The notes beneath the pieces were generated by a model. That model ran no database searches and was not told where the DNA came from. It saw nothing but the letters and a program-made list of their open reading frames with translations. Shown here piece after piece: positions 1-64,000 of a DNA stretch of 64,000 nucleotides. Position numbers and translations under genes: made by a program. Positions within the stretch are counted from its first letter, which is position 1. Each line of letters begins with the position of its first letter. The stretch comes from Massilia rubra (lineage in GTDB: Bacteria; Pseudomonadota; Gammaproteobacteria; Burkholderiales; Burkholderiaceae_D), in NCBI RefSeq assembly GCF_011682065.1, contig NZ_VUYU01000002.1, forward strand, positions 124,001-188,000. The letters are read 5' to 3'.

Positions 1-1
1 G

Positions 2-766
2 GTGGCCGCGCTGGCCGCCGGCACGGTGGTGTGCACCACCATCGCCGGCGCCGAATGCATGTTCGAAGCCACCCTGCACGCCGACAGCTACAGCCTGGCG
101 TCGCTGCAGGAACTGCACGGCAAGCGGGGCGCAGCCATGGAGGCGCCAGCGCCGCATGCGCGCCCCTTGCCCGGCCCCGCCGACTTGGCGGCGGCGTCCA
201 TCGTCCTGCCCGAACGGCGCGCCCATGCGCGTGAAAGGACGGCCGGCGGCACGCCGCTCAAGCTGTTCATCCGCCAGCCGTTCACCGAATCGGACGCCGA
301 GCAGCAGCGCCTGATCGGCGACATCATGGCGCTGATCGACAGCGCCAACGGCCTCCCGCATCCGTTCGACTACCTGACCGGCACCCGCGCCGAAAGCGCG
401 GACACCTTCAAGAAGTCGTTCGAGCGCGATTATCACCTGCCGTTCACGCCCAAGAACTTCCGCGACCACCGCCTGGGCCTGCTCGACCATGCCGATGCGG
501 TGGTCAACATCCGGGTCGGCATGAGCGAGAGCAGCGCTTTCGAACTCGGTTACCACATCTTCAAAGGACGCTGCACGCCTGTGCTGTTCCTGGTGTGGAA
601 GCACGCGCCGATCAAGACCACCCTGATCCGCGAGCTGCAGGACCTGTGCGACGTCACCTACCTCGAATTCGAGCATGTGGACGAACTGCGCAGGGGCATT
701 CACGCATTTTTCGGCACCATCCGGCGCGGCACGAGCAACGCCACAATGAATAGTCAGAAGGAGTAA
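2..766 (+). CDS. C-terminal part of a CarB-like carbamoyl-phosphate synthase fused to an NDT-like domain (5' partial)
   Basis: The reading frame is open from the first base, so the gene enters from outside the window. The first ~35 residues match the end of the MGS-like allosteric domain of the complete CarB fusion at 3921-7745. An Ala/Pro-rich linker follows, then an ~160-residue domain with the layout of nucleoside 2-deoxyribosyltransferases: an N-terminal [10 protein letters not shown] strand, a DHAD segment, and [10 protein letters not shown], which aligns with the D-G-(S/T)-A-F-E-(I/L)-G-(F/Y) box holding the nucleophilic Glu of that family. The stop codon overlaps the AAGGAG of the next gene, an MCP that starts 3 bases downstream, so the two are probably translationally coupled. 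The tail (TSNATMNSQKE) differs from the downstream copy. The NDT-like assignment comes from motifs only. Confidence 0.8.
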   Translation: MAALAAGTVVCTTIAGAECMFEATLHADSYSLASLQELHGKRGAAMEAPAPHARPLPGPADLAAASIVLPERRAHARERTAGGTPLKLFIRQPFTESDAEQQRLIGDIMALIDSANGLPHPFDYLTGTRAESADTFKKSFERDYHLPFTPKNFRDHRLGLLDHADAVVNIRVGMSESSAFELGYHIFKGRCTPVLFLVWKHAPIKTTLIRELQDLCDVTYLEFEHVDELRRGIHAFFGTIRRGTSNATMNSQKE

Positions 767-769
767 AAC

Positions 770-2512
770 ATGTTCGCCAACTTGAAAATCAGGACACTCG
801 TCATTGGTGTCCTATGCTTTCTCATCGCGCTGATGGTCACCATCGGCGCCATGGGCATCTACAGCGGCCGCCATGCGGTCGGCCTGGTGCGCGACGTTAC
901 CGTCGAAGACGAGCGCAACACCACCGTGCAAACGTCCATCCGTCTTGAAATGGAACTCAATCGCAGCCAGATCCTGCAGGCGCTCCAGCATAATCCGGTG
1001 CTCTCGTGGGCGCAGCTGCACGACCATCCGCTGACGGTCCACTTCGACCAGATCGACGCGATCGCCGGGCGCACCACCAAGCGCTGGGAAGAATACATCG
1101 CCGCCATCAAGACGCCCGAAGAGAAACGCCTGGCCGAGGAGTGGTACGCCAAGAGCGATGGACTGGGCATCGAGAACGTGCGCGCCGCCGCCGCCTTCAT
1201 CAAGGCCGAGAAGTGGGATGACGCCGAAACGGTCCTGATCAAGAAGATCAACCCGGGCTACCGCATTGGCGACGCCACCCTGGCCAACCTCAAGGAGCTG
1301 GCCGCCAAGCGCGTCAAGGCCGACGATGAGATGGTCAACGCCAGCCTGGCGCGCATCGCCTACGGCATGGTCGGCATCCTGCTGCTCGGCGTGGGACTGG
1401 GCGTAGCGGTCGGCTGGGCGCTGGTGCGCGCCATCTCGGCGCCGCTGCAGGAAGCCATGCGGATCGCCGTGCGCGTCGCCGACGGCGACCTGACCGGGCA
1501 AATCGCCGCGCACGGGAACAATGAAATCGGCGCCTTGCTCGGTGCGATGGACAAGATGAAATCGAACCTGGCGCAGATTGTCTCGGAAGTCCGCAACAGC
1601 ACCGACACCATTTCGAGCGCCTCGAGCGAAATCGCGGCGGGCAATACCGACCTGTCGGACCGCACCAGCTCGCAGGCCAGTTCGCTCGAGCAGACCGCCG
1701 CGTCGATGGAAGAACTCACTTCCACCGTGCGCCAGAACGCCGACAATGCGCGCCAGGCCAATGTGCTGGCCATGTCGGCGTCGGAAGTGGCCACCAAGGG
1801 CGGCCTGGTGGTGGCGCAGGTGGTCGAGACCATGGGTTCGATCAACGCCTCGTCCAAAAAGATCGTCGACATCATCGCCGTCATCGACGGCATCGCCTTC
1901 CAGACCAACATCCTCGCGCTCAACGCGGCGGTGGAAGCGGCGCGCGCCGGCGAACAGGGACGTGGCTTCGCGGTCGTGGCGTCCGAAGTGCGCAACCTGG
2001 CGCAGCGTTCGGCCAGCGCCGCCAAGGAAATCAAGCAGTTGATCGGCGACTCGGTCGATAAGGTCGACAGCGGCGCCAAGCTGGTCGACCAGGCCGGCCT
2101 GACGATGCAGGAAATCGTCACCAGCATCCATCGGGTCACCGACATCATGGGCGAAATCACCACCGCCAGCGCCGAGCAGACCGCCGGCATCGACCAGATC
2201 AACGAAGCGGTCGGGCAGATGGATTCCATCACCCAGCAAAACGTGGCCCTGGTCGAAGAAGCCGCGGCGGCGGCTGGCCTGCTGCAAGAGCAAGCCAGCA
2301 CGCTCACGCAAGTGGTCAGCGTGTTCAAGCTCGATGGCGCGGCCGCGTCGATGGCCGCGGTGCGCCACGCGCCGCAGCGCAAGCTTGCCGCCGTGACGGC
2401 GCGCCCGGCCGGCAAGCCGGCGCCCGCCGTGCGCAAGCTGGCAGCGCCCAAGCCCGCGCCGCACCAGCGCGCCGCCGCCACGGTCGCCGCATCGGACTGG
2501 GAAGAGTTCTGA
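770..2512 (+). CDS. Methyl-accepting chemotaxis protein (copy 1)
   Basis: 580-residue transmembrane chemoreceptor. TM1 covers about residues 8-30. A four-helix-bundle type periplasmic sensor lies at about 31-190, TM2 at about 193-215, then a HAMP domain, and a long cytoplasmic coiled coil with the conserved hairpin tip ([20 protein letters not shown]). An Ala/Pro/Lys-rich flexible tail ends in DWEEF, matching the x-W-x-x-F pentapeptide that tethers CheR/CheB in high-abundance receptors, so it is probably methylated efficiently. The start is fixed by AAGGAG at 758-763. It is a paralogue of the MCP at 7834-9609, with a near-identical signalling domain and a more diverged ligand domain. No che genes are in the window. 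The ligand cannot be inferred. Confidence 0.95.
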
Positions 2513-2534
2513 CGCGCGTGCGCGCGCAACGATC

Positions 2535-2566
2535 GGGCAGGGCGCGGGAGCGCGCCCGCCCGTTTT
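2535..2566 (+). terminator. Rho-independent terminator after MCP copy 1
   Basis: A GC-rich hairpin (GGGC-A-GGGCGCG paired with CGCGCCC-GCCC, 4-base loop) is followed by GTTTTG. It lies 22 bases after the MCP stop and separates the first module from carA. Confidence 0.75.
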
Positions 2567-2773
2567 GTAACAAACTGTCATTGATCCATATCATTGCCGT
2601 TTTCCCTTTCGCTGCTGGCGAACAGACGGCACATACCAAATGTTGGTTTAAGAAGACAAGCGACAAATCTTCGATGTAAGGCTTTATTTCTTTCAGGTAT
2701 CGTGTTTTTCGACAGGCAGCGTGGGCTCCCAACCGCCACGCGCCGTGCCGAATGCACCCTACTGGGAGACAGT

Positions 2774-3920
2774 ATGAAGCACCCGCTCAGCGGCTCGGGC
2801 ACTCGCCCCGGCGCCATTCTCGCACTTGCCGATGGCACGCTATTTCACGGCAGCGCCGTCGGCGCGCCAGGCCGGACCAGCGGCGAAATCATCTTCAACA
2901 CCGCCATGACCGGGTACCAGGAAATCCTGACCGACCCCAGTTACGCGCGCCAGATCGTCACCCTGACCTATCCGCATATCGGCAACACCGGCGTCAACCC
3001 ACACGACTGCGAATCGACGCGCGTGCATGCGGCGGGGCTGGTGATCCGCGACCTGGCGCTGCTGGCATCGAACTTCAGGAGCGGCGCCAGCCTGTCCGAC
3101 TACCTCGCCGCGCACGGCGTGATCGCAATTGCCGGCATCGACACCCGCAAACTGACACGCCTGCTGCGCGACGGCGGCGCCCAGAACGGCGCCATTGTCA
3201 GCGGCGACGACCCGCAGCCGGCGCTGGCACTGGCGCGCGCTTTCGGAGGCCTGGCCGGCGCCGACCTGGCGCGCCTGGTCAGCACCCAAACGGCGTACGA
3301 GTGGGACCAGACGGTGTGGCGGATGGAAACCGGTTTCGGACGCCGGCAAGGGGCGCACCTGCACGTTGCCGCCTTCGACTTCGGGATCAAGTCGAACATC
3401 CTGCGCATGCTCGCCGAGCGCGGATGCAGGATCACCGTTCTGCCCGCGACGACGCCCGCGGCCGAGGTGCTGGCGCTCGCCCCGGACGGGATCTTTTTGT
3501 CGAACGGCCCGGGCGACCCGGCCGCCTGCGACTACGCGATCGAGGCGGCGCGCATCCTGATGGAAAGCCGCATTCCGATGTTCGGCATCTGTCTCGGCCA
3601 CCAGATCATGGCGCTCGCGTGCGGCGCCACGACGGTCAAGATGAAGTTCGGCCATCGCGGCGCCAACCACCCGGTGCAGGACCTGGCCAGCGGCAAGGTG
3701 GCGATCACGTCGCAGAACCACGGTTTCGCGGTCGACGCCGCGACCTTGCCGGCCAATTGCCGGGTCACCCACGTGTCGCTGTTCGACGGCACCTTGCAGG
3801 GTTTCGAGCGCGTCGATACACCAGCGTTTTGCTTCCAGGGCCATCCCGAAGCCTCACCCGGCCCGCACGATACGGCTGGCCTGTTCGACCGGTTCGTGAC
3901 CATGATGGAGGATTGCAAAC

Positions 3921-3928
<8 letters not shown>
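2774..3928 (+). CDS. carA: Carbamoyl-phosphate synthase small (glutaminase) subunit
   Basis: 384 residues, the normal length for CarA. This subunit hydrolyses glutamine and passes ammonia to CarB. The N-terminal CPSase_sm_chain domain (about 1-150, with [16 protein letters not shown]) is followed by a class I glutamine amidotransferase domain. That domain has the nucleophile in GICLGHQ (Cys near residue 273) and the His/Glu pair in [11 protein letters not shown], so it looks catalytically intact. The frame is open further upstream to 2594, but the ATG at 2774 has a GGGAGA Shine-Dalgarno at 2764-2769 and gives the family N-terminus. It overlaps carB by 8 bases, implying coupled translation. 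The setting beside a fused carB and chemoreceptors suggests a paralogous operon rather than the housekeeping carAB, but the window cannot show whether another carAB exists. Confidence 0.95.
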
Positions 3929-7745
<3,817 letters not shown>

Positions 7746-7767
7746 GGCACGCACGCACGCAGGCACG

Positions 7768-7788
7768 CCGGCCGCATGGTGCGGCCGG
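7768..7788 (+). other. Hairpin in the carB-MCP gap
   Basis: CCGGCCGC pairs with GCGGCCGG across a 5-base loop. No T-run follows, so it is not an obvious terminator. It could tune relative expression of carB and the MCP or stabilise the upstream mRNA. Confidence 0.4.
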
Positions 7789-7833
7789 TGCTTCAACGCT
7801 TCCCTTAAGAACAGTAATCCAAGGAGTATTCGA

Positions 7834-9609
7834 ATGTTCGACAACATCAGCATCAAAAGCCTCGTCACCGGGGTTCTCGGCTTCCTGATCGCGCTGCTGG
7901 TGGCGGTTGGCGCCATGGGAATTTTTGGCGCAAGCCATTCGGTCTCCCTGATTCGCGACGTCACGCTTGAAGACTATAAAAACAGCTCGGTGCAGGCGGC
8001 CAGCCGGCTGGAGATGGAACTCAATCGCAGCCAGATCCTGCAGGCGCTCCAGCACAATCCGGTGCTGCCCTCGTCGCAGTTGCACGACCATGCGCTGACC
8101 GTGCATTTCGACCAGATCGAGGCCATCGCCGAACGCGCCACCAAGCGCTGGAAGGAGTACATGGCCGCCATCAAATCGCCTGAAGAAAAGCGCCTGGCCG
8201 AGGAGTGGTTTGCCAAAAGCGAGGGGCTGGGCCTGGAACATATCCGCAGCACGGCGGCCCTGATCAAGGCCGGAAAATGGGACGACGCCGAACATGTGCT
8301 GATCAAGAAAATCAACCCGACCTACCGTGTGGGCGACGCGGCGATGGAGCGCATGAAGGAAGCCATCGCCACGCGCGTGAACAGCGACGAATTGCGCGTC
8401 AAGGAAGAACTCAAGGAAATCGGCTACGCCATGATGGTGGTGTTGTTTGTTGGCGTGGTGCTCGGGCTCGCGGTAGGCTGGGCGCTGCTGCGCGCCATCT
8501 CCGCGCCGCTCGAAGAAGCCATGCAGATCGCGGTGCGCGTGGCCGATGGCGACCTGACCGGAAAAATCGGCAAGCACGGACGCAATGAAATCGGCGCCTT
8601 GCTTGGCGCGCTGGACAAGATGAAAGCCAACCTGGCCAGCATCGTCTCGGAAGTTCGCAGCAGCACCGACACCATTTCGAGCGCCTCGAACGAAATCGCG
8701 GCGGGCAATACCGACCTGTCGGACCGCACCAGCTCGCAGGCCAGTTCGCTCGAGCAGACCGCCGCGTCGATGGAAGAACTCACTTCCACCGTGCGCCAGA
8801 ACGCCGACAATGCGCGCCAGGCCAATGTACTGGCGCTGTCGGCGTCGGAAGTGGCCACCAAGGGCGGCGTGGTGGTGGCGCAGGTGGTCGAGACCATGGG
8901 TTCGATCAACGCCTCGTCCAAAAAGATCGTCGACATTATCGCCGTCATCGACGGCATCGCCTTCCAGACCAACATCCTCGCGCTCAACGCGGCGGTGGAA
9001 GCGGCGCGCGCCGGCGAACAGGGACGTGGCTTTGCGGTAGTGGCGTCCGAAGTGCGCAACCTGGCGCAGCGTTCGGCCGGCGCCGCCAAGGAAATCAAGC
9101 AGTTGATCGGCGACTCGGTCGATAAAGTCGACAGCGGCGCCAAGCTGGTCGACCAGGCTGGCGTGACGATGCAGGAAATCGTCACCAGCATCGCCCGCGT
9201 GACCGACATCATGGGCGAAATCACCACCGCCAGCGCCGAGCAGACCGCCGGCATCGACCAGATCAACGAAGCGGTCGGGCAGATGGATTCGATCACCCAG
9301 CAAAACGTGGGCCTGGTCGAGGAAGCGGCGGCGGCGGCCGGCCTGCTGCGCGAGCAGGCCGGCGCGCTGACGCAGGTGGTCAGCGTGTTCAAGGTCGATG
9401 GTGCGCCGGCGCGCACGCCGCAGGAGGTGCGCAAGGCGCCTGCGCGCAAACCCGCGTCGGCGGCCCCGCGCCTGGCGGGCAAAGCGCAAGCGGCGGCGCC
9501 CAGGGCCGCCGCACAGAATGCGGGCGCACCCAAGGCGGCCGCACCCAAGGCGTCCGCCGCGAGGCGCCCCGCCAGCACCGCCGTCGAAGCCGATTGGGAA
9601 GAGTTTTAA
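7834..9609 (+). CDS. Methyl-accepting chemotaxis protein (copy 2)
   Basis: 591 residues with the same architecture as the MCP at 770-2512: TM1 near residues 8-30, a four-helix-bundle sensor, TM2 near 195-217, HAMP, the methylation and signalling coiled coil, and an Ala/Pro/Lys-rich tail ending in DWEEF (CheR/CheB-binding pentapeptide). The start at ATG 7834 is chosen because AAGGAG lies at 7821-7826; the open frame upstream is unrelated coding. Of its DNA, 138 bases (8691-8828) are identical to 1627-1764 of copy 1, whereas the periplasmic domains differ more. That fits duplication followed by divergence of ligand sensing, or gene conversion of the signalling part. Confidence 0.95.
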
Positions 9610-9620
9610 GTCAGGTAGAG

Positions 9621-9652
9621 CGCCCGCGGCGCCGGGCCGCGGGCGTGTATTT
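9621..9652. terminator. Hairpin between MCP copy 2 and thyA
   Basis: A perfect 9-bp stem (CGCCCGCGG with CCGCGGGCG) and 7-base loop lie between convergent genes. The following tract is only moderately T-rich (TGTATTTAT), so termination efficiency is uncertain. Confidence 0.55.
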
Positions 9653-9663
9653 ATACCGCGACC

Positions 9664-10458
9664 TTACACCGCGACCGGCGCCTTGATGTGCGGGTGCGAC
9701 TGGTAGCCCTCGACCTCGAAGTCCTCGAATTTGTAGTCGAACAGCGAGTCGGGTTTGCGCTTGATGAGCAGGCGCGGGAGCGCGAACGGCTCGCGCGCAA
9801 GCTGCAGGTCGACCTGCTCCATGTGGTTCGAATACAGGTGGCAGTCGCCGCCGGTCCAGACGAAGTCGCCCACTTCCAGGCCGGCCTGCTGGGCCATCAT
9901 GTGGGTCAGGATCGCATACGAGGCGATATTGAATGGCACGCCCAGGAAAATGTCGGCGCTGCGCTGGTACAGCTGGCAGGACAGCTTGCCGTCGGCCACA
10001 TAGAACTGGAACAGCGCGTGGCACGGGGGCAGCTTCATGTTCGGGATATCGGCCACGTTCCAGGCCGAGACGATCATGCGGCGCGAGTCGGGATTATTCC
10101 TGATCTGCTCCATCACCTGCGAGATCTGGTCGATATGGGCGCCGCCCGGCGTTGGCCAACTGCGCCACTGGTAGCCGTAGATCGGACCGAGGTCGCCATT
10201 GGCGTCGGCCCAGTCATCCCAGATACTGACGCCGTTGTCCTTGAGGTAGCCGATATTGGTGGAGCCGGCCAGGAACCAGATCAATTCATGGATGATGGAC
10301 TTGAGATGGACTTTCTTGGTGGTCACCAGCGGGAAACCATCTTGCAGGTTGAAGCGCATCTGATGGCCGAAGACGGAGCGCGTACCGGTGCCGGTGCGGT
10401 CGGTTTTTTCGGTGCCATGGTCTTTCACATGGCGCATGAAGTCGAGGTATTGGCGCAT
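9664..10458 (-). CDS. thyA: Thymidylate synthase
   Basis: 264 residues, the same length as E. coli ThyA. It methylates dUMP to dTMP with methylenetetrahydrofolate in the cytosol. Visible family features are the N-terminal [12 protein letters not shown] loop, the active-site Cys in [29 protein letters not shown] and the C-terminal [10 protein letters not shown]. It lies just downstream of the threonine-aldolase-like gene on the same strand (21-base gap) and may share its transcript. The aldolase yields glycine, which feeds one-carbon units into folate, so the pairing is metabolically plausible, but that link is inference. Confidence 0.98.
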
Positions 10459-10479
10459 GGCTAAATCGCTGATTATACC

Positions 10480-11568
10480 TCACGGTCCGGCCATGGCCCG
10501 GGCCAGCAGTTCGACGCTGTCGCGCACGCGCTGGTCGGGCAGGGCGGCGAGGTTCTCGCCGACGTACAGTTCGACCACGCAGGTGTCGCCCAGCGCGCCG
10601 TGGGCGGCGCGGCCGAACAGCCATATCTTGTGCTCGTGCGCGATGCGGTCGCGGATCGCCAAAGCGCGCTCGCGCGCGACCGGCAGGTGCAGGTGCAGCA
10701 TGTTCGCCTGCGGGCGCGCCGGATTGACGCGGATCGCCGGAAAGTCGCGCAGCACCTCATAGAGCCACTCGGTGCGGCGGAAGTAATGCGGCATGGCGGC
10801 CAGGCGCGCGTCGAACTGCATCGCCGCCGCCACCACGTAGGGCGAGCGGTGAATCACATTGCCGCCTTCGCGGCGGAACCACTCGGCGGCGCGTTCGACG
10901 AACGCGCGGCGCCCGGCCAGCATGGCGCCACCGAGCCCGCCGATGCCCTTGTACAGCGACACATATACCGAATCGAAGCCGGCGGCGATCTCGCGCAGCG
11001 GGCGCTTGTAGCCGGCGGCCGCTTCCCACAGGCGCGCGCCATCCATGTGCAGGTGCGCGTTGCGGGTGCGGCAGTGGGCCTTGATCGCTTCGAGTTCCTC
11101 CCACGGCGGGTTTTGTCCGCCGATTTCGCGCATGGGAATTTCGATGGCGACGGCGCCGAGTTTATCGGGAATGGCGCGCAAGTCGTCGCTCGACCAGGGG
11201 CGGTGCCGGTCGCCCGCCTGCAGCGCGTGGAAGTGGCCGAGCAACTGGTAGTTCGATTTTTCGTGGACGATGATGTGCGACGTCGGATGGAGTGCCACAA
11301 GGGTGCTGGCGCGGTCCTCGCAGGCCAGGCGCAGCGCGGTCACCTGGGCCATGGTGCCGCTGATGCAGAACACGGCCGCCTCGAAGCCGAGCAAGTCGGC
11401 GATTTTCTGCTCGAACTCCTCGATCAGGGCGCCGTTGCCGTAGACGTCATGGGCGACGCGATTATCTTCGCACCACGCGGCCATGGCGGCGAACATCTGC
11501 GCCGGCGTGCGCGCCCGATGGCCCGGCAGCACCGTATGACACTGTTGAAACAACTCGGCATCCGTCAC
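10480..11568 (-). CDS. Threonine aldolase family PLP enzyme
   Basis: 362-residue fold-type I PLP enzyme of the beta-eliminating lyase / L-threonine aldolase family, which cleaves beta-hydroxy amino acids to glycine and an aldehyde. The PLP lysine is in SLYKGIGGLGGAML, the PLP-binding Asp in HLHMDGARLWEA, and VYGNGALIEEFEQKIADLLG is an aldolase-like N-terminal segment. The start is set to GTG 11568 because AAGGAG lies 6 bases upstream (11575-11580); a TTG at 11586 is also in frame but would include that Shine-Dalgarno. Substrate stereochemistry is not predictable from sequence. Confidence 0.85.
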   Translation of the reverse strand: MTDAELFQQCHTVLPGHRARTPAQMFAAMAAWCEDNRVAHDVYGNGALIEEFEQKIADLLGFEAAVFCISGTMAQVTALRLACEDRASTLVALHPTSHIIVHEKSNYQLLGHFHALQAGDRHRPWSSDDLRAIPDKLGAVAIEIPMREIGGQNPPWEELEAIKAHCRTRNAHLHMDGARLWEAAAGYKRPLREIAAGFDSVYVSLYKGIGGLGGAMLAGRRAFVERAAEWFRREGGNVIHRSPYVVAAAMQFDARLAAMPHYFRRTEWLYEVLRDFPAIRVNPARPQANMLHLHLPVARERALAIRDRIAHEHKIWLFGRAAHGALGDTCVVELYVGENLAALPDQRVRDSVELLARAMAGP

Positions 11569-11595
11569 CACGATCTCCTTGAGCAACTATCTCCC

Positions 11596-11776
11596 AACCG
11601 GGGTCTGACCTCTGATTCGAAACATTGTTAAACCGGTAGCCGGCAGCGCGCTGCGATGCCCGACATGCCGCCTCAATGCGTCGACTTGGTTGGTGCTATC
11701 GTCGCAAAACCCGGGTCTGTCCCCGGTTTTGCAACAAAAATGTTAAAAGTTTCGAATCAGAGGTCAGACCCCGGTT
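11596..11776. repeat. 181-bp element with 28-bp perfect terminal inverted repeats
   Basis: Bases 11596-11623 (starting AACCGGGGTCTGACCTCTGA) and 11749-11776 are exact reverse complements. The interior carries another imperfect palindrome at 11705-11731 (CAAAACCCGGG / CCCCGGTTTTG, sharing the GGTCTG core) and no gene. It fills the gap between two minus-strand genes and touches both. It looks like a non-autonomous mobile element or REPIN-like pair. No clear target-site duplication is visible. Confidence 0.8.
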
Positions 11777-11783
11777 TGGGGGT

Positions 11784-13634
11784 TCAGGCCGCTTCGTGGG
11801 CGATGTGGATGTTGTGGAACTGCAGGGCGGCGAGGTTGGCGTAGATGCCGCCCAGCGCGACCAGCGAGGCGTGCGTGCCGGTTTCGACGATCCGGCCGTC
11901 TTCCATCACGATGATGCGGTCGGCCCGCTGCACCGTCGCCAGCCGGTGCGCGATGATGACCGTGGTGCGCCCGACCATCGCCGCTTCCAGCGCACTTTGC
12001 ACCAGCCGCTCCGATTCGGCGTCCAGCGCGCTGGTCGCTTCGTCGAGCAGCAGCAGCGGCGGGTTTTTCAGCAGCGCGCGCGCAATCGCGATCCGTTGCC
12101 GCTGCCCGCCCGAGAGCCGTACCCCGCGCTCGCCCAGGAACGATTTGTACCCCTGCGGCAGGCGTTCGATGAATTCGTGGGCGGCCGCCATGCGCGCGGC
12201 GGCGATCACTTCGGCGTCGCTGGCGCCGGCGCGCCCGTAACGGATGTTTTCCATGGCGTCGGCCGAGAAAATCACCGTGTCTTGCGGGACGATGCCGATG
12301 GCGTCGCGCAGGGTGTGCAGGTCGAGCCGCTTGATGTCGACGCCATCCAAGGTGATGGTGCCGCTTTGCGGGTCGTAAAAGCGCAGGAACAGCTGGAACA
12401 GGGTGGTCTTGCCAGCCCCCGAGGGGCCGACCACGGCCACCGTTTCGCCAGGCGCGATCGACAGTGTCAGGTGCCCCAGCGCCGCCGTCTCAAGCCGCGA
12501 TGGGTACGAGAAGGTGACGTCGTTTAAGGCCAGCGCGGCCCCGGTGGCGGTGCGCGCGGGCAGGGCGACCGGCTTGGCCGGGTTCTGGATCGACGATTGC
12601 ACCGACAGCAGTTCGAGCAGGCGTTCGGTGGCGCCGGCGGCGCGCTGCGCTTCGCCCATCACTTCCGACAGCGCGCCGATCGAGCCGGCCACGATCGAGG
12701 CGTACAAAATGAACTGGCCAAGGTCGCCGCCGGTCATGGTCCCTTCCAATACGGCGTGCGCGCCCAGCCACAGCACGAACACGATGGTGCCGAACACCAG
12801 CACGATGGCGAGCATCGTCAGCAGCGCGCGCGCGCGGATGCGCCGCATGGCGGTCGCAAAGGCGCCTTCGACCGACTTGCCGAAGCGCGCCGATTCGATT
12901 TTTTCGTGCGTGAAGGCTTGCACGGTCGGCATGGCGTTGAGGATTTCGCCGGCCATGGCGGAGGCGTCGGCGATGCGGTCTTGCGAGTCGCGCGAGAGCT
13001 TGCGCACGCGCCGCCCGAACAGCACGATCGGCACGATCACCGCCACCAGCAGCGCCAGGATGATGGAGGAGAGCTTGACGCTGGTGACGAACAGCATCAC
13101 CAGGCCGCCCAAGAACAGCAGCACGTTACGCAGTGCCATCGAGATGCTGGTGCCGACCACCGCCTGGATCAGGGTGGTGTCGGTGGTGATGCGCGAGAGG
13201 ACTTCGCCGGTTTGCGTGGTTTCGAAAAACTCGGGGCTCTGGTCCACCACGTGCTGGTAGACGGCGCTGCGGATGTCGGCGGTGACCCGCTCGCCCAGCC
13301 AGCTGACGGTGAAAAAGCGCGCGGCGGTGGCCACGGCCAGCAGCGAGGCGACGCCGAACAGGGCGAGAAAGGTGGCGTCGACATGGCGGATGCTCCTGGC
13401 CCCGGCCGAGGCGCCGAAACCGAGGTCGATCATCTGCTTGAAGGCGGCCGGAATCGCCAGCGTGGCGCCGGCGGCGACCACCAGCGCGATGCCGGCCATC
13501 AGGAACTGGCGGCGGTACGGCCGCAGGAACGGGAACAGGCCCTTGAACGCGGCGAGACTTCCTTTGCGGTTGGTGTCGGACGCGTTGGTGCTGGAACTGC
13601 TGCTTGGGGCGCTGCTGGTGGAGCTGTTGGTCAT
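11784..13634 (-). CDS. MsbA/BmrA-type ABC exporter (fused membrane and ATPase domains)
   Basis: 616-residue half-transporter that should work as a homodimer exporting lipids or drugs across the inner membrane. A Ser/Thr/Asn-rich N-terminus (1-25) precedes a six-helix type I exporter domain (about 38-330), then the nucleotide-binding domain with Walker A GPSGAGKTT (near 405), signature LSGGQRQRIAIARALL (near 505), Walker B LLLLDEATSALD and the H-loop IIAHRLATV. It is the last gene of a long minus-strand series and lies 26 bases after the AttH-like gene. The substrate is unknown. It is not the obvious ATPase partner of the neighbouring FtsX-type permease, because its ATPase is fused to its own membrane domain. 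Confidence 0.93.
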   Translation of the reverse strand: MTNSSTSSAPSSSSSTNASDTNRKGSLAAFKGLFPFLRPYRRQFLMAGIALVVAAGATLAIPAAFKQMIDLGFGASAGARSIRHVDATFLALFGVASLLAVATAARFFTVSWLGERVTADIRSAVYQHVVDQSPEFFETTQTGEVLSRITTDTTLIQAVVGTSISMALRNVLLFLGGLVMLFVTSVKLSSIILALLVAVIVPIVLFGRRVRKLSRDSQDRIADASAMAGEILNAMPTVQAFTHEKIESARFGKSVEGAFATAMRRIRARALLTMLAIVLVFGTIVFVLWLGAHAVLEGTMTGGDLGQFILYASIVAGSIGALSEVMGEAQRAAGATERLLELLSVQSSIQNPAKPVALPARTATGAALALNDVTFSYPSRLETAALGHLTLSIAPGETVAVVGPSGAGKTTLFQLFLRFYDPQSGTITLDGVDIKRLDLHTLRDAIGIVPQDTVIFSADAMENIRYGRAGASDAEVIAAARMAAAHEFIERLPQGYKSFLGERGVRLSGGQRQRIAIARALLKNPPLLLLDEATSALDAESERLVQSALEAAMVGRTTVIIAHRLATVQRADRIIVMEDGRIVETGTHASLVALGGIYANLAALQFHNIHIAHEAA

Positions 13635-13660
13635 TGTGTCAGTGCTTCAGTGTTCGTTTT

Positions 13661-14743
13661 TTAAAATTTCATCGCACGGTCGTAACCGGTCATTTCAAGG
13701 TAGCCATGGCCGGCTTGCGCGCCGTCGCGCTTGATCGTCACCGCGCCTTCCCAGTACACGGCGCCGGTCGAGCGCCGCGAATCGAGTTCCTGGTCCGGCT
13801 GCAGGGGGGTGATCTGCCATTGCGTGGCGCCGGTGGTGATTGTCGTCGCCACCGGGTAGACGGCCTTCGTGCGCGGCGACGTCCAGTGGACCTGCGGCGT
13901 AAATACCACGTCGTCGGGGGCGTATTGGGTCACTTTGCCGGCCGCATCGCGCAGCGTCGCGTGCGCCCATAGTTTACCACCTTGTTTGCCGCGGATCTGG
14001 AAAGCCATCAGCGCCGAGCCGTCATCGAGGTTGGCGCCGACCCAGTTCCAGCCCTGGGTATCGGGCGGCAGCGCTTCGGTCGACCATTCGTGATCGAGCC
14101 AGGCGCGCCCTTCGACCGTGCGCGCGGCCCCGTTGCCGGCGGCGGCGCTGCCGCTTACCTTCAGTTGCGGCTCGCTGTAGTAGTAGCTCGCATGCCGGCC
14201 TTGCGCGCTTTTGCGCGAGTAGCCGTTTTCGCCTTGCGGCAGGACCGGCTGGGTCGGCGCCAAGGTCAGGTTCAGGTTCAGCTTCGGCGAGACGATGGTG
14301 ACCTGGTAGGCGCCGTCGGCCCCGCGCACCATGCGCCAGTCGTCCAGTTTGAGGTCGGTGGTGCCGGTTTTGGCGTATGCCAGGCCGAAGCCTTCGCGTA
14401 CGGTGCGCTGGTCGTGCGCCAGCTTGCCGAGCGCCGGGTCGGACAGCGCGGCGTGCCCGATTACCAGTTGCCTGGGCGCGAACGCGCTCGGATTGGCGCG
14501 GTCATGCCCGGTGGCGCGCCTGAAGAAGGTGACCTGGAAGCCGAGCGGCTTGCCGTCGGCGGTCGTGAGCCAGCCCGTGACGTACCACCATTCGGTGAGG
14601 TAGTCTGGATGGGCGCCGTAGTCCGCCGGGAACGACAGTGCTTTGCCGGGCGCGACCGTGCCGAACACCGGCGGCGCCGCGTGCCCGGCCTGCGCCGCCG
14701 CCAGCAGCAGCGCAAGAATGAATCTGAATCCGAATCGTTTCAC
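13661..14743 (-). CDS. AttH-like secreted lipocalin-family protein
   Basis: 360 residues with a signal peptide (KRFGFRFILALLLAAAQAGHA). The rest matches the AttH / carotenoid 1,2-hydratase-like family (COG5621 type), with the N-terminal DYGAHPDYLTEWWYVTGWL and the RAWLDHEWS and GWNWVGANLDDG motifs. AttH proteins accompany FtsX-type ABC transporters (AttEFGH) in the cell envelope, and their biochemical role is not established. The GTG start (14743) is preceded by AGGGAGG and overlaps the permease stop in a GTGA arrangement, so the two are coupled. Confidence 0.88.
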   Translation of the reverse strand: MKRFGFRFILALLLAAAQAGHAAPPVFGTVAPGKALSFPADYGAHPDYLTEWWYVTGWLTTADGKPLGFQVTFFRRATGHDRANPSAFAPRQLVIGHAALSDPALGKLAHDQRTVREGFGLAYAKTGTTDLKLDDWRMVRGADGAYQVTIVSPKLNLNLTLAPTQPVLPQGENGYSRKSAQGRHASYYYSEPQLKVSGSAAAGNGAARTVEGRAWLDHEWSTEALPPDTQGWNWVGANLDDGSALMAFQIRGKQGGKLWAHATLRDAAGKVTQYAPDDVVFTPQVHWTSPRTKAVYPVATTITTGATQWQITPLQPDQELDSRRSTGAVYWEGAVTIKRDGAQAGHGYLEMTGYDRAMKF

Positions 14744-17280
14744 CAGTCCTCCCTGACTGCTCGAATAGGTCCGCCCGAGAGCGCATAGCGCCCCGACACC
14801 AGCGCTGTGACCACCGACGCGATCAACAGCACGGCGGCCACGCCGGCCACCAGCGGCCAGGGCACGTGCAGCTGCATCGACCAGTGGAACGACTGCGGGT
14901 TGACCACGTAGACCAGGATGGTGCTGATGATGAGGCCGAGGACGAAGCCGCAGGCCACGCCGAGCGCGGTCAGGGCGCCGCCTTCGAGCGCGAGGATGCG
15001 CAGGATCTGCCCGCGCGTCACGCCCACGTGGCGCAGCATGCCGAATTCCTTGGCGCGCGCCAGGGTCTGGGCCGAGAAGGTCGCCGCCACCCCGGCCAGG
15101 CCGATGGCGATGGCGATCGCTTCGAGCACGTAGGTGACGGCGAAGCTGCGGTCGAAAATGGTCATGCTGAGCGCACGGATGTCGCCCGGTTTGGCGAAAA
15201 ACAGCGTGCGGCCGAAGGGCAGGGCGCGTATCTGCTGTTCCATCTGGTCGGCCGTGACGCCCTGCCTGGCCCACATGGCGGAGTCGTTTACTTGCGTGTC
15301 GCCGGTGAGGCGCCGGTAGTCCGGCAGGCGCATTTGCACCGAGCCGGCTTGGGTTGCGTAGTCGCGCCACACGCCGGCAACAAAAAAATCGCGCAGCTGG
15401 CCGCCGAGCGGCATGCGTAGCGTGCCCCCGGCGCGCACGCCATACAGGTCGACCATCGCTTCCGACACCCAGACCGGCGCCGCGCCGGCCGGCGCCGGTA
15501 CGGTTGCGCCGCGCAGCAGGAGCATGCGGCCAGGGTCGGCCGCGTCGATGTTGCGCGCCATGAGCAGCACGTCGGGCCGCGCCGGGTCGAGCGAGATCTG
15601 GCGCGAACGCATAAAATCGACCCGCGCCGCGCCCGGCAGGGCGGCCAGCGCGGCCTGCTGCGGGGGGCCGAGCCCGCCGGCGCTGCCGCCGCTGGCGATG
15701 CGCACATACAGGTCGGCCGGCAGCAGTTGCACCAGCCAGTCGTCGAGCGAGACGCGAAAGCTCGATACCATGATCGCCATCGCCACCATCAGGCTGAAAC
15801 TCGACAGCACGCCGCCCAGCGCAATGGCGGCCTGGCCGGAGGCGTTGGCCAGGCGCGCCATGGTCAGCGCGAGCACCGGATGGCGCGTGTTGCGGCGCAT
15901 CGCCACGCGGTTGACCAGTCCGAACAGCGAGGCGGCCAGGCGCGGCATCAGGCCGATCCCGCCGATCAGCAGCAGGCCGATGGCGACGTAGCCGAACAGC
16001 GGCAGTTCGAATACCGGCGGCGCGAACGCCAGCGCGCATGCCGCAACGATGCACAGCGCCGATGGCCAGACGCGCGCAAGGCGCGCCAGCGCGACTTCGT
16101 CGGCGCCGGACTTGAGCGCCACGGCCAGCACCGCGCGCGAGGCTTCCCAGGCGGGCGCCAGGCAGCCAAGCAAGGCTACGCCCAGTCCCAGGGTGAAGAA
16201 GACCACGGCCGCCACCGGCGTGAAGTGGACCGCCGGGCGCGCGCCGGCAAAGTAGCCGGCCCCCAGGTCGCCGCCGAAGAAATGCAGTGCGGCCGCCGCC
16301 AGCGCGTAGCCGGCGCCGATGCCGAGCAGGGCGCCGAGCACGCCCAGGCTGGCGCCTTCGAGCATTACCTGGCGCAGCAGCTGGCCGCGTTCGACGCCGA
16401 GCACGCGCAGCAGCGCGAACTGGCTGCGGCGCCGGATCACCGACAGCGCCTGGGTGGAAAACACCAGGAAGGCGCCGGTAAACAAGGCCACCAGCGCCAG
16501 CACCGTGAGGTTGACGCGGTAGGCCCGGCTCATGCCCTGGTTGCGGCTTTCGGCGTCTTCGTCATTCGGCTGGCCGACGTTGAAGCGCCCCGGAAAATCG
16601 CGTTCGAGTTCCTGCGCCAGTTCGCGCGCAAAGCCGGCGCGGTCGACGCCATCGCGCAGGCGCAGGTCGATCCGGGTGAGCGTGCCGATTTTGTCGAAGC
16701 GCCATTGGGCCGCGCCGATGTCCATCACGCCGATGCGCTGACCGGGGCGCGCTTGTTGCAGGCCGCCGGCCACGCGCAGGGAAAAGTCGCGCGTGCCCGA
16801 GCGCAGTTGCACGGCGCCGCCGCGCTGCGTCTTGAGCCAGCTCATGGCCGCCGGCGACAGGAACACGGCGTCGTCGGCCATCATGTCGAGCATATTTTCG
16901 CCGTCGGTGGCGGCCAACAGGCCGGGCGAGACAAAACCGGCGCGAAAGGCGTCCAGGCCGATGATTTTCAGGTTGCCCTGCTCGCCCGGCACGCCGGCGT
17001 TGAGGGACAGCACCGGGGAGGCCACCGCCACCGAGCGGTGCTGGGCCAGGCGCGGGTAAATCGCTTCGTCGAAGCCGGTGTCGCGCGCCGCGACCTGGAT
17101 GTCGGCCTGGCCCGACAGGCTCTTGACCGCCGCCGAAAATTCATTGAAGGCGGAGGCGTTGATCAGGTGGATGGCAAAGCCCATCGCCACGCCGACCGCG
17201 ATTGCGGCCACCGCGAGCAGAGCGCGCACCGGGTGGGCGCGCCATTCGCCGAACAGGAGCCAGCGTGACAGTGTCTTCAT
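14740..17280 (-). CDS. FtsX/MacB-type ABC transporter permease (AttF/G-like)
   Basis: 846-residue inner-membrane permease with the duplicated FtsX layout: an N-terminal TM helix (about 20-40), a large periplasmic domain, three TM helices near 265-390, two TM helices in the middle (about 420-460), a second periplasmic domain, and three C-terminal TM helices near 715-830. Such proteins pair with a LolD/MacB-type ATPase and move lipoproteins, lipids or peptides. The AttH-like gene follows with a 4-base overlap and the DUF4124 gene precedes it with another 4-base overlap. No stand-alone ATPase gene is adjacent, which is unusual for this operon type. Confidence 0.9.
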   Translation of the reverse strand: MKTLSRWLLFGEWRAHPVRALLAVAAIAVGVAMGFAIHLINASAFNEFSAAVKSLSGQADIQVAARDTGFDEAIYPRLAQHRSVAVASPVLSLNAGVPGEQGNLKIIGLDAFRAGFVSPGLLAATDGENMLDMMADDAVFLSPAAMSWLKTQRGGAVQLRSGTRDFSLRVAGGLQQARPGQRIGVMDIGAAQWRFDKIGTLTRIDLRLRDGVDRAGFARELAQELERDFPGRFNVGQPNDEDAESRNQGMSRAYRVNLTVLALVALFTGAFLVFSTQALSVIRRRSQFALLRVLGVERGQLLRQVMLEGASLGVLGALLGIGAGYALAAAALHFFGGDLGAGYFAGARPAVHFTPVAAVVFFTLGLGVALLGCLAPAWEASRAVLAVALKSGADEVALARLARVWPSALCIVAACALAFAPPVFELPLFGYVAIGLLLIGGIGLMPRLAASLFGLVNRVAMRRNTRHPVLALTMARLANASGQAAIALGGVLSSFSLMVAMAIMVSSFRVSLDDWLVQLLPADLYVRIASGGSAGGLGPPQQAALAALPGAARVDFMRSRQISLDPARPDVLLMARNIDAADPGRMLLLRGATVPAPAGAAPVWVSEAMVDLYGVRAGGTLRMPLGGQLRDFFVAGVWRDYATQAGSVQMRLPDYRRLTGDTQVNDSAMWARQGVTADQMEQQIRALPFGRTLFFAKPGDIRALSMTIFDRSFAVTYVLEAIAIAIGLAGVAATFSAQTLARAKEFGMLRHVGVTRGQILRILALEGGALTALGVACGFVLGLIISTILVYVVNPQSFHWSMQLHVPWPLVAGVAAVLLIASVVTALVSGRYALSGGPIRAVREDW

Positions 17281-17732
17281 CGGCTGCACGCCGCTTCCAC
17301 CGCCCGCGCCATGACCTCGGCGTCGAGGTCGCGTTCGATCTTGCCTTGTCCGCCGACCTTGGCCGCTTCGGCGGCCAGGCGCTTTTGGTCTTTTTTCTGT
17401 CGTTGCTGCATGCGGGCGCACTCCGCCTGGCGCCCGGCGGAGACGCGGTTGATGTGGGCGGCGTCGTGCGCGGCCTGGGTCTGCCTGGCCGTGCTGGCGG
17501 TGCGCTCTTTGTCCCGCGCCGCCAGCACGGCCTTTTGCCGCTCCAGGGTGCTGGCGGCATCGGCCTGGGCGCCCGTCGCTGGCGGCGTGGTTTCGAGCTC
17601 GGTGGCGCGGCCGGCGGTGCAGGGCGCGCTGCTGTAGGTGATCTTGCCGCCGACGCTGCATTTGTAGATGCTGTCGGCATGGGCAGCGCCGCACAAGGCC
17701 AGCAGGCCCAGGATGGTCAGGTGTCGTAACAT
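17277..17732 (-). CDS. Secreted DUF4124-domain protein
   Basis: 151 residues with a clear signal peptide (LTILGLLALCGAAHA). A short DUF4124 module follows (IYKCSVGGKITYSSAPC) and then a long charged helix rich in Gln, Lys, Arg and Ala (about 60-150), probably a coiled coil. The family is periplasmic and of unknown function. Its stop overlaps the start of the FtsX-type permease by 4 bases, so it is translated with that transporter. The start is taken at ATG 17732 with GGAG 8 bases upstream. Confidence 0.8.
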   Translation of the reverse strand: MLRHLTILGLLALCGAAHADSIYKCSVGGKITYSSAPCTAGRATELETTPPATGAQADAASTLERQKAVLAARDKERTASTARQTQAAHDAAHINRVSAGRQAECARMQQRQKKDQKRLAAEAAKVGGQGKIERDLDAEVMARAVEAACSR

Positions 17733-17746
17733 GATGGGGCTCCGGG

Positions 17747-19189
17747 TCAAAGGATTTTTCCTGGATTCATAATGCCGAGCGGGTCCAGCGCCGCTTTGAC
17801 GGCACGCATCATGTTCAGTTCAACCTCCGGTTTATATCGCTTGAGCTCGTCTCGTTTGAGGGCGCCGATGCCGTGCTCGGCCGAAATCGAGCCGGCATGC
17901 GCGGCCACGCTGTCGTGGACGATGCGGTTGATGGCTTCCTGGTTGACCAAAAAATCCTCGTGCGCGGCGCCCGGCGGCGGCGCCACGTTGTAGTGCAGGT
18001 TGCCGTCGCCCACGTGGCCGAAACAGACCAGCTGGCAGCCGGGGTAGGCCGCCAGCACCAGGGCGTCGGTGCTGTCGATGAAGTCGGCGATGCGCGAGAC
18101 CGGCAGGGCAATATCGTGCTTGATGTTCTTGCCGGCCGCCGCTTGCGCCAGCGGAATGTGTTCGCGCAATTGCCACAGGGCCAGCGACTGGCCGACCGAG
18201 GTGGCCACGACGGCGTCGTCGGCAATATCCTGGGCAATCGCGTCGGCGATGGTTTGTTCGAGCAAGCCGACCGCGTGCTGTTCCGATTCGCTGCTCGACA
18301 GTTCCAGCAGCACGTACTGGGGATGGCGCGTCACGAAGGGCTGCGCCAGGCTGGGAAAATGCGTGCCCACCAGGCGCAGGCAAAAGTCGGACATCAGCTC
18401 GAAGCCGGTCAGGCTGGCGCCGCAGCGGTCCTGGGCCAGGCGCAGCAGGTCGAGCGCCTGGCGTGGCGCGGCGATGGCCACCAGCGCCGTGATCGATGCC
18501 TTTGGCTGCGGAAACAGGCGCAGGACCGCGCCGGTGATCACGCCAAGCGTGCCTTCGGCGCCGATGAACAGGTCGCGCAGGTCGTAGCCGGTGTTGTCCT
18601 TGCGCAGGGCGCGCAGGCCGTTCCAGAGTTCGCCCTGGGGCGTGACCACTTCCAGCCCCAGGCAGAGCTCGCGTGTGTTGCCGTAACGCAGCACGGCGGT
18701 GCCGCCGGCATTGGTCGACAGGTTGCCGCCGATGCTGCAACTGCCTTCGGCCGCGAGCGACAGGGGAAACAGGCAACCCTCGGCGGCGGCCGCTTCCTGG
18801 ATCGTTTGCAAGATGCAGCCGGCGTCGACCGTAATGGTGCGGTTGAGCGCGTCGAGCGCGCGCACCCGGTTCAGGCGCGCCAGCGACAGCACCACGGCGC
18901 TGCCGCTCGCGTCCGGCACGCTGCCGAGCACCAGGCCGGTCTTGCCGCCCTGGGGCACCAGCGGCACGCGGTGCGCGGCGCAGGCTCGCACCAGTTGCGC
19001 CACCTGCTCCGGGTCGGCCGGGCGCAGCACCGCCAGCGCGCGCCCGGTGAAGCGTCCGCGCCAGTCGGTGAGAAAGGGCGCCATGTCGGCCTCGCCGGTG
19101 AGCACGTGGGCCGCGCCGGCGATGGCGCGGCAGCGCTCGAGGAAGCCGGCGCCGGGGGCGGCTCCAGGCAATGCGTTCGGCTCGCTCAC
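17747..19189 (-). CDS. FAD-linked 2-hydroxyacid oxidase/dehydrogenase (GlcD / D-2-hydroxyglutarate dehydrogenase type)
   Basis: 480 residues of the VAO-type FAD family. The N-terminal PCMH FAD-binding domain shows VPQGGKTGLVLG, SIGGNLSTNAGG and DNTGYDLRDLFIGAEGTLGV. The C-terminal cap ends with CFGHVGDGNLHYN and EHGIGALKRDEL, which carry the metal-coordinating and catalytic His residues. Enzymes of this type oxidise D-lactate, glycolate or D-2-hydroxyglutarate and pass electrons to quinone or cytochromes; the substrate here cannot be chosen. The gene overlaps the upstream DUF2069 gene by 4 bases. Confidence 0.92.
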   Translation of the reverse strand: MSEPNALPGAAPGAGFLERCRAIAGAAHVLTGEADMAPFLTDWRGRFTGRALAVLRPADPEQVAQLVRACAAHRVPLVPQGGKTGLVLGSVPDASGSAVVLSLARLNRVRALDALNRTITVDAGCILQTIQEAAAAEGCLFPLSLAAEGSCSIGGNLSTNAGGTAVLRYGNTRELCLGLEVVTPQGELWNGLRALRKDNTGYDLRDLFIGAEGTLGVITGAVLRLFPQPKASITALVAIAAPRQALDLLRLAQDRCGASLTGFELMSDFCLRLVGTHFPSLAQPFVTRHPQYVLLELSSSESEQHAVGLLEQTIADAIAQDIADDAVVATSVGQSLALWQLREHIPLAQAAAGKNIKHDIALPVSRIADFIDSTDALVLAAYPGCQLVCFGHVGDGNLHYNVAPPPGAAHEDFLVNQEAINRIVHDSVAAHAGSISAEHGIGALKRDELKRYKPEVELNMMRAVKAALDPLGIMNPGKIL

Positions 19190-19590
19190 TTGGTCGACTT
19201 GGTGGAGTTGACTTTCTCCAGCAATTCCTTGGCCATTTTCTTCGCGGCTTTTTTATACGGGCGCAGGTACAGCAGCGCGCAGGCGAAATAGATGAAGACG
19301 AGCGCGATTTCGCCCATCGCCATGAAGCGCGACACTTCCAGCTTGTCGCTCCAGGCGCGCACCACGCCTTCGGTGAAGTAGAGCAAGATCACCATCGACG
19401 ACCATTGCAGGGTATAAATGTCGCGCTTGATTACCCCGCCCAGGGGGATCAGCAGGGGCAAGACCTTGAGCGAGAGGATCCAGCTGCCGGGGCGCAATGG
19501 CGCGACCACGGTTTCCCAGGCCAGCAGCCAGGCGATCAGGATCACCAGGCTGGCGATGGCGCCGATGTGAAAGTACTTTGGTGGCTGCAT
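19186..19590 (-). CDS. DUF2069 inner-membrane protein
   Basis: 134 residues with four predicted TM helices (about 8-27, 37-52, 64-80, 90-110) and a Lys-rich cytoplasmic tail. WSSMVILLYFTEGVVRAWSD is the hallmark segment of the DUF2069 family, common in beta- and gammaproteobacteria and often found beside wrbA. Its function is unknown. It starts directly after the wrbA stop codon and overlaps the following oxidase gene, so it belongs to the same operon. Confidence 0.87.
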   Translation of the reverse strand: MQPPKYFHIGAIASLVILIAWLLAWETVVAPLRPGSWILSLKVLPLLIPLGGVIKRDIYTLQWSSMVILLYFTEGVVRAWSDKLEVSRFMAMGEIALVFIYFACALLYLRPYKKAAKKMAKELLEKVNSTKSTK

Positions 19591-20268
<678 letters not shown>

Positions 20269-20288
20269 TCACGCGTTTATCGAGATAC

Positions 20289-21689
20289 ATGCTTTCAAAA
20301 ACAGTCCATTCGATTTCCCGGTCCACCAGCGAAATGATCAATACCAGCGTCGACATGGTACGCGGCCTGACCTGGAGCGAAGTGCGCGACCTGCTGCGCT
20401 TCGCCCGGCGCCGCCTGAACGAAGAGAAATTGCCGCAGGTGGCAGGCAGCCTCACGTTCACCAGCACCCTCGCGCTGGTGCCGCTGTTGACCATCGTGCT
20501 GGCCATTTTCACGACCTTTCCGGTATTTAGCAATTTTCGGGTTGCATTGGAAGCGTATTTTGTCCAGACCCTGATGCCCAAGGCCATCGCCAACACCATC
20601 ACCGGCAACCTGACCCAGTTCGCCAGCAAGGCCAAGAGCCTGTCGGCGGTCGGCGCGGTCGCGCTGGTGTTCACCTCGGCGGCGATGATGAACATGATTG
20701 AGCGCGCCTTCAATCAGATCTGGCGCGTGCGCGAAGTACGCCCGATCGCCCAGCGCGTCACCATTTACTGGGCGCTGGTCACGCTCGGGCCGCTGCTGTT
20801 CGGCTTGTCGCTGACGGCCACTTCGCAACTGTTCAGGGCCACCAGCGCGCTGACCGACGCTTCGCCGTTCTTCAGTGCCCTGTTTTACACGGTCGCCTCG
20901 GTCGGGCTGACCACCGGCGCCTACACGCTGTTATATATGACGGTGCCGAACCGCTTCGTCGACTGGCGCGACGCCGTCTGGGGCGGCCTGGTGGCGGCGG
21001 TCGCCTTCGAGGTCGCCAAGCGCCTGTTCGCCATGTTCGTCAGCCAGTTTCCGACCTACGCGATCATTTACGGGGCGCTGGCGGCGCTGCCGCTGTTTTT
21101 GCTCTGGATTTACCTGTCGTGGATGATTACCCTGGTCGGCGCGATCATCACGGCGGCGCTGCCGGTCGTCAAGTACGAACGCTGGTGGTACGAGCCGGCG
21201 CCGGGCGGGGAGTTCGTCGACGCCATGGCGATCTTGAAAGTCCTGTACGGACGCGCCCAGTTGAGCGACACGGCGCTGGTGTCGAGCGCGGCGATTCGCG
21301 CCCACACCCGCATCGGCTACGATGAAATGACCACCTTGCTCGAACAGATGCTGGCCGTGGGCTGGGTCGGCCGGGTGCAGGCCGACGTGACCACGCGTTC
21401 GCGCTGGGGCAAGCGCGCCATCGAGAGCGCCGAGAACTGGGTGTTGCTGGTCAATGTGGACAAGCTCAAACTGTCGGACGTGTACCGCCTGTTCGTGTTC
21501 GGGCGCACCGCGATCGACGCGGCCGTGGCCATCGATGTCGATAAAGAATACGAGCTCGACAAGAACTCACCGCTGACGCTCGACGGCAGCGCGCTGGCGC
21601 GCCAGGTCGAGTTGGCGGTCGAGGAAGGCTTGAACCAGACCCTGGCGCAGCATTTTGCGGCACCACGCTTGCCGGCGGCGCGCGCGTGA
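20289..21689 (+). CDS. YihY/BrkB family inner-membrane protein
   Basis: 466 residues. The first ~300 form the YihY/virulence factor BrkB domain with six TM helices (segments near 55-75, 115-135, 165-185, 205-225, 238-258, 275-295) and the family motif QVAGSLTFTSTLALVPLLT. The rest is a soluble cytoplasmic domain, beginning with a winged-helix-like region and ending in an acidic/Ala tail. The family was once annotated as RNase BN by mistake; its true role is unknown. Other starts (16 or 23 codons later) are possible because no strong Shine-Dalgarno precedes ATG 20289. Confidence 0.9.
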   Translation: MLSKTVHSISRSTSEMINTSVDMVRGLTWSEVRDLLRFARRRLNEEKLPQVAGSLTFTSTLALVPLLTIVLAIFTTFPVFSNFRVALEAYFVQTLMPKAIANTITGNLTQFASKAKSLSAVGAVALVFTSAAMMNMIERAFNQIWRVREVRPIAQRVTIYWALVTLGPLLFGLSLTATSQLFRATSALTDASPFFSALFYTVASVGLTTGAYTLLYMTVPNRFVDWRDAVWGGLVAAVAFEVAKRLFAMFVSQFPTYAIIYGALAALPLFLLWIYLSWMITLVGAIITAALPVVKYERWWYEPAPGGEFVDAMAILKVLYGRAQLSDTALVSSAAIRAHTRIGYDEMTTLLEQMLAVGWVGRVQADVTTRSRWGKRAIESAENWVLLVNVDKLKLSDVYRLFVFGRTAIDAAVAIDVDKEYELDKNSPLTLDGSALARQVELAVEEGLNQTLAQHFAAPRLPAARA

Positions 21690-21709
21690 GCAGGTCCTGC
21701 TTGTTTTTT
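21688..21709 (+). terminator. Possible terminator after yihY
   Basis: AGCAG/CTGCT form a short stem with a 3-base loop, followed by TGTTTTTTG. The stem is only 5 bp, so this is a weak candidate. The rest of the 217-base gap shows no gene. Confidence 0.45.
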
Positions 21710-21906
21710 GCCGATAGTTAAGGGCCCGCATGATGTGCTGCCCGGAATTGGCGTAGGCAAGCGGCCGATCTTCGCGCCGTTCAGGGAACTTGTTGAGTAA
21801 CTGGGGCTCTAACAAGGAAGCTTGTGTTGATCATGCGCGCCGGAGTTAATGGCGACGTCGCGCGATAGTTAATCCTATACCGAAGTACATATTTCTGGAG
21901 TTCGCC

Positions 21907-22191
21907 GTGTCCGACCTCACTTCGTTGGCACTTGAACTTGATCGCGAAACCCAGCGCCGCCTCGATCGCTTGGCTGAAGTGCGCCAACTGTCGCCGCGCG
22001 CGATGATGAACGAAGCGATCGTGCAGTATCTTGAACGCGAGGAAAAGAGCGAAGTTTCGCGACAGAAATCCCTTGACGCATGGAATGAGTATCAGGCAAC
22101 CGGGTTGCACCTTACTGGTGATGAAGTCATAGCATGGCTTGAGACGTGGGGAGATGAAAACGAGCTTCCCGCACCGGAGTGCCACAAGTGA
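21907..22191 (+). CDS. Ribbon-helix-helix (CopG/ParD-like) antitoxin-type protein, orphan
   Basis: 94 residues. The N-terminal half is a ribbon-helix-helix DNA-binding domain (LALELDRETQRRLDRLAEVR, then a Ser-Pro-Arg turn and helix NEAIVQYLER). The C-terminal half (DAWNEYQATGLHLTGDEVIA, AWLETWGDENELPAPECHK) resembles the toxin-wrapping tail of antitoxins paired with RelE/ParE toxins. The start is GTG with GGAG at 21896-21899. A partner toxin normally starts at or just over this stop codon. Here the only frame that does so (from 22187) gives about 57 residues with no RelE/ParE features and runs into the convergent DUF962 gene. It looks like a toxin-less remnant, possibly a stand-alone regulator. 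Confidence 0.75.
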   Translation: MSDLTSLALELDRETQRRLDRLAEVRQLSPRAMMNEAIVQYLEREEKSEVSRQKSLDAWNEYQATGLHLTGDEVIAWLETWGDENELPAPECHK

Positions 22192-22258
22192 CAATGATTG
22201 CTGATGTCGTCAGGCGCACAAAACGGCTTCGCGTGCTAAAACGTGGGAAGATGCAGGC

Positions 22259-22564
22259 CTACCAGCTCAGCTTGCCCGTCAGCATCTGCCAGTACATCAC
22301 CCAATCGCCCATGAACGAATACAGCGGTCGCGAAAACGAGGCCGGCCGGTTCTTTTCATAGAAAAAGTGCCCGACCCACGCGCCACCGTAGCCCGAGACC
22401 AGCGCCGCCACGATCCACCAGGCATTCATGCTCACTACATACTGCGCCAGCGCCCCAAGCGCCGATGAGCTGCCGATAAAATGCGCCCGCCGGCACAGCA
22501 TGTTCGCATGCTGCGTCAGGTAGTAAGGATAAAACTCGGCGAAGCTGGCGTGGCGGGTCGACAT
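22259..22564 (-). CDS. DUF962 / Mpo1-like membrane protein
   Basis: 101 residues. The N-terminal FAEFYPYYLTQHANMLCRRAHF carries the YL-x-x-H-x-x-x-x-x-R-x-x-H pattern of the DUF962/Mpo1 family, followed by two hydrophobic segments (about 30-47 and 48-66) and GHFFYEKNRPASF. Yeast Mpo1 is a dioxygenase in phytosphingosine breakdown whose His residues bind iron; the bacterial members are uncharacterised. The gene lies 19 bases downstream of the alpha/beta hydrolase and probably shares its transcript. Confidence 0.87.
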   Translation of the reverse strand: MSTRHASFAEFYPYYLTQHANMLCRRAHFIGSSSALGALAQYVVSMNAWWIVAALVSGYGGAWVGHFFYEKNRPASFSRPLYSFMGDWVMYWQMLTGKLSW

Positions 22565-22583
22565 GCGGCTCTCCTGACGCCCG

Positions 22584-23393
22584 CTATGCCGGTTCGGTGG
22601 CGAACCCGAACAGCGCGTCCAGCACGGCGTCCGGCTGTTCGGCCATCAGCTGGTGCCCGGCATCGACCTGGACGATCTTGCCATGCTTGATGGCGGACGT
22701 CAGCACCTTGGTCGAACGCGGCGGCGTCATCATGTCCTTGCTGCCGAAAATGAACAGGGTGGGGCAGCTCACCGCTTCCGCCGCGACCTGGCCGTTGGCG
22801 TACGCATTGCAGGCGTAAAAATCGGTGTAGAACAGTTGGTCCGGATTGATGGCCGACATGCGCTGCATCAGCCGGCGCGCGCCGCCCATCGTGTAAAACC
22901 CCGGCCCAGGGCAGGAGGGTTTTTGCGCCATCGACGAGTGCGAGAAGATGTTGACCATGTCGATCGCGGCTTGCTCGTTGTTCTTGGCCGTATCGAGCAG
23001 CGCATCGGACACCTTCATCGGATAGGTGGTGCCCAGGAGCGCCAGGTGGGTCACCCTGCGCGGCGCCTGGAACGCCGCTTCGAGCGCGATCAGGGAGCCC
23101 ATGCTGTGGCCGGCCAGGATGGCGCGTTCGACACCGGCGGCGCCCAGCACCGCCAGCAGCCAGGCGGCCATCTCTTCAACGCTGTGCAGGGCCGCGCCCT
23201 TGCTGCGCCCGTGGCCGGGCAGGTCGACCGCCAGCACATTAAAACCGTGGTGCGCAAAATAGCGCGACTGCAAAGCCCACACCGAATGGTCGTTCTGGGC
23301 GCCGTGGATGAAGACGATGGTCGGATGAAGCGCGTTGAAGGCTTTGCCGCCGGTGTAGCAGTAGGCGTCGACGCCGGGCATGTTGTACATCAT
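22584..23393 (-). CDS. Alpha/beta hydrolase
   Basis: 269 residues with a complete alpha/beta-hydrolase pattern: oxyanion segment FIHGAQNDHSVW, DLPGHGRSKG, nucleophile elbow GHSMGS (Ser), acid in FGSKDMMTPP and His in DAGHQLMAEQP. It is cytosolic, with no signal peptide. The substrate is unknown. The gene starts directly after the metY stop codon, so co-expression is expected; esterase or thioesterase activity linked to homoserine-ester metabolism is conceivable but unproven. Confidence 0.9.
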   Translation of the reverse strand: MMYNMPGVDAYCYTGGKAFNALHPTIVFIHGAQNDHSVWALQSRYFAHHGFNVLAVDLPGHGRSKGAALHSVEEMAAWLLAVLGAAGVERAILAGHSMGSLIALEAAFQAPRRVTHLALLGTTYPMKVSDALLDTAKNNEQAAIDMVNIFSHSSMAQKPSCPGPGFYTMGGARRLMQRMSAINPDQLFYTDFYACNAYANGQVAAEAVSCPTLFIFGSKDMMTPPRSTKVLTSAIKHGKIVQVDAGHQLMAEQPDAVLDALFGFATEPA

Positions 23394-23394
23394 G

Positions 23395-24705
23395 TCAGGC
23401 TCCCTTCTGCGACAGTTTCAGGCCGCGCGCCAGGTCTTCGATCAGGTCGTCCACGTTTTCCAGCCCGATCGACAGGCGCATGGTGCCTTCCTTGATGCCG
23501 GACGCGGCCAGCTGTTCGGTCGGCACGCGGAAGTGGGTGGTGGACGCCGGATGAATCACCAGCGACTTGGCGTCGCCCACGTTGGCCAGGTGCGAGAAGA
23601 TCTTGAGCGCGTCGACAAAGCGCCGCCCGGCGGCGCGGTCGCCTTTAAGACTGAACGAGAACACCGCGCCGCAACCCTTGGGCAGCAAGCGCTTGGCCAG
23701 CGCATAGTCGGGATGCGACTCCAGTTCCGGATACGACACCGATTCCACCGCGGGGTTCGACAGCAGGAATTCGACCACCTTGCGCGTGTTGGCCACGTGG
23801 CGGTCCATGCGCAGGCTGAGCGTCTCGATGCCCTGCAGGACCGCGAACGCGTTATGGGGGCTCATCACCGCGCCGAAATCGCGCAGGCCTTCGCGCCGCG
23901 CGCGCAGCGAAAACGGCGCCACGGTCGACTCCTCGGCGAACACCATGCCGTGGAAGCCTTCGTACGGCTCGCACAATTCGGCGAAGCGCCCGGTCTTGTC
24001 GTACGCGGCCTGCCAGTCGAAGGTGCCGCCGTCGACCAGCAAGCCGCCGATGGCGGTGCCGTGCCCGCACAGGAACTTGGTGGCCGAGTGGAAGACCAGG
24101 TCGGCGCCGTGATCGAACGGGCGCAGCAAATACGGCGTGGTGAAGGTCGAATCCATCATCAGCGGCAGGTGATGGTCGTGGGCGATGGCCGAGACGGTGG
24201 CGATATCGAGCACGTCGAGCCCCGGATTGCCCAGCGTTTCGGCGAACAGCACCTTGGTGTTGGGGCGGATGGCGGCGCGCCAGGCGTCATGGTCGCGCGG
24301 GTCGACGAAGGTGGTTTCGATGCCGAAGCGCTTGAGGGTGTAGGCCAGCAGGTTCTGCGAGCCGCCGTACAGCGCGCGCGAGGCGACGATGTGCGAGCCG
24401 GCCCCGGCGATGGTTACCAGGCCGAGGTGCATCGCGGCCTGGCCGCTGGCGGTGGCAATGCCGGCCACGCCGCCTTCGAGCGCGGCGATGCGCTCTTCCA
24501 GCACGGCGTTGGTGGGGTTCGAGATGCGCGAGTACACATGGCCGGCGCGCTCCATATTGAACAGCGAGGCCGCGTGGTCCGAGTCCTTGAACGCGAACGA
24601 GGAGGTGAAATAGACGGGGGTGGCGCGCGCGCCGGTGGCCGGGTCGGGCGCGGCGCCGGCGTGCAGCGACAGGGTGTCGAAGCCGGGATATTGAGGTCCG
24701 CTCAT
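23395..24705 (-). CDS. metY: O-acetylhomoserine sulfhydrylase (aminocarboxypropyltransferase)
   Basis: 436-residue Cys/Met metabolism PLP enzyme. It converts O-acetyl-homoserine plus sulfide (or methanethiol) to homocysteine (or methionine). The N-terminal FDTLSLHAGAAPDPATGAR is typical of MetY, the PLP lysine is in HSATKFLCGHGTAIGG, and the C-terminal KSLVIHPASTTH and MRLSIGLENVDDLIEDL are conserved. The length fits MetY (about 425-440) rather than the shorter MetB/MetC (about 385). It heads the metY - hydrolase - DUF962 series. The 221-base gap upstream must hold its promoter; no S-box or other riboswitch was recognised there. Confidence 0.93.
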   Translation of the reverse strand: MSGPQYPGFDTLSLHAGAAPDPATGARATPVYFTSSFAFKDSDHAASLFNMERAGHVYSRISNPTNAVLEERIAALEGGVAGIATASGQAAMHLGLVTIAGAGSHIVASRALYGGSQNLLAYTLKRFGIETTFVDPRDHDAWRAAIRPNTKVLFAETLGNPGLDVLDIATVSAIAHDHHLPLMMDSTFTTPYLLRPFDHGADLVFHSATKFLCGHGTAIGGLLVDGGTFDWQAAYDKTGRFAELCEPYEGFHGMVFAEESTVAPFSLRARREGLRDFGAVMSPHNAFAVLQGIETLSLRMDRHVANTRKVVEFLLSNPAVESVSYPELESHPDYALAKRLLPKGCGAVFSFSLKGDRAAGRRFVDALKIFSHLANVGDAKSLVIHPASTTHFRVPTEQLAASGIKEGTMRLSIGLENVDDLIEDLARGLKLSQKGA

Positions 24706-24926
24706 GGTGGGCTCATCTCATGGAAAAAGGATGGGCCGAATCGTAGCACGCATGCGTTGCACAAAAGCGTGGTTTGCTCGTTAAAATGGTGCAAATGCCA
24801 ATCGGGCGCTGTCACCAGTGCCATGATCCATCGCAATGCTGGATTTTTTGCCAAGCTTACGCTACAGTCGGAGCTAGGGCTTATAAAAGACATCCCCTTA
24901 TAACCTCACCAGATCAGGCGGCCACC

Positions 24927-25379
24927 ATGAAAGTCTCAGAAATCCTTCAAGTGAAGGGCAACATCCTCTATACCGCAACGCCCGAGATGCTGCTCGTCGA
25001 TGCCGTCAACACCATGGCCGAAAAGGACATCGGTTCGCTGGTGGTCATGGAATTCGGCGACCTGGTCGGCATGCTGACGTTTCGCGAAGTCATCAAGGTG
25101 CTGCACAAGAATAACGGCGCGGTCGGCGCGGGCACGGTGCGCAAGCACATGGACGACCACCCGATCACCGTCACCCCGGACACCGAAGTGAATGAAGTGC
25201 GCCGCATGATGCTCGAAAAGCATGCGCGCTACCTGCCGGTGATGAACGCCAAGACCCTGCTCGGCGTCATTTCGTTCTACGACGTCGCGCGCGCGGTGCT
25301 GGAAGCGCAAAGCTTCGAAAACCGCATGCTCAAGGCCTACATCCGCGACTGGCCGGCCGAAACCGCACAGGAAGACTGA
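24927..25379 (+). CDS. CBS-domain pair protein
   Basis: 150 residues made almost wholly of two CBS motifs (about 1-65 and 75-135), for example DAVNTMAEKDIGSLVVME and EVRRMMLEKHARYLPVMN. CBS pairs bind adenosyl ligands (AMP, ATP, SAM) and act as energy or redox sensors in the cytosol; a stand-alone pair like this usually regulates another protein. The start is ATG 24927, giving the normal N-terminus MKVSEILQVKG; the longer open frame upstream is not conserved in style. The phzF-like gene follows after one base. Confidence 0.92.
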   Translation: MKVSEILQVKGNILYTATPEMLLVDAVNTMAEKDIGSLVVMEFGDLVGMLTFREVIKVLHKNNGAVGAGTVRKHMDDHPITVTPDTEVNEVRRMMLEKHARYLPVMNAKTLLGVISFYDVARAVLEAQSFENRMLKAYIRDWPAETAQED

Positions 25380-25380
25380 T

Positions 25381-26271
25381 TTGAGCCCGGCCCCGGGCGC
25401 GACGCGCCGCTTCAAACAGGTGGACGTGTTCACCGGCGTCGCGCTCAAGGGCAATCCCCTGGCCGTGGTGTTAGACGCCGACGGCTTGTCCGACGCTGAC
25501 ATGCAAGCGATGGCGCGCTGGACCAACCTGTCCGAAACCACCTTCGTGCTGACGCCGCGCGATGCGCAGGCCGACTACCGCGTTCGTATCTTTTCTCCCG
25601 ATACCGAGTTTCCGTTTGCCGGCCATCCCACGCTGGGCACGGCGCATGCCTTGCTCGAAGCGGGCCTGGTCCCGCGCCGCGCCGGCACGCTGGTGCAGGA
25701 GTGCGGCGTGGGGCTGGTGCCGATCGACGTCGGCGCCGGTGGCATGCTGGCGTTTCGCGCACCGGCGGCCAGCCTGGCGCCGATGGCGCTCCAGCACCAG
25801 ACATTGCTGGCGCGGGTCTTGCCGGACACTGAGCTAGATGCCGGATGCACGCCGCTGATCGCCACCATGGGCATCGCCTGGCTGGTGGTGCGCCTGGCAA
25901 GCGCGCAAGCCTGCCTTGATGCGCGCGTCGACGGCGCCTCGCTGCAGGAACTGACGCGCCTCGGCGTGACCGGCGTGGCGATCTACGGCCCGTATGACGC
26001 CGACGGGCCGGCCGATTACGAGGTCAGGGCGCTGTTTACCAAGCACGGATCGCTGGTCGAGGACCCCGTTACCGGCAGCGCCAACGCCTGCATCGCGCGC
26101 GTGCTGCAGGCGCAGGGCTTTCCCGACGGCGGCGAGACCAGCCGCGCTTACAGCGCTCGCCAGGGCGGCTGTTTGCAGTGCGACGGCCGCATCGCGGTCA
26201 CCTATGTCGATGGGCAGCCGTGGATCGGCGGCCAGTCGGTCACGGTGGTCGATGGCGTGGTGCGCATCTAA
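25381..26271 (+). CDS. PhzF family isomerase/epimerase-like protein
   Basis: 296 residues of the PhzF/DapF-fold family. The conserved acid is in WTNLSETTFVL (Glu near 45). FSPDTEFPFAGHPTLGTAHAL and the C-terminal DPVTGSANACIARVL are the two family signatures. PhzF in phenazine makers isomerises a dihydroanthranilate, but most members, probably this one, have unknown substrates. The start codon is TTG, preceded by AGGAAG near 25370, and the gene follows the CBS-protein stop by one base. Confidence 0.9.
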   Translation: MSPAPGATRRFKQVDVFTGVALKGNPLAVVLDADGLSDADMQAMARWTNLSETTFVLTPRDAQADYRVRIFSPDTEFPFAGHPTLGTAHALLEAGLVPRRAGTLVQECGVGLVPIDVGAGGMLAFRAPAASLAPMALQHQTLLARVLPDTELDAGCTPLIATMGIAWLVVRLASAQACLDARVDGASLQELTRLGVTGVAIYGPYDADGPADYEVRALFTKHGSLVEDPVTGSANACIARVLQAQGFPDGGETSRAYSARQGGCLQCDGRIAVTYVDGQPWIGGQSVTVVDGVVRI

Positions 26272-26272
26272 G

Positions 26273-27328
26273 ATGTGGCATCGCTATGCATGCCTGATCG
26301 TCGCAGCCAGTGTGGCCGGCGCCGCGACGGCGTCGGCGGCAAGCCCGGACACACCTTGTGGCAAGCATGATGCCGGGGCGGCCGGCAAAGTGGCATTGCC
26401 GGCGATGAGCATCAAGACGGCGCTGTATGGGGTGGCTGTGTCGGGTCGCTTACTCAAAGTCGACCTCAATGGCGGCAAGACGACCATTCTGTCCGACCAC
26501 GGTTTCGAATCGATGCCCTCCTTGCGCGCCTCGGCCGACGGCAGATGGCTCAGTTATAGCGGCGTGCTCAAAACGGGTAACAAGACGCAGTACTGGCTCT
26601 ACGACCGGCGTCGTCATTCAGAACAGCTGGTGTATGAACACCCTGCATGGGGTGGTGGCATTCCCGCATTTTCGCCGGACAGCCGCTACCTCGCCATTGG
26701 CGCCGCTTACGACAGCCGCTGGGGCGGCGCCAGCGGCGATGGCCTGTTCCTGTTTGATACCCAAACGTCGCGCTTGTTACCCGTCAAACTGCCACCAGGA
26801 ATATCCGGGCGGCAGGCATGGCCATCGACCAGCTGGTCGCGCGACGGCACGCTGCTATTCCTGGCGCGCGGGTTGTTGCCAGATGCCCGTTTCAGCTATG
26901 TTGGCTATCATCCCGCGAGTACGAGAAGCAGCATGCTGTCGGGCCAGTACGATTCGCAGGAACATCGTTATACGTTCAAGCGTGGTAACAAGACCATACC
27001 CGCCGCCGATGAAGGCGTGCCGCGATCTGACATCGCGCACGAATCGGGCTGGTCGCCGGGCGGGCAGTGGCGCGCGTACTTCGACCAGCGACAGGATAGC
27101 CGTCCGTATCAGCTGCTTGTTGCAGGCAAAGCCGGCGCGATCAGGCCGGTCGCTGTGGGCGGCTATTCCCAATGCGAAGGCTACACGCTCAACATCATTG
27201 GCTGGTTTGACGAGCGCCATCTGCTGTACCGAAGCGGCATGACGACGTACCGGGTCTTCGACGCGGAAACGGGGAACACGGCGGATCTTCCGGGCGAAGA
27301 CGACATGCCGCTGTCGTTCACGTGGTAG
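26273..27328 (+). CDS. Secreted beta-propeller (WD40/TolB-like) protein of unknown function
   Basis: 351 residues with a signal peptide (LIVAASVAGAATASAA cleaved near residue 22). The mature part has repeated blades typical of TolB/PD40-type propellers, such as SLRASADGRWLSYSGV, AFSPDSRYLAIGA and WSRDGTLLFLARG, and two Cys that could pair (near 29 and 317). It is probably periplasmic. The start follows the phzF stop by one base with no clear Shine-Dalgarno, so translation may depend on the upstream gene. No enzymatic motif was seen. Confidence 0.75.
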   Translation: MWHRYACLIVAASVAGAATASAASPDTPCGKHDAGAAGKVALPAMSIKTALYGVAVSGRLLKVDLNGGKTTILSDHGFESMPSLRASADGRWLSYSGVLKTGNKTQYWLYDRRRHSEQLVYEHPAWGGGIPAFSPDSRYLAIGAAYDSRWGGASGDGLFLFDTQTSRLLPVKLPPGISGRQAWPSTSWSRDGTLLFLARGLLPDARFSYVGYHPASTRSSMLSGQYDSQEHRYTFKRGNKTIPAADEGVPRSDIAHESGWSPGGQWRAYFDQRQDSRPYQLLVAGKAGAIRPVAVGGYSQCEGYTLNIIGWFDERHLLYRSGMTTYRVFDAETGNTADLPGEDDMPLSFTW

Positions 27329-27365
27329 AGCAGTGCCGGCCTGTCCCGGTCCGTGACCGCTCTCC

Positions 27366-28190
27366 ATGAACGCATACGCGCGCGTTTCCGATCTGCTCGC
27401 AGTGCCTGACGCATTGCGCGCCTGCGCCCTTGGCGCCATCGCACTGCCTGTCGCTGGCGCCGAGGCGCCGGCGTACTGGTATGGCTTCCCGCCCGCGCTC
27501 ATCCCGCTCTGGAGCGAGCCGTCAGGCCCGTCGTACCATGGCTATTGGAAGCACTGGTTCATCGAGCGTGAACTGACGTATGTGAGGATGTATGTCGAGT
27601 GGCCCATCGCGCTGGAGCTTGCCCGCACGCCCGCCCAGCTGTTCGCGCTGGTGGCCATCAGGGCGATTGTGGAAACTGACGCGGTGACGCCGCAAGTGGC
27701 GGCGTTCGCCGCTGCGGTCGGCATCGGCAACCTTGACCAGATCGACGCGGTGTCGCTCGACACGGGCGACGATGCGCCAGGCTTGGTCCGGCTCGACCAG
27801 TTCGCGGCCGATGCGCCGTTGGCGTGCTTTTCCGACCCCGCTTCGTACGGCGGAAGCTTTCCATTGTCTACCCAGCCGCCCGGCGCGGACGCGCTGGCGC
27901 GTACCAGCCAGTTCGAGCTCGATGCCGATGTCCTTGCTGGCTGGCTTGGGGACGCAGGGTGTCCGCCGTGGCTCTCCACGCGGCCGCAGTCCCGGCTGGC
28001 GCTGTGCCGCAGCTACCTTGCCCAGGGTGCGTTCGGACTGGCCTGGCTCACCATCAATGCGCGCGGATGGTCGATTGCCGACGCCCGTACCGCTGTCGCG
28101 GAACTGGCCGCAGCGGCGGGCGACCCACGGTTCGAGGTGCTCGCCTCTGCGTGGCTGTCGGTTGCCAACGACAGCGCCGGCGGGTATTGA
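27366..28190 (+). CDS. Hypothetical cytosolic protein
   Basis: 274 residues, no signal peptide or TM segment. It is rich in Trp and aromatic clusters (YWYGFPPALIPLW, YHGYWKHWFIERELTYVRMY) and has an Ala-rich C-terminal helical half. I do not recognise the family. The N-terminal sentence-like spacing of aromatic residues and the neighbouring SUKH gene (28224-28799, convergent) suggest an immunity-like or effector-binding role, but this is only a guess. Codon use matches the surroundings. Confidence 0.65.
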   Translation: MNAYARVSDLLAVPDALRACALGAIALPVAGAEAPAYWYGFPPALIPLWSEPSGPSYHGYWKHWFIERELTYVRMYVEWPIALELARTPAQLFALVAIRAIVETDAVTPQVAAFAAAVGIGNLDQIDAVSLDTGDDAPGLVRLDQFAADAPLACFSDPASYGGSFPLSTQPPGADALARTSQFELDADVLAGWLGDAGCPPWLSTRPQSRLALCRSYLAQGAFGLAWLTINARGWSIADARTAVAELAAAAGDPRFEVLASAWLSVANDSAGGY

Positions 28191-28223
28191 GATTCCGCCA
28201 GCGCGGCCGGATGCTGCTTTTTC

Positions 28224-28799
28224 TTAGTGCCCTGAACCGTGCTGCCCGAAGTCGGGTGGCCAGTACTCCCGGTTCGTTGGCCTCACCGAAAAATAGATGC
28301 CACGGGGCGTGGTGAATTGCTCAAGGACTAATGCGCCGGCAGCGATACGCGCTACCAATTGCTCCAGAAACTCCACCAGCGTCTCGGCGACGGGTTCGAC
28401 CGTCGGCGAGTCGTGCGGGACATAATAAAGCTTGCCGGAATCTTCGTTGTGGCGAATGCAGAGATAGTCTCCGTTGGCGCAGAACAAGGGAACGAGCGTC
28501 ATTGCTTCGGCTTCGTCGGGGCGGTCCGATTCGAGGGAAATCTGTAGTTCTGTCGAATGGTCGCCGACGAACGCGAGCGATATCCATTCCCAACCACCAA
28601 AAATTGCGTCGCCTTGGCTGCAACCATCCGCTTGGCGATACAGCCGGCGAACTGGATCGGGAAGCCGAATGCCAGTTTCCTGCTCAAATGAATCGATTTG
28701 CGCTGCGCTTGCCGGCTCGCTCAATCGCTTCGACAAGTCGGGATGAAGCGCTTCAACAGCACGCCGGGCTTCTCCGAATGCATGCTCCACACTTGCCAC
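28224..28799 (-). CDS. SMI1/KNR4 (SUKH superfamily) protein
   Basis: 191 residues with the SUKH-1 layout: SAAQIDSFEQETGIRLPDPV (helix then LP-D), RRLYRQADG, then DAIFGGWEWISL and later VPLFCANGDYLCI and SGKLYYVPHDSP. SUKH proteins are frequent immunity proteins for nuclease toxins in contact-dependent or type VI/VII systems, and also occur as general protein-interaction modules. No toxin gene is next to it. It is convergent with the unknown gene at 27366-28190. Confidence 0.85.
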   Translation of the reverse strand: MASVEHAFGEARRAVEALHPDLSKRLSEPASAAQIDSFEQETGIRLPDPVRRLYRQADGCSQGDAIFGGWEWISLAFVGDHSTELQISLESDRPDEAEAMTLVPLFCANGDYLCIRHNEDSGKLYYVPHDSPTVEPVAETLVEFLEQLVARIAAGALVLEQFTTPRGIYFSVRPTNREYWPPDFGQHGSGH

Positions 28800-28914
28800 G
28801 ATCTGTCTCCCGGTTGCGAACGTGATATCGGCGCCATGCCGATGCTGTTACAAATTTTAGCATGGCGTTTGAACGCGGATAAATACGTCCCGGTCCAGCC
28901 CGAACCTGACATCC

Positions 28915-29889
28915 TCAGTCCAGCGCCGTTGCCGTTTTCTCGCCAAACGTCCTGCGCCAGTCCCTCGGGCCGACTTGAAACCGTTTTTTGAAATGCTGCC
29001 GCAACGAGATCGGCGTCTGGAACCCCGCAAGATCGGCAATTTTCTCGACTGACAGCGATGTCGTTTCCAGCAGGTCGCGCGCGCGCTGCAAGCGCTCGTT
29101 CACCAGCCAATCGACCAGCGTCATGCCGGTCGCCTTGATGAAATGACGGGTGAACGTGCGCCGGCTCATCGACGTTCGCGCCGCCAGTTCATCGATATTG
29201 TGCGCGATGGCGAGATGTTCGCGCAAATAGTCGAGAAGACGATTGACCTGGGCGTCCTGCGTCGAAACGGCCATCGGTTGTTCGATGAACTGCGCTTGTC
29301 CACCTTCGCGGTGCGGCGGGATGACCATGGTGCGCGCGACCTTGTTGGCGATTTTGGACCCGTAATATTCGCGCACGATGTACAGGCAGCAATCAAGCCC
29401 GGCGCCCGTGCCCGCCGAGGTGATCAGCTTATCTTCCTCGACATACAGCGCATTCATGTCGAGCCGCACGCGCGGAAACCGGGCGCTGAAATCCTTTTCG
29501 GCCATCCAGTGCGTCGAGGCGCTTTTACCGTCGAGCAGACCGGCATAGGCGAGCGCGTACGCCCCATAGCACAGCCCGACGACGTGGGCGCCCCTGGCAT
29601 GGGCGCGCGCCATCGCCGCTACCAGGTCCGGCTCGGGAGGCATGTTCAAGTCGTCCCAGCCCGGCACCACCACGATGTCGGCCGTTTCAACGAGTTCGAG
29701 TCCGCCATCGGGATGCATGGTCAAGGCACGTTCCGCCGCCAGGGGCCTTGCGCCCGAGGACACGATCTTCAGGTCGAACAGCCGCCCTTCGGGCAACTGT
29801 GCGTTGAAGATCAGGTACGGCACCGCGAAGTGGAACGGGCTGAAGTTGGGATAGACGACCAAGGCGACGACAGGCGTTTTTGTGGTCAT
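28915..29889 (-). CDS. GlxA-type AraC family transcriptional regulator (DJ-1/PfpI + HTH)
   Basis: 324 residues. Residues about 8-180 form a DJ-1/PfpI-like ligand domain (VVVPGWDDLN, then VVGLCYGAYALAYAGLLDGK with the Cys in the nucleophile-elbow position). Residues about 225-320 hold two AraC-type helix-turn-helix motifs (IDELAARTSMSRRTFTRHF and VEKIADLAGFQTPISLRQHF). The start is put at ATG 29889; a longer form from TTG 29946 is open but has no Shine-Dalgarno. It is divergent from the metallo-beta-lactamase-fold gene across a 120-base gap, and may control it. Confidence 0.9.
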   Translation of the reverse strand: MTTKTPVVALVVYPNFSPFHFAVPYLIFNAQLPEGRLFDLKIVSSGARPLAAERALTMHPDGGLELVETADIVVVPGWDDLNMPPEPDLVAAMARAHARGAHVVGLCYGAYALAYAGLLDGKSASTHWMAEKDFSARFPRVRLDMNALYVEEDKLITSAGTGAGLDCCLYIVREYYGSKIANKVARTMVIPPHREGGQAQFIEQPMAVSTQDAQVNRLLDYLREHLAIAHNIDELAARTSMSRRTFTRHFIKATGMTLVDWLVNERLQRARDLLETTSLSVEKIADLAGFQTPISLRQHFKKRFQVGPRDWRRTFGEKTATALD

Positions 29890-30009
29890 AAGGAGCGGAA
29901 AAGTGGCATATGGCCCGATCGTGTCGTTAAATGGCTTGCGGGTCAATTTTATACGGAAGGCGATGCGCCCACAATACTGCTACCGAACACACATCAATGG
30001 AGTAGCAAA

Positions 30010-30900
30010 ATGCAACGAGTAAAAACCCTGGTTATTGCCCTCACCCTGGCCCTTGGCACGGTCGGCGTCGGCGCCCACGCAGCGGCCCCTGTCGCCGCGG
30101 CAGCGACCGCGCCAACGGTGCAGATCCAGCAAATCCGTAACGCGACGGCCCGGATCAGCTATGCGGGCAAGACCTTCCTGGTCGATCCCTTCCTGGCAAA
30201 GAAGGGTACCTATCCGGGCTTTGCGGGAACGTTCAACAGCCAGTTGCGCAATCCCATGGTCGAACTGCCGATGTCGGCGAAAGACGTCATGAAGGGCGTC
30301 GACGCGGTGCTGGTCACCCATACTCACCTTGACCATTGGGACGGCGGCGCTCACCAGTTCATTCCGAAAGCGATTCCGCTGTTCGTGCAGCATGAAGCCG
30401 ATGCGACGCTGGTTCGCGGACAGGGCTTCACCAACGTCCAGATCCTCGGAGAAAACACCGTGTTCGAAGGCGTGCAGTTGACCAAGGCCGGCGGCCAGCA
30501 CGGCACCGATGCCATGTTCGCCACAAAGCCGCTGGCCGAGGCGTTGGGCGAGTCGATGGGCATTGTCTTTCGCGCCCCTGGCGCGAAAACCGTCTACGTC
30601 GTCGGCGACACCGTATGGCGTTCCGAGGTTGACCAGACGCTGGAGAAATTCAAGCCCGATGTCATCATCCTCAACGCCGGCGACGCCCGCATGGTCGGCT
30701 ACACCGGATCGATCATCATGGGCAAGGACGATGTGCTCCACGCCTACCAGGCAATGCCGAACGCGACGATCATCGCCACGCATATGGATGCAATCAACCA
30801 TATGACCTTGAGCCGCAAGGAACTCAAGGACCACCTCAAGCAACATGGTGTCGGCAATCGCGTGCGCGTCCCGGCCGATGGCGAAATGATGGCGTTCTGA
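30010..30900 (+). CDS. Secreted metallo-beta-lactamase-fold hydrolase (UlaG-like)
   Basis: 296 residues with a signal peptide (VKTLVIALTLALGTVGVGAHA). The mature protein is an MBL-fold enzyme of the UlaG-like type: RISYAGKTFLVDPFLAKKG, metal site THTHLDHWD, VVGDTVW and ATHMDAINHM. It should be a periplasmic metal-dependent hydrolase of unknown substrate. GGAG 9 bases upstream fixes ATG 30010. The divergent GlxA-type regulator is its likely controller. Confidence 0.9.
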   Translation: MQRVKTLVIALTLALGTVGVGAHAAAPVAAAATAPTVQIQQIRNATARISYAGKTFLVDPFLAKKGTYPGFAGTFNSQLRNPMVELPMSAKDVMKGVDAVLVTHTHLDHWDGGAHQFIPKAIPLFVQHEADATLVRGQGFTNVQILGENTVFEGVQLTKAGGQHGTDAMFATKPLAEALGESMGIVFRAPGAKTVYVVGDTVWRSEVDQTLEKFKPDVIILNAGDARMVGYTGSIIMGKDDVLHAYQAMPNATIIATHMDAINHMTLSRKELKDHLKQHGVGNRVRVPADGEMMAF

Positions 30901-30921
30901 CGCCCCGCGCCCAGGCGCGCC

Positions 30922-33900
30922 TCAAGCCGGGTCGTTCGACTCCGCCAGCGCCGCATGCGTTGGCGTCAACTGGTCGCTTGAACTGATCAGGGTCGCGCGC
31001 CCGGTATCGATCATCGCCTGCGCGCCCAGGTGCAGTTTTTCGATCAGTTCGGCGTTGTCGCCGCCCGCCTTGGGCCGCAGCGCGCTCCAGCCGTTGCGGC
31101 CATTGGCCTTGATCCAGTACAGCGCCGCATCGGCCAGTTCGACCAGGTGCTCCCAGCTCACGCGCTTGGAATCGTCGAGGTACAAGCCGCTTTCGGCCAG
31201 CCCCACCGAGCAGGTCAGCGCGACCGTGATGCCGTCGCCCAGGTCGAACACCTGGTTGGCCACCGCGCGCCGGATGCGTTCTCCCAGCACCGGCACGAAC
31301 TGGCGCGTGCTGGGCCGGCATACCAGCAAGAATTCTTCCCCGCCCCAGCGCACGATGTAGTCGCCCACCCGCACCTGGGCGCGCAGCACGTCGGATACCT
31401 GCTGCAGCACGCGGTCGCCCGCGCGGTGGCCGTAGGTGTCGTTGATGCGCTTGAAGTGGTCGATGTCGACCAGCGCAAACAGCAGCGTGTTGTCGCCCGA
31501 GCCGGTGCGCTTGTTCTCGCGTTCGTAAAACGCCAGGTCGGCCGGAATCTGGTTGCTCAGGTAGCGCCGGTTGTGCAAACCGGTCAGCGGGTCGGTCTGG
31601 CTGGCCAGCTCCAGCGCGCGGTTGGCCACATGCAGCTGCTCGGTGCGCTCGGCCACTTGCAGTTCCAGTGCGGCGCGCTGCTTTTCGTGCGCGCGGCGCT
31701 GCAACCGGTAGCCGCCGTACACGGTGCCGCACAACATGGCCAGCAGCAGGCCGTAGAACCAGCTCGTTTCGTAGAAGTGCGGGGCGATGGTGAAGTTGAG
31801 CCGCGCCGGCAGTTTGTTCCAGACGTCGGCATTGTTGCTGGCCTTGACTTCGAAGGTGTACGAGCCGGCCGGCAGGTTGGTGTAGTTGACCGAGCGCGGC
31901 GCCCCGGCCGCCAGTTCGCGCCAGTCCTTGTCGTAGCCGTGCAGGCGGTAGCGCAGCACCACGCTGGCCGGGTCCTGGAAACTGAGGGCGGTAAATTCGA
32001 AGGCCATGTCGCGCGCGTCTTCGCGCACGCGCATGCCGCCGGCCTGGCCCTGGTGGATGTCGCGCCAGGTGTCGAGCACGCGCACCCGCTCGATCACGGC
32101 CGTCGGCGCGGTCATGTTCTTGGTCAGGCCCATGGTGTCGAGCGTGACCACGCCGTCGCGGCTGGGCAGCCACAGTGTGCCGGCCGGGTCCATGAAGCCC
32201 TTGGAGGTGCCGGCGCCGTTGCAGCAGTAACCCTGTTCGCCGCTGCGCCGGTCGCCGCGTTCGTTGAGGATCATCTCGGCATTGACGGTGCGCGACTGGC
32301 CGTTCTGCACCTGGCGCATGTCGGCCACCGGCACCCGCAGGATGCCGCGCAGCCCGGCCGACCAGAGGTAGCCGGCCGCGTCTTCGGTCAGGAAGAAGGG
32401 CGCGTTGGGCGGCAAGCCTTCGGCGGCGGCGAACTTGTGCCAGCGGCGCCCGTTGAACAGGTACAGTTCCTCGGTCAGCGAGCCCAATACCAGCGAGCCG
32501 TCGCGCAGTTCGGTGATGGCGGTGATGTCCATGCCCGGTTGCAGGCCGCTGTCGAGGCCAATCTGTTCCATGCGCTCGCCGCGCAGTTCGTACAGCCCGT
32601 CCTGGGTGCTCACCAGCAGGCGTCCGTCTTTCAGCTCGCGCACCTGGCGCGCGCGCACGTCGTGCAAACCCTCGTTCTTGCCGAACTTGGTGAGCGTGCC
32701 GCCGACCAGGCGGAACACACCTTCGCTGGTCGGGAACCAGATCACGCCGTTGCGGTCGCGTACGATGCCGTTGATCTGCGCGGTCGCCATCGGCGCGAAC
32801 ATGGCCGGCGCTTCGAGTTTGCCGCCTTGCCACAGCACCAGCCCGCGACGCGTGCCGATCCAGATCCGGTCGGCGTCGGCCAGCAGGTTGTAGGCGTGCG
32901 GATGGGGCAACTGGCTGCCGCTGAGGACCTGGCGGAAGCGCCCGTCGCTGTACACGCTCAGGCCATCGCTGGTGCCGACCCAGGTGCGCCCGTCCGGCGC
33001 GCGCGCCAGCGACCAGACGATCGGTTCGGTCAGCCCTTCGGCCGCCGCCAGGCGCCGGGTCGAGCCGTTCCACAGGCGCACCAGGCCCTGCCACTGGCTG
33101 CCCAGCCACAGGTTGCGCTCGCGGTCTTCGAACGCCGCCAGCACGCCCTTGAAGGCGGCCGGGTTCTTTTCGGGGATGATTTCGGTGGCCTTGCCATTGC
33201 GGATGCGCCCCATGCCGGCGTTGCTGGCCACCCACAGGTTGCGGTCGCTGTCCTGGTACAGCATGGTCGTGGGCGAGCTTTGCAGGAGCGGCTCGGCGGT
33301 GGCCGCGACCAGGTCCGCGCCGTCGCGCGTAAACAAGCCGACGCTGGTGCCGACCCAGATTTTTCCTTGCGCTTCCGCCAGCCGGGTGACCACGCCCTGG
33401 CGCATCCCGGCCGGCAGGGGAATCAGTTCGGTTTCCTTGCCGCGGCTGTGGAAAATCCCGCCGGCGCCGCCGATATACACGCCGTCGGCGCTTTTCAGCA
33501 GTGCGGTGGCCGGGGCCGGGCTGCCCGGACGATGCACCAGCTTGCCGCCGTCGTAGTCGAACACGCCGCTGCTGGTGGCCACCACCAGCCGGCCCTGGTC
33601 CTCGACCATGGCGTGGATGTCGAGCACGGGAAACTGCAGCGGGTCGGCCGGCGCAACGGCGCGGAACACGCCGTTCTCGACGACGGTCAATCCCTTGTAG
33701 GTGCCGACCCAGACGCGCCCGGCGCTGTCGGCCAGCAGGCTGCGGATCCACACGCCAGCCATTGCCGGCTGGTTTTCAGGCGAATAATTGGTGAAACGTA
33801 CGCCGTCGAAGCGCGCCAGGCCGGCCTGGGTGGCGATCCAGATGTAGCCTTGCTGGTCCTGGGTGATCGCTTGCACGCTCACCTGCGGCAGGCCGCTCTG

Positions 33901-34068
33901 GATCGACCAGCTGGTGCGCACGAAATGATGGAATGCCTTGTCGGGGTCGAGCGCCGCCGCCGGGCGCGCCGCCGCCAGGGCCGCCAGGGCCGCCAGCAAC
34001 AACAGCGCGCGCAGGCGCGATGCGCACCGCGCCAGGGTAGGGAAGCGCCGCGAAATAATCGTACTCAT
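30922..34068 (-). CDS. Periplasmic two-component-type beta-propeller sensor with GGDEF diguanylate cyclase
   Basis: 1048 residues. A signal/TM segment (about 18-38) is followed by about 14 Reg_prop propeller repeats (for example QGYIWIATQAGLARFDG and GRVWVGTYKGLTVVENG) making two seven-bladed propellers, then a Y_Y_Y domain (YRLHGYDKDW and later SYTFEVKASNN), a TM helix near 770-790, a coiled-coil linker and a GGDEF domain (about 835-1000). The active-site loop is RWGGEEFLLV, intact for c-di-GMP synthesis. The architecture is that of hybrid propeller sensors of Bacteroidetes and Xanthomonas, with the kinase part replaced by GGDEF. ATG 34068 is chosen because it directly precedes the signal sequence; a start 4 codons upstream is possible. 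Confidence 0.92.
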   Translation of the reverse strand: MSTIISRRFPTLARCASRLRALLLLAALAALAAARPAAALDPDKAFHHFVRTSWSIQSGLPQVSVQAITQDQQGYIWIATQAGLARFDGVRFTNYSPENQPAMAGVWIRSLLADSAGRVWVGTYKGLTVVENGVFRAVAPADPLQFPVLDIHAMVEDQGRLVVATSSGVFDYDGGKLVHRPGSPAPATALLKSADGVYIGGAGGIFHSRGKETELIPLPAGMRQGVVTRLAEAQGKIWVGTSVGLFTRDGADLVAATAEPLLQSSPTTMLYQDSDRNLWVASNAGMGRIRNGKATEIIPEKNPAAFKGVLAAFEDRERNLWLGSQWQGLVRLWNGSTRRLAAAEGLTEPIVWSLARAPDGRTWVGTSDGLSVYSDGRFRQVLSGSQLPHPHAYNLLADADRIWIGTRRGLVLWQGGKLEAPAMFAPMATAQINGIVRDRNGVIWFPTSEGVFRLVGGTLTKFGKNEGLHDVRARQVRELKDGRLLVSTQDGLYELRGERMEQIGLDSGLQPGMDITAITELRDGSLVLGSLTEELYLFNGRRWHKFAAAEGLPPNAPFFLTEDAAGYLWSAGLRGILRVPVADMRQVQNGQSRTVNAEMILNERGDRRSGEQGYCCNGAGTSKGFMDPAGTLWLPSRDGVVTLDTMGLTKNMTAPTAVIERVRVLDTWRDIHQGQAGGMRVREDARDMAFEFTALSFQDPASVVLRYRLHGYDKDWRELAAGAPRSVNYTNLPAGSYTFEVKASNNADVWNKLPARLNFTIAPHFYETSWFYGLLLAMLCGTVYGGYRLQRRAHEKQRAALELQVAERTEQLHVANRALELASQTDPLTGLHNRRYLSNQIPADLAFYERENKRTGSGDNTLLFALVDIDHFKRINDTYGHRAGDRVLQQVSDVLRAQVRVGDYIVRWGGEEFLLVCRPSTRQFVPVLGERIRRAVANQVFDLGDGITVALTCSVGLAESGLYLDDSKRVSWEHLVELADAALYWIKANGRNGWSALRPKAGGDNAELIEKLHLGAQAMIDTGRATLISSSDQLTPTHAALAESNDPA

Positions 34069-34241
34069 GCATTCATTCAAGATGGCGCCCGTCCGTTGCA
34101 AAGCATGAATACGATAGTACGTGAACGCGGGCGCGCACGGGGCGCGCATGCCGCGTTTACGGCGACGGCAGGGGCTGCTGTTGCCGATGTGCAACGGTTG
34201 CTTGCTGGTAGGCTATTTCAGGGCCGTGCCGGCCACGGGAA

Positions 34242-36503
34242 TCAGGGCGCGCCGATGCTGCCTTCATCGTTGAGCCAGTCGTACAGCGCCGCCGTGGCCA
34301 TCGGGCGCGCGAACAGGAAGCCTTGCGCCAGCGGGCAGCCGAGCGACTGCAGGATGGCGGCCTGGCGTTCATCCTCGACCCCTTCGGCGATCACCGACAG
34401 GCCCAGGTTGCGCCCGAGCTGGATGACCATTTCGGCAATGCTGCTGCCGCGCGCCGAGTGCGTGATTTCGGTCACGAACGCGCGGTCGATCTTGAGCCGG
34501 TCGACCTGCAGCCGCTGCAAATACGACAGCGACGAGAAGCCCGTGCCGAAATCGTCGATCGCGATCGATACCCCGGTGTGCTTGATCTGGGCCAGCATCT
34601 TGATCAGCAAGTCCGGTTCTTCCATCGCCATCGACTCGGTGATTTCGAGTTCGATGAATTCGGGCGGGGCGCCGGTTTCTTCCAGCGCCGAGCGCAGCAT
34701 GTCGAGAAAATACGGGTGGCGGAACTGCACCTGCGAGACATTGACCGACATGGTGAACTGGCGGTGCCCGGCGTCGCGCAGGCGCACCAGCTCGTGGCAG
34801 GCGCTGCGCAGCACCCATTCGCCGATATCGATGATCAGGCCCGAATATTCGGCGATCGGGATGAAGCGGTCCGGCGAAATATAGGTGCCGTCGACGGTCT
34901 GCCAGCGCAGCAGGGCTTCGGCGCCGACCGGGCGGCGCGCCGTCAGGTCCATCTGCGGCTGGTACACCACGAACAGCTCGCCCTTGGCAAAGCCGGTGCG
35001 CAGCGCGTGCATCATGCGCACGCGCTCGCGGATTTCCACGCCCATGCTGCGCGAAAAATAGAAGTGGCCGGCGCGCTGCTGGCTCTTGGCGCGCTTGAGC
35101 GCGATGTCGGCGTCCTTGAGCGCGTCGGCGCCGCTGCCGTCGTGTTCCGACAGGCGCACCAGGCCCAGGGTGGCCGACAGCTGCACATCCTGGCCGTCGA
35201 TCGAGAAGGGCGTTTCGAACAGCGCCAGGATGCGCACCGGATTGACGGCGGCGGCGTCGCCCAGCACCGAAAAAATATCGCCGCCGATGCGCGCCACCGT
35301 CAACTGCTGGCCGAGGCGCTGTTGCAGGCGGCTGGCCACGGCGACCAGCAGCAGGTCGCCGAACTGGTGGCCGAGGGCGTCGTTGGTTTCGGCGAAGTGG
35401 TCCAGGTCCACCAGCGACAGGGTGGCGTCGTCGCGCCCCGGCCCGGCCAGGGTGGCGTCGAGGATTTCGACCAGGCGCGTGCGGTTGGGCAGCTTGGAGA
35501 GCTGGTCGTAAAAGGCGGCGTTGTGCAGGTGGCTGACCAGCTCCACGTTGTCCAGCCCCACGGCCACATTGCTGCAAAAGACTTCCAGCAGGCGCTGGTC
35601 GAGCTCGCCCAAGGTGCGTCCCGGCGCCAGGAAGGCGACGAAATCGCGGCTCGATTTGCCGGCGAAGAACAGGGTCACCGCGCCCGGCTCGTAGATGTTG
35701 CGGCGCTGCGCCAGGGTGCGCTCCATCGCCGCGGCGACGGCGGCGTCTTCCGAGGCGGTCAGGTTGCCGGTGCCGAGGCGGCGGTAAACGCCGGCCGTGG
35801 CCATGATGTGCAGCTCGCGGCAGCGCGCGTCCGGGCACTCCTGCACGCACAGCACCCCGTTCGGCTCGACCCCGAGAATGTCGGCGATCTGCGCCAGCAC
35901 CCCGGCGGCGAAGTTTTGCACGCCGTGCAGCGCCATCAGCTCGGTGCTGGCGCGCACCACCCGGTCGAGGCCGCGCCGGTTGGCGCTGATCGCGCGGATT
36001 TGCTCGTACGAGCGGATCGCCGCCGTCACCGTCGTAAACAGCTTGATGCGGGTCAGTTCGGACTTGGTCTTGTAATCGTTGATGTCGAAATCGCGGATGG
36101 CGTCGATCTCGGGCGCGTAGCCGGGCTGCCCGGTGCGCAGGATGATGCGCACGTCGGCCAGCTTGAGCGTTTCGCGGATGTAGCGCACCAGGTGCAGGCC
36201 GGCGTCGTCCTGTTCCATCACCACATCGAGCAGGATGACGGCGATGTCGTGTTCGTGCTTGAGCATTTCGCGCGCCTGGCCGGCCGAATAGGCGTGCACG
36301 AATTCGAGCGGGCGCTGTTGCATGTCCAGGTTGCCGAGCGCGAAGGTGGTGGTCGAGTGCACGTCTTCGTCGTCGTCGATGATCATCACGCGCCAGACGC
36401 CGCCCGTTCCAACGCTGACAGGCGCACCGGGGTGTTCCTCCAAAAATACCAGGTCGTCGTGGTCGTCCTCAAGGTCGTCCAAGGGCGTGCTCGATGGGGG
36501 CAT
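34242..36503 (-). CDS. Response regulator with DUF3369, degenerate GGDEF and EAL domains
   Basis: 753 residues. The REC domain (about 36-160) has VMIIDDDED and the phospho-acceptor in ILLDVVMEQDD (Asp 93). A DUF3369 GAF-like domain follows (about 185-330). Next is a GGDEF-type domain whose signature reads GGDIF, so it is probably not a cyclase. Last is an EAL domain with the catalytic set (AEALLRW, LEITESM, DDFGTGFSSLSYL, KIDRAFV, AEGVE), so c-di-GMP hydrolysis is likely. ATG 36503 has GGAG 9 bases upstream. The kinase that phosphorylates it is not adjacent. The 173-base gap to the propeller-GGDEF gene means separate promoters are possible. Confidence 0.93.
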   Translation of the reverse strand: MPPSSTPLDDLEDDHDDLVFLEEHPGAPVSVGTGGVWRVMIIDDDEDVHSTTTFALGNLDMQQRPLEFVHAYSAGQAREMLKHEHDIAVILLDVVMEQDDAGLHLVRYIRETLKLADVRIILRTGQPGYAPEIDAIRDFDINDYKTKSELTRIKLFTTVTAAIRSYEQIRAISANRRGLDRVVRASTELMALHGVQNFAAGVLAQIADILGVEPNGVLCVQECPDARCRELHIMATAGVYRRLGTGNLTASEDAAVAAAMERTLAQRRNIYEPGAVTLFFAGKSSRDFVAFLAPGRTLGELDQRLLEVFCSNVAVGLDNVELVSHLHNAAFYDQLSKLPNRTRLVEILDATLAGPGRDDATLSLVDLDHFAETNDALGHQFGDLLLVAVASRLQQRLGQQLTVARIGGDIFSVLGDAAAVNPVRILALFETPFSIDGQDVQLSATLGLVRLSEHDGSGADALKDADIALKRAKSQQRAGHFYFSRSMGVEIRERVRMMHALRTGFAKGELFVVYQPQMDLTARRPVGAEALLRWQTVDGTYISPDRFIPIAEYSGLIIDIGEWVLRSACHELVRLRDAGHRQFTMSVNVSQVQFRHPYFLDMLRSALEETGAPPEFIELEITESMAMEEPDLLIKMLAQIKHTGVSIAIDDFGTGFSSLSYLQRLQVDRLKIDRAFVTEITHSARGSSIAEMVIQLGRNLGLSVIAEGVEDERQAAILQSLGCPLAQGFLFARPMATAALYDWLNDEGSIGAP

Positions 36504-36813
36504 GTGTCGCTTCTCCAGGCGTTTTTCGGTAATGACGCGTCGCCAGTATACGTCCGATTGTAACAATCAACGCAGCTTGGTGCCGGCCAGCCGACACCGA
36601 TTGCAGCGCAATGCCACTGCTTTTCCATAGCATGCCACGAATTTGGCTTACTGTATCTATTGGCAGCGAGAAAAAGAAATTGCACAACAGATCAAGATAG
36701 TTGGCAAGATGTTCAGAGGTGCGGGGGGCGCCGTCGCGGCGGTCCTGGCCGTCGGCGCCAGCAAAAGCGCGCGGGCTGGTAGAATTGGCTTTTCCGCCAC
36801 TCACTTCCCTATC
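36504..36813. other. Intergenic region between divergent response regulator and aroC
   Basis: 310 bases with no gene supported. It must hold promoters in both directions, but no convincing -35/-10 pair was found by eye. An open frame runs through its 3' half into aroC and has no start-site support. Confidence 0.6.
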
Positions 36814-37908
36814 ATGTCCGGCAATTCTTTTGGCAAGCTGTTTACCGTTACAACGTTTGGCGAGTCGCATGGCCCGGCCATCGGCTGTGTGATCGACGGC
36901 TGCCCGCCGGGCCTGGTGTTGTCGGAAGCCGACATCCAGCCCGACCTCGACCGCCGCAAACCGGGCACCTCGCGCCACGTCACCCAGCGCCAGGAAGCCG
37001 ATACGGTCGAGATCCTGTCCGGCGTCTACGAGGGCAAGACCACCGGCACGCCGATCATGCTGATCATCCGCAACCAGGACCAGCGCAGCAAGGATTACGG
37101 CAACATCGTCGAGAGCTTCCGTCCCGGCCACGCCGACTATACCTACTGGCACAAGTACGGCGTGCGCGATCCGCGCGGCGGCGGGCGTTCCTCGGCGCGC
37201 CTCACCGCCCCGGTGGTCGGCGCGGCGGCGGTGGCCAAGAAGTGGCTGCACGAGCAGTACGGCACCGTCTTCATGGGCTGCATGAGCCAGTTGGGCGACA
37301 TTGCCGTGCCGTTCGAGGGGTGGGAGCATGTGCCGGACAACCCGTTTTTTGCCGCCAGCGGCGATCTTGAGCTGATCGCGCGCATGGAAGCGGCCATGGA
37401 CGAGCTGCGCCGCGACGGCGACTCGATCGGCGCGCGCATCGACGTGGTGGCCAAAAACGTGCCGGTGGGCCTGGGCCAGCCGATCTACGACAAGCTCGAT
37501 GCCGACATCGCCTACGCCATGATGGGCATTAACGCCGTCAAGGGCGTGGAGATCGGCGCCGGTTTCCGTTCGGTGGCGCAGCGCGGCTCCGAGCATGGCG
37601 ACGAACTGACGCCGGGCGGCTTTGTCGGCAACAACGCCGGCGGGGTGCTGGGCGGGATTTCGACCGGCCAGGACATCACGGTGTCGATCGCCATCAAGCC
37701 GACCTCCTCGATCCGCACGCCGCGCCGTTCGATCGACAAGGCCGGAACGCCGGTGATGGTCGAAACGTTCGGGCGCCACGATCCGTGCGTGGGCATTCGC
37801 GCCACCCCGATCGCCGAAGCCATGCTGGCGCTGGTGCTGATCGACCACGCCCTGATGCACCGCGCCCAATGCGGCGATGTGCGGGTCGACACGCCGAAAA
37901 TTGCATAA
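36814..37908 (+). CDS. aroC: Chorismate synthase
   Basis: 364 residues, normal for the family. It makes chorismate from EPSP using reduced FMN, the last step of the shikimate pathway. Visible signatures are [18 protein letters not shown] near the N-terminus, [11 protein letters not shown], and the C-terminal [18 protein letters not shown]. The frame is open for another 57 codons upstream, but ATG 36814 gives the canonical [10 protein letters not shown] start. The MFS transporter gene starts inside or at its 3' end, suggesting a two-gene operon. Confidence 0.98.
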
Positions 37909-39088
37909 AACCGCTGCGGGGCCGGACGCTCCGCAGTCCGCGCCCTCGCTCGCGCCGTTCGCGCTGTTCCTGTTCGCGTACTACGCGCAGGTCGGCGCGT
38001 TTGCCATTTACGCAACCCTGTTCTTCGCCGCGCACGGCATGAGCGCCCCGCAAATCGGGGTGCTGATGTCGCTGATCCAGGTGATGCGCATCATCGGCCC
38101 GAACCTGTGGGGGTGGCTGGCCGACCATACCGGCCAGCGCGTACGCGTGCTGCGCCTGACCACCGGCGGCGCGCTGCTCGCCTTTTGCGGCATCTTTTTC
38201 GCCGAATCGTACTTCCAGTTCATCGCCGTGATGGTCGCCTTCAACCTGTTTTCGAGCGCCCAGGCGCCCCTTAGCGAAGCGCTGCTGCTGGCGGCCCTGC
38301 GCGGCGACGCCAGCAACTATGGGCGCGTGCGCATGTGGGGTTCGGTCGGCTTCATCGTGGCGGTGCTGGCCGCCGGCTGGCTGCTCGAGTCGCTGGGCGT
38401 GGACGCCTTGCCATGGATCGCGCTGTTCCTGCTGGTGTGCGTGGGCGCGGCCGGCCTGCGCATCCGCCAGGCGCCTTTGGTGGCGCATGCCGCGGGCGCG
38501 CCGGGCCTGTGGAGCGTGCTGCGGCGGCGCGAGGTGATCGCGTTTTTCGTCTCGGCCGCGCTGATGGCGGGCGTGCACATGTCGCTCAACGCCTTTTACT
38601 CGCTGTACCTGGAGCAGGCCGGCTACAGCAAGCCGGTGATCGGCATGATGTGGGCGCTCGGCGTGGTGGCCGAGGTGGCGTTCTTCTATTTCCAGGCGCC
38701 GCTGCTGCGCCGCTTCGGCGCGCAGCGGGTGATGATGTGCGCCTTCGCGCTGGCCGTCGTGCGCTTTCCGGTCATCGGCGCCGCCGGCCAACTGCTGGCG
38801 GTGCTGGCGCTGGCCCAGTTGCTGCACGCGGCCACGTTCGCGGCGCATCTTTCGAGCGCGGTGATGGTCATGCAGCGCTGGTTCGCCGGCCCCTTGCAGG
38901 CGCGCGGGCAAGCGCTGTACATGAGCCTTGCCTACGGCATCGGCGGCACTTGCGGCGGGCTGGCGATGTCGCTGTGCTGGGACCGGATCGGCCCGCAGGC
39001 GGTGTTTTACCTGGCCGGGGCGCTCGCGCTCGCGGCCGCCGGGAGCGCGGCGCTGTCGTTCCGCTGGCAGCGCCAGGCCAAGGGGTGA
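37877..39088 (+). CDS. MFS transporter (HcaT / MFS_1-like)
   Basis: Up to 403 residues with 12 predicted TM helices and MFS loop features ([16 protein letters not shown] between helices 2 and 3, [10 protein letters not shown] then [13 protein letters not shown] before helix 5), resembling the 3-phenylpropionate/nucleoside-type MFS_1_like group. The true start is uncertain: ATG 37877 overlaps aroC by 32 bases, while TTG 37901 overlaps it by 8 and would remove an unlikely polar leader. Neither has a clear Shine-Dalgarno. The substrate is unknown. The gene ends just before the convergent HDOD gene, with no space for a separate terminator. Confidence 0.85.
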
Positions 39089-40600
39089 TCAGCGCGGCTT
39101 GGCGGCGGCCATCAGTTCCACTTGCTGGCGCCGCACCACGGTCTTGACGATCAGCGAGCGCAGGTCGTTGAGCAGCGCGAATTCGGTCTGGCTCAGGTGA
39201 ATCGCCGGGAAGCTGTCGTCCCAGTCGCCATAAATGAAACCGACCGGCTGGCCGTTGGACGACAGCGGCAGGATCACGAAGCTGCGCGCGTCCGACAGGC
39301 AATCCTTCCACCACTGCGGCAGCTTGGCCGCGAACTTGGCGTCCTGCGCGTTTTCGACAAATATCACACGGTCGCTGCCCAGCGAGGCGTGGAACACGTT
39401 GGCGCTGTAGGCGTCGTCGAAGCTCAGGGCGCCGATCAGTTCCTTGGCGCCGTCGCCCAGGCCGATCTTGGCGACGTATTTGTTCTCGCGCCGGTTGCGC
39501 AGAAAGGCCACGGCGCGCGAGAAGGTCAGTCCCTGGAACACGGTTTCCAGCGCCATCGACATCATCTGGCCCGGAGTTGCGGTGGCGACGACGTCGCGCA
39601 TGTCGGCTACGCCCGAGAGCAGCACCTTGTTGCCTTCGGCGCGCATGCGGCGCGTGGCGATGTCGGCGGCGCGCTTTTCGGCCGGCTTGGCCAGCGGCGC
39701 GATCGACAGGTCGGTGGCGGCGGTTTCCTTGGCTTTTTCGATGGCCGTCAAAATATGGTCCGGCTCGACCCCGAGCATCGATGAAAAACTGCTGGCCAGC
39801 ACGCGCACCTGGGCGGCCCCGGCTTCATCGTCGTTCCACAGGGAGCTGGCGCACTGCGACGACATGGTCGATACCGCGGCCAGCCAGTCTTCGTGGGTGA
39901 ACACCTCGCCGCGCGGGGCCGGTTCGACCCGGCGCATGCCGGCGATCAGGTTCTTCGGCAAGCCCCAGTGCTCGGCGGTGGCGCGCCCGATGGCTTCCAT
40001 CGACAGGCCGAGCAGCGGCGGCGCGGCGGCGTCTTCGCCACCGCTGCCGCCAACCGCCTGCAGCGCGGTCCAGCGTTCGGGCATGTAGAAGGTGATCATC
40101 ATGCGCCCCAGCGTGTGCAGCATCGAGCACACCACGGCTTCCTCGGCGTCGCGCCCTTTGGCGCTGGCGGCCACCTGTTGCGCCACCATCCCGGCCAGCA
40201 CCGCTTTTTCCATCTCCACGTGGGCAACGGCCGAATCGGGCGAGGCGCGCGTCAGTTCCTCGATCAGCTTCAGGCCCAGCGCCAGGTGGCCGATGGCCTC
40301 CGTGCCGAGCACCAGCACCGCCTTGGTCACCGTGTTGATGCGCTGGCCGAACGCCGAATACATGCCGCTGTTGGCCAGGCGCAGGACCTTTTGCGTCAGG
40401 ACCGGGTCCGACAGCACCGTTTGCGTCATGCTGAACTGGTGCTCGTCCTCGCCGCGCATGGCGCCCAGGATGGCGCTGATGGCCTTGGCGAAGCCGGGCA
40501 TGTCGCCGCGCCGGCGCACCCGTTCCCACAACTGGGCCAGGGTGGCGTCGGCGCTGGCCGGGGAGGGCGGGGCCGCCTGGAGCAGGGAATTGGCGATCAT
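39089..40600 (-). CDS. HDOD domain signalling protein with GAF-like C-terminus
   Basis: 503 residues. Residues about 15-290 are an HDOD domain (VLSDPVLTQKVLRLANSGMY, then INTVTKAVLVLGTEAIGHLAL and a CSMLHTLGRMMITFY segment), a family that lacks phosphohydrolase activity in most members and links signals to motility, biofilm or the cell cycle. Residues about 330-490 look like a GAF domain. It overlaps the upstream PAS-GGDEF-EAL gene by 4 bases, so the two are one translational unit. Confidence 0.9.
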   Translation of the reverse strand: MIANSLLQAAPPSPASADATLAQLWERVRRRGDMPGFAKAISAILGAMRGEDEHQFSMTQTVLSDPVLTQKVLRLANSGMYSAFGQRINTVTKAVLVLGTEAIGHLALGLKLIEELTRASPDSAVAHVEMEKAVLAGMVAQQVAASAKGRDAEEAVVCSMLHTLGRMMITFYMPERWTALQAVGGSGGEDAAAPPLLGLSMEAIGRATAEHWGLPKNLIAGMRRVEPAPRGEVFTHEDWLAAVSTMSSQCASSLWNDDEAGAAQVRVLASSFSSMLGVEPDHILTAIEKAKETAATDLSIAPLAKPAEKRAADIATRRMRAEGNKVLLSGVADMRDVVATATPGQMMSMALETVFQGLTFSRAVAFLRNRRENKYVAKIGLGDGAKELIGALSFDDAYSANVFHASLGSDRVIFVENAQDAKFAAKLPQWWKDCLSDARSFVILPLSSNGQPVGFIYGDWDDSFPAIHLSQTEFALLNDLRSLIVKTVVRRQQVELMAAAKPR

Positions 40601-42312
40601 CGCAGCCCCGCGTGCGGTTCGATCGGCATCAGGGACGCGTACAAGTCTTCCTTGAGGGCGGCCATGGCCGCGTGGGCCGGCATCGGCTTACCTGTCAGGT
40701 AACCCTGGATGTACTGGCAGCCGCGCTGGTCGAGGTAATCGAGCTGCGCTTCGGTTTCCACCCCTTCGGCCACCACCGACAGGCCAAGGTGCTTGGCCAG
40801 GTCGAGCACCGCGTTGCAGATCGCGCCATCCTTGGGCGAATCGGGCAGGTCCTTGATGAAGGCGCGGTCGATTTTCAGCACCGAGATCGGGAAGCGCTTC
40901 AGGTACGCCAGCGAGGAGTAACCGGTGCCGAAATCGTCGATGGCGATGCGCGCCTGTCGCTCGGCCATCTTGAGGAGGATGGATTCTGCGTGCACGGGAT
41001 CGATCATCAGGGTTCCTTCGGTGATTTCGAGTACCAGCTGGCTGCCGGGCAGGCCCGAAAAGGCCAGCGCATGGTCCAGCACCTCGAGGAATTTATCGTT
41101 GCGAAACTGGCGCGGGCTGATATTGACCGAGATGTACAACGGTCGCTTGGCCACTTCTTCGAAGTGCCTGAGCTGGACGCAGGCCGCTTTCAGGGCCCAG
41201 GCCCCGAGCAGGTTGATCAGGCCATTGGTCTCGGCGATGGGAATGAAGCGCACCGGCGGCACCATGCCGAGGGTGGGATGCTTCCAGCGCATCAGGGTCT
41301 CGAAACCCTGGATGCGGCGCGTGGCGGCGTCCACGATCGGCTGGTAATAGAGCAGGAATTCGCCTTCGCGCACCGCCAGGAACATGGCCGCTTCGAGCGA
41401 GATATCGTGTTCCGGCGGGCCGCTGGTGCGCGGGCTGTAGACCAGGCAGCGCGCCTTGCCGGTTTCCTTGGCGCGCGACATGGCGGCGTCGGCCAGCGCG
41501 ACCAGCTGGACTTCATCCTCGGCGTGCTCGGGAAACAGGGCCAGGCCGATCGAGGCGCCGATGTAGATGGTGTGCTTGTCGACTTCGAACGGGGCCTGCA
41601 GGGCCGCCAGCAGGCGCCCGGTGACCAGCTTGATCTGGGCTTCGCTGCAGGTGCCCGGCAGGACCGCGACGAATTCGTCGCCGCCGATGCGCGCCAGGGT
41701 GTCGCTGTCGCGCAGGGTCTTGCGCAGGCGCGCCGCGGCGATGCGCAGCACGGCGTCGCCGACCGGGTGGCCGAGGCCGTCGTTGACCTTCTTGAAGCCA
41801 TCGAGGCCGATGGTGGCGACCGAAAAATTCTGCCCCGAGCGGCGCGCGTGGGCGATCACCATGCGGATCCGGTCCGACAGCAGCAGGCGGTTGGGCAGTT
41901 CGGTCAGGCTGTCGTGGGTGGCCAGGTGGCGCAGCCGTTCTTCGGTTTCGCGCTGGGCCGAGATGTCGCGCCCGACCGCCAGCAGCACCGTGTCGCCGCT
42001 TTGCTGCATGCGGCACAGGCGCAGTTCGAACCAGAGTTCCTTGTGCGGGGCCTTCAGGCGCACTTCGATGCGCGCCGGGGCGCCGGCGGCGTCGAGCAAT
42101 GCCGCGCCCAGGCTGGCCTGGTCGGCGTCGGCGACCAGCGTGGCGAGCGGGGCGCCTGCATCGAAGGCGAACAGGGCGCCGGTGCGCTTGCTGGCGGCCT
42201 TGATCCGGCCGGCCGCATCGAGGCGGAACACGATATCGCCGGCCGCTTCCATGAACTGGTCGAGCTCGGTGAGGGTGTCGCCGTGGGGCACTGATGGGGC
42301 ACTGGTGCGCAT
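40597..42312 (-). CDS. PAS-GGDEF-EAL cyclic-di-GMP enzyme
   Basis: 571 residues without TM segments. A PAS-like domain (about 12-125) is followed by GGDEF (about 130-295, motif RIGGDEFVAVLP, intact) and EAL (about 310-560). The EAL signature reads ETL (GFETLMRW) but keeps the metal-binding Glu, and the rest of the site is present (VLEITEG, DDFGTGYSSLAYL, KIDRAFI, AEGVET), so either or both activities may remain. The neighbouring HDOD gene overlaps its stop. The upstream region contains a MITE-like element at 42364-42526, so its promoter may be partly element-derived. Confidence 0.92.
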   Translation of the reverse strand: MRTSAPSVPHGDTLTELDQFMEAAGDIVFRLDAAGRIKAASKRTGALFAFDAGAPLATLVADADQASLGAALLDAAGAPARIEVRLKAPHKELWFELRLCRMQQSGDTVLLAVGRDISAQRETEERLRHLATHDSLTELPNRLLLSDRIRMVIAHARRSGQNFSVATIGLDGFKKVNDGLGHPVGDAVLRIAAARLRKTLRDSDTLARIGGDEFVAVLPGTCSEAQIKLVTGRLLAALQAPFEVDKHTIYIGASIGLALFPEHAEDEVQLVALADAAMSRAKETGKARCLVYSPRTSGPPEHDISLEAAMFLAVREGEFLLYYQPIVDAATRRIQGFETLMRWKHPTLGMVPPVRFIPIAETNGLINLLGAWALKAACVQLRHFEEVAKRPLYISVNISPRQFRNDKFLEVLDHALAFSGLPGSQLVLEITEGTLMIDPVHAESILLKMAERQARIAIDDFGTGYSSLAYLKRFPISVLKIDRAFIKDLPDSPKDGAICNAVLDLAKHLGLSVVAEGVETEAQLDYLDQRGCQYIQGYLTGKPMPAHAAMAALKEDLYASLMPIEPHAGLR

Positions 42313-42363
42313 TGTAAAAGTCGTTACCTTCGTATTGTGGCTTGCCGCTGGCTGCCAGGCGTC

Positions 42364-42526
42364 CTAGTGTCCCGAGTTAGGAATTCGTTGAATAAATATG
42401 GCGACAATCGCACCGATACTGCGTCACAAATGCTCGCCAGGCCTCGGCCTGTCTGCGCTTTGTTCCTTGTCTCGTTACGATTTCACCACATTTAATCATC
42501 AACGAATTTCTAACTCGGGACACTAG
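42364..42526. mobile_element. 163-bp MITE-like element with 28-bp terminal inverted repeats
   Basis: Termini 42364-42391 and 42499-42526 are reverse complements with a single mismatch (27/28), both ending in CTAG-TGTCCCGAGTTAG. Because CTAG is palindromic it may be the duplicated target (4-bp TSD) rather than part of the repeat. The interior has no gene of meaningful size. A non-autonomous element mobilised by an unseen IS is the best reading. The rest of the 42313-42814 gap shows no supported gene. Confidence 0.8.
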
Positions 42527-42814
42527 TTTAGCAAATCGGCATTCACCGTGGCATGGAAAGATTCCAGAATGCATCAAAAACAGCCGGTGCGGTGGGTCAT
42601 TGGATGTTGCTTGACCGAACGCAAAAAACCGCGTGCCGGACGGGCGGGAAAGCAACTCTTGCTCCGTTTTCGGCTTTGGGCTAGGCTCTGGAAGCCTGTC
42701 GGGTCTTCCCCGCCGGTGCGCTATTGTCGCTCACCGGGGCCGTTTCGGGGGCGGGCCGGCCCTGGAAACGCTGCTTTTGTGCAATATTTTTCGGAGTTTG
42801 AGACGATTCACACC

Positions 42815-44500
42815 ATGAACCCATTCGATACGCATACGATTTTCAATCAAGCCAGTCAATTCGGCAATACCAACCTGTTCGCTGTCGATCCGGCGCTGCG
42901 CGAGGCGGTGGTGCGCGAGGGCGCGCCGTGGGCAGTCGATGGCTTGCTGGCGCTCGGCGCAACGCTCGGCCGGGCCGAGGTGCTCGACCTGGCGCGCCTG
43001 GCTAATGTAAACAAACCCGTCTTGCATAATTTCGACCGCAATGGACGGCGCATCGACGAAGTCGAATTCCATCCATCCTGGCAGCAGTTGATGGCCTTGA
43101 TGATCGGCGCCGGCGTGCATGCCTCGCCGTGGGAATCGGGCAAGGGCGGCGCACAGGTGGCGCGCGCGGCCCAGTACCTGCTGTTCGGGCAGGTGGAAAA
43201 CGGCGCGCAATGCCCGGTCACGATGACCTACGCCTCGGTGCCGGCGCTGCGCCAGGCCGGCGCGATCGGGGCCAAGTGGCTGCCCAAGATCTTGTCGCGC
43301 CACTACGATCCGCGCTCGCTGCCGATCGAGCAGAAGACCGGTGCGCTGATCGGCATGGGCATGACCGAAAAGCAGGGCGGCACCGACGTGCGGGCCAATA
43401 CCACGCGCGCGACGGCGATCGAGGCCGGCCAGGCGCAGGCGCGCTTTGGCGAGGAGGGCGTGGACGCCTGGCGCATCGTCGGCCACAAATGGTTTTTCTC
43501 GGCACCGCAGTCCGATGCGCACCTGATCCTGGCCCAGACCGACGCTGAAGGCAGCGCCGGCCTGTCGTGCTTCTTCGTGCCGCGCTACCTGCCCGACGGC
43601 AGCCGCAATGCGATCCGCGTGCAGCGGCTCAAGGATAAACTGGGCAACCGTTCGAACGCCTCGTCCGAAGTGGAGTTTTGCGACGCCGTCGGCTGGCTGG
43701 TGGGCAAAGTCGGGCGCGGCATTCCCACTATCCTGGAGATGGGCGGGCATACCCGGCTCGATTGCGTGCTCGGTAGCGCCGCCATCATGCGCGCGGCGCT
43801 CACGCACGCGCTGCACCACGCGCGCGAACGCGCCGCTTTCGGGCGCGCCTTGGCCGAACAGCCGCTGATGCAAAACGTGCTGGCCGACCTGGCGCTGGAA
43901 TCGGAAGCGGCCACCGTGTTTGCGCTGCGCCTGGCGCGCTGCTTCGACCAGGGCGCCGACCCGGCCCAGGCGCTGCTTGGCCGCATCCTCACGCCGGCCG
44001 GCAAATACTGGCTGTGCAAGCGCGGCCCGGCGTTCGGGGCCGAGGCGATGGAAGTCATGGGCGGCAACGGCTATGTGGAAGACGGTCCGCTGGCGCGCCT
44101 GTACCGTGAGGCCCCGGTCAATTCGATCTGGGAAGGTTCCGGCAATGTGATGTGCCTGGACCTGCTGCGCGCCTTCGGCAAGACGCCGGCGGCGCGCGCG
44201 GCGCTGGCGGGCGAGCTGGCGCTGGCCGGCGCCGCCAATCCGGCGTTTAACGCGTTCAGCGAACGGCTGCTGGCCGAGCTGGAAGGGCCGCAGGGCGACG
44301 AATACGGCGCGCGCCGGCTGGCCGAACGGATCGTGATCGCGGTGCAGGCGGCGCTGCTGCTGCGCCATGCGCCGGCGTTTGTCAGCGCCGCCTTCATCGC
44401 CTCGCGCGTGGCGGCGGGTGTGGGCGGGGCGTTCGGCCGCTTGCCGGCCGGTGTCGATTGCGCGGCGATCCTGGCGCGAGCGCTGCCGCCTGGCGCTTGA
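42815..44500 (+). CDS. AidB-like acyl-CoA dehydrogenase
   Basis: 561 residues, longer than typical acyl-CoA dehydrogenases (about 390) and matching the AidB subgroup. QCPVTMTYASVPALR and GMGMTEKQGGTDVRANTTRA bind FAD/substrate, WFFSAPQSDAHLILAQT is the beta-domain, and GGNGYVEDGPLARLYREAPV and SIWEGSGNVMCLDLLRA are near the C-terminus. E. coli AidB is part of the alkylation (Ada) response and binds DNA through a C-terminal domain; whether this protein is an AidB orthologue or a catabolic isovaleryl-CoA-type enzyme is not settled. ATG 42815 follows a GGAG 18 bases upstream, a poor distance, so the start is moderately sure. Confidence 0.9.
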   Translation: MNPFDTHTIFNQASQFGNTNLFAVDPALREAVVREGAPWAVDGLLALGATLGRAEVLDLARLANVNKPVLHNFDRNGRRIDEVEFHPSWQQLMALMIGAGVHASPWESGKGGAQVARAAQYLLFGQVENGAQCPVTMTYASVPALRQAGAIGAKWLPKILSRHYDPRSLPIEQKTGALIGMGMTEKQGGTDVRANTTRATAIEAGQAQARFGEEGVDAWRIVGHKWFFSAPQSDAHLILAQTDAEGSAGLSCFFVPRYLPDGSRNAIRVQRLKDKLGNRSNASSEVEFCDAVGWLVGKVGRGIPTILEMGGHTRLDCVLGSAAIMRAALTHALHHARERAAFGRALAEQPLMQNVLADLALESEAATVFALRLARCFDQGADPAQALLGRILTPAGKYWLCKRGPAFGAEAMEVMGGNGYVEDGPLARLYREAPVNSIWEGSGNVMCLDLLRAFGKTPAARAALAGELALAGAANPAFNAFSERLLAELEGPQGDEYGARRLAERIVIAVQAALLLRHAPAFVSAAFIASRVAAGVGGAFGRLPAGVDCAAILARALPPGA

Positions 44501-44605
44501 ACCGGCGCCTGTACTGACTAAATTGGCGCAAAATGCGGACAAGCGCTCGGTTTGCGAGATAATACGGGCACAAGCCACAACCGGGGACATCGACAAACCT
44601 GCTGC

Positions 44606-44679
44606 GCGGCGTCATTTTCGCTTTGCGATGCTCACCGTACCTTCGTACGGCTGCGCTCCTCGGGCGAAAATGACGCCGC
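44606..44679 (+). repeat. Long inverted repeat in the upp leader
   Basis: GCGGCGTCATTTTCGC (44606-44621) pairs exactly with 44664-44679, and an inner CCGTAC/GTACGG stem closes a CTTC loop (44635-44650). It sits 49 bases before upp. It may be a REP-type genomic repeat or an RNA structure affecting upp expression. A possible -10 (GATAAT, 44558-44563) lies upstream, which would put the hairpin in the transcript. Confidence 0.7.
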
Positions 44680-44728
44680 TCGCTACGGTTTTTCGAGGCC
44701 CCTGACAACAATGATTGAATCGAACTCC

Positions 44729-45379
44729 ATGAAACAAGATCCGCGCTTCCCCAACCTGTTCATCCTCGATCACCCGCTGATCCAGCATAAGCTGAGCCAC
44801 ATGCGCGAACGCGACACGTCCACGCGCACGTTCCGCGAGCTGCTCAAGGAAATCACGCTGCTGATGGGTTACGAAATCACGCGCGACCTGCCGCTCACCA
44901 CGCGCCAGATCGAAACCCCGCTGGTGACCATCGACGCCCCCGTCATCGCCGGCAAAAAACTGGCCATCGTGCCGATCCTGCGCGCCGGTATCGGCATGAG
45001 TGACGGCCTGCTGGAACTGGTGCCGTCGGCGCGCGTGGGCCACGTCGGCGTGTTCCGCGACCCGGAAACCCACAAGCCGGTCGAGTACCTGGTGCGCCTG
45101 CCCGACACCACCGACCGCATCTTCATCCTGTGCGATCCGATGGTCGCCACCGGTAACTCGGCGGTGCACGCCATCGACGTGCTCAAAAAGCGTGGCGTGA
45201 CCGACGAGCAGATCATCTTCCTGGCCCTGGTGGCCGCGCCCGAAGGCGTGCAGGTGGTGCAGGACGCGCATCCGAACGTCAAGCTGTACGTGGCCTCGCT
45301 CGATTCGCACCTGAACGAGCACGCTTACATCGTGCCGGGCCTGGGCGACGCGGGCGACCGCATTTTCGGCACCAAGTAA
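44729..45379 (+). CDS. upp: Uracil phosphoribosyltransferase
   Basis: 216 residues. It salvages uracil to UMP with PRPP. Signatures are [20 protein letters not shown], the PRPP loop [15 protein letters not shown] and the C-terminal [13 protein letters not shown], all as in the E. coli enzyme (208 aa). ATG 44729 gives the usual start ([10 protein letters not shown]); ATG 44711, six codons upstream, is also possible. Neither has a good Shine-Dalgarno. The Hpt gene follows 8 bases after the stop. Confidence 0.97.
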
Positions 45380-45387
45380 GCGGCGCG

Positions 45388-45759
45388 ATGGCCACGCTGA
45401 TCGACCAGGAGTTTTTCGCGCGCCTGCACGCCTTGAACGAGAAGTTCGCGGCCAGCGTGCCGGCCACCCTGGTGCGCCTGGAAGAGCTGCGCGCGCAGTT
45501 CGACCCGGCGGCCGCCGACGCGGCCCTGGTCAAGGAGCTCCATCAGAGCCTGCATACCATCGCCGGCTCGGCGGCGACCTTCGGCTTTCGCGTGTTCGGG
45601 GCGCAGGCGCGCCAGCTGGAACAACGCTTGCGGGTGCTGATGGCGTTCGAGCTGATCGCGGCGAAGGACTGGAACGACTGGCTGCACGCCCTCGACGAGT
45701 ACATCGCGTGGGCACGGCTGGACCCCAAGGCGGCCGCTTATCCCGGCTCGCCTGACTGA
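45388..45759 (+). CDS. Orphan Hpt (histidine phosphotransfer) domain protein
   Basis: 123 residues consisting of one Hpt four-helix bundle, with the phospho-accepting His in SLHTIAGSAATFGF (near residue 57). It should relay phosphoryl groups between a hybrid kinase and a response regulator. No kinase is adjacent; the hybrid kinase at 49137-53603 already has its own Hpt. The ATG overlaps a GCG-rich start, and the gene is 8 bases after upp, so it is probably co-transcribed with it, an odd pairing. Confidence 0.85.
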   Translation: MATLIDQEFFARLHALNEKFAASVPATLVRLEELRAQFDPAAADAALVKELHQSLHTIAGSAATFGFRVFGAQARQLEQRLRVLMAFELIAAKDWNDWLHALDEYIAWARLDPKAAAYPGSPD

Positions 45760-45901
45760 AAACCGCAAGAAAACCACATAGCTCGTTCTTTTTTGCCAAT
45801 TGTGCGCGCATGCAAGGTCAAGTGGGCGTATCGTTTGATCTAGCGCAAACTTCGGCGGTCTCGATGTTCTATATTTATCGGACTGCCGCTGCAAACCGGG
45901 C

Positions 45902-45934
45902 GCTGTAAAAGTTGATATTCTGAATTTTTACAGC
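45902..45934 (+). other. AT-rich hairpin upstream of the cold-shock promoter
   Basis: GCTGTAAAA pairs perfectly with TTTTACAGC across a 15-base loop. It lies 143 bases after the Hpt stop. It could be an operator-type palindrome or an inefficient terminator for the upp-hpt transcript. The remaining 343-base gap (45760-46102) is markedly AT-rich and contains no gene. Confidence 0.45.
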
Positions 45935-45961
45935 ATGCGGGAAGTTTATTTTGCAGAGAAC

Positions 45962-45989
45962 GTGTTTTTTGTGTTTTATTCGGTATAAT
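45962..45989 (+). promoter_or_regulatory. Candidate promoter of the cold-shock gene
   Basis: A perfect TATAAT (45984-45989) lies 16 bases after a weak GTGTTT -35. Transcription from it would give an mRNA leader of about 105 bases before ATG 46103, the long leader expected of cold-shock genes. Confidence 0.6.
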
Positions 45990-46102
45990 GCGGGATCGTT
46001 GTGATTCGAGGTAGTTGTGCAGTCTGTCTGTCATTTCTTTCTTGCTTCGTCAAACGATCTAAAACGGGCGTAAGCCCAACTTAACTGAAATAGGAAATTG
46101 TA

Positions 46103-46306
46103 ATGGCAACTGGCATCGTAAAATGGTTCAATGATTCGAAGGGTTTTGGCTTTATCACTCCTGATGAAGGCGGCGAAGATCTGTTCGCTCACTTCTCGGC
46201 GATTCAGTCGAACGGCTTCAAATCTTTGCAAGAGAACCAGCGCGTCTCTTTCGAAGTAACCGCTGGCCCTAAAGGCAAGCAAGCTTCGAACATTCAGCCA
46301 ATCTAA
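46103..46306 (+). CDS. cspA: Cold-shock protein (CspA family)
   Basis: 67 residues, one OB-fold cold-shock domain with RNP1 KGFGFI and RNP2 DLFAHF and the N-terminal [15 protein letters not shown]. It binds single-stranded RNA/DNA and acts as an RNA chaperone. AGGAA at 46092-46096 is the Shine-Dalgarno. A strong terminator follows. Codon use is less GC-rich than its neighbours, as expected for a highly expressed gene. Confidence 0.97.
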
Positions 46307-46322
46307 TCGCTGAGTCAACGAC

Positions 46323-46353
46323 AAAAAATCCTCGGTTTCCGGGGATTTTTTTT
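46323..46353. terminator. Strong bidirectional terminator between cspA and lysR-type gene
   Basis: AAAAAATCCTCGG and CCGGGGATTTTTT pair (13 bp with one G-T) across a TTT loop, with T and A runs on both sides, so it can stop both the cspA and the convergent regulator transcripts. Confidence 0.9.
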
Positions 46354-46397
46354 GTCGTTCTTTTCGTCGGCCCGCCTCGCGCGGGCCGATGGCGTTA

Positions 46398-47312
46398 TCA
46401 AGCCCCGCTGCGCGCGCGCCAGTAATCGGCCTGTGCATAGGTGCGGCGCAGGAAGTCGACGAAGGCGCGAATGCGCAGCGGCAGGTGGCGGCGCTGCGCG
46501 AACACCGCGTGGATGTCGTTGCCCGGCGCGGCAAATGGATCGAGCACGGTACACAGTTTGCCCGCTTCGATCTCGGTTCCCACTTCCCACATCGAGCGCC
46601 ACGCCAGGCCTTTGCCGGCCAGCGCCCAATCGTGCAGCACTTCGCCGTCGTTGCACACCATGTTGCCCGCCACTTTCAAGGTCACCAGCTTGCCGTTGTC
46701 GCGGAAGGTCCAGCCACGCTGGCTGCCTTCGCTGCTGATCGCCAGGCAGTTGTGGCGCGCCAGGTCGGCCAGGGTGTCGGGCACGCCATGGCGTTTCAGG
46801 TAGGCGGGCGAGGCCACCAGCACGCGCTGGTTGTCGGCCAGCTTGACGCCGACCAGGCTCGAATCGGACAGGCTGGCGATGCGGATCGCCACATCCACGC
46901 CTTCGCCGACCACATCGACCACGCGGTCGTTCAGGTTCAGGTTGACCGTCACATCCTGGTGCTCGGCCAAAAAAGACGGGAGCAGGGGCGCCACATGCTG
47001 GCGCCCGAAACCGGCCGGCGCCGACACCAGCAGGTGGCCGCTGGCGCGCGCACTGCGTTCGGCCACCGCCGATTCGGCTTCTTCGAGTTCGCCCAGGATG
47101 CGCTGGCAGTCTTCCAGGAAGGCCGCGCCTTCATCGGTGAGGGCGAGCTTGCGCGTGGTGCGCTGCAGGAGCTTGACGCCGAGGCGCGCTTCGAGCGCGT
47201 CGAGGCGGCGCCCGATCATGGCCGGCGCGATGCCTTCGGCGCGCGCCGCCGCCGACAGGCTGCCGCGCGCGACCACCTCGACGAAAGTGGATATCTGACG
47301 GAACTGCCCCAC
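46398..47312 (-). CDS. LysR family transcriptional regulator
   Basis: 304 residues. The N-terminal winged HTH (FVEVVARGSLSAAARAEGIA, ALEARLGVKLLQRTTRKLAL) is followed by the LysR substrate-binding domain (about 90-295). It is divergent from aceB over a 133-base gap. LysR proteins usually control the divergent gene, so it is a good candidate regulator of malate synthase, although the inducer is unknown. Confidence 0.93.
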   Translation of the reverse strand: MGQFRQISTFVEVVARGSLSAAARAEGIAPAMIGRRLDALEARLGVKLLQRTTRKLALTDEGAAFLEDCQRILGELEEAESAVAERSARASGHLLVSAPAGFGRQHVAPLLPSFLAEHQDVTVNLNLNDRVVDVVGEGVDVAIRIASLSDSSLVGVKLADNQRVLVASPAYLKRHGVPDTLADLARHNCLAISSEGSQRGWTFRDNGKLVTLKVAGNMVCNDGEVLHDWALAGKGLAWRSMWEVGTEIEAGKLCTVLDPFAAPGNDIHAVFAQRRHLPLRIRAFVDFLRRTYAQADYWRARSGA

Positions 47313-47445
47313 GTGTTACTCCTTTTGTCTGTGACAAAAACGCACAGATGAATGTATTTTTTGTCTCGTTTAGCTACCAGTTAGTGAATATACTGGAAGG
47401 CAGACGAAACGCCAATTTGCATTTTTACCTTCTACAGGAGCACGC

Positions 47446-49035
47446 ATGACTATCAATATCCCCGCCGGCATGGAAATCACCGCCGAGATCAAGCCTGGCT
47501 ACGAGCAGATTCTCACTTCCGAGGCGCTGGCCCTGGTGGCGCGCCTGACGCGCGCGTTCGAGCCGCGCCGCCAGGAGCTGCTGGCCACGCGCGTGGAACG
47601 CGCCAAACGCCTCGACGCCGGCGAGCGTCCCGACTTTTTGCCGGAAACCGCGCAGATTCGCGCCGGCGACTGGAAAATCGCGCCGATTCCGCAGGCGCTG
47701 GAGTGCCGCCGCGTCGAAATCACCGGCCCGGTCGAGCGCAAGATGGTCATCAACGCCTTCAATTCGGGCGCCGACAGCTACATGACCGACTTCGAAGACT
47801 CGAACACGCCGAACTGGGACAACCAGATCACGGGCCAGATCAATATGCGTGACGCCGTACGCCGCACGATTTCGCTCGAACAGAACGGCAAGCTGTACAA
47901 GCTCAATGAAAAAATCGCGACCCTGGTCGTGCGTCCGCGCGGCTGGCACCTCGACGAAAAGCATGTGCTGGTCGATGGCAAGCGTATCTCGGGCGGGATT
48001 TTCGACTTCGCTCTGTTCATGATCCACAACGCGAAAGAGCAGCTGGCGCGCGGCGCGGGTCCGTATTTTTACCTGCCGAAGATGGAGTCGCACCTCGAGG
48101 CGCGCCTGTGGAACGATATTTTTGTCATGACGCAGCAGGAACTGGGCCTGCCGCAGGGAACCATCAAGGCCACGGTGCTGATCGAAACGATCCTGGCCGC
48201 GTTCGAGATGGACGAAATCCTGTACGAACTGCGCGAACACAGCGCCGGTTTGAATGCGGGCCGCTGGGACTACATCTTCTCGTGCATCAAAAAATTCAAG
48301 CTCGATAAAGACTTCTGCCTGGCCGACCGTCCGAAAGTGACGATGACGTCGCCGTTCATGCGCGCGTATGCCTTGCTGCTGCTGAAAACCTGCCACAAGC
48401 GCGGGGCGCCGGCCATCGGCGGCATGGCGGCGCTGATCCCGATCAAGAACGATCCGGAGAAAAACGAGATCGCCATGGGCGGCGTGCGCAATGATAAAGC
48501 GCGCGACGCGACCGACGGCTACGACGGCGGCTGGGTTGCGCATCCGGGCCTGGTGGAACTGGCGATGGGCGAATTCAAAAAGGTCCTGGGCGACAAGCCG
48601 AACCAGATCGACAAGCAGCGTCCCGATATCGAGGTAACGGCGGCCGAACTGCTGGACTTCAAGCCGGAAGCGCCGATCACGGAAGCGGGCCTGCGCTACA
48701 ACATCAATGTGGGGATTCATTACCTGGGCAGCTGGCTGGCGGGCAATGGCTGCGTGCCGATTCATAATCTGATGGAAGACGCGGCCACGGCGGAAATCAG
48801 CCGTTCGCAGGTATGGCAGTGGATTCGCTCGACCAAGGGTGTGCTCGACGATGGCCGCAAGGTCACCGCCGACATGGTGCGCGCGATGATTCCGGAGGAA
48901 CTGGCCAAGGTCAAGGAAGTCGCGCCGAACGGGGATAACCCGACCTATGCGCGCGCGGCGGTCATTTTCGAAGAGATGTCGACGTCGGAGTCGTTTGCGG
49001 AGTTTTTGACCTTGCCGCTGTATGAAGAAATCTGA
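47446..49035 (+). CDS. aceB: Malate synthase A
   Basis: 529 residues, normal for malate synthase A. It condenses glyoxylate and acetyl-CoA to malate in the glyoxylate bypass. Signatures are [47 protein letters not shown] and the catalytic-Asp segment [21 protein letters not shown] 7 bases upstream fixes ATG 47446. Isocitrate lyase (aceA) is not in the window. Divergent from the LysR-type gene. Confidence 0.98.
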
Positions 49036-49065
49036 TCGTTAGCCGGTACCGCTAACCCCTGGATC

Positions 49066-49094
49066 CGTCGTTCCCGGCCAGGCCGGGAATGACG
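49066..49094. repeat. REP-like palindrome after aceB
   Basis: CGTCGTTCCCGGCC and GGCCGGGAATGACG are complementary at 13 of 14 positions around a single base. No T-run follows. The CGTCATTCCCG core is a common betaproteobacterial intergenic palindrome. It lies between convergent genes. Confidence 0.6.
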
Positions 49095-49136
49095 CAATGA
49101 CGCAGTGCCGGGCGGCGCGACCGGCTGTGGAAGTCA

Positions 49137-52100
49137 TCACGCCCGCAGCGCCAGCGCTTCGCGCTTGATGATCAATTCCGCAAACTGCTCGGCCGGCATT
49201 GCCGGCGCCAGGTACCACCCCTGCAGCAAGTCGCAATGCTGCGCGCGCAGGTAGTCGAGCTGCGCTTGCGTCTCCACCCCTTCCGCCACCACTTCCAGCC
49301 GCAGGCTGTGCGCCAGCGCGATAATGCCCGCGATGATGGCTGCGTCGTCCGCGTCGTGCGGCACATCGGCCACGAACGAACGGTCGATCTTGATGATATC
49401 GACCGGGAAGCGCTTCAGGTACGAGAGCGACGAGTACCCCGTCCCGAAATCGTCGATCGACAGGCGCACGCCCAGCCCGCGCAGGCGGTGCAGCGCCTTG
49501 AGCGTATCCTGCGCGTGCTCCATCAAGGTGCTCTCGGTGATTTCCAGCTCCAGCAAGTCCGGCGCCAAGCCCGACTCCACCAGCACCGCTTCCACCGTAT
49601 CGGCAAAATTCTTTTGCAGAAGCTGGCGCACCGACAGGTTCACCGCCACCCGCATCGGCGGCAGGCCCTGGTCGATCCACGCCTTGAGCTGCGCGCAGGC
49701 GGTGCGCAGGACGAATTGGCCGAGTGGATTGATCAAGCCCGTTTCTTCGGCCAGCGGAATGAATTCGACCGGAGGCACCATGCCGCGGGTCGGGTGCTTC
49801 CAGCGCACCAGCGCCTCCATGCCGATGATGCGCTGGTTGTCCAGGCGCGCCTGCGGCTGGTAAAACACTTCGAGCTCGTTGCGTTCCAGCGCGCGCCGCA
49901 AGTCGCTCTCCAACCGCACATGCTCCGAAATCGCCTGTTCCATCGACGCTTCGTAGAACTGGAAACCGGTGTTGGTCTTCTTGGCGCGGTACATGGCGCT
50001 GTCGGCGCGCTTGACCAGGGTCGGCACATCGAGCCCGTCGAACGGATACATGGCGATGCCGACGCTGCTGGTGACAAAAATATCGTGGCCGTCGATCTGG
50101 AACGGCGCGGCCAGCACGCGGCCGATGGCCTGGGCGGCGGCGGCCGCCGGCGCCGGGCCGTCGACATCGCCCAGCACCACCGTGAATTCGTCGCCGCCCA
50201 GGCGCGCCACCATGTCGATGCTGCGCACCGCGCGCCGGATGCGCTGCGCCACCGCCACCAGCAGGCGGTCGCCGACGTCGTGCCCGAGGTTGTCGTTGAC
50301 GTACTTGAAGCGGTCCAGGTCCAGGAACAGCACTGCCAGCTGGGTCTTGCCGACGCGGGCCTGGTCGACCGCCTGGCCGAGCAGGTCGAAGAACAGGGTG
50401 CGGTTCGGCAGCCCGGTCAGCAGGTCGTTGAAGGCCAGGTGGCGGATGCGCTTTTCGGCGCGGTTCGCTTCGATGATGCGGCGCACGCGCTGCGACAAGA
50501 CGGCGTAATGAATCGGCTTGGGAATATAGTCGCTGGCGCCGGCCGCAAAGGCCCGCTCGACCGAGGAATTGTCTTCCAGGGCGGTGATCATCAGCACTGG
50601 AATGCTGCTGCCGCCGGGCAGTTCCTGCATCCGCGCGCAGGCGGTAAAGCCATCCATCACCGGCATCACGGCGTCCATCAGCACCACGTCGGGCTGGAAG
50701 CGCTTGAGCATCGTCAAAGCCTGGGCGCCGTCGACCGCTTCTTCGACTTTGAAGCCATCGCGCTGCAAGGTGTAGCGCAAGGTGCTGCGGGTGCTGCGGT
50801 CGTCGTCGACGATGAGCACTTGCGGCACATCGTCGGCGCCTCCCTGGCCGGCCGGGTCGTCGCCCGTGACTTCCAGCGCGAGCGCACCGGCAACCGCATT
50901 GTAGGCCACGCGCAGGCGCGGGAGCAGCGGCACGATCAGTTCCGGCCGGCCGGCAATGGCGTGTTCTTCGGCTTCCTTGGCCAGTTGCGCCAGGTGGGTC
51001 GCGCCCAGGTTGCCCGAGGAGCCTTTGATGGCATGCGCCTTGGCGCGCGCGGTATCAAAGTCGCCGCCATGGGCCGCCGTTTCCAGGTCGAGCAGGTAGT
51101 GCGGCGTGTCTTCGAGGAAGGGGCTGATCGCCTGGGCCAGCGACGGCCCCATGATCTCGCGCAGCTTGACGAACATGGCCTGGTCGATCGGGCTGTCGCC
51201 GGTCTCCGGCACGTACTTTGCGCTGTCGCCATTGTCGCCACCGCGCACGGCGCTGCGCGACTCTTCACCGCGCGGCAGCCAGCGATCGAGCTTCTGGCGC
51301 AGTTCGAACAGGGTGATCGGCTTGGCCAGGTAGTCGTCCATGCCGGCGGCCAGGCATTTTTCGGCGTCGCCGCGCTGGGTGTTGGCGGTCATGGCGACCA
51401 ACGGAGTGCGCCGCCCGCTGCCTTGCTCGAAGGCGCGGATATGCGCGGTCGCTTCGTAGCCGTCCATTTCGGGCATGCTGCAATCCATCAGGATCAGGTC
51501 GAAATTGCCGCTGCGCGCCGCCTCCAGCGCTTCGCGCCCGTTGGCGGCAAATTCGCAGGCGCAGCCGTTCATGGCCAGCATGCCGGCGGCGACCATCTGG
51601 TTGGTGCGGTTGTCTTCGGCCACCAGGATGCGGAACGAGGTGCGCGGCGGCGCGGCCAGGGCGCTGGCGATCGCCATGGCCGGCGCTTTGGCCCCGGCCA
51701 GCAAGTCCTTCAGGGCCTGCAGCAGGCGCTCTTCGCGCAGCGGCTTGCCGAGCGACGGGTGGCCGTCAACCAGGGTGCCGCCCGAGGGCGTGCCGAAGCG
51801 GTCGAGGATCAGCACCAGGGTGCCGGGCGACTCGGCGGCAATTTTGCCGGCCAGGTCGTTGCCGTCGTCGTCGCGGGCGTCGATGTCCATCATGACGATG
51901 CGGTACGGGCGCGCCTCGGCGGCGCCGACCTTAAGCTGCAGCAGCGCTTCGCCGCCCCAGCGCGTGGCGTGGCAGTCGATGCCGTGGCGTTGCATGGTCT
52001 GGGCCACGAAGCTGCGCACGATCTGGCTGTCGTCGACGACGATCACGCGCAGGCCCGCCAGTTCGAGGTGGGCCGGCTCGGGCAGCTCGCGCAGCGCGGC

Positions 52101-53603
52101 CTTGCACACGATGTTGAAGGCGAAGGCGGTGCCGTCGCCAAGCGCGCTGTCGACCGTGATGGCGCCTCCCATCAGTTCGACCAGCTGCTTGCAGATCGCC
52201 AGGCCCAGGCCGGTGCCGCCGTACTTGCGGGTGGTCGATGGGTCGGCCTGGGCGAAGGACTGGAACAGGTGCTGCTGCTGGTCGGCGCTCATGCCGATGC
52301 CGGTGTCGCGCACTTCGAAGCGCAGGCCGCAGTGTGGCGCGTCGGGCGGGCCGTCGGCAAGCGCAATGCTGACCGCCACTTCGCCATGCTCGGTGAACTT
52401 GACCGCGTTGCCGAGCAGGTTGATGAGCACCTGGCGCAGGCGCAGCGAGTCGCCATTGACGCATTGCGGCACGCCCGGCGCCAGCAGGTAACCGAGTTCG
52501 ACATCGCGTACCTGCGCCTGCTTGGCCACCAGTTCGATGACTTCTTCGAGCAGTTTGCGCAGGTCGAAGTCGACTTCTTCGAGCGAGAGCTTGCCCGCTT
52601 CCATCTTGGAAAAGTCGAGGATATTGTTAATCAGTTCGATCAGGGTGCGCGAGGAATTCCAGGCCACGTCGACGCATTCGGCCTGGCGCTTGTTCAGGCT
52701 CATTTCCTTGAGCATGTCGAGCATGCCGACCACGCCATTGAGCGGGGTGCGCACTTCGTGGCTGACGGTGGCGGCAAACTGCGCCTTCACCAGCGCCATG
52801 CTGACGGCGGCGTCGCGCGAGTCTTTCAGTTCCGCTTCGCGCTGTTCGAGCACGTTCATCATCTTGTTGAAGGCGAGCGCCATGTCGATCAGGTCGCGCG
52901 GGCCGGCCGGTTCGGCGCGCATGCCCGATTCGCCCGCTTCGGCGCGCCGCATCAGGCGCGACAGGGCGTTGAGCGGGTTGATCATGTGGCGCGTGAGCAG
53001 GCGCACCACCGCCAGCAGGATGGCGGCGAACGACAAGGTGACGACCAGGTTTCCGACCAGGAGCGAGAGCGTCAGGCGGTTCAAGGTGTCCTTGGCGATG
53101 GCCACGTGCACGTGCCCGAGCAGTTGCCTGGGTGGCTCCTGCAGGTCGAACGGCGAGGCGATGCCCTGGCCGCCGAACACCGGCGCGGTGAAGCGCCAGG
53201 CTTGCCCGGTTTCGCTGGCGAGGCGCGCTTGGGTGGTGGGCGGGACCGGCTTGAAGTCGGCTGCGGCCGCGGCCGCGGGCGCGGCGCCAGGCTGGCTTTT
53301 CGAGAGCAGCACGACGCCGCGCGTATCGCTGATTTGTACGCTCAGCACGTCGGGGAAGGTGAGGGTGGTGGCAACGACGTCCTGGGCGTTTTCGGGCGAG
53401 TGGTACAGCAGCGCGAGGGTGCTCTGGCGCGCCAGGTTCTCGGCGATGCGTTCGCCCTGTTCCAGGAAATACTCGCGCATGCGGGTGCGCGCTTCCCAGG
53501 AATTCATCAGGGAGGAAAACAGCGCCAGGCCGACAATGGCGGCGGAAACGATGACGGTCAGTTGACGGCGGAACCCGGTGCGGCGAAGGAAGTCATGGAA
53601 CAT
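49137..53603 (-). CDS. Giant hybrid histidine kinase with REC-REC-Hpt-REC-GGDEF-EAL
   Basis: 1488 residues. TM1 about 13-33, a periplasmic sensor (about 34-185), TM2 about 190-210, HAMP, then HisKA (ATVSHEVRTPLNG, His near 282) and HATPase (NLLGNAVKFTEHG, DTGIGMSADQQ, GGTGLGLAICKQL). Next are a REC domain (about 518-635), a second REC (about 657-775, Asp in LILMDCSMPEMDG), Hpt (HAIKGSSGNLG, near 856) and a third REC (about 927-1045, VVLMDAVMPVMDG). It ends with GGDEF (LGGDEFTVVLG, near 1134) and EAL (GMEALVRWKHPT near 1262, DDFGTGYSSLSYL). A complete phosphorelay is thus fused to c-di-GMP synthesis/hydrolysis domains. The gene for a periplasmic binding protein ends 4 bases upstream, so that protein is a likely ligand sensor for it. 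Confidence 0.95.
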   Translation of the reverse strand: MFHDFLRRTGFRRQLTVIVSAAIVGLALFSSLMNSWEARTRMREYFLEQGERIAENLARQSTLALLYHSPENAQDVVATTLTFPDVLSVQISDTRGVVLLSKSQPGAAPAAAAAADFKPVPPTTQARLASETGQAWRFTAPVFGGQGIASPFDLQEPPRQLLGHVHVAIAKDTLNRLTLSLLVGNLVVTLSFAAILLAVVRLLTRHMINPLNALSRLMRRAEAGESGMRAEPAGPRDLIDMALAFNKMMNVLEQREAELKDSRDAAVSMALVKAQFAATVSHEVRTPLNGVVGMLDMLKEMSLNKRQAECVDVAWNSSRTLIELINNILDFSKMEAGKLSLEEVDFDLRKLLEEVIELVAKQAQVRDVELGYLLAPGVPQCVNGDSLRLRQVLINLLGNAVKFTEHGEVAVSIALADGPPDAPHCGLRFEVRDTGIGMSADQQQHLFQSFAQADPSTTRKYGGTGLGLAICKQLVELMGGAITVDSALGDGTAFAFNIVCKAALRELPEPAHLELAGLRVIVVDDSQIVRSFVAQTMQRHGIDCHATRWGGEALLQLKVGAAEARPYRIVMMDIDARDDDGNDLAGKIAAESPGTLVLILDRFGTPSGGTLVDGHPSLGKPLREERLLQALKDLLAGAKAPAMAIASALAAPPRTSFRILVAEDNRTNQMVAAGMLAMNGCACEFAANGREALEAARSGNFDLILMDCSMPEMDGYEATAHIRAFEQGSGRRTPLVAMTANTQRGDAEKCLAAGMDDYLAKPITLFELRQKLDRWLPRGEESRSAVRGGDNGDSAKYVPETGDSPIDQAMFVKLREIMGPSLAQAISPFLEDTPHYLLDLETAAHGGDFDTARAKAHAIKGSSGNLGATHLAQLAKEAEEHAIAGRPELIVPLLPRLRVAYNAVAGALALEVTGDDPAGQGGADDVPQVLIVDDDRSTRSTLRYTLQRDGFKVEEAVDGAQALTMLKRFQPDVVLMDAVMPVMDGFTACARMQELPGGSSIPVLMITALEDNSSVERAFAAGASDYIPKPIHYAVLSQRVRRIIEANRAEKRIRHLAFNDLLTGLPNRTLFFDLLGQAVDQARVGKTQLAVLFLDLDRFKYVNDNLGHDVGDRLLVAVAQRIRRAVRSIDMVARLGGDEFTVVLGDVDGPAPAAAAAQAIGRVLAAPFQIDGHDIFVTSSVGIAMYPFDGLDVPTLVKRADSAMYRAKKTNTGFQFYEASMEQAISEHVRLESDLRRALERNELEVFYQPQARLDNQRIIGMEALVRWKHPTRGMVPPVEFIPLAEETGLINPLGQFVLRTACAQLKAWIDQGLPPMRVAVNLSVRQLLQKNFADTVEAVLVESGLAPDLLELEITESTLMEHAQDTLKALHRLRGLGVRLSIDDFGTGYSSLSYLKRFPVDIIKIDRSFVADVPHDADDAAIIAGIIALAHSLRLEVVAEGVETQAQLDYLRAQHCDLLQGWYLAPAMPAEQFAELIIKREALALRA

Positions 53604-53607
53604 CTAC

Positions 53608-54756
53608 TCAGGGCTCCGGATAGATAAGGTCGAAAGTGCGCTGCTGCTGCTGGCCGATGGTCAGGCCCATGTGGCTGGCGGTACGCAGGTTGATGGCGGT
53701 GTGCAGTTCGCGCAGCGGCTGCACGCCTTTTTTGAGTTCACCCGCGATTGCGCCCTCGGCGGAACTGGCCAGCGAGCGGCCCAGCTCCACGTTGTTGGGG
53801 CTCATGGCGAACAGCGCGCCCTTTTTCACGTGCAGCACATTGCTGGAAAAGATAGGCACGCCGCTGTCCCAGGCTTGCTTGAGGATCAGCGGCAGCAGGG
53901 TGCCTTCTTCGACGGTGGTGCTGTCGTGCGGCAGCCAGACGGCGTCGCGCCGGCTGTCGGCCCCCGCAAACTGCGCCATGTAGACCTGGGCCGCCTGGGC
54001 CAGGTCGCGCGCTTCGTACGACACCAGTTCCAGCCCCTGGTCGCGCGCCGCCTCGCGCGCGATGCGCAGCAGCCATTCGGTTTTTTTGGGATCGTAGACC
54101 ACGATCACGCGTTTGATCTCGGGCAGCAGCGCGCGCAGGCGGGTAAACAGCAGCGCCGGATCGGGCGTGAGGCTGATGCCGTTCAGGTTGACGATTTCGG
54201 CGTCCGACAGCAGCAGGGCGCCGCCGACCAGGACGACGATGTCGCGATCGAGCGCCGCCGCCGCGTTCAGGCCCTGGCGCCCGAGCGCGATGACGACCCG
54301 GGCGCCGCTGCGTTTGAGCTGTGCGTTGAGTTCAAGCGCATCGAAGCGGGCGTCCACCGCATAGCTGCGCACGCGCAGGCGGGTGCGCTCTTCGATCCCC
54401 TGGATCATGCCGATGAAGGCGCTGCGAAACGGTTCGGACACATTCGGATAGAGCACCGCGATGGTTCCCTTGCCGACCGAGGCTTGCAGGTCGGGGCGGC
54501 GCAGCTGGTCTTCCAGCTGGGAGGGCGTCATCGGCTTCATATCGTATTGATCGCCGCTGTCGTAGCGCTCGAGCAGGCCGGCCGCTGCCGCCGATTCGGC
54601 CGCCATCCCGGGCGCGAGGTCGTCGGCGAGGGCGCGCGCCGCCGGCGCCATCGACAGCAGTAAAGACAGCAGTAAAGACAGCAGTAAAGACAGCAGAGCG
54701 GGCACGCAGCGCGCCGCGCACGGCCAGCGGCAGGCGCTGAAAAAGAGAGTAGTCAT
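53608..54756 (-). CDS. Periplasmic ABC-type substrate-binding protein, sensor partner of the hybrid kinase
   Basis: 382 residues with a signal peptide whose hydrophobic core is a repeated Leu-Leu-Ser-Leu pattern (encoded by a 12-bp DNA repeat). The mature part has the bilobed fold of DUF534/ABC_sub_bind proteins: TIAVLYPNVSEPFRSAFIGM, VVIALGRQGLNAA, RVIVVYDPKKTEWLL and VPIFSSNVLHVKKGALFAM. No permease or ATPase is adjacent. It is 4 bases from the hybrid kinase gene, as in sensor-kinase systems where a binding protein presents the ligand to the periplasmic domain. The ligand is unknown. Confidence 0.85.
   Translation of the reverse strand: MTTLFFSACRWPCAARCVPALLSLLLSLLLSLLLSMAPAARALADDLAPGMAAESAAAAGLLERYDSGDQYDMKPMTPSQLEDQLRRPDLQASVGKGTIAVLYPNVSEPFRSAFIGMIQGIEERTRLRVRSYAVDARFDALELNAQLKRSGARVVIALGRQGLNAAAALDRDIVVLVGGALLLSDAEIVNLNGISLTPDPALLFTRLRALLPEIKRVIVVYDPKKTEWLLRIAREAARDQGLELVSYEARDLAQAAQVYMAQFAGADSRRDAVWLPHDSTTVEEGTLLPLILKQAWDSGVPIFSSNVLHVKKGALFAMSPNNVELGRSLASSAEGAIAGELKKGVQPLRELHTAINLRTASHMGLTIGQQQQRTFDLIYPEP
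54653..54696. repeat. 12-bp tandem repeat in a signal-peptide coding region
   Basis: GACAGCAGTAAA is repeated three times, followed by a further GACAGCAG. On the minus strand each unit encodes Leu-Leu-Ser-Leu in frame, extending the hydrophobic core of the signal peptide at 53608-54756. Copy-number change by slippage would keep the frame. Confidence 0.9.
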
Positions 54757-54968
54757 TGCGTACAGCGGGGACGCCTGGTCCGGTTAATTTGCAAGCAGCC
54801 ACGCATGTGGGCAGACACCAGTCAGCAGTATACGTTACCGAAGTAGCTCGAAAGAAAGAATTTTGGCGATTCGATTAAAATTCCCGTTCAGGGTATCGGG
54901 AGCGCAATGGGCAGGTAGGCCCGGCAGCCGGAGCGGCAAGCGTCGCCTGCGTGCGACGCCAGGCGCCG

Positions 54969-55775
54969 CTAAAAGGTGTTTTTCCAGGTGCGCAGGGCGG
55001 CGAAGGCGGCGCCGGGTGGGGCGTGCGGGTCGAGTTTACCGAGGGCCAGGAGGTTGGCGACGATGCCGGGCTGCTCGTCGCGCAGGAAAGGATTGGTGGC
55101 TTTTTCCAGCCCGATGGTCGAGGGCAGGGTGGGGACGCCACGCGCGCGTTTGGCGGTTTCGGCGGCGATGCGCTCGGCGATGAGGTCGTTGGCCGGCTCG
55201 GCGGCGGCGGCGAAACGCAGGTTGGCGAGCGTATATTCGTGCGCGCAATACACGGCGGTGTCGCTTGGCAAGACCAGAAAGCGGGCCAGCGAGGCGCGCA
55301 TTTGCGCGGGCGTGCCTTCGAACAAGCGCCCGCAGCCGCCGGCGAACAGGGTGTCGCCGCAAAACAGCCAGTGCCCGGCGGCCTGTTCGCGCAGGAAGGC
55401 GATGTGGCCCAGGGTGTGGCCGGGCACGGACAGCACGCGCAGGGCCAGCGCCAGGCCGGGCACGTCGACCAGGTCGCCATCGTCGAGCGGCACGGTGACC
55501 GTGGCGATGGCTTCGGCGCGCGGGCCGTACACGGGAATTGAGGCGGAAGCGTGCGCGAGCAGGTCCGGTACGCCGCCAATGTGGTCAGCATGGTGATGGG
55601 TGAGTAAAATGGCGGTGAGCGTGAGATGATGCGCGGCCAGGGCCGCGATGACGGGCGCGGCGTCGCCGGGGTCGACCACGGCGGCGTGGACGCCATCATG
55701 GATCAGCCACAGGTAATTGTCCTTGAAAGCGGGAACGGCGAGCACGCTCAAGGGGCGTGGCGTCGGATTGGTCAT
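54969..55775 (-). CDS. gloB: Hydroxyacylglutathione hydrolase (glyoxalase II)
   Basis: 268 residues. It hydrolyses S-D-lactoylglutathione to D-lactate and glutathione. The metal-binding set is complete: [37 protein letters not shown] and [13 protein letters not shown] longer open frame exists upstream, but ATG 55775 gives the usual N-terminus ([17 protein letters not shown]). It is divergent from the methyltransferase gene over 27 bases, so promoters must overlap. A short hairpin with no T-run lies downstream at 54940-54959. Confidence 0.97.
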
Positions 55776-55802
55776 AGTGAAGGTGTCGGCAAAGGGGTAG
55801 GC

Positions 55803-56576
55803 ATGGATAGCGCGGCATCCGAAAAGTCCATTATAGCGCTCGACGGCTGGCTGCAGACGCCGGCGGGCGCGTACGTGCGCGCGTGGGAGCAGGCTTGCCT
55901 GGACCAGCTGACGGCCGATATTTTCGGCTACAACGCCGTGCAGATCGGCTTGCCGCAGATCGATGCGCTGGCGGCCAACCGCATGCCCAACAAGTGGCAG
56001 GCCGCCACCCGCACCTCGTCGCGCGAGCAGGTGGCGCTGGGGTCGGGCAAGCGCCAGATCGCGGTGGCGCTCGATTTTGCCGAGTTGCCATTCGCTTCGC
56101 AAAGCCTGGACCTGGTGGTGATGCCGCACGTGCTCGAATTCGCGGCCGAGCCGCACCAGGTGCTGCGCGAGGTCGAGCGGGTGCTCATTCCCGAAGGCCA
56201 GTTGATTATTTGCGGCTTCAATCCGGCCAGCTTGTGGGGGCTGCGCCAGGGTTTGCGGCGGGTGACGCGCTCGCCTTACCTGCCGGTGGCGGGGGAATTC
56301 ATTTCTATGCCGCGTATGAAAGACTGGTTAAAATTGCTGAACCTGGGCGTGAGCCGCAGCCATTTTGGTTGCTATGCGCCGCCTTGCCGCACCGCGCAAT
56401 GGCTGGAGCGCTATGCGTTCATGGAGCCGGCCGGGCAGCGCTGGTGGCCGTATCTGGGCGCGGTGTACATGGTGCATGCGATCAAGCGGGTCAAGGGCAT
56501 GACCATGATCGGTCCGGTCTGGAACAAAAAATCGGCATCGGCCGCGCAAGCGGTGCCGGCCACCAATCGGAAGTAA
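55803..56576 (+). CDS. SAM-dependent methyltransferase (methyltransf_11 type)
   Basis: 257 residues. A methyltransferase-11 fold is suggested by the segment [20 protein letters not shown] followed by [20 protein letters not shown]; the classical glycine-rich SAM motif I is not obvious near the N-terminus, so the cofactor site may be divergent. It lies between gloB and rnhA, a conserved location in Betaproteobacteria. AAGGGG upstream fixes ATG 55803. Substrate unknown. Confidence 0.85.
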
Positions 56577-56593
56577 AGACAGAGAAAGCCAGG

Positions 56594-57031
56594 ATGAGTA
56601 AAGTAGAGATTTTTACGGATGGTGCGTGCAAGGGCAATCCGGGTACCGGCGGCTGGGGCGCCTTGCTGGTGGCCGATGGCCACGAGAAGGAAATCTGCGG
56701 CGGCGAATTGAACACCACCAATAATCGCATGGAGTTGCGCGCCGTGATCGAGGCGCTGAGCATCCTCACGCGGCCGTGCGAAGTGGTGTTGCACACCGAC
56801 AGCCAGTATGTCCAGAAGGGCATTTCGGAATGGATCCACGGCTGGAAGGCGCGCGGCTGGAAAACCGCGGCGAAGGAGCCGGTCAAGAACGAAGACCTGT
56901 GGAAGGCGCTCGACCTGGCCCAGGCGCAGCACGCGGTGGAGTGGAAGTGGGTGCGCGGACACAATGGGCATCCGGGCAACGAGCGCGCCGATGTGCTGGC
57001 CAACCGCGGCGTGGAGACGGTGCGCCGCTGA
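56594..57031 (+). CDS. rnhA: Ribonuclease HI
   Basis: 145 residues. It degrades RNA in RNA-DNA hybrids. The catalytic acids are visible in [12 protein letters not shown] (Asp), [10 protein letters not shown] (Glu), [11 protein letters not shown] (Asp) and the C-terminal [15 protein letters not shown] (His and Asp). AGGATG includes the start; the SD is AAGCCAGG, 17 bases after the methyltransferase stop. Operon with the methyltransferase and probably dnaQ. Confidence 0.98.
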
Positions 57032-57103
57032 GCGGGCCACGGCGGGGGGCGCGTGCGCTTTTGCTATACTGCGCGCCTTGTTTCATTTCATTTCCAGACT
57101 GCC

Positions 57104-57808
57104 ATGCGCCAAATTGTCCTCGATACCGAAACCACCGGCCTGAATCCTCGCACGGGCGACCGCGTCATCGAGGTGGGCTGCGTCGAACTGCATAATCGTA
57201 TGCTGACGGGGAATAACTTCCACCGTTACATCAACCCGGAGCGCGATTCGGAAGAGGGCGCGCTGGCGGTGCACGGCCTGACCACGGAATTCTTGCGCGA
57301 CAAGCCCAAGTTCGCCGAGATCGCCCAGGAATTGCGCGAGTACATCCAGGGCGCCGAAGTCATCATCCATAACGCGCCCTTCGATCTGGGGTTCTTGAAC
57401 AACGAGTTCAAGTTGCTCGGGCTGCCGACCTTCACCGAGCATTGCAGCGGGGTGATCGATACCTTGGTCAACGCCAAGGAAATGCATCCAGGCAAGCGCA
57501 ACTCGCTCGATGCGCTGTGCGACCGTTATGGCGTGTCGAACGCGCACCGCAAGCTGCACGGGGCCTTGCTCGATGCCGAGTTGCTGGCCGATGTGTACCT
57601 GTCCATGACGCGCGGGCAGAACAGCCTGTCGATGGATGTCGAGGAAGCGGCGGGCGAGGGCGGCGGCTTGCTCGAGGCGGTGGCGCTGGCCGAGGTGATC
57701 GTGCTGGCCGCCAGCGCGGACGAGCTGGCCGAGCACGAGAGCGTGTTGGGCGGGCTGGATAAAGCGGTCAAGGGAAACTGTATTTGGAGAAATTACGCAG
57801 AAGCGTGA
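57104..57808 (+). CDS. dnaQ: DNA polymerase III epsilon subunit (proofreading exonuclease)
   Basis: 234 residues. The DEDDh exonuclease motifs are IVLDTETTGLNP (Exo I), IIHNAPFDLGFLNNEF (Exo II) and HGALLDAELLADVYL (Exo III). It edits polymerase III errors. The C-terminal ~55 residues are an Ala/Glu-rich linker ending in the alpha-subunit binding tail. Gene order rnhA-dnaQ-tRNA-Val is conserved in related genomes. Confidence 0.98.
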   Translation: MRQIVLDTETTGLNPRTGDRVIEVGCVELHNRMLTGNNFHRYINPERDSEEGALAVHGLTTEFLRDKPKFAEIAQELREYIQGAEVIIHNAPFDLGFLNNEFKLLGLPTFTEHCSGVIDTLVNAKEMHPGKRNSLDALCDRYGVSNAHRKLHGALLDAELLADVYLSMTRGQNSLSMDVEEAAGEGGGLLEAVALAEVIVLAASADELAEHESVLGGLDKAVKGNCIWRNYAEA

Positions 57809-57833
57809 CGTTTTGCGAAACGTATGTCATAAT
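57805..57833 (+). promoter_or_regulatory. Promoter of tRNA-Val
   Basis: GTGACG (57805-57810, overlapping the dnaQ stop) and CATAAT (57828-57833) are 17 bases apart and would start transcription about 5 bases before the tRNA. Confidence 0.55.
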
Positions 57834-57845
57834 ACGCCCCGCTTC

Positions 57846-57920
57846 GGGAGGTTAGCTCAGGGGTAGAGCACTGCATTCACACTGCAGGGGTCGCAAGTTC
57901 GAAACTTGCACTTCCCACCA
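57846..57920 (+). tRNA. tRNA-Val (anticodon CAC)
   Basis: A 75-nt cloverleaf with encoded CCA. The acceptor is GGGAGGT/ACTTCCC with one G-T, the anticodon arm is CTGCA-TTCACAC-TGCAG (CAC reads GTG), and the T arm is GCAAG-TTCGAAA-CTTGC. Its 3' end adjoins an integrase remnant, marking it as an attachment site for an integrated element. Confidence 0.95.
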
Positions 57921-57974
57921 TTATTTTTCCTTTAAAATCAACGCTTTACAGCGATCTGATGTGGTTTGACCAGG

Positions 57975-57995
57975 AATTTGGGGCAAATTTGGGGC
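57975..57995. repeat. Direct repeat (possible integrase arm sites)
   Basis: AATTTGGGGC occurs twice with one base between (57975-57984 and 57986-57995), between the tRNA and the integrase remnant. Such repeated short sites often bind the N-terminal domain of tyrosine integrases. Confidence 0.45.
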
Positions 57996-58078
57996 GTTCT
58001 CAAAATTTGAACTCATCGTCAGGTCTATTCTTTTCCTTTCTGTTTTTTCTGTAAGTCAGCAATGATGTGCGTTCGATG

Positions 58079-58605
58079 TCATGCGGCGACGCGCCCGTAC
58101 ATCCTGAGTAACCGCTCACGCTTGTCGTCATTCAATCCAGACCTGATCCATTTGCCGTACGTTTCGGTAATCATCGTCGTGTCGGTGTGACCCATTTGAG
58201 ACGCGATGTACAGCGGCAATTCTCCAGGCATCAACAGGCTCGAAGCGAAAGTCTGGCGTGTTTGATAGGGATTCCGGTACCGCACTCCCGCCTGCTTGAG
58301 AATGCGACGCCAGCGGCGATGAATCGGTTTGTCGCCGGCCCACTGCATTCCGTAATTCGGATTGTGAAAGACAAGATTCTTCCTATTTCCGGTGAATGCT
58401 GCTTGCGCCTGAAGCGCTTCCATCGCGCCCCTGCGCATGTCGATTTGTCTTAGCCCGGCGTCCGTCTTGGCCGTATCCCTGGCCTCTCCATCAACGAATG
58501 CGGCTTCTACGGAAATGCATACTTCGTCAAAACTGACTGCAGGCCATGCTAGAGCTATATATTCCGACGGACGCATGCCGGTGGCGAATGCGCATTGAAA
58601 CACGT
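58079..58605 (-). pseudogene. Tyrosine recombinase (integrase), C-terminal remnant cut by IS91-like insertion
   Basis: The last ~170 codons of a phage/ICE-type integrase remain: FATGMRPSEYIALAW holds the first catalytic Arg, NPYQTRQTFASSLL the His/Gln-x-x-Arg box, and MGHTDTTMITETYGKWI the final His and the Tyr nucleophile. Upstream of about residue EHNVFQ the frame runs antisense into the IS91-like transposase, so the N-terminal domain is gone. The gene points towards the tRNA-Val, as expected for an island integrated there. Confidence 0.85.
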
Positions 58606-59584
58606 TGTGCTCTTGCGGGCGATCGCTCGCGGAAAGAGCGCTTCCTGGCTCGAAGCCCGCCAGAACGAGTTGCTGGCGCTCGAGTACTACCATGTCGTGT
58701 TCACCCTGCCGGCACCGGTCGCCGCGCTCGCGTGGTACAATAAGGCGCTGCTCTATCGCCTGCTGTTCGAGACGGCGGCGCAGACGCTGTGCACCATCGC
58801 CGCCGATCCCAAGCACCTGGGCGCCCGCATCGGTGCCACGCTGGTGCTGCATACATGGGGATCGGCACTGACCCACCATCCCCATGTGCACGGAATCGTC
58901 CCCGGCGGCGGCCTGTCGCCGGACGGTTCACGCTGGATTGCCTGCAGGCGCGGATTCTTCCTGCCAGTACGGGTGCTCTCGCGTTTGTTCCGGGGACGCT
59001 TCCTGGATGCGCTGGCTGCGGCCCACAACGCCGGCCAGATCCGCTTGTTCGGCGAGTATGCCGCGTTGGCGCAATCGAGCGCCTTCGCGCGTTGGCTGGC
59101 GCCGCTGCGGCACTGCGAGTGGGTGGTCTATGCCAAGCGCCCGTTCGCCGGACCCGAGGCGGTACTGGCCTGCCTGTCGCGCTACACGCACCGGGTTGCC
59201 ATCTCAAACCGGCGCCTGGTCGCCATGGACGAACGTGGCGTGACGTTTCGCTGGAAGGACTATCGCACCAAGGACGCGATGCGCAAGACGATGACGCTCG
59301 ACGTTGGCGAGTTCATGCGCCGCTTCCTGCTGCATGTGTTGCCCACAGGTTTCCACCGGATCCGCCACTACGGGATCTTTGCCAACGCCGGACGCAAGGC
59401 CAACCTGGCGCTGGCGCGCGCACTGCTGCATGTGCCGACGCCGGTGGCAGCAGCGCAGATTGCCGAGCCAATTGCGCCAACGTTCATCTGTCGGCATTGT
59501 GGCGCGCCGATGGCGATCACAGCTATCTTCTTGCCGATCCATCCGATTCCAGCACCACCACGACATCAAGGCGCTCCGCCATGA
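58604..59584 (+). pseudogene. IS91 family transposase, N-terminally truncated
   Basis: About 326 residues of an IS91-type HUH (rolling-circle) transposase: EYYHVVFTLPAPVAAL, LHTWGSALTHHPHVHGIVPG (HUH motif) and LSRYTHRVAISNRR (catalytic Tyr region), with a C-terminal CRHCGAPM. Complete IS91 transposases (about 400 aa) begin with a zinc-binding domain (CP-x-C type) that is missing here. The left boundary is the junction with the integrase remnant near 58605. Probably not transposition-competent. Confidence 0.87.
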
Positions 59585-60057
59585 ACCACGTCGCGCCCCC
59601 AATTTGCCAGCGCCCAGGCCGTCGGTCATGGCCGACGTGGGTTTGCTTTGCCTTCGGCACCATAACAACTAACACGCAAGAGACCGAACCTGGTTCCGGC
59701 GTTCATATCGCGATCGCTAAACGCCTCGCCGGCGCCATCGACACCCGATCGGCCGCCTCAACCGACAGCCATCCGATCACCGGCACCATTCAAATCGCCA
59801 TAGCCGGTGGCACAGGTTGACGACAACGACACATCCCGCGGTTTCCTCCATCGCGGCTTGCCCAACGCCGGCCGGAGACGCTTGCGTGCATCCGTTCGGG
59901 CCTGTGACGGCGGCCGGCATCGGACAACCCTTAACGATAGCGGCCGTCCGCAAACCGCCCAGCGTTCACCGAGGCTCCGGCACGCCACGTTCCCAGGCAT
60001 TCCCTCCACCCGTGTTTACTAGACAACGCTAAACTTCACGCAAATCAAGAAAGTTGA
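59585..60057 (+). mobile_element. Noncoding tail of the IS91-like element and flank
   Basis: No supported gene. The sequence after the transposase stop contains short palindromic stretches (such as CGGTCATGGCCG near 59622) in line with the noncoding 3' end of IS91-like elements. The element's right boundary cannot be fixed by eye. Confidence 0.4.
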
Positions 60058-60086
60058 TTGAAGGCTAGTACATTCCCTAGTATAAA
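60058..60086 (+). promoter_or_regulatory. Candidate promoter upstream of the TonB receptor
   Basis: TTGAAG (60058-60063) and TATAAA (60081-60086) with 17-base spacing. It would give a leader of about 310 bases to the receptor gene. The stretch 60087-60401 shows no supported gene. Confidence 0.45.
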
Positions 60087-60401
60087 TTTGCTTTGTTGAA
60101 ATGCGAAACTCACCGGCATGCACATGATCCACCGCCGTTTAGTAAATCTGCAAAATTCTAGTTGCATTTCGCTTCGTGCACGCCGCGCGCAACGCAATTG
60201 ACGGTCTGCCAGGCCCGAGACAGTGTCGCGCTGGTTTCGCATCGAGCTTCAAGGTGGGTTCCGTTCCCGGTCGAGGCATCGAGTGGGATGGCAGACCCGC
60301 TTCGCCTTGCGGTGCGGGAGGCTGCGCCCGGTTGACGGACGCCTGACACTTGCTGCCGCTATAAAAGAAAGCCCGATACAGGGCACGATCAGGAGACCAA
60401 C

Positions 60402-63400
60402 ATGACTTCAAGAACCCATCACGCTTTCCGCCCGCGCTGCCGCGTCACGCCCATCGCCATGGCCGTCGGCCTCGCGTTGCTCTCGCTGTCGAGCGCCCAC
60501 GCGCAAAACGCGCCGGCCGCCCAGCCTGCCCAGCCGCCCGCAGGGCAGCCGACTGCGGCACCAACGCCGGTCGCGGCAACACCAGCCGAGCAGGCCGCCG
60601 GCGCCGCCCCGACCAAAGTCGTGGTCACCGGTTTTCGCTACGCGATCGAGAAAAGCCTCGACCAGAAGCGCGAAGCCAATTCGATCGTCGAGGTCGTGAC
60701 TGCCGAAGACGTCGGTAAATTCCCGGACAAGAACGTGGCCGACGCCCTGCAGCGCGTGCCCGGTGTCGTCGTCACCCGCAGCGGCGGCGAAGGCAAGAAC
60801 GTCAGCGTGCGCGGCCTGTCGTCCGACCTGACCCTGACCCAGTTGAATGGCAACTACGTCGCCACCGCCGAATCGAACGGCGATCCGTCGCGTTCGTTCA
60901 ACTACATGCTGATGCCGTCGAATATGCTCTCCAGCGCCGAGTTGTACAAGACGTCCGAAGCGCGCTTCGACGAAGGCGGCATCGGCGGCACGGTGATCCT
61001 GCGCACGCGCCGTCCGCTGGACGTCAAGTCGGGCTCCGGCTTCGTCAACGCCGAGGGCACCTGGGCCGACACCACCAAAAAGACCGACCCCCAGTTCTCC
61101 GGCCAGTACGCCTGGCACGACGAGAGCAACCGCATCGGCATGTTGGTCGGCTACACCCAGCAAAAGCGTACCACGCGCACGATGGGCGCCAGCACCGAGA
61201 ACTGGCAGTGGTATGCCGACAGCTACAAGACGCAGCCGCCGGTCGGCGCGGACGGCAAGCCATCGAACCTCAATTCGTTCTGGTGGGGCCAGTCGGGCTT
61301 CTACGACCAGTCGGGCAAGTACTACAGCAAATTCGCGATGCCGACCTCGGTCAACCTGGACGTGCGTACCACCGAGCGCGAGCGCAAGGGCGGGCAGCTG
61401 ACCCTGCAGTTCAAGCCGCTGCGCAACCTCAACATGACGGCCAACTACTTCCGCTTCGACCTGCAGCAAAATTCCCAGCTGAACCAGCTGAAGGTCCCGG
61501 AATGGAATATCGCTCGCTACGACGGCGACGGCAACTGGCCGGGCGGACGCCTGCTCGACGGCCTGAGCTTCGACCCGAGCGGCACCATCGTCACCGGCGC
61601 GCAGTACAGCGCGCATCCGGGCAAAAAGTATTACTGCAACAGCGCGCAGGCCGGCGCGGGCGGCCTGGCCAATACCGGCGGCTTCGGCCCCGACGACTGC
61701 ACCGTCCCGACACCGCAGATCACCGGCGGCTACAGCCGCGAGCGCGCGCTCTCGCAGACCGCCGACCTCGACATAGAATGGAAGGGCACATCGATCGACG
61801 CCACCTTCAAGGGCGGCCGCACCTGGGCCAAAGGCGGTCCGGAACTGCAGTTCGGCATGCCGATCAAGCCGCGCATGCAAAATGCGGACAGCAGCTGGGT
61901 ACTCGGCAACACCGCGACCTCGTGGGACGTGTCGGGCACGCCGTCCATGACCTTCGCGCCGCAACTGATGCAAAACCTGCGCAACGGCATCGGCGAGATC
62001 GACCTGGGCTCGACCTCGTCGTCGTGGACCCGCAACAGCACCAAGCAGGACTACGCCCAGGCCGACCTGACCTGGCATGCCGACAGCAACTGGCTCGACT
62101 CGGTCCAGTTCGGTGCCAAGTACCGTGACGGCGGCACCAGCCGCAGCACCGGCAACAACTACTGGGCCTGCAAGGGGCTCGACGCCGGCCAGTACGACAA
62201 CCGCTACCAGAACGGCTGCGATGCGACGGCCAACAAGTTCCGTCCCGAATTCCTGTACGGCGAGTCGCTGGGCAACCTGACGGGCGGCCTCAAGGCCAGC
62301 GCCTTCCCAGCCATTAACTACCCGGCCTACATCTCGCACCTGAACCAGACCTATGGCCAGATGCAGACCCGTAACGAAGACAATTTCATCTACAACGTGA
62401 ATGAAAAGATCATGTCGGCGTACCTGCAGGCGAACTTCAAGACCGATCGCCTGCGCGGCAACCTGGGCTTGCGCGTGGTGCGCACCCGGCAGCACGCCGA
62501 TTCGACCGACAAGGTCGACTACTACAACGACTATTTCTTCGACGGTCCGGACGGCACGCCGGCACCTTGCCGCGCGGGTGGCCTGCCGGCCGCCGGCGCG
62601 CCCGCCGGTTCGGGCTGCACCAGCGGCTTCACGGTCGTACCGGACAGCCAGACCAATCCGGCCACCGGCCACGTCTCGACCTATGTGGTCAGCTCGCTCG
62701 AACGCAAGTACACCGACGTGCTGCCGAGCCTGAACGTCGCCTACGACCTCAGCGACACCCTGCTGCTGCGCGGAGCGGCCTCGAAGGTGGTGGCGCGTCC
62801 GAGCTACAACGACATCGGTGCGCCAGGCGCGCTGAACTACTACGGCCAGGAATACGTCAACGACCGCCGCCTGATCGGCGGAGGCGACCGCCAGGGCTGG
62901 TTCGGGGAGGGCAGCAACAAGGATCTCGAACCGTACCAGGCCACCCAGTACGACCTGGGCGTGGAGTGGTATTTCCACCGCGGCTCGGTGCTCGGCGCCG
63001 GCGTGTTCCGCAAGAACGTCCAGAACTTCGCGGTGCCTGTGGTGCGCGACGTCAACCTGAACATCGGCGGCGAATCGATCGCGGTGCAGAATTACGCCAC
63101 CAGCGCCGGCGGACGCGACGCGGTATCGAAAGGTGTCGAGCTGTACGCCCAGCACACCTTCCGCAACGGCGTCGGCTTCCAGGTCAACTACACGTACAAC
63201 AAGACCAACCAGGCCGCCATCACCCTGGCCGACGGCACCGAGATCGGCACCTCGCCGCTGGTGGGCAGCGCCAAGAACCAGGCCAACGTGACCCTGTTCT
63301 ACTCGACCGACAAGCTGATGCTGCGTGCGTCGTACAATCGCCGCGGCCAGGTGGTCAACGGCCTGATGAACGGCTTGAACGTGTATGAAGAGCCGTTCAG

Positions 63401-63578
63401 CCAGGTCGACCTGAATGCGGCGTATAACTTCACGCCGGAACTGAGCCTGACCGCGTCGATCCTGAACGCGACCGCGGAAGAATCGCGTTCCTACCTGGGC
63501 AGCGACACCAAGGCGCGCTTCTACGCCAACAGCTACGCCGGCCGCGTGGCGTATGTTGGCTTGAACTATAAGTTCTGA
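60402..63578 (+). CDS. TonB-dependent receptor (Xanthomonas/Caulobacter oligosaccharide-type)
   Basis: 1058 residues. A signal peptide (about 1-35) is followed by a Pro/Ala/Gln linker (about 36-75), a plug domain (VVVTGFRYAIEKSLDQKREA, then VEVVTAEDVGKFPDKNVADA, RVPGV and VSVRGL) and a 22-strand barrel ending in VGLNYKF with the C-terminal Phe. This is the TonB-Xanth-Caul group, usually importing glycans or other nutrients. AGGAG at 60391-60395 fixes ATG 60402. A strong terminator follows, and then a secreted protein gene (63714 onward) that may process the same substrate. Confidence 0.95.
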   Translation: MTSRTHHAFRPRCRVTPIAMAVGLALLSLSSAHAQNAPAAQPAQPPAGQPTAAPTPVAATPAEQAAGAAPTKVVVTGFRYAIEKSLDQKREANSIVEVVTAEDVGKFPDKNVADALQRVPGVVVTRSGGEGKNVSVRGLSSDLTLTQLNGNYVATAESNGDPSRSFNYMLMPSNMLSSAELYKTSEARFDEGGIGGTVILRTRRPLDVKSGSGFVNAEGTWADTTKKTDPQFSGQYAWHDESNRIGMLVGYTQQKRTTRTMGASTENWQWYADSYKTQPPVGADGKPSNLNSFWWGQSGFYDQSGKYYSKFAMPTSVNLDVRTTERERKGGQLTLQFKPLRNLNMTANYFRFDLQQNSQLNQLKVPEWNIARYDGDGNWPGGRLLDGLSFDPSGTIVTGAQYSAHPGKKYYCNSAQAGAGGLANTGGFGPDDCTVPTPQITGGYSRERALSQTADLDIEWKGTSIDATFKGGRTWAKGGPELQFGMPIKPRMQNADSSWVLGNTATSWDVSGTPSMTFAPQLMQNLRNGIGEIDLGSTSSSWTRNSTKQDYAQADLTWHADSNWLDSVQFGAKYRDGGTSRSTGNNYWACKGLDAGQYDNRYQNGCDATANKFRPEFLYGESLGNLTGGLKASAFPAINYPAYISHLNQTYGQMQTRNEDNFIYNVNEKIMSAYLQANFKTDRLRGNLGLRVVRTRQHADSTDKVDYYNDYFFDGPDGTPAPCRAGGLPAAGAPAGSGCTSGFTVVPDSQTNPATGHVSTYVVSSLERKYTDVLPSLNVAYDLSDTLLLRGAASKVVARPSYNDIGAPGALNYYGQEYVNDRRLIGGGDRQGWFGEGSNKDLEPYQATQYDLGVEWYFHRGSVLGAGVFRKNVQNFAVPVVRDVNLNIGGESIAVQNYATSAGGRDAVSKGVELYAQHTFRNGVGFQVNYTYNKTNQAAITLADGTEIGTSPLVGSAKNQANVTLFYSTDKLMLRASYNRRGQVVNGLMNGLNVYEEPFSQVDLNAAYNFTPELSLTASILNATAEESRSYLGSDTKARFYANSYAGRVAYVGLNYKF

Positions 63579-63587
63579 GTCCGCATC

Positions 63588-63629
63588 CACCCTCGCCGCG
63601 CCATCGGCGCGGCGAGGGTGTTCTTTTTT
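63588..63629 (+). terminator. Strong terminator after the TonB receptor
   Basis: A perfect 15-bp stem (CACCCTCGCCGCGCC with GGCGCGGCGAGGGTG), ATC loop, then TTCTTTTTTC. Confidence 0.95.
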
Positions 63630-63713
63630 CGGGACCGGTGTCGACCCTGCCGCGCGCCGCCCTCGATCCGGGTTCGCTGGCCGCCGCCCCACTCCACAGG
63701 AGATCGTCCTCAC

Positions 63714-64000
63714 ATGAACAACACGCACACCATCGTATCGACCGTGGCCATGCTGCTGGCCGGCGCCGCTGCCGCCGGCGCGGCCGAACCGCGTTTCTCG
63801 ACCTCGTTCGAAGCGGGCCAGCCCGCGCCCGCCACCCTGGCCGCCGAGGGCGTCAGGGTCGAACCCGGCGACGGCCCGGAGCGCCCCTATGCGGCCAAGC
63901 CGAGGGCCGGCTACAGCGGCGCGCGCGCGCTGCGCTACCGTGCCGCCGGCAAGGGCGGACGGCTGCAGCTGTTCCCGGTCGATATCGCGATCGGGCGCGA
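63714..64000 (+). CDS. Secreted protein, N-terminal part (possible GH92-type glycosidase)
   Basis: The first ~95 codons are present; the gene runs out of the window. A signal peptide (TVAMLLAGAAAAGA) is followed by FSTSFEAGQPAP and GYSGARALRYRAAGKGG. The SFE-x-G-x-P-x-P pattern and 'GARALRY' resemble the N-terminal sandwich of secreted family 92 alpha-mannosidases, which often neighbour TonB receptors. This is weak evidence, and other secreted families are possible. AGGAG at about 63698-63702, 11 bases before ATG 63714, sets the start. Confidence 0.6.
   Translation, partial: MNNTHTIVSTVAMLLAGAAAAGAAEPRFSTSFEAGQPAPATLAAEGVRVEPGDGPERPYAAKPRAGYSGARALRYRAAGKGGRLQLFPVDIAIGR

What the first reader, a model, noticed from the sequence alone, without database searches (positions are those of the whole stretch)
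2..9609. Tandem modules of a CarB-NDT fusion and a chemoreceptor
A CarB with a complete catalytic body carries a ~160-residue C-terminal domain with the nucleoside-deoxyribosyltransferase-like box [10 protein letters not shown], and an MCP follows. The same fusion plus MCP occurs immediately upstream (2-2512). Carbamoyl-phosphate synthesis, a putative N-glycosidic or nucleotide-binding domain, and chemotaxis receptors are not a known partnership. If real, it could couple nucleotide or carbamoyl-phosphate metabolism to chemotaxis, or be a new stress or defence module.
Basis: partly seen in the sequence, partly recalled or inferred. Interest (0 to 1): 0.85.

Follow-up and report, generated by a model that had tools for sequence, protein, structure and literature searches.

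The report
Rewired carbamoyl-phosphate synthase with receptor
Some environmental bacteria carry a second copy of a core nitrogen-metabolism enzyme that appears to have lost its usual nucleotide control pocket and gained a new nucleotide-enzyme-like domain, encoded next to a chemotaxis receptor, which suggests a so far unreported way of controlling this enzyme and perhaps of tying it to movement.

Summary
The window has one complete and one cut-off copy of carA–carB+C-terminal domain–MCP; the cut copy is complete in the assembly, and an ordinary carAB lies elsewhere. The ~160-residue domain is nearly invisible to sequence libraries, but its predicted fold matches nucleotide N-glycosidases (MilB, BcmB, DNPH1) and NDTs. 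The positions of the Glu nucleophile and 5'-phosphate Ser are invariant in 17 of 17 rows; the general-acid position is an invariant Arg. The fusion was found in 7 of 145 family genomes (four genera), not beyond the family in the samples searched. In all 7 an MCP lies next to it, downstream or upstream. New here: both ATP-grasp sites are intact, but the UMP/IMP pocket of the MGS domain is broken (K993 to Asp/Glu, N1015 to Leu/Ile/Val in 11 of 11). In one genome carA and the carB catalytic body have become identical to the ordinary copy, while this C-terminus stays different. Best reading: a second carbamoyl-phosphate synthase freed from UMP/IMP control, with a MilB/DNPH1-like domain as new nucleotide-binding module and a co-inherited chemoreceptor. 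Direct enzyme–receptor coupling is unproven; four fusion-negative genomes keep a receptor of this group alone. A defence role is not supported.

The parts
2..766 (+). C-terminal 254 aa of CarB fusion copy 1 (gene starts outside the window, C41:120912); MilB/DNPH1-like domain from 257
770..2512 (+). MCP of copy 1, 580 aa: TarH-type 4-helix ligand-binding domain, HAMP, MCP signalling domain, C-terminal DWEEF; 3 nt after carB
2774..3928 (+). carA of copy 2, 384 aa (start chosen by homology; ORF open from TTG 2594); glutaminase motifs GICLGHQ and QGHPEA present; overlaps carB by 8 nt
3921..7745 (+). carB fusion copy 2, 1274 aa; both ATP-grasp halves keep the active-site residues compared
6717..7136 (+). 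MGS-like (allosteric) domain of the fusion, approximate limits; UMP/IMP effector residues and effector loop lost, fold still predicted
7257..7742 (+). C-terminal MilB/DNPH1/NDT-like domain (residues 1113-1274): E1208 = nucleophile position, S1202 = 5'-phosphate Ser position, R1184 at the general-acid position, F1116 at the MilB-F17/DNPH1-Y24 position
7834..9609 (+). MCP of copy 2, 591 aa (TarH, HAMP, MCPsignal, C-terminal DWEEF); 88 nt after carB

Best explanation
A paralogous carbamoyl-phosphate synthase (carA + carB) that has dropped nucleotide feedback control through its MGS domain and carries instead a C-terminal MilB/DNPH1-like domain. Shown by sequence: catalytic residues compared are intact; the UMP/IMP pocket is lost; the new domain keeps the nucleophile Glu and phosphate Ser positions but has Arg at the general-acid position; an MCP of one subgroup is encoded next to it and inherited with it. 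Inferred: the enzyme keeps making carbamoyl phosphate when the ordinary enzyme is shut down by UMP, probably still activated by ornithine (arginine branch); the added domain binds a ribonucleoside 5'-phosphate (or cleaves one with a good leaving group) and adjusts the enzyme or the local nucleotide pool; the MCP is expressed with it so that cells seek a nutrient of the same pathway. Likelihoods: anatomy ~0.95; loss of UMP/IMP control ~0.75; domain acting as a nucleotide-binding regulatory or slow glycosidase module ~0.55; MCP functionally linked (same regulon) ~0.55.
For: 11 of 11 complete fusions compared keep the ATP-grasp and ornithine-site residues H781/E783/D791/E892 (positions recalled except as cited). 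K993 is Asp/Glu and N1015 is Leu/Ile/Val in 11 of 11, K954 is Gln in 10 of 11, the loop residues 997-1000 are deleted in 10 of 11; 18 of 18 ordinary CarBs compared keep K993 and N1015. A review ties T977 and K993 to UMP inhibition/binding and S948F to UMP/IMP insensitivity (PMC6245113, passages). Fold: MilB, BcmB, DNPH1 and NDT lead the PDB list, best E 1.2e-6, model pLDDT 80.8. Residues F4, R72, S90, E96 invariant in 17 of 17 rows. G100: about 4 kb of carA-carB identical between fusion and ordinary copy but for one base, ending at codon 958, then about 63% identity. MCP next to the fusion in 7 of 7 positive genomes of the family sample and at 7 of 7 further genus loci examined; C-terminus and MCP trees share 6 of 8 splits.
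Against: T977, another UMP residue, is kept in 11 of 11 and S948 in 2 of 11. No enzyme activity, ligand or expression was tested. Sequence support for the NDT assignment alone is weak: 1 of 17 members hits PF05014 at E 0.077, no better than two unrelated families; hhalign probability 43% over 37 columns. Four of 138 fusion-negative genomes carry a receptor of this group without the fusion, G144 at the same site. Tree agreement may reflect species descent only.
Confidence: 0.5

Rival explanations
1. The domain is an active N-glycosidase working on a metabolite of the pathway (CMP/UMP-type ribonucleotide, or NAD+/NMN as TIR enzymes do); fusion to CarB channels or recycles pyrimidine ribotide, and the MCP senses the released base or related nutrient.
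For: Nucleophile Glu and phosphate Ser positions invariant, Phe at the position where MilB has F17 and DNPH1 Y24 (ribose versus deoxyribose; PMC10603095 passages). TIR-like NADases rely on a conserved Glu (PMC13174449 passages).
Against: The general-acid Asp position (D80 of DNPH1) is an invariant Arg in 17 of 17 (mapped by spacing, 24 residues before the Glu, and by the edge of the hhalign alignment).
Confidence: 0.25
2. The fusion is a real second carbamoyl-phosphate synthase, but the MCP is only a neighbour: the pair travels together by descent and has no functional tie.
For: MCPs are common: 37 matches over the Pfam cut-off in this genome. Receptors of the same group occur without the fusion in G144, G120, G040 and G009. 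L026 shows no MCP downstream (its upstream side is cut off).
Against: Adjacency in two opposite gene orders (downstream in G000, G138, G111, G045, G067; upstream in G100, G108, M. horti), 3-nt spacing in copy 1, and presence of the receptor group in 7 of 7 fusion-positive versus 4 of 138 fusion-negative genomes (Fisher p 1.4e-9; genomes are not independent and the group was defined after seeing the tree).
Confidence: 0.3
3. Defence module: the domain is a TIR-like NAD+ or nucleotide-depleting effector.
For: TIR and NDT domains are related folds (PMC13174449 and PMC11204291 passages); one viral TIR-annotated protein is among the structure matches.
Against: No PADLOC hit to domain, MCPs or carA, and only an E 0.02 match inside the CarB body; housekeeping neighbours; intact metabolic enzyme attached in 11 of 11 complete copies; vertical inheritance at one locus in several genera.
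Confidence: 0.04
4. A redundant, decaying duplicate: pocket loss and C-terminal extension are drift.
For: The MGS part is loosely constrained (dN/dS 0.32-0.57 in 8 pairs); MGS scores just below its Pfam cut-off; G144 and perhaps G003 have lost carAB at the site.
Against: Catalytic residues intact in 11 of 11, core dN/dS 0.09-0.26 and domain 0.05-0.44, the same charge reversal at 993 in all 11, and recombination in G100 that repaired the core yet left the C-terminus different.
Confidence: 0.06

Closest known systems
Bacterial glutamine-dependent carbamoyl-phosphate synthase CarAB (E. coli type)
   Same: Both subunits, both ATP-grasp halves, glutaminase motifs and ornithine-site residues present; TIGR01369 and NF003671 matched well over cut-off.
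   Different: MGS nucleotide-effector pocket lost; extra linker and C-terminal domain; second copy beside an ordinary one.
MilB/BcmB CMP N-glycosidases and DNPH1 (RCL)
   Same: Fold (best PDB matches), spacing of phosphate Ser (6 before) to nucleophile Glu, Phe as in MilB F17.
   Different: General-acid Asp position is Arg; fused to CarB; 11-20% identity in the structural matches listed.
Nucleoside 2-deoxyribosyltransferases (PF05014)
   Same: Overall fold and the x-ELGY-type Glu motif aligned by hhalign.
   Different: No significant Pfam match; Ser instead of the Asp of the NDT D-x-G-T-x-x-E box.
Tar-like (TarH/4HB) chemoreceptors
   Same: TarH, HAMP and MCPsignal domains over cut-off.
   Different: Ligand-binding domain has a motif [13 protein letters not shown]...HDH...H in most rows and no solved relative by sequence; ligand unknown.
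UMP-insensitive, arginine-type CPS paralogues such as that of Bacillus subtilis (recalled, not tested)
   Same: Idea of a second CPS escaping pyrimidine feedback.
   Different: No extra nucleotide-glycosidase-like domain or MCP is known to me there (recalled).

Membership tests
Carbamoyl-phosphate synthase large subunit (CarB) | Two ATP-grasp halves with intact catalytic residues and full-length family match | tested here: met
   (11 of 11 complete fusions; catalytic positions recalled, compared with E. coli CarB)
Carbamoyl-phosphate synthase large subunit (CarB) | Enzyme activity | not testable with these tools
   needs bench work
UMP/IMP-regulated CPS | MGS effector pocket (S948, K954, T974, T977, K993, N1015) | tested here: not met
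   K993 and N1015 lost in 11 of 11, K954 in 10 of 11, S948 in 9 of 11; T977 kept in 11 of 11
Ornithine-activated CPS | Ornithine-site residues incl. T1042 | tested here: met
   H781, E783, D791, E892 in 11 of 11; T1042 in 9 of 11, Ser in 2
MilB/DNPH1/NDT N-glycosidase superfamily | Fold | tested here: met
   (predicted model only)
MilB/DNPH1/NDT N-glycosidase superfamily | Sequence match to PF05014 | tested here: not met
   no hit for the window copy; 1 of 17 members at E 0.077
MilB/DNPH1/NDT N-glycosidase superfamily | Nucleophile Glu and phosphate Ser | tested here: met
   E96 and S90 in 17 of 17
MilB/DNPH1/NDT N-glycosidase superfamily | General-acid Asp | tested here: not met
   Arg72 in 17 of 17 at the mapped position
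MilB/DNPH1/NDT N-glycosidase superfamily | N-glycosidic bond cleavage | not testable with these tools
   needs assay
Tar-type MCP | TarH + HAMP + MCPsignal | tested here: met
   both window MCPs over cut-off
Anti-phage defence (TIR-like) | Match to a known defence family or defence-island context | tested here: not met

The most novel reading that the evidence does not exclude
An allosteric-domain exchange in a central metabolic enzyme: the ancestral nucleotide-effector pocket of CPS was discarded and a nucleotide N-glycosidase fold was recruited as its replacement sensor, and this sensor-enzyme forms a metabolic-chemotaxis unit with a dedicated receptor (same operon, possibly physical contact), so that the carbamoyl-phosphate/pyrimidine-arginine state of the cell tunes taxis.
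Probability: 0.15. Interest if true: 0.85.

Novelty: new variant of a known kind. Interest (0 to 1): 0.62.

Why it matters
CPS stands at the fork between arginine and pyrimidine synthesis, and its UMP/IMP/ornithine control is a textbook case of allostery. A natural paralogue that keeps the catalytic machinery, loses the nucleotide pocket and adds a glycosidase-type nucleotide domain makes it possible to ask directly how a new effector site is built into an old enzyme. The G100 genome shows the experiment already done by nature: identical catalytic bodies, different C-termini. If the receptor is functionally tied in, it would be a rare operon-level link between a biosynthetic enzyme and chemotaxis.

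Tried and rejected
Sequence-only searches for the domain gave little: Pfam, NCBIfam, PDB (single sequence: one match at E 1.5; profile: none), PHROGs (best E 0.015, no function), PADLOC. Searches of order and phylum samples with the 17-row profile found only the window's own genome (1 of 399, 1 of 398); for many genomes only part of the first-look candidates was scored, so divergent relatives may be missed. Viral contigs, plasmids and phages gave none. No Rfam element in the six loci given other than a tRNA. Considered and dropped: G100 as an evolutionary intermediate (its retained S948 and K954 lie inside the recombined tract); Massilia sp. H-1 as a pseudogene (its frames are broken across neighbouring genes too, so sequencing error is likelier); a urea/arginine mutualism link to Massilia (PMC11844795, passages): interesting background, no evidence for these genes. 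The second model (MGS + linker + domain, pTM 0.46) does not fix how the domains are arranged. Literature: searches; none of the titles and abstract starts listed describes such a fusion (one search returned 0 papers); I opened passages of five papers only (PMC10603095, PMC11204291, PMC6245113, PMC11844795, PMC13174449), and subscription papers are mostly not held.

Rows dropped: in the CarB comparison 11 complete fusions were used; left out were M. atriviolacea (L022/L013, broken frame), Massilia sp. H-1 (L024, many broken frames), L026 (partial), the first copies in L020 and L021 (cut by the locus) and the short genus loci L115-L121. From, 18 ordinary CarBs were used; L105 (G158, one stop inside) was left out. 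In one search two MCP frames were trimmed to their last 592 and 582 residues and X letters removed.
Full report
1. What is there. The window is contig C41:124001-188000 of a 7.57-Mb assembly. Two head-to-tail units carA - carB - MCP lie at its left edge, all on the + strand. Unit 2 is complete: carA 2774-3928, carB 3921-7745, MCP 7834-9609. Unit 1 ends in the window (carB 2-766, MCP 770-2512) and is complete upstream: carA L009:11762-12919, carB L010:912-4766 of 1284 aa. carB and MCP are 3 nt apart in unit 1 and 88 nt in unit 2. The genome also has an ordinary carA-carB pair on contig C85, CarB 1076 aa. All 7 fusion-positive genomes among the 19 searched have an ordinary full-length CarB too, and the 12 others have only that one.

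2. The C-terminal domain. Residues 1113-1274 have no match in Pfam or NCBIfam for the window copy, and only 1 of 17 rows touches PF05014, at E 0.077, level with two unrelated families. The AlphaFold2 model from 11 rows has mean pLDDT 80.8 and pTM 0.79, a five-stranded alpha/beta fold. Foldseek against the PDB puts MilB CMP N-glycosidase first (E 1.2e-6), then BcmB, DNPH1 and NDTs; the few other folds among the 50 rows listed, such as AzoR, have TM about 0.4. Viral matches are mostly NDT-like, the first being a domain of a 602-aa protein annotated adenylate kinase. hhalign against seven PF05014 members aligns the ELGY box (probability 43%, 37 columns). DNPH1 uses E104 as nucleophile, D80 as acid and S98 for the phosphate; MilB has F17 where DNPH1 has Y24, which lets it accept ribose (PMC10603095, passages). 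By spacing, the domain has E96 (E1208 in the protein), S90 (S1202), R72 (R1184) and F4 (F1116) at these positions, each in 17 of 17 rows, 16 distinct. So the nucleophile and phosphate contacts are kept, a ribonucleotide pocket is suggested, and the general acid is replaced by Arg. This mapping is an inference from spacing and a predicted fold.

3. The enzyme body. Against E. coli CarB, 11 of 11 complete fusions keep the catalytic positions compared in both halves and H781, E783, D791, E892 of the ornithine site (most position numbers recalled). T1042 is Thr in 9 and Ser in 2. The MGS effector pocket is broken: K993 is Asp (9) or Glu (2), N1015 is Leu, Ile or Val (11 of 11), K954 is Gln in 10 of 11, S948 is Arg in 9 of 11, and residues 997-1000 of the loop are deleted in 10 of 11. 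T977 is kept in 11 of 11. Eighteen of 18 ordinary CarBs compared keep K993, N1015, K954, T974 and T977. A review names T977 and K993 as crucial for UMP action and S948F as making the enzyme insensitive to UMP and IMP (PMC6245113, passages). MGS scores 23.3 bits in the window fusion, just under its cut-off of 24.1, but still folds in a model of the C-terminal half.

4. Natural domain swap. In G100 the fusion and ordinary copies, on one contig, are identical from 1119 nt before the carB start to codon 958 except for one base in codon 326, then fall to about 63%. The shared core sits with the ordinary type in the tree. So the catalytic module was homogenised while the altered C-terminus stayed. 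S948 and K954 of G100 lie within the tract, which explains why it keeps them. An assembly cause cannot be excluded here.

5. Selection. In 8 pairs dN/dS is 0.09-0.26 for the core, 0.32-0.57 for MGS, 0.40-1.14 for the linker and 0.05-0.44 for the domain: the domain is constrained, the linker much less.

6. Distribution. 7 of 145 family genomes in four genera, 11 of 17 in the genus, 7 loci in the named genome collection, six from Massilia and one MAG labelled Janthinobacterium. Order and phylum samples gave only the own genome (with partial scoring of candidates). The two tandem copies fall in separate groups, copy 1 with M. frigida and G138 and copy 2 with M. aquatica and M. mucilaginosa second copies, so the duplication predates these species. 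In G000 the units sit between folA and thyA; in 5 of 5 fusion-negative genomes of the genus tested, thyA and folA are next to each other (a sixth, G902, was not tested).

7. The receptor. All 8 fusion copies in the 7 positive family genomes have an MCP adjacent on the same strand: downstream in G000 (twice), G138, G111, G045, G067, upstream of carA in G100 and G108. Of the named loci, L020 and L021 (two copies each), L022, L023 and L024 have it downstream, L025 (M. horti) upstream; L026 shows none downstream and is cut off upstream. Seven of 7 further genus loci have it downstream. These sets overlap in organisms. The receptor ligand-binding domain matches at E 1e-10 or better in 22 of 145 genomes; in the tree the module receptors fall into two clades (support 1.00 and 0.98) that also hold four receptors without the fusion (G144, G120, G040, G009) and separate from the rest with support 0.73. 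Presence of this group is 7 of 7 versus 4 of 138 (post hoc, not independent). Trees of the fusion C-terminus and of the MCPs share 6 of 8 splits, Mantel r 0.86, 3 of 5000 permutations as high, which shows co-inheritance, not interaction. Against an obligate pair: G144 has the receptor at the same site with no carAB.

8. Interpretation. I read the unit as a second CPS freed from UMP/IMP control and given a new nucleotide-type module, co-inherited and probably co-transcribed with a chemoreceptor. Whether the module senses or cleaves a nucleotide is open; the Arg at the acid position makes me favour binding or slow, specialised cleavage. Defence is disfavoured. No such fusion appeared in the literature searches.

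Noticed in passing
L126 (G003) about 2170-3240: MCP-like fragments in several frames lie between thyA and folA, same site and orientation as the unit, without carAB: perhaps a decayed receptor left after loss of the fusion.
   Followed up: partly
window 770-1402, 7834-8466 and relatives: The receptor ligand-binding domains share a His-rich motif (LQALQHNP ... HDH ... H), also in several receptors without the fusion; a metal or heme ligand is conceivable.
   Followed up: no
L030 (G045), roughly 14.7-16.8 kb: A second, unrelated MCP (701-aa frame) sits between the ThrAld-like and ABC genes downstream of the unit.
   Followed up: no
L024 / Massilia sp. H-1 (CP087969.1): Broken frames across carA, carB, MCP, thyA, ThrAld and ABC genes suggest many sequencing errors in this record.
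   Followed up: partly
L045 (G564:C1:374803-375033): A 507-aa frame with a weak PF05014 match has an RDLRLIDQSD stretch resembling the [12 protein letters not shown] of the fused domain; possibly a related domain type.
   Followed up: no
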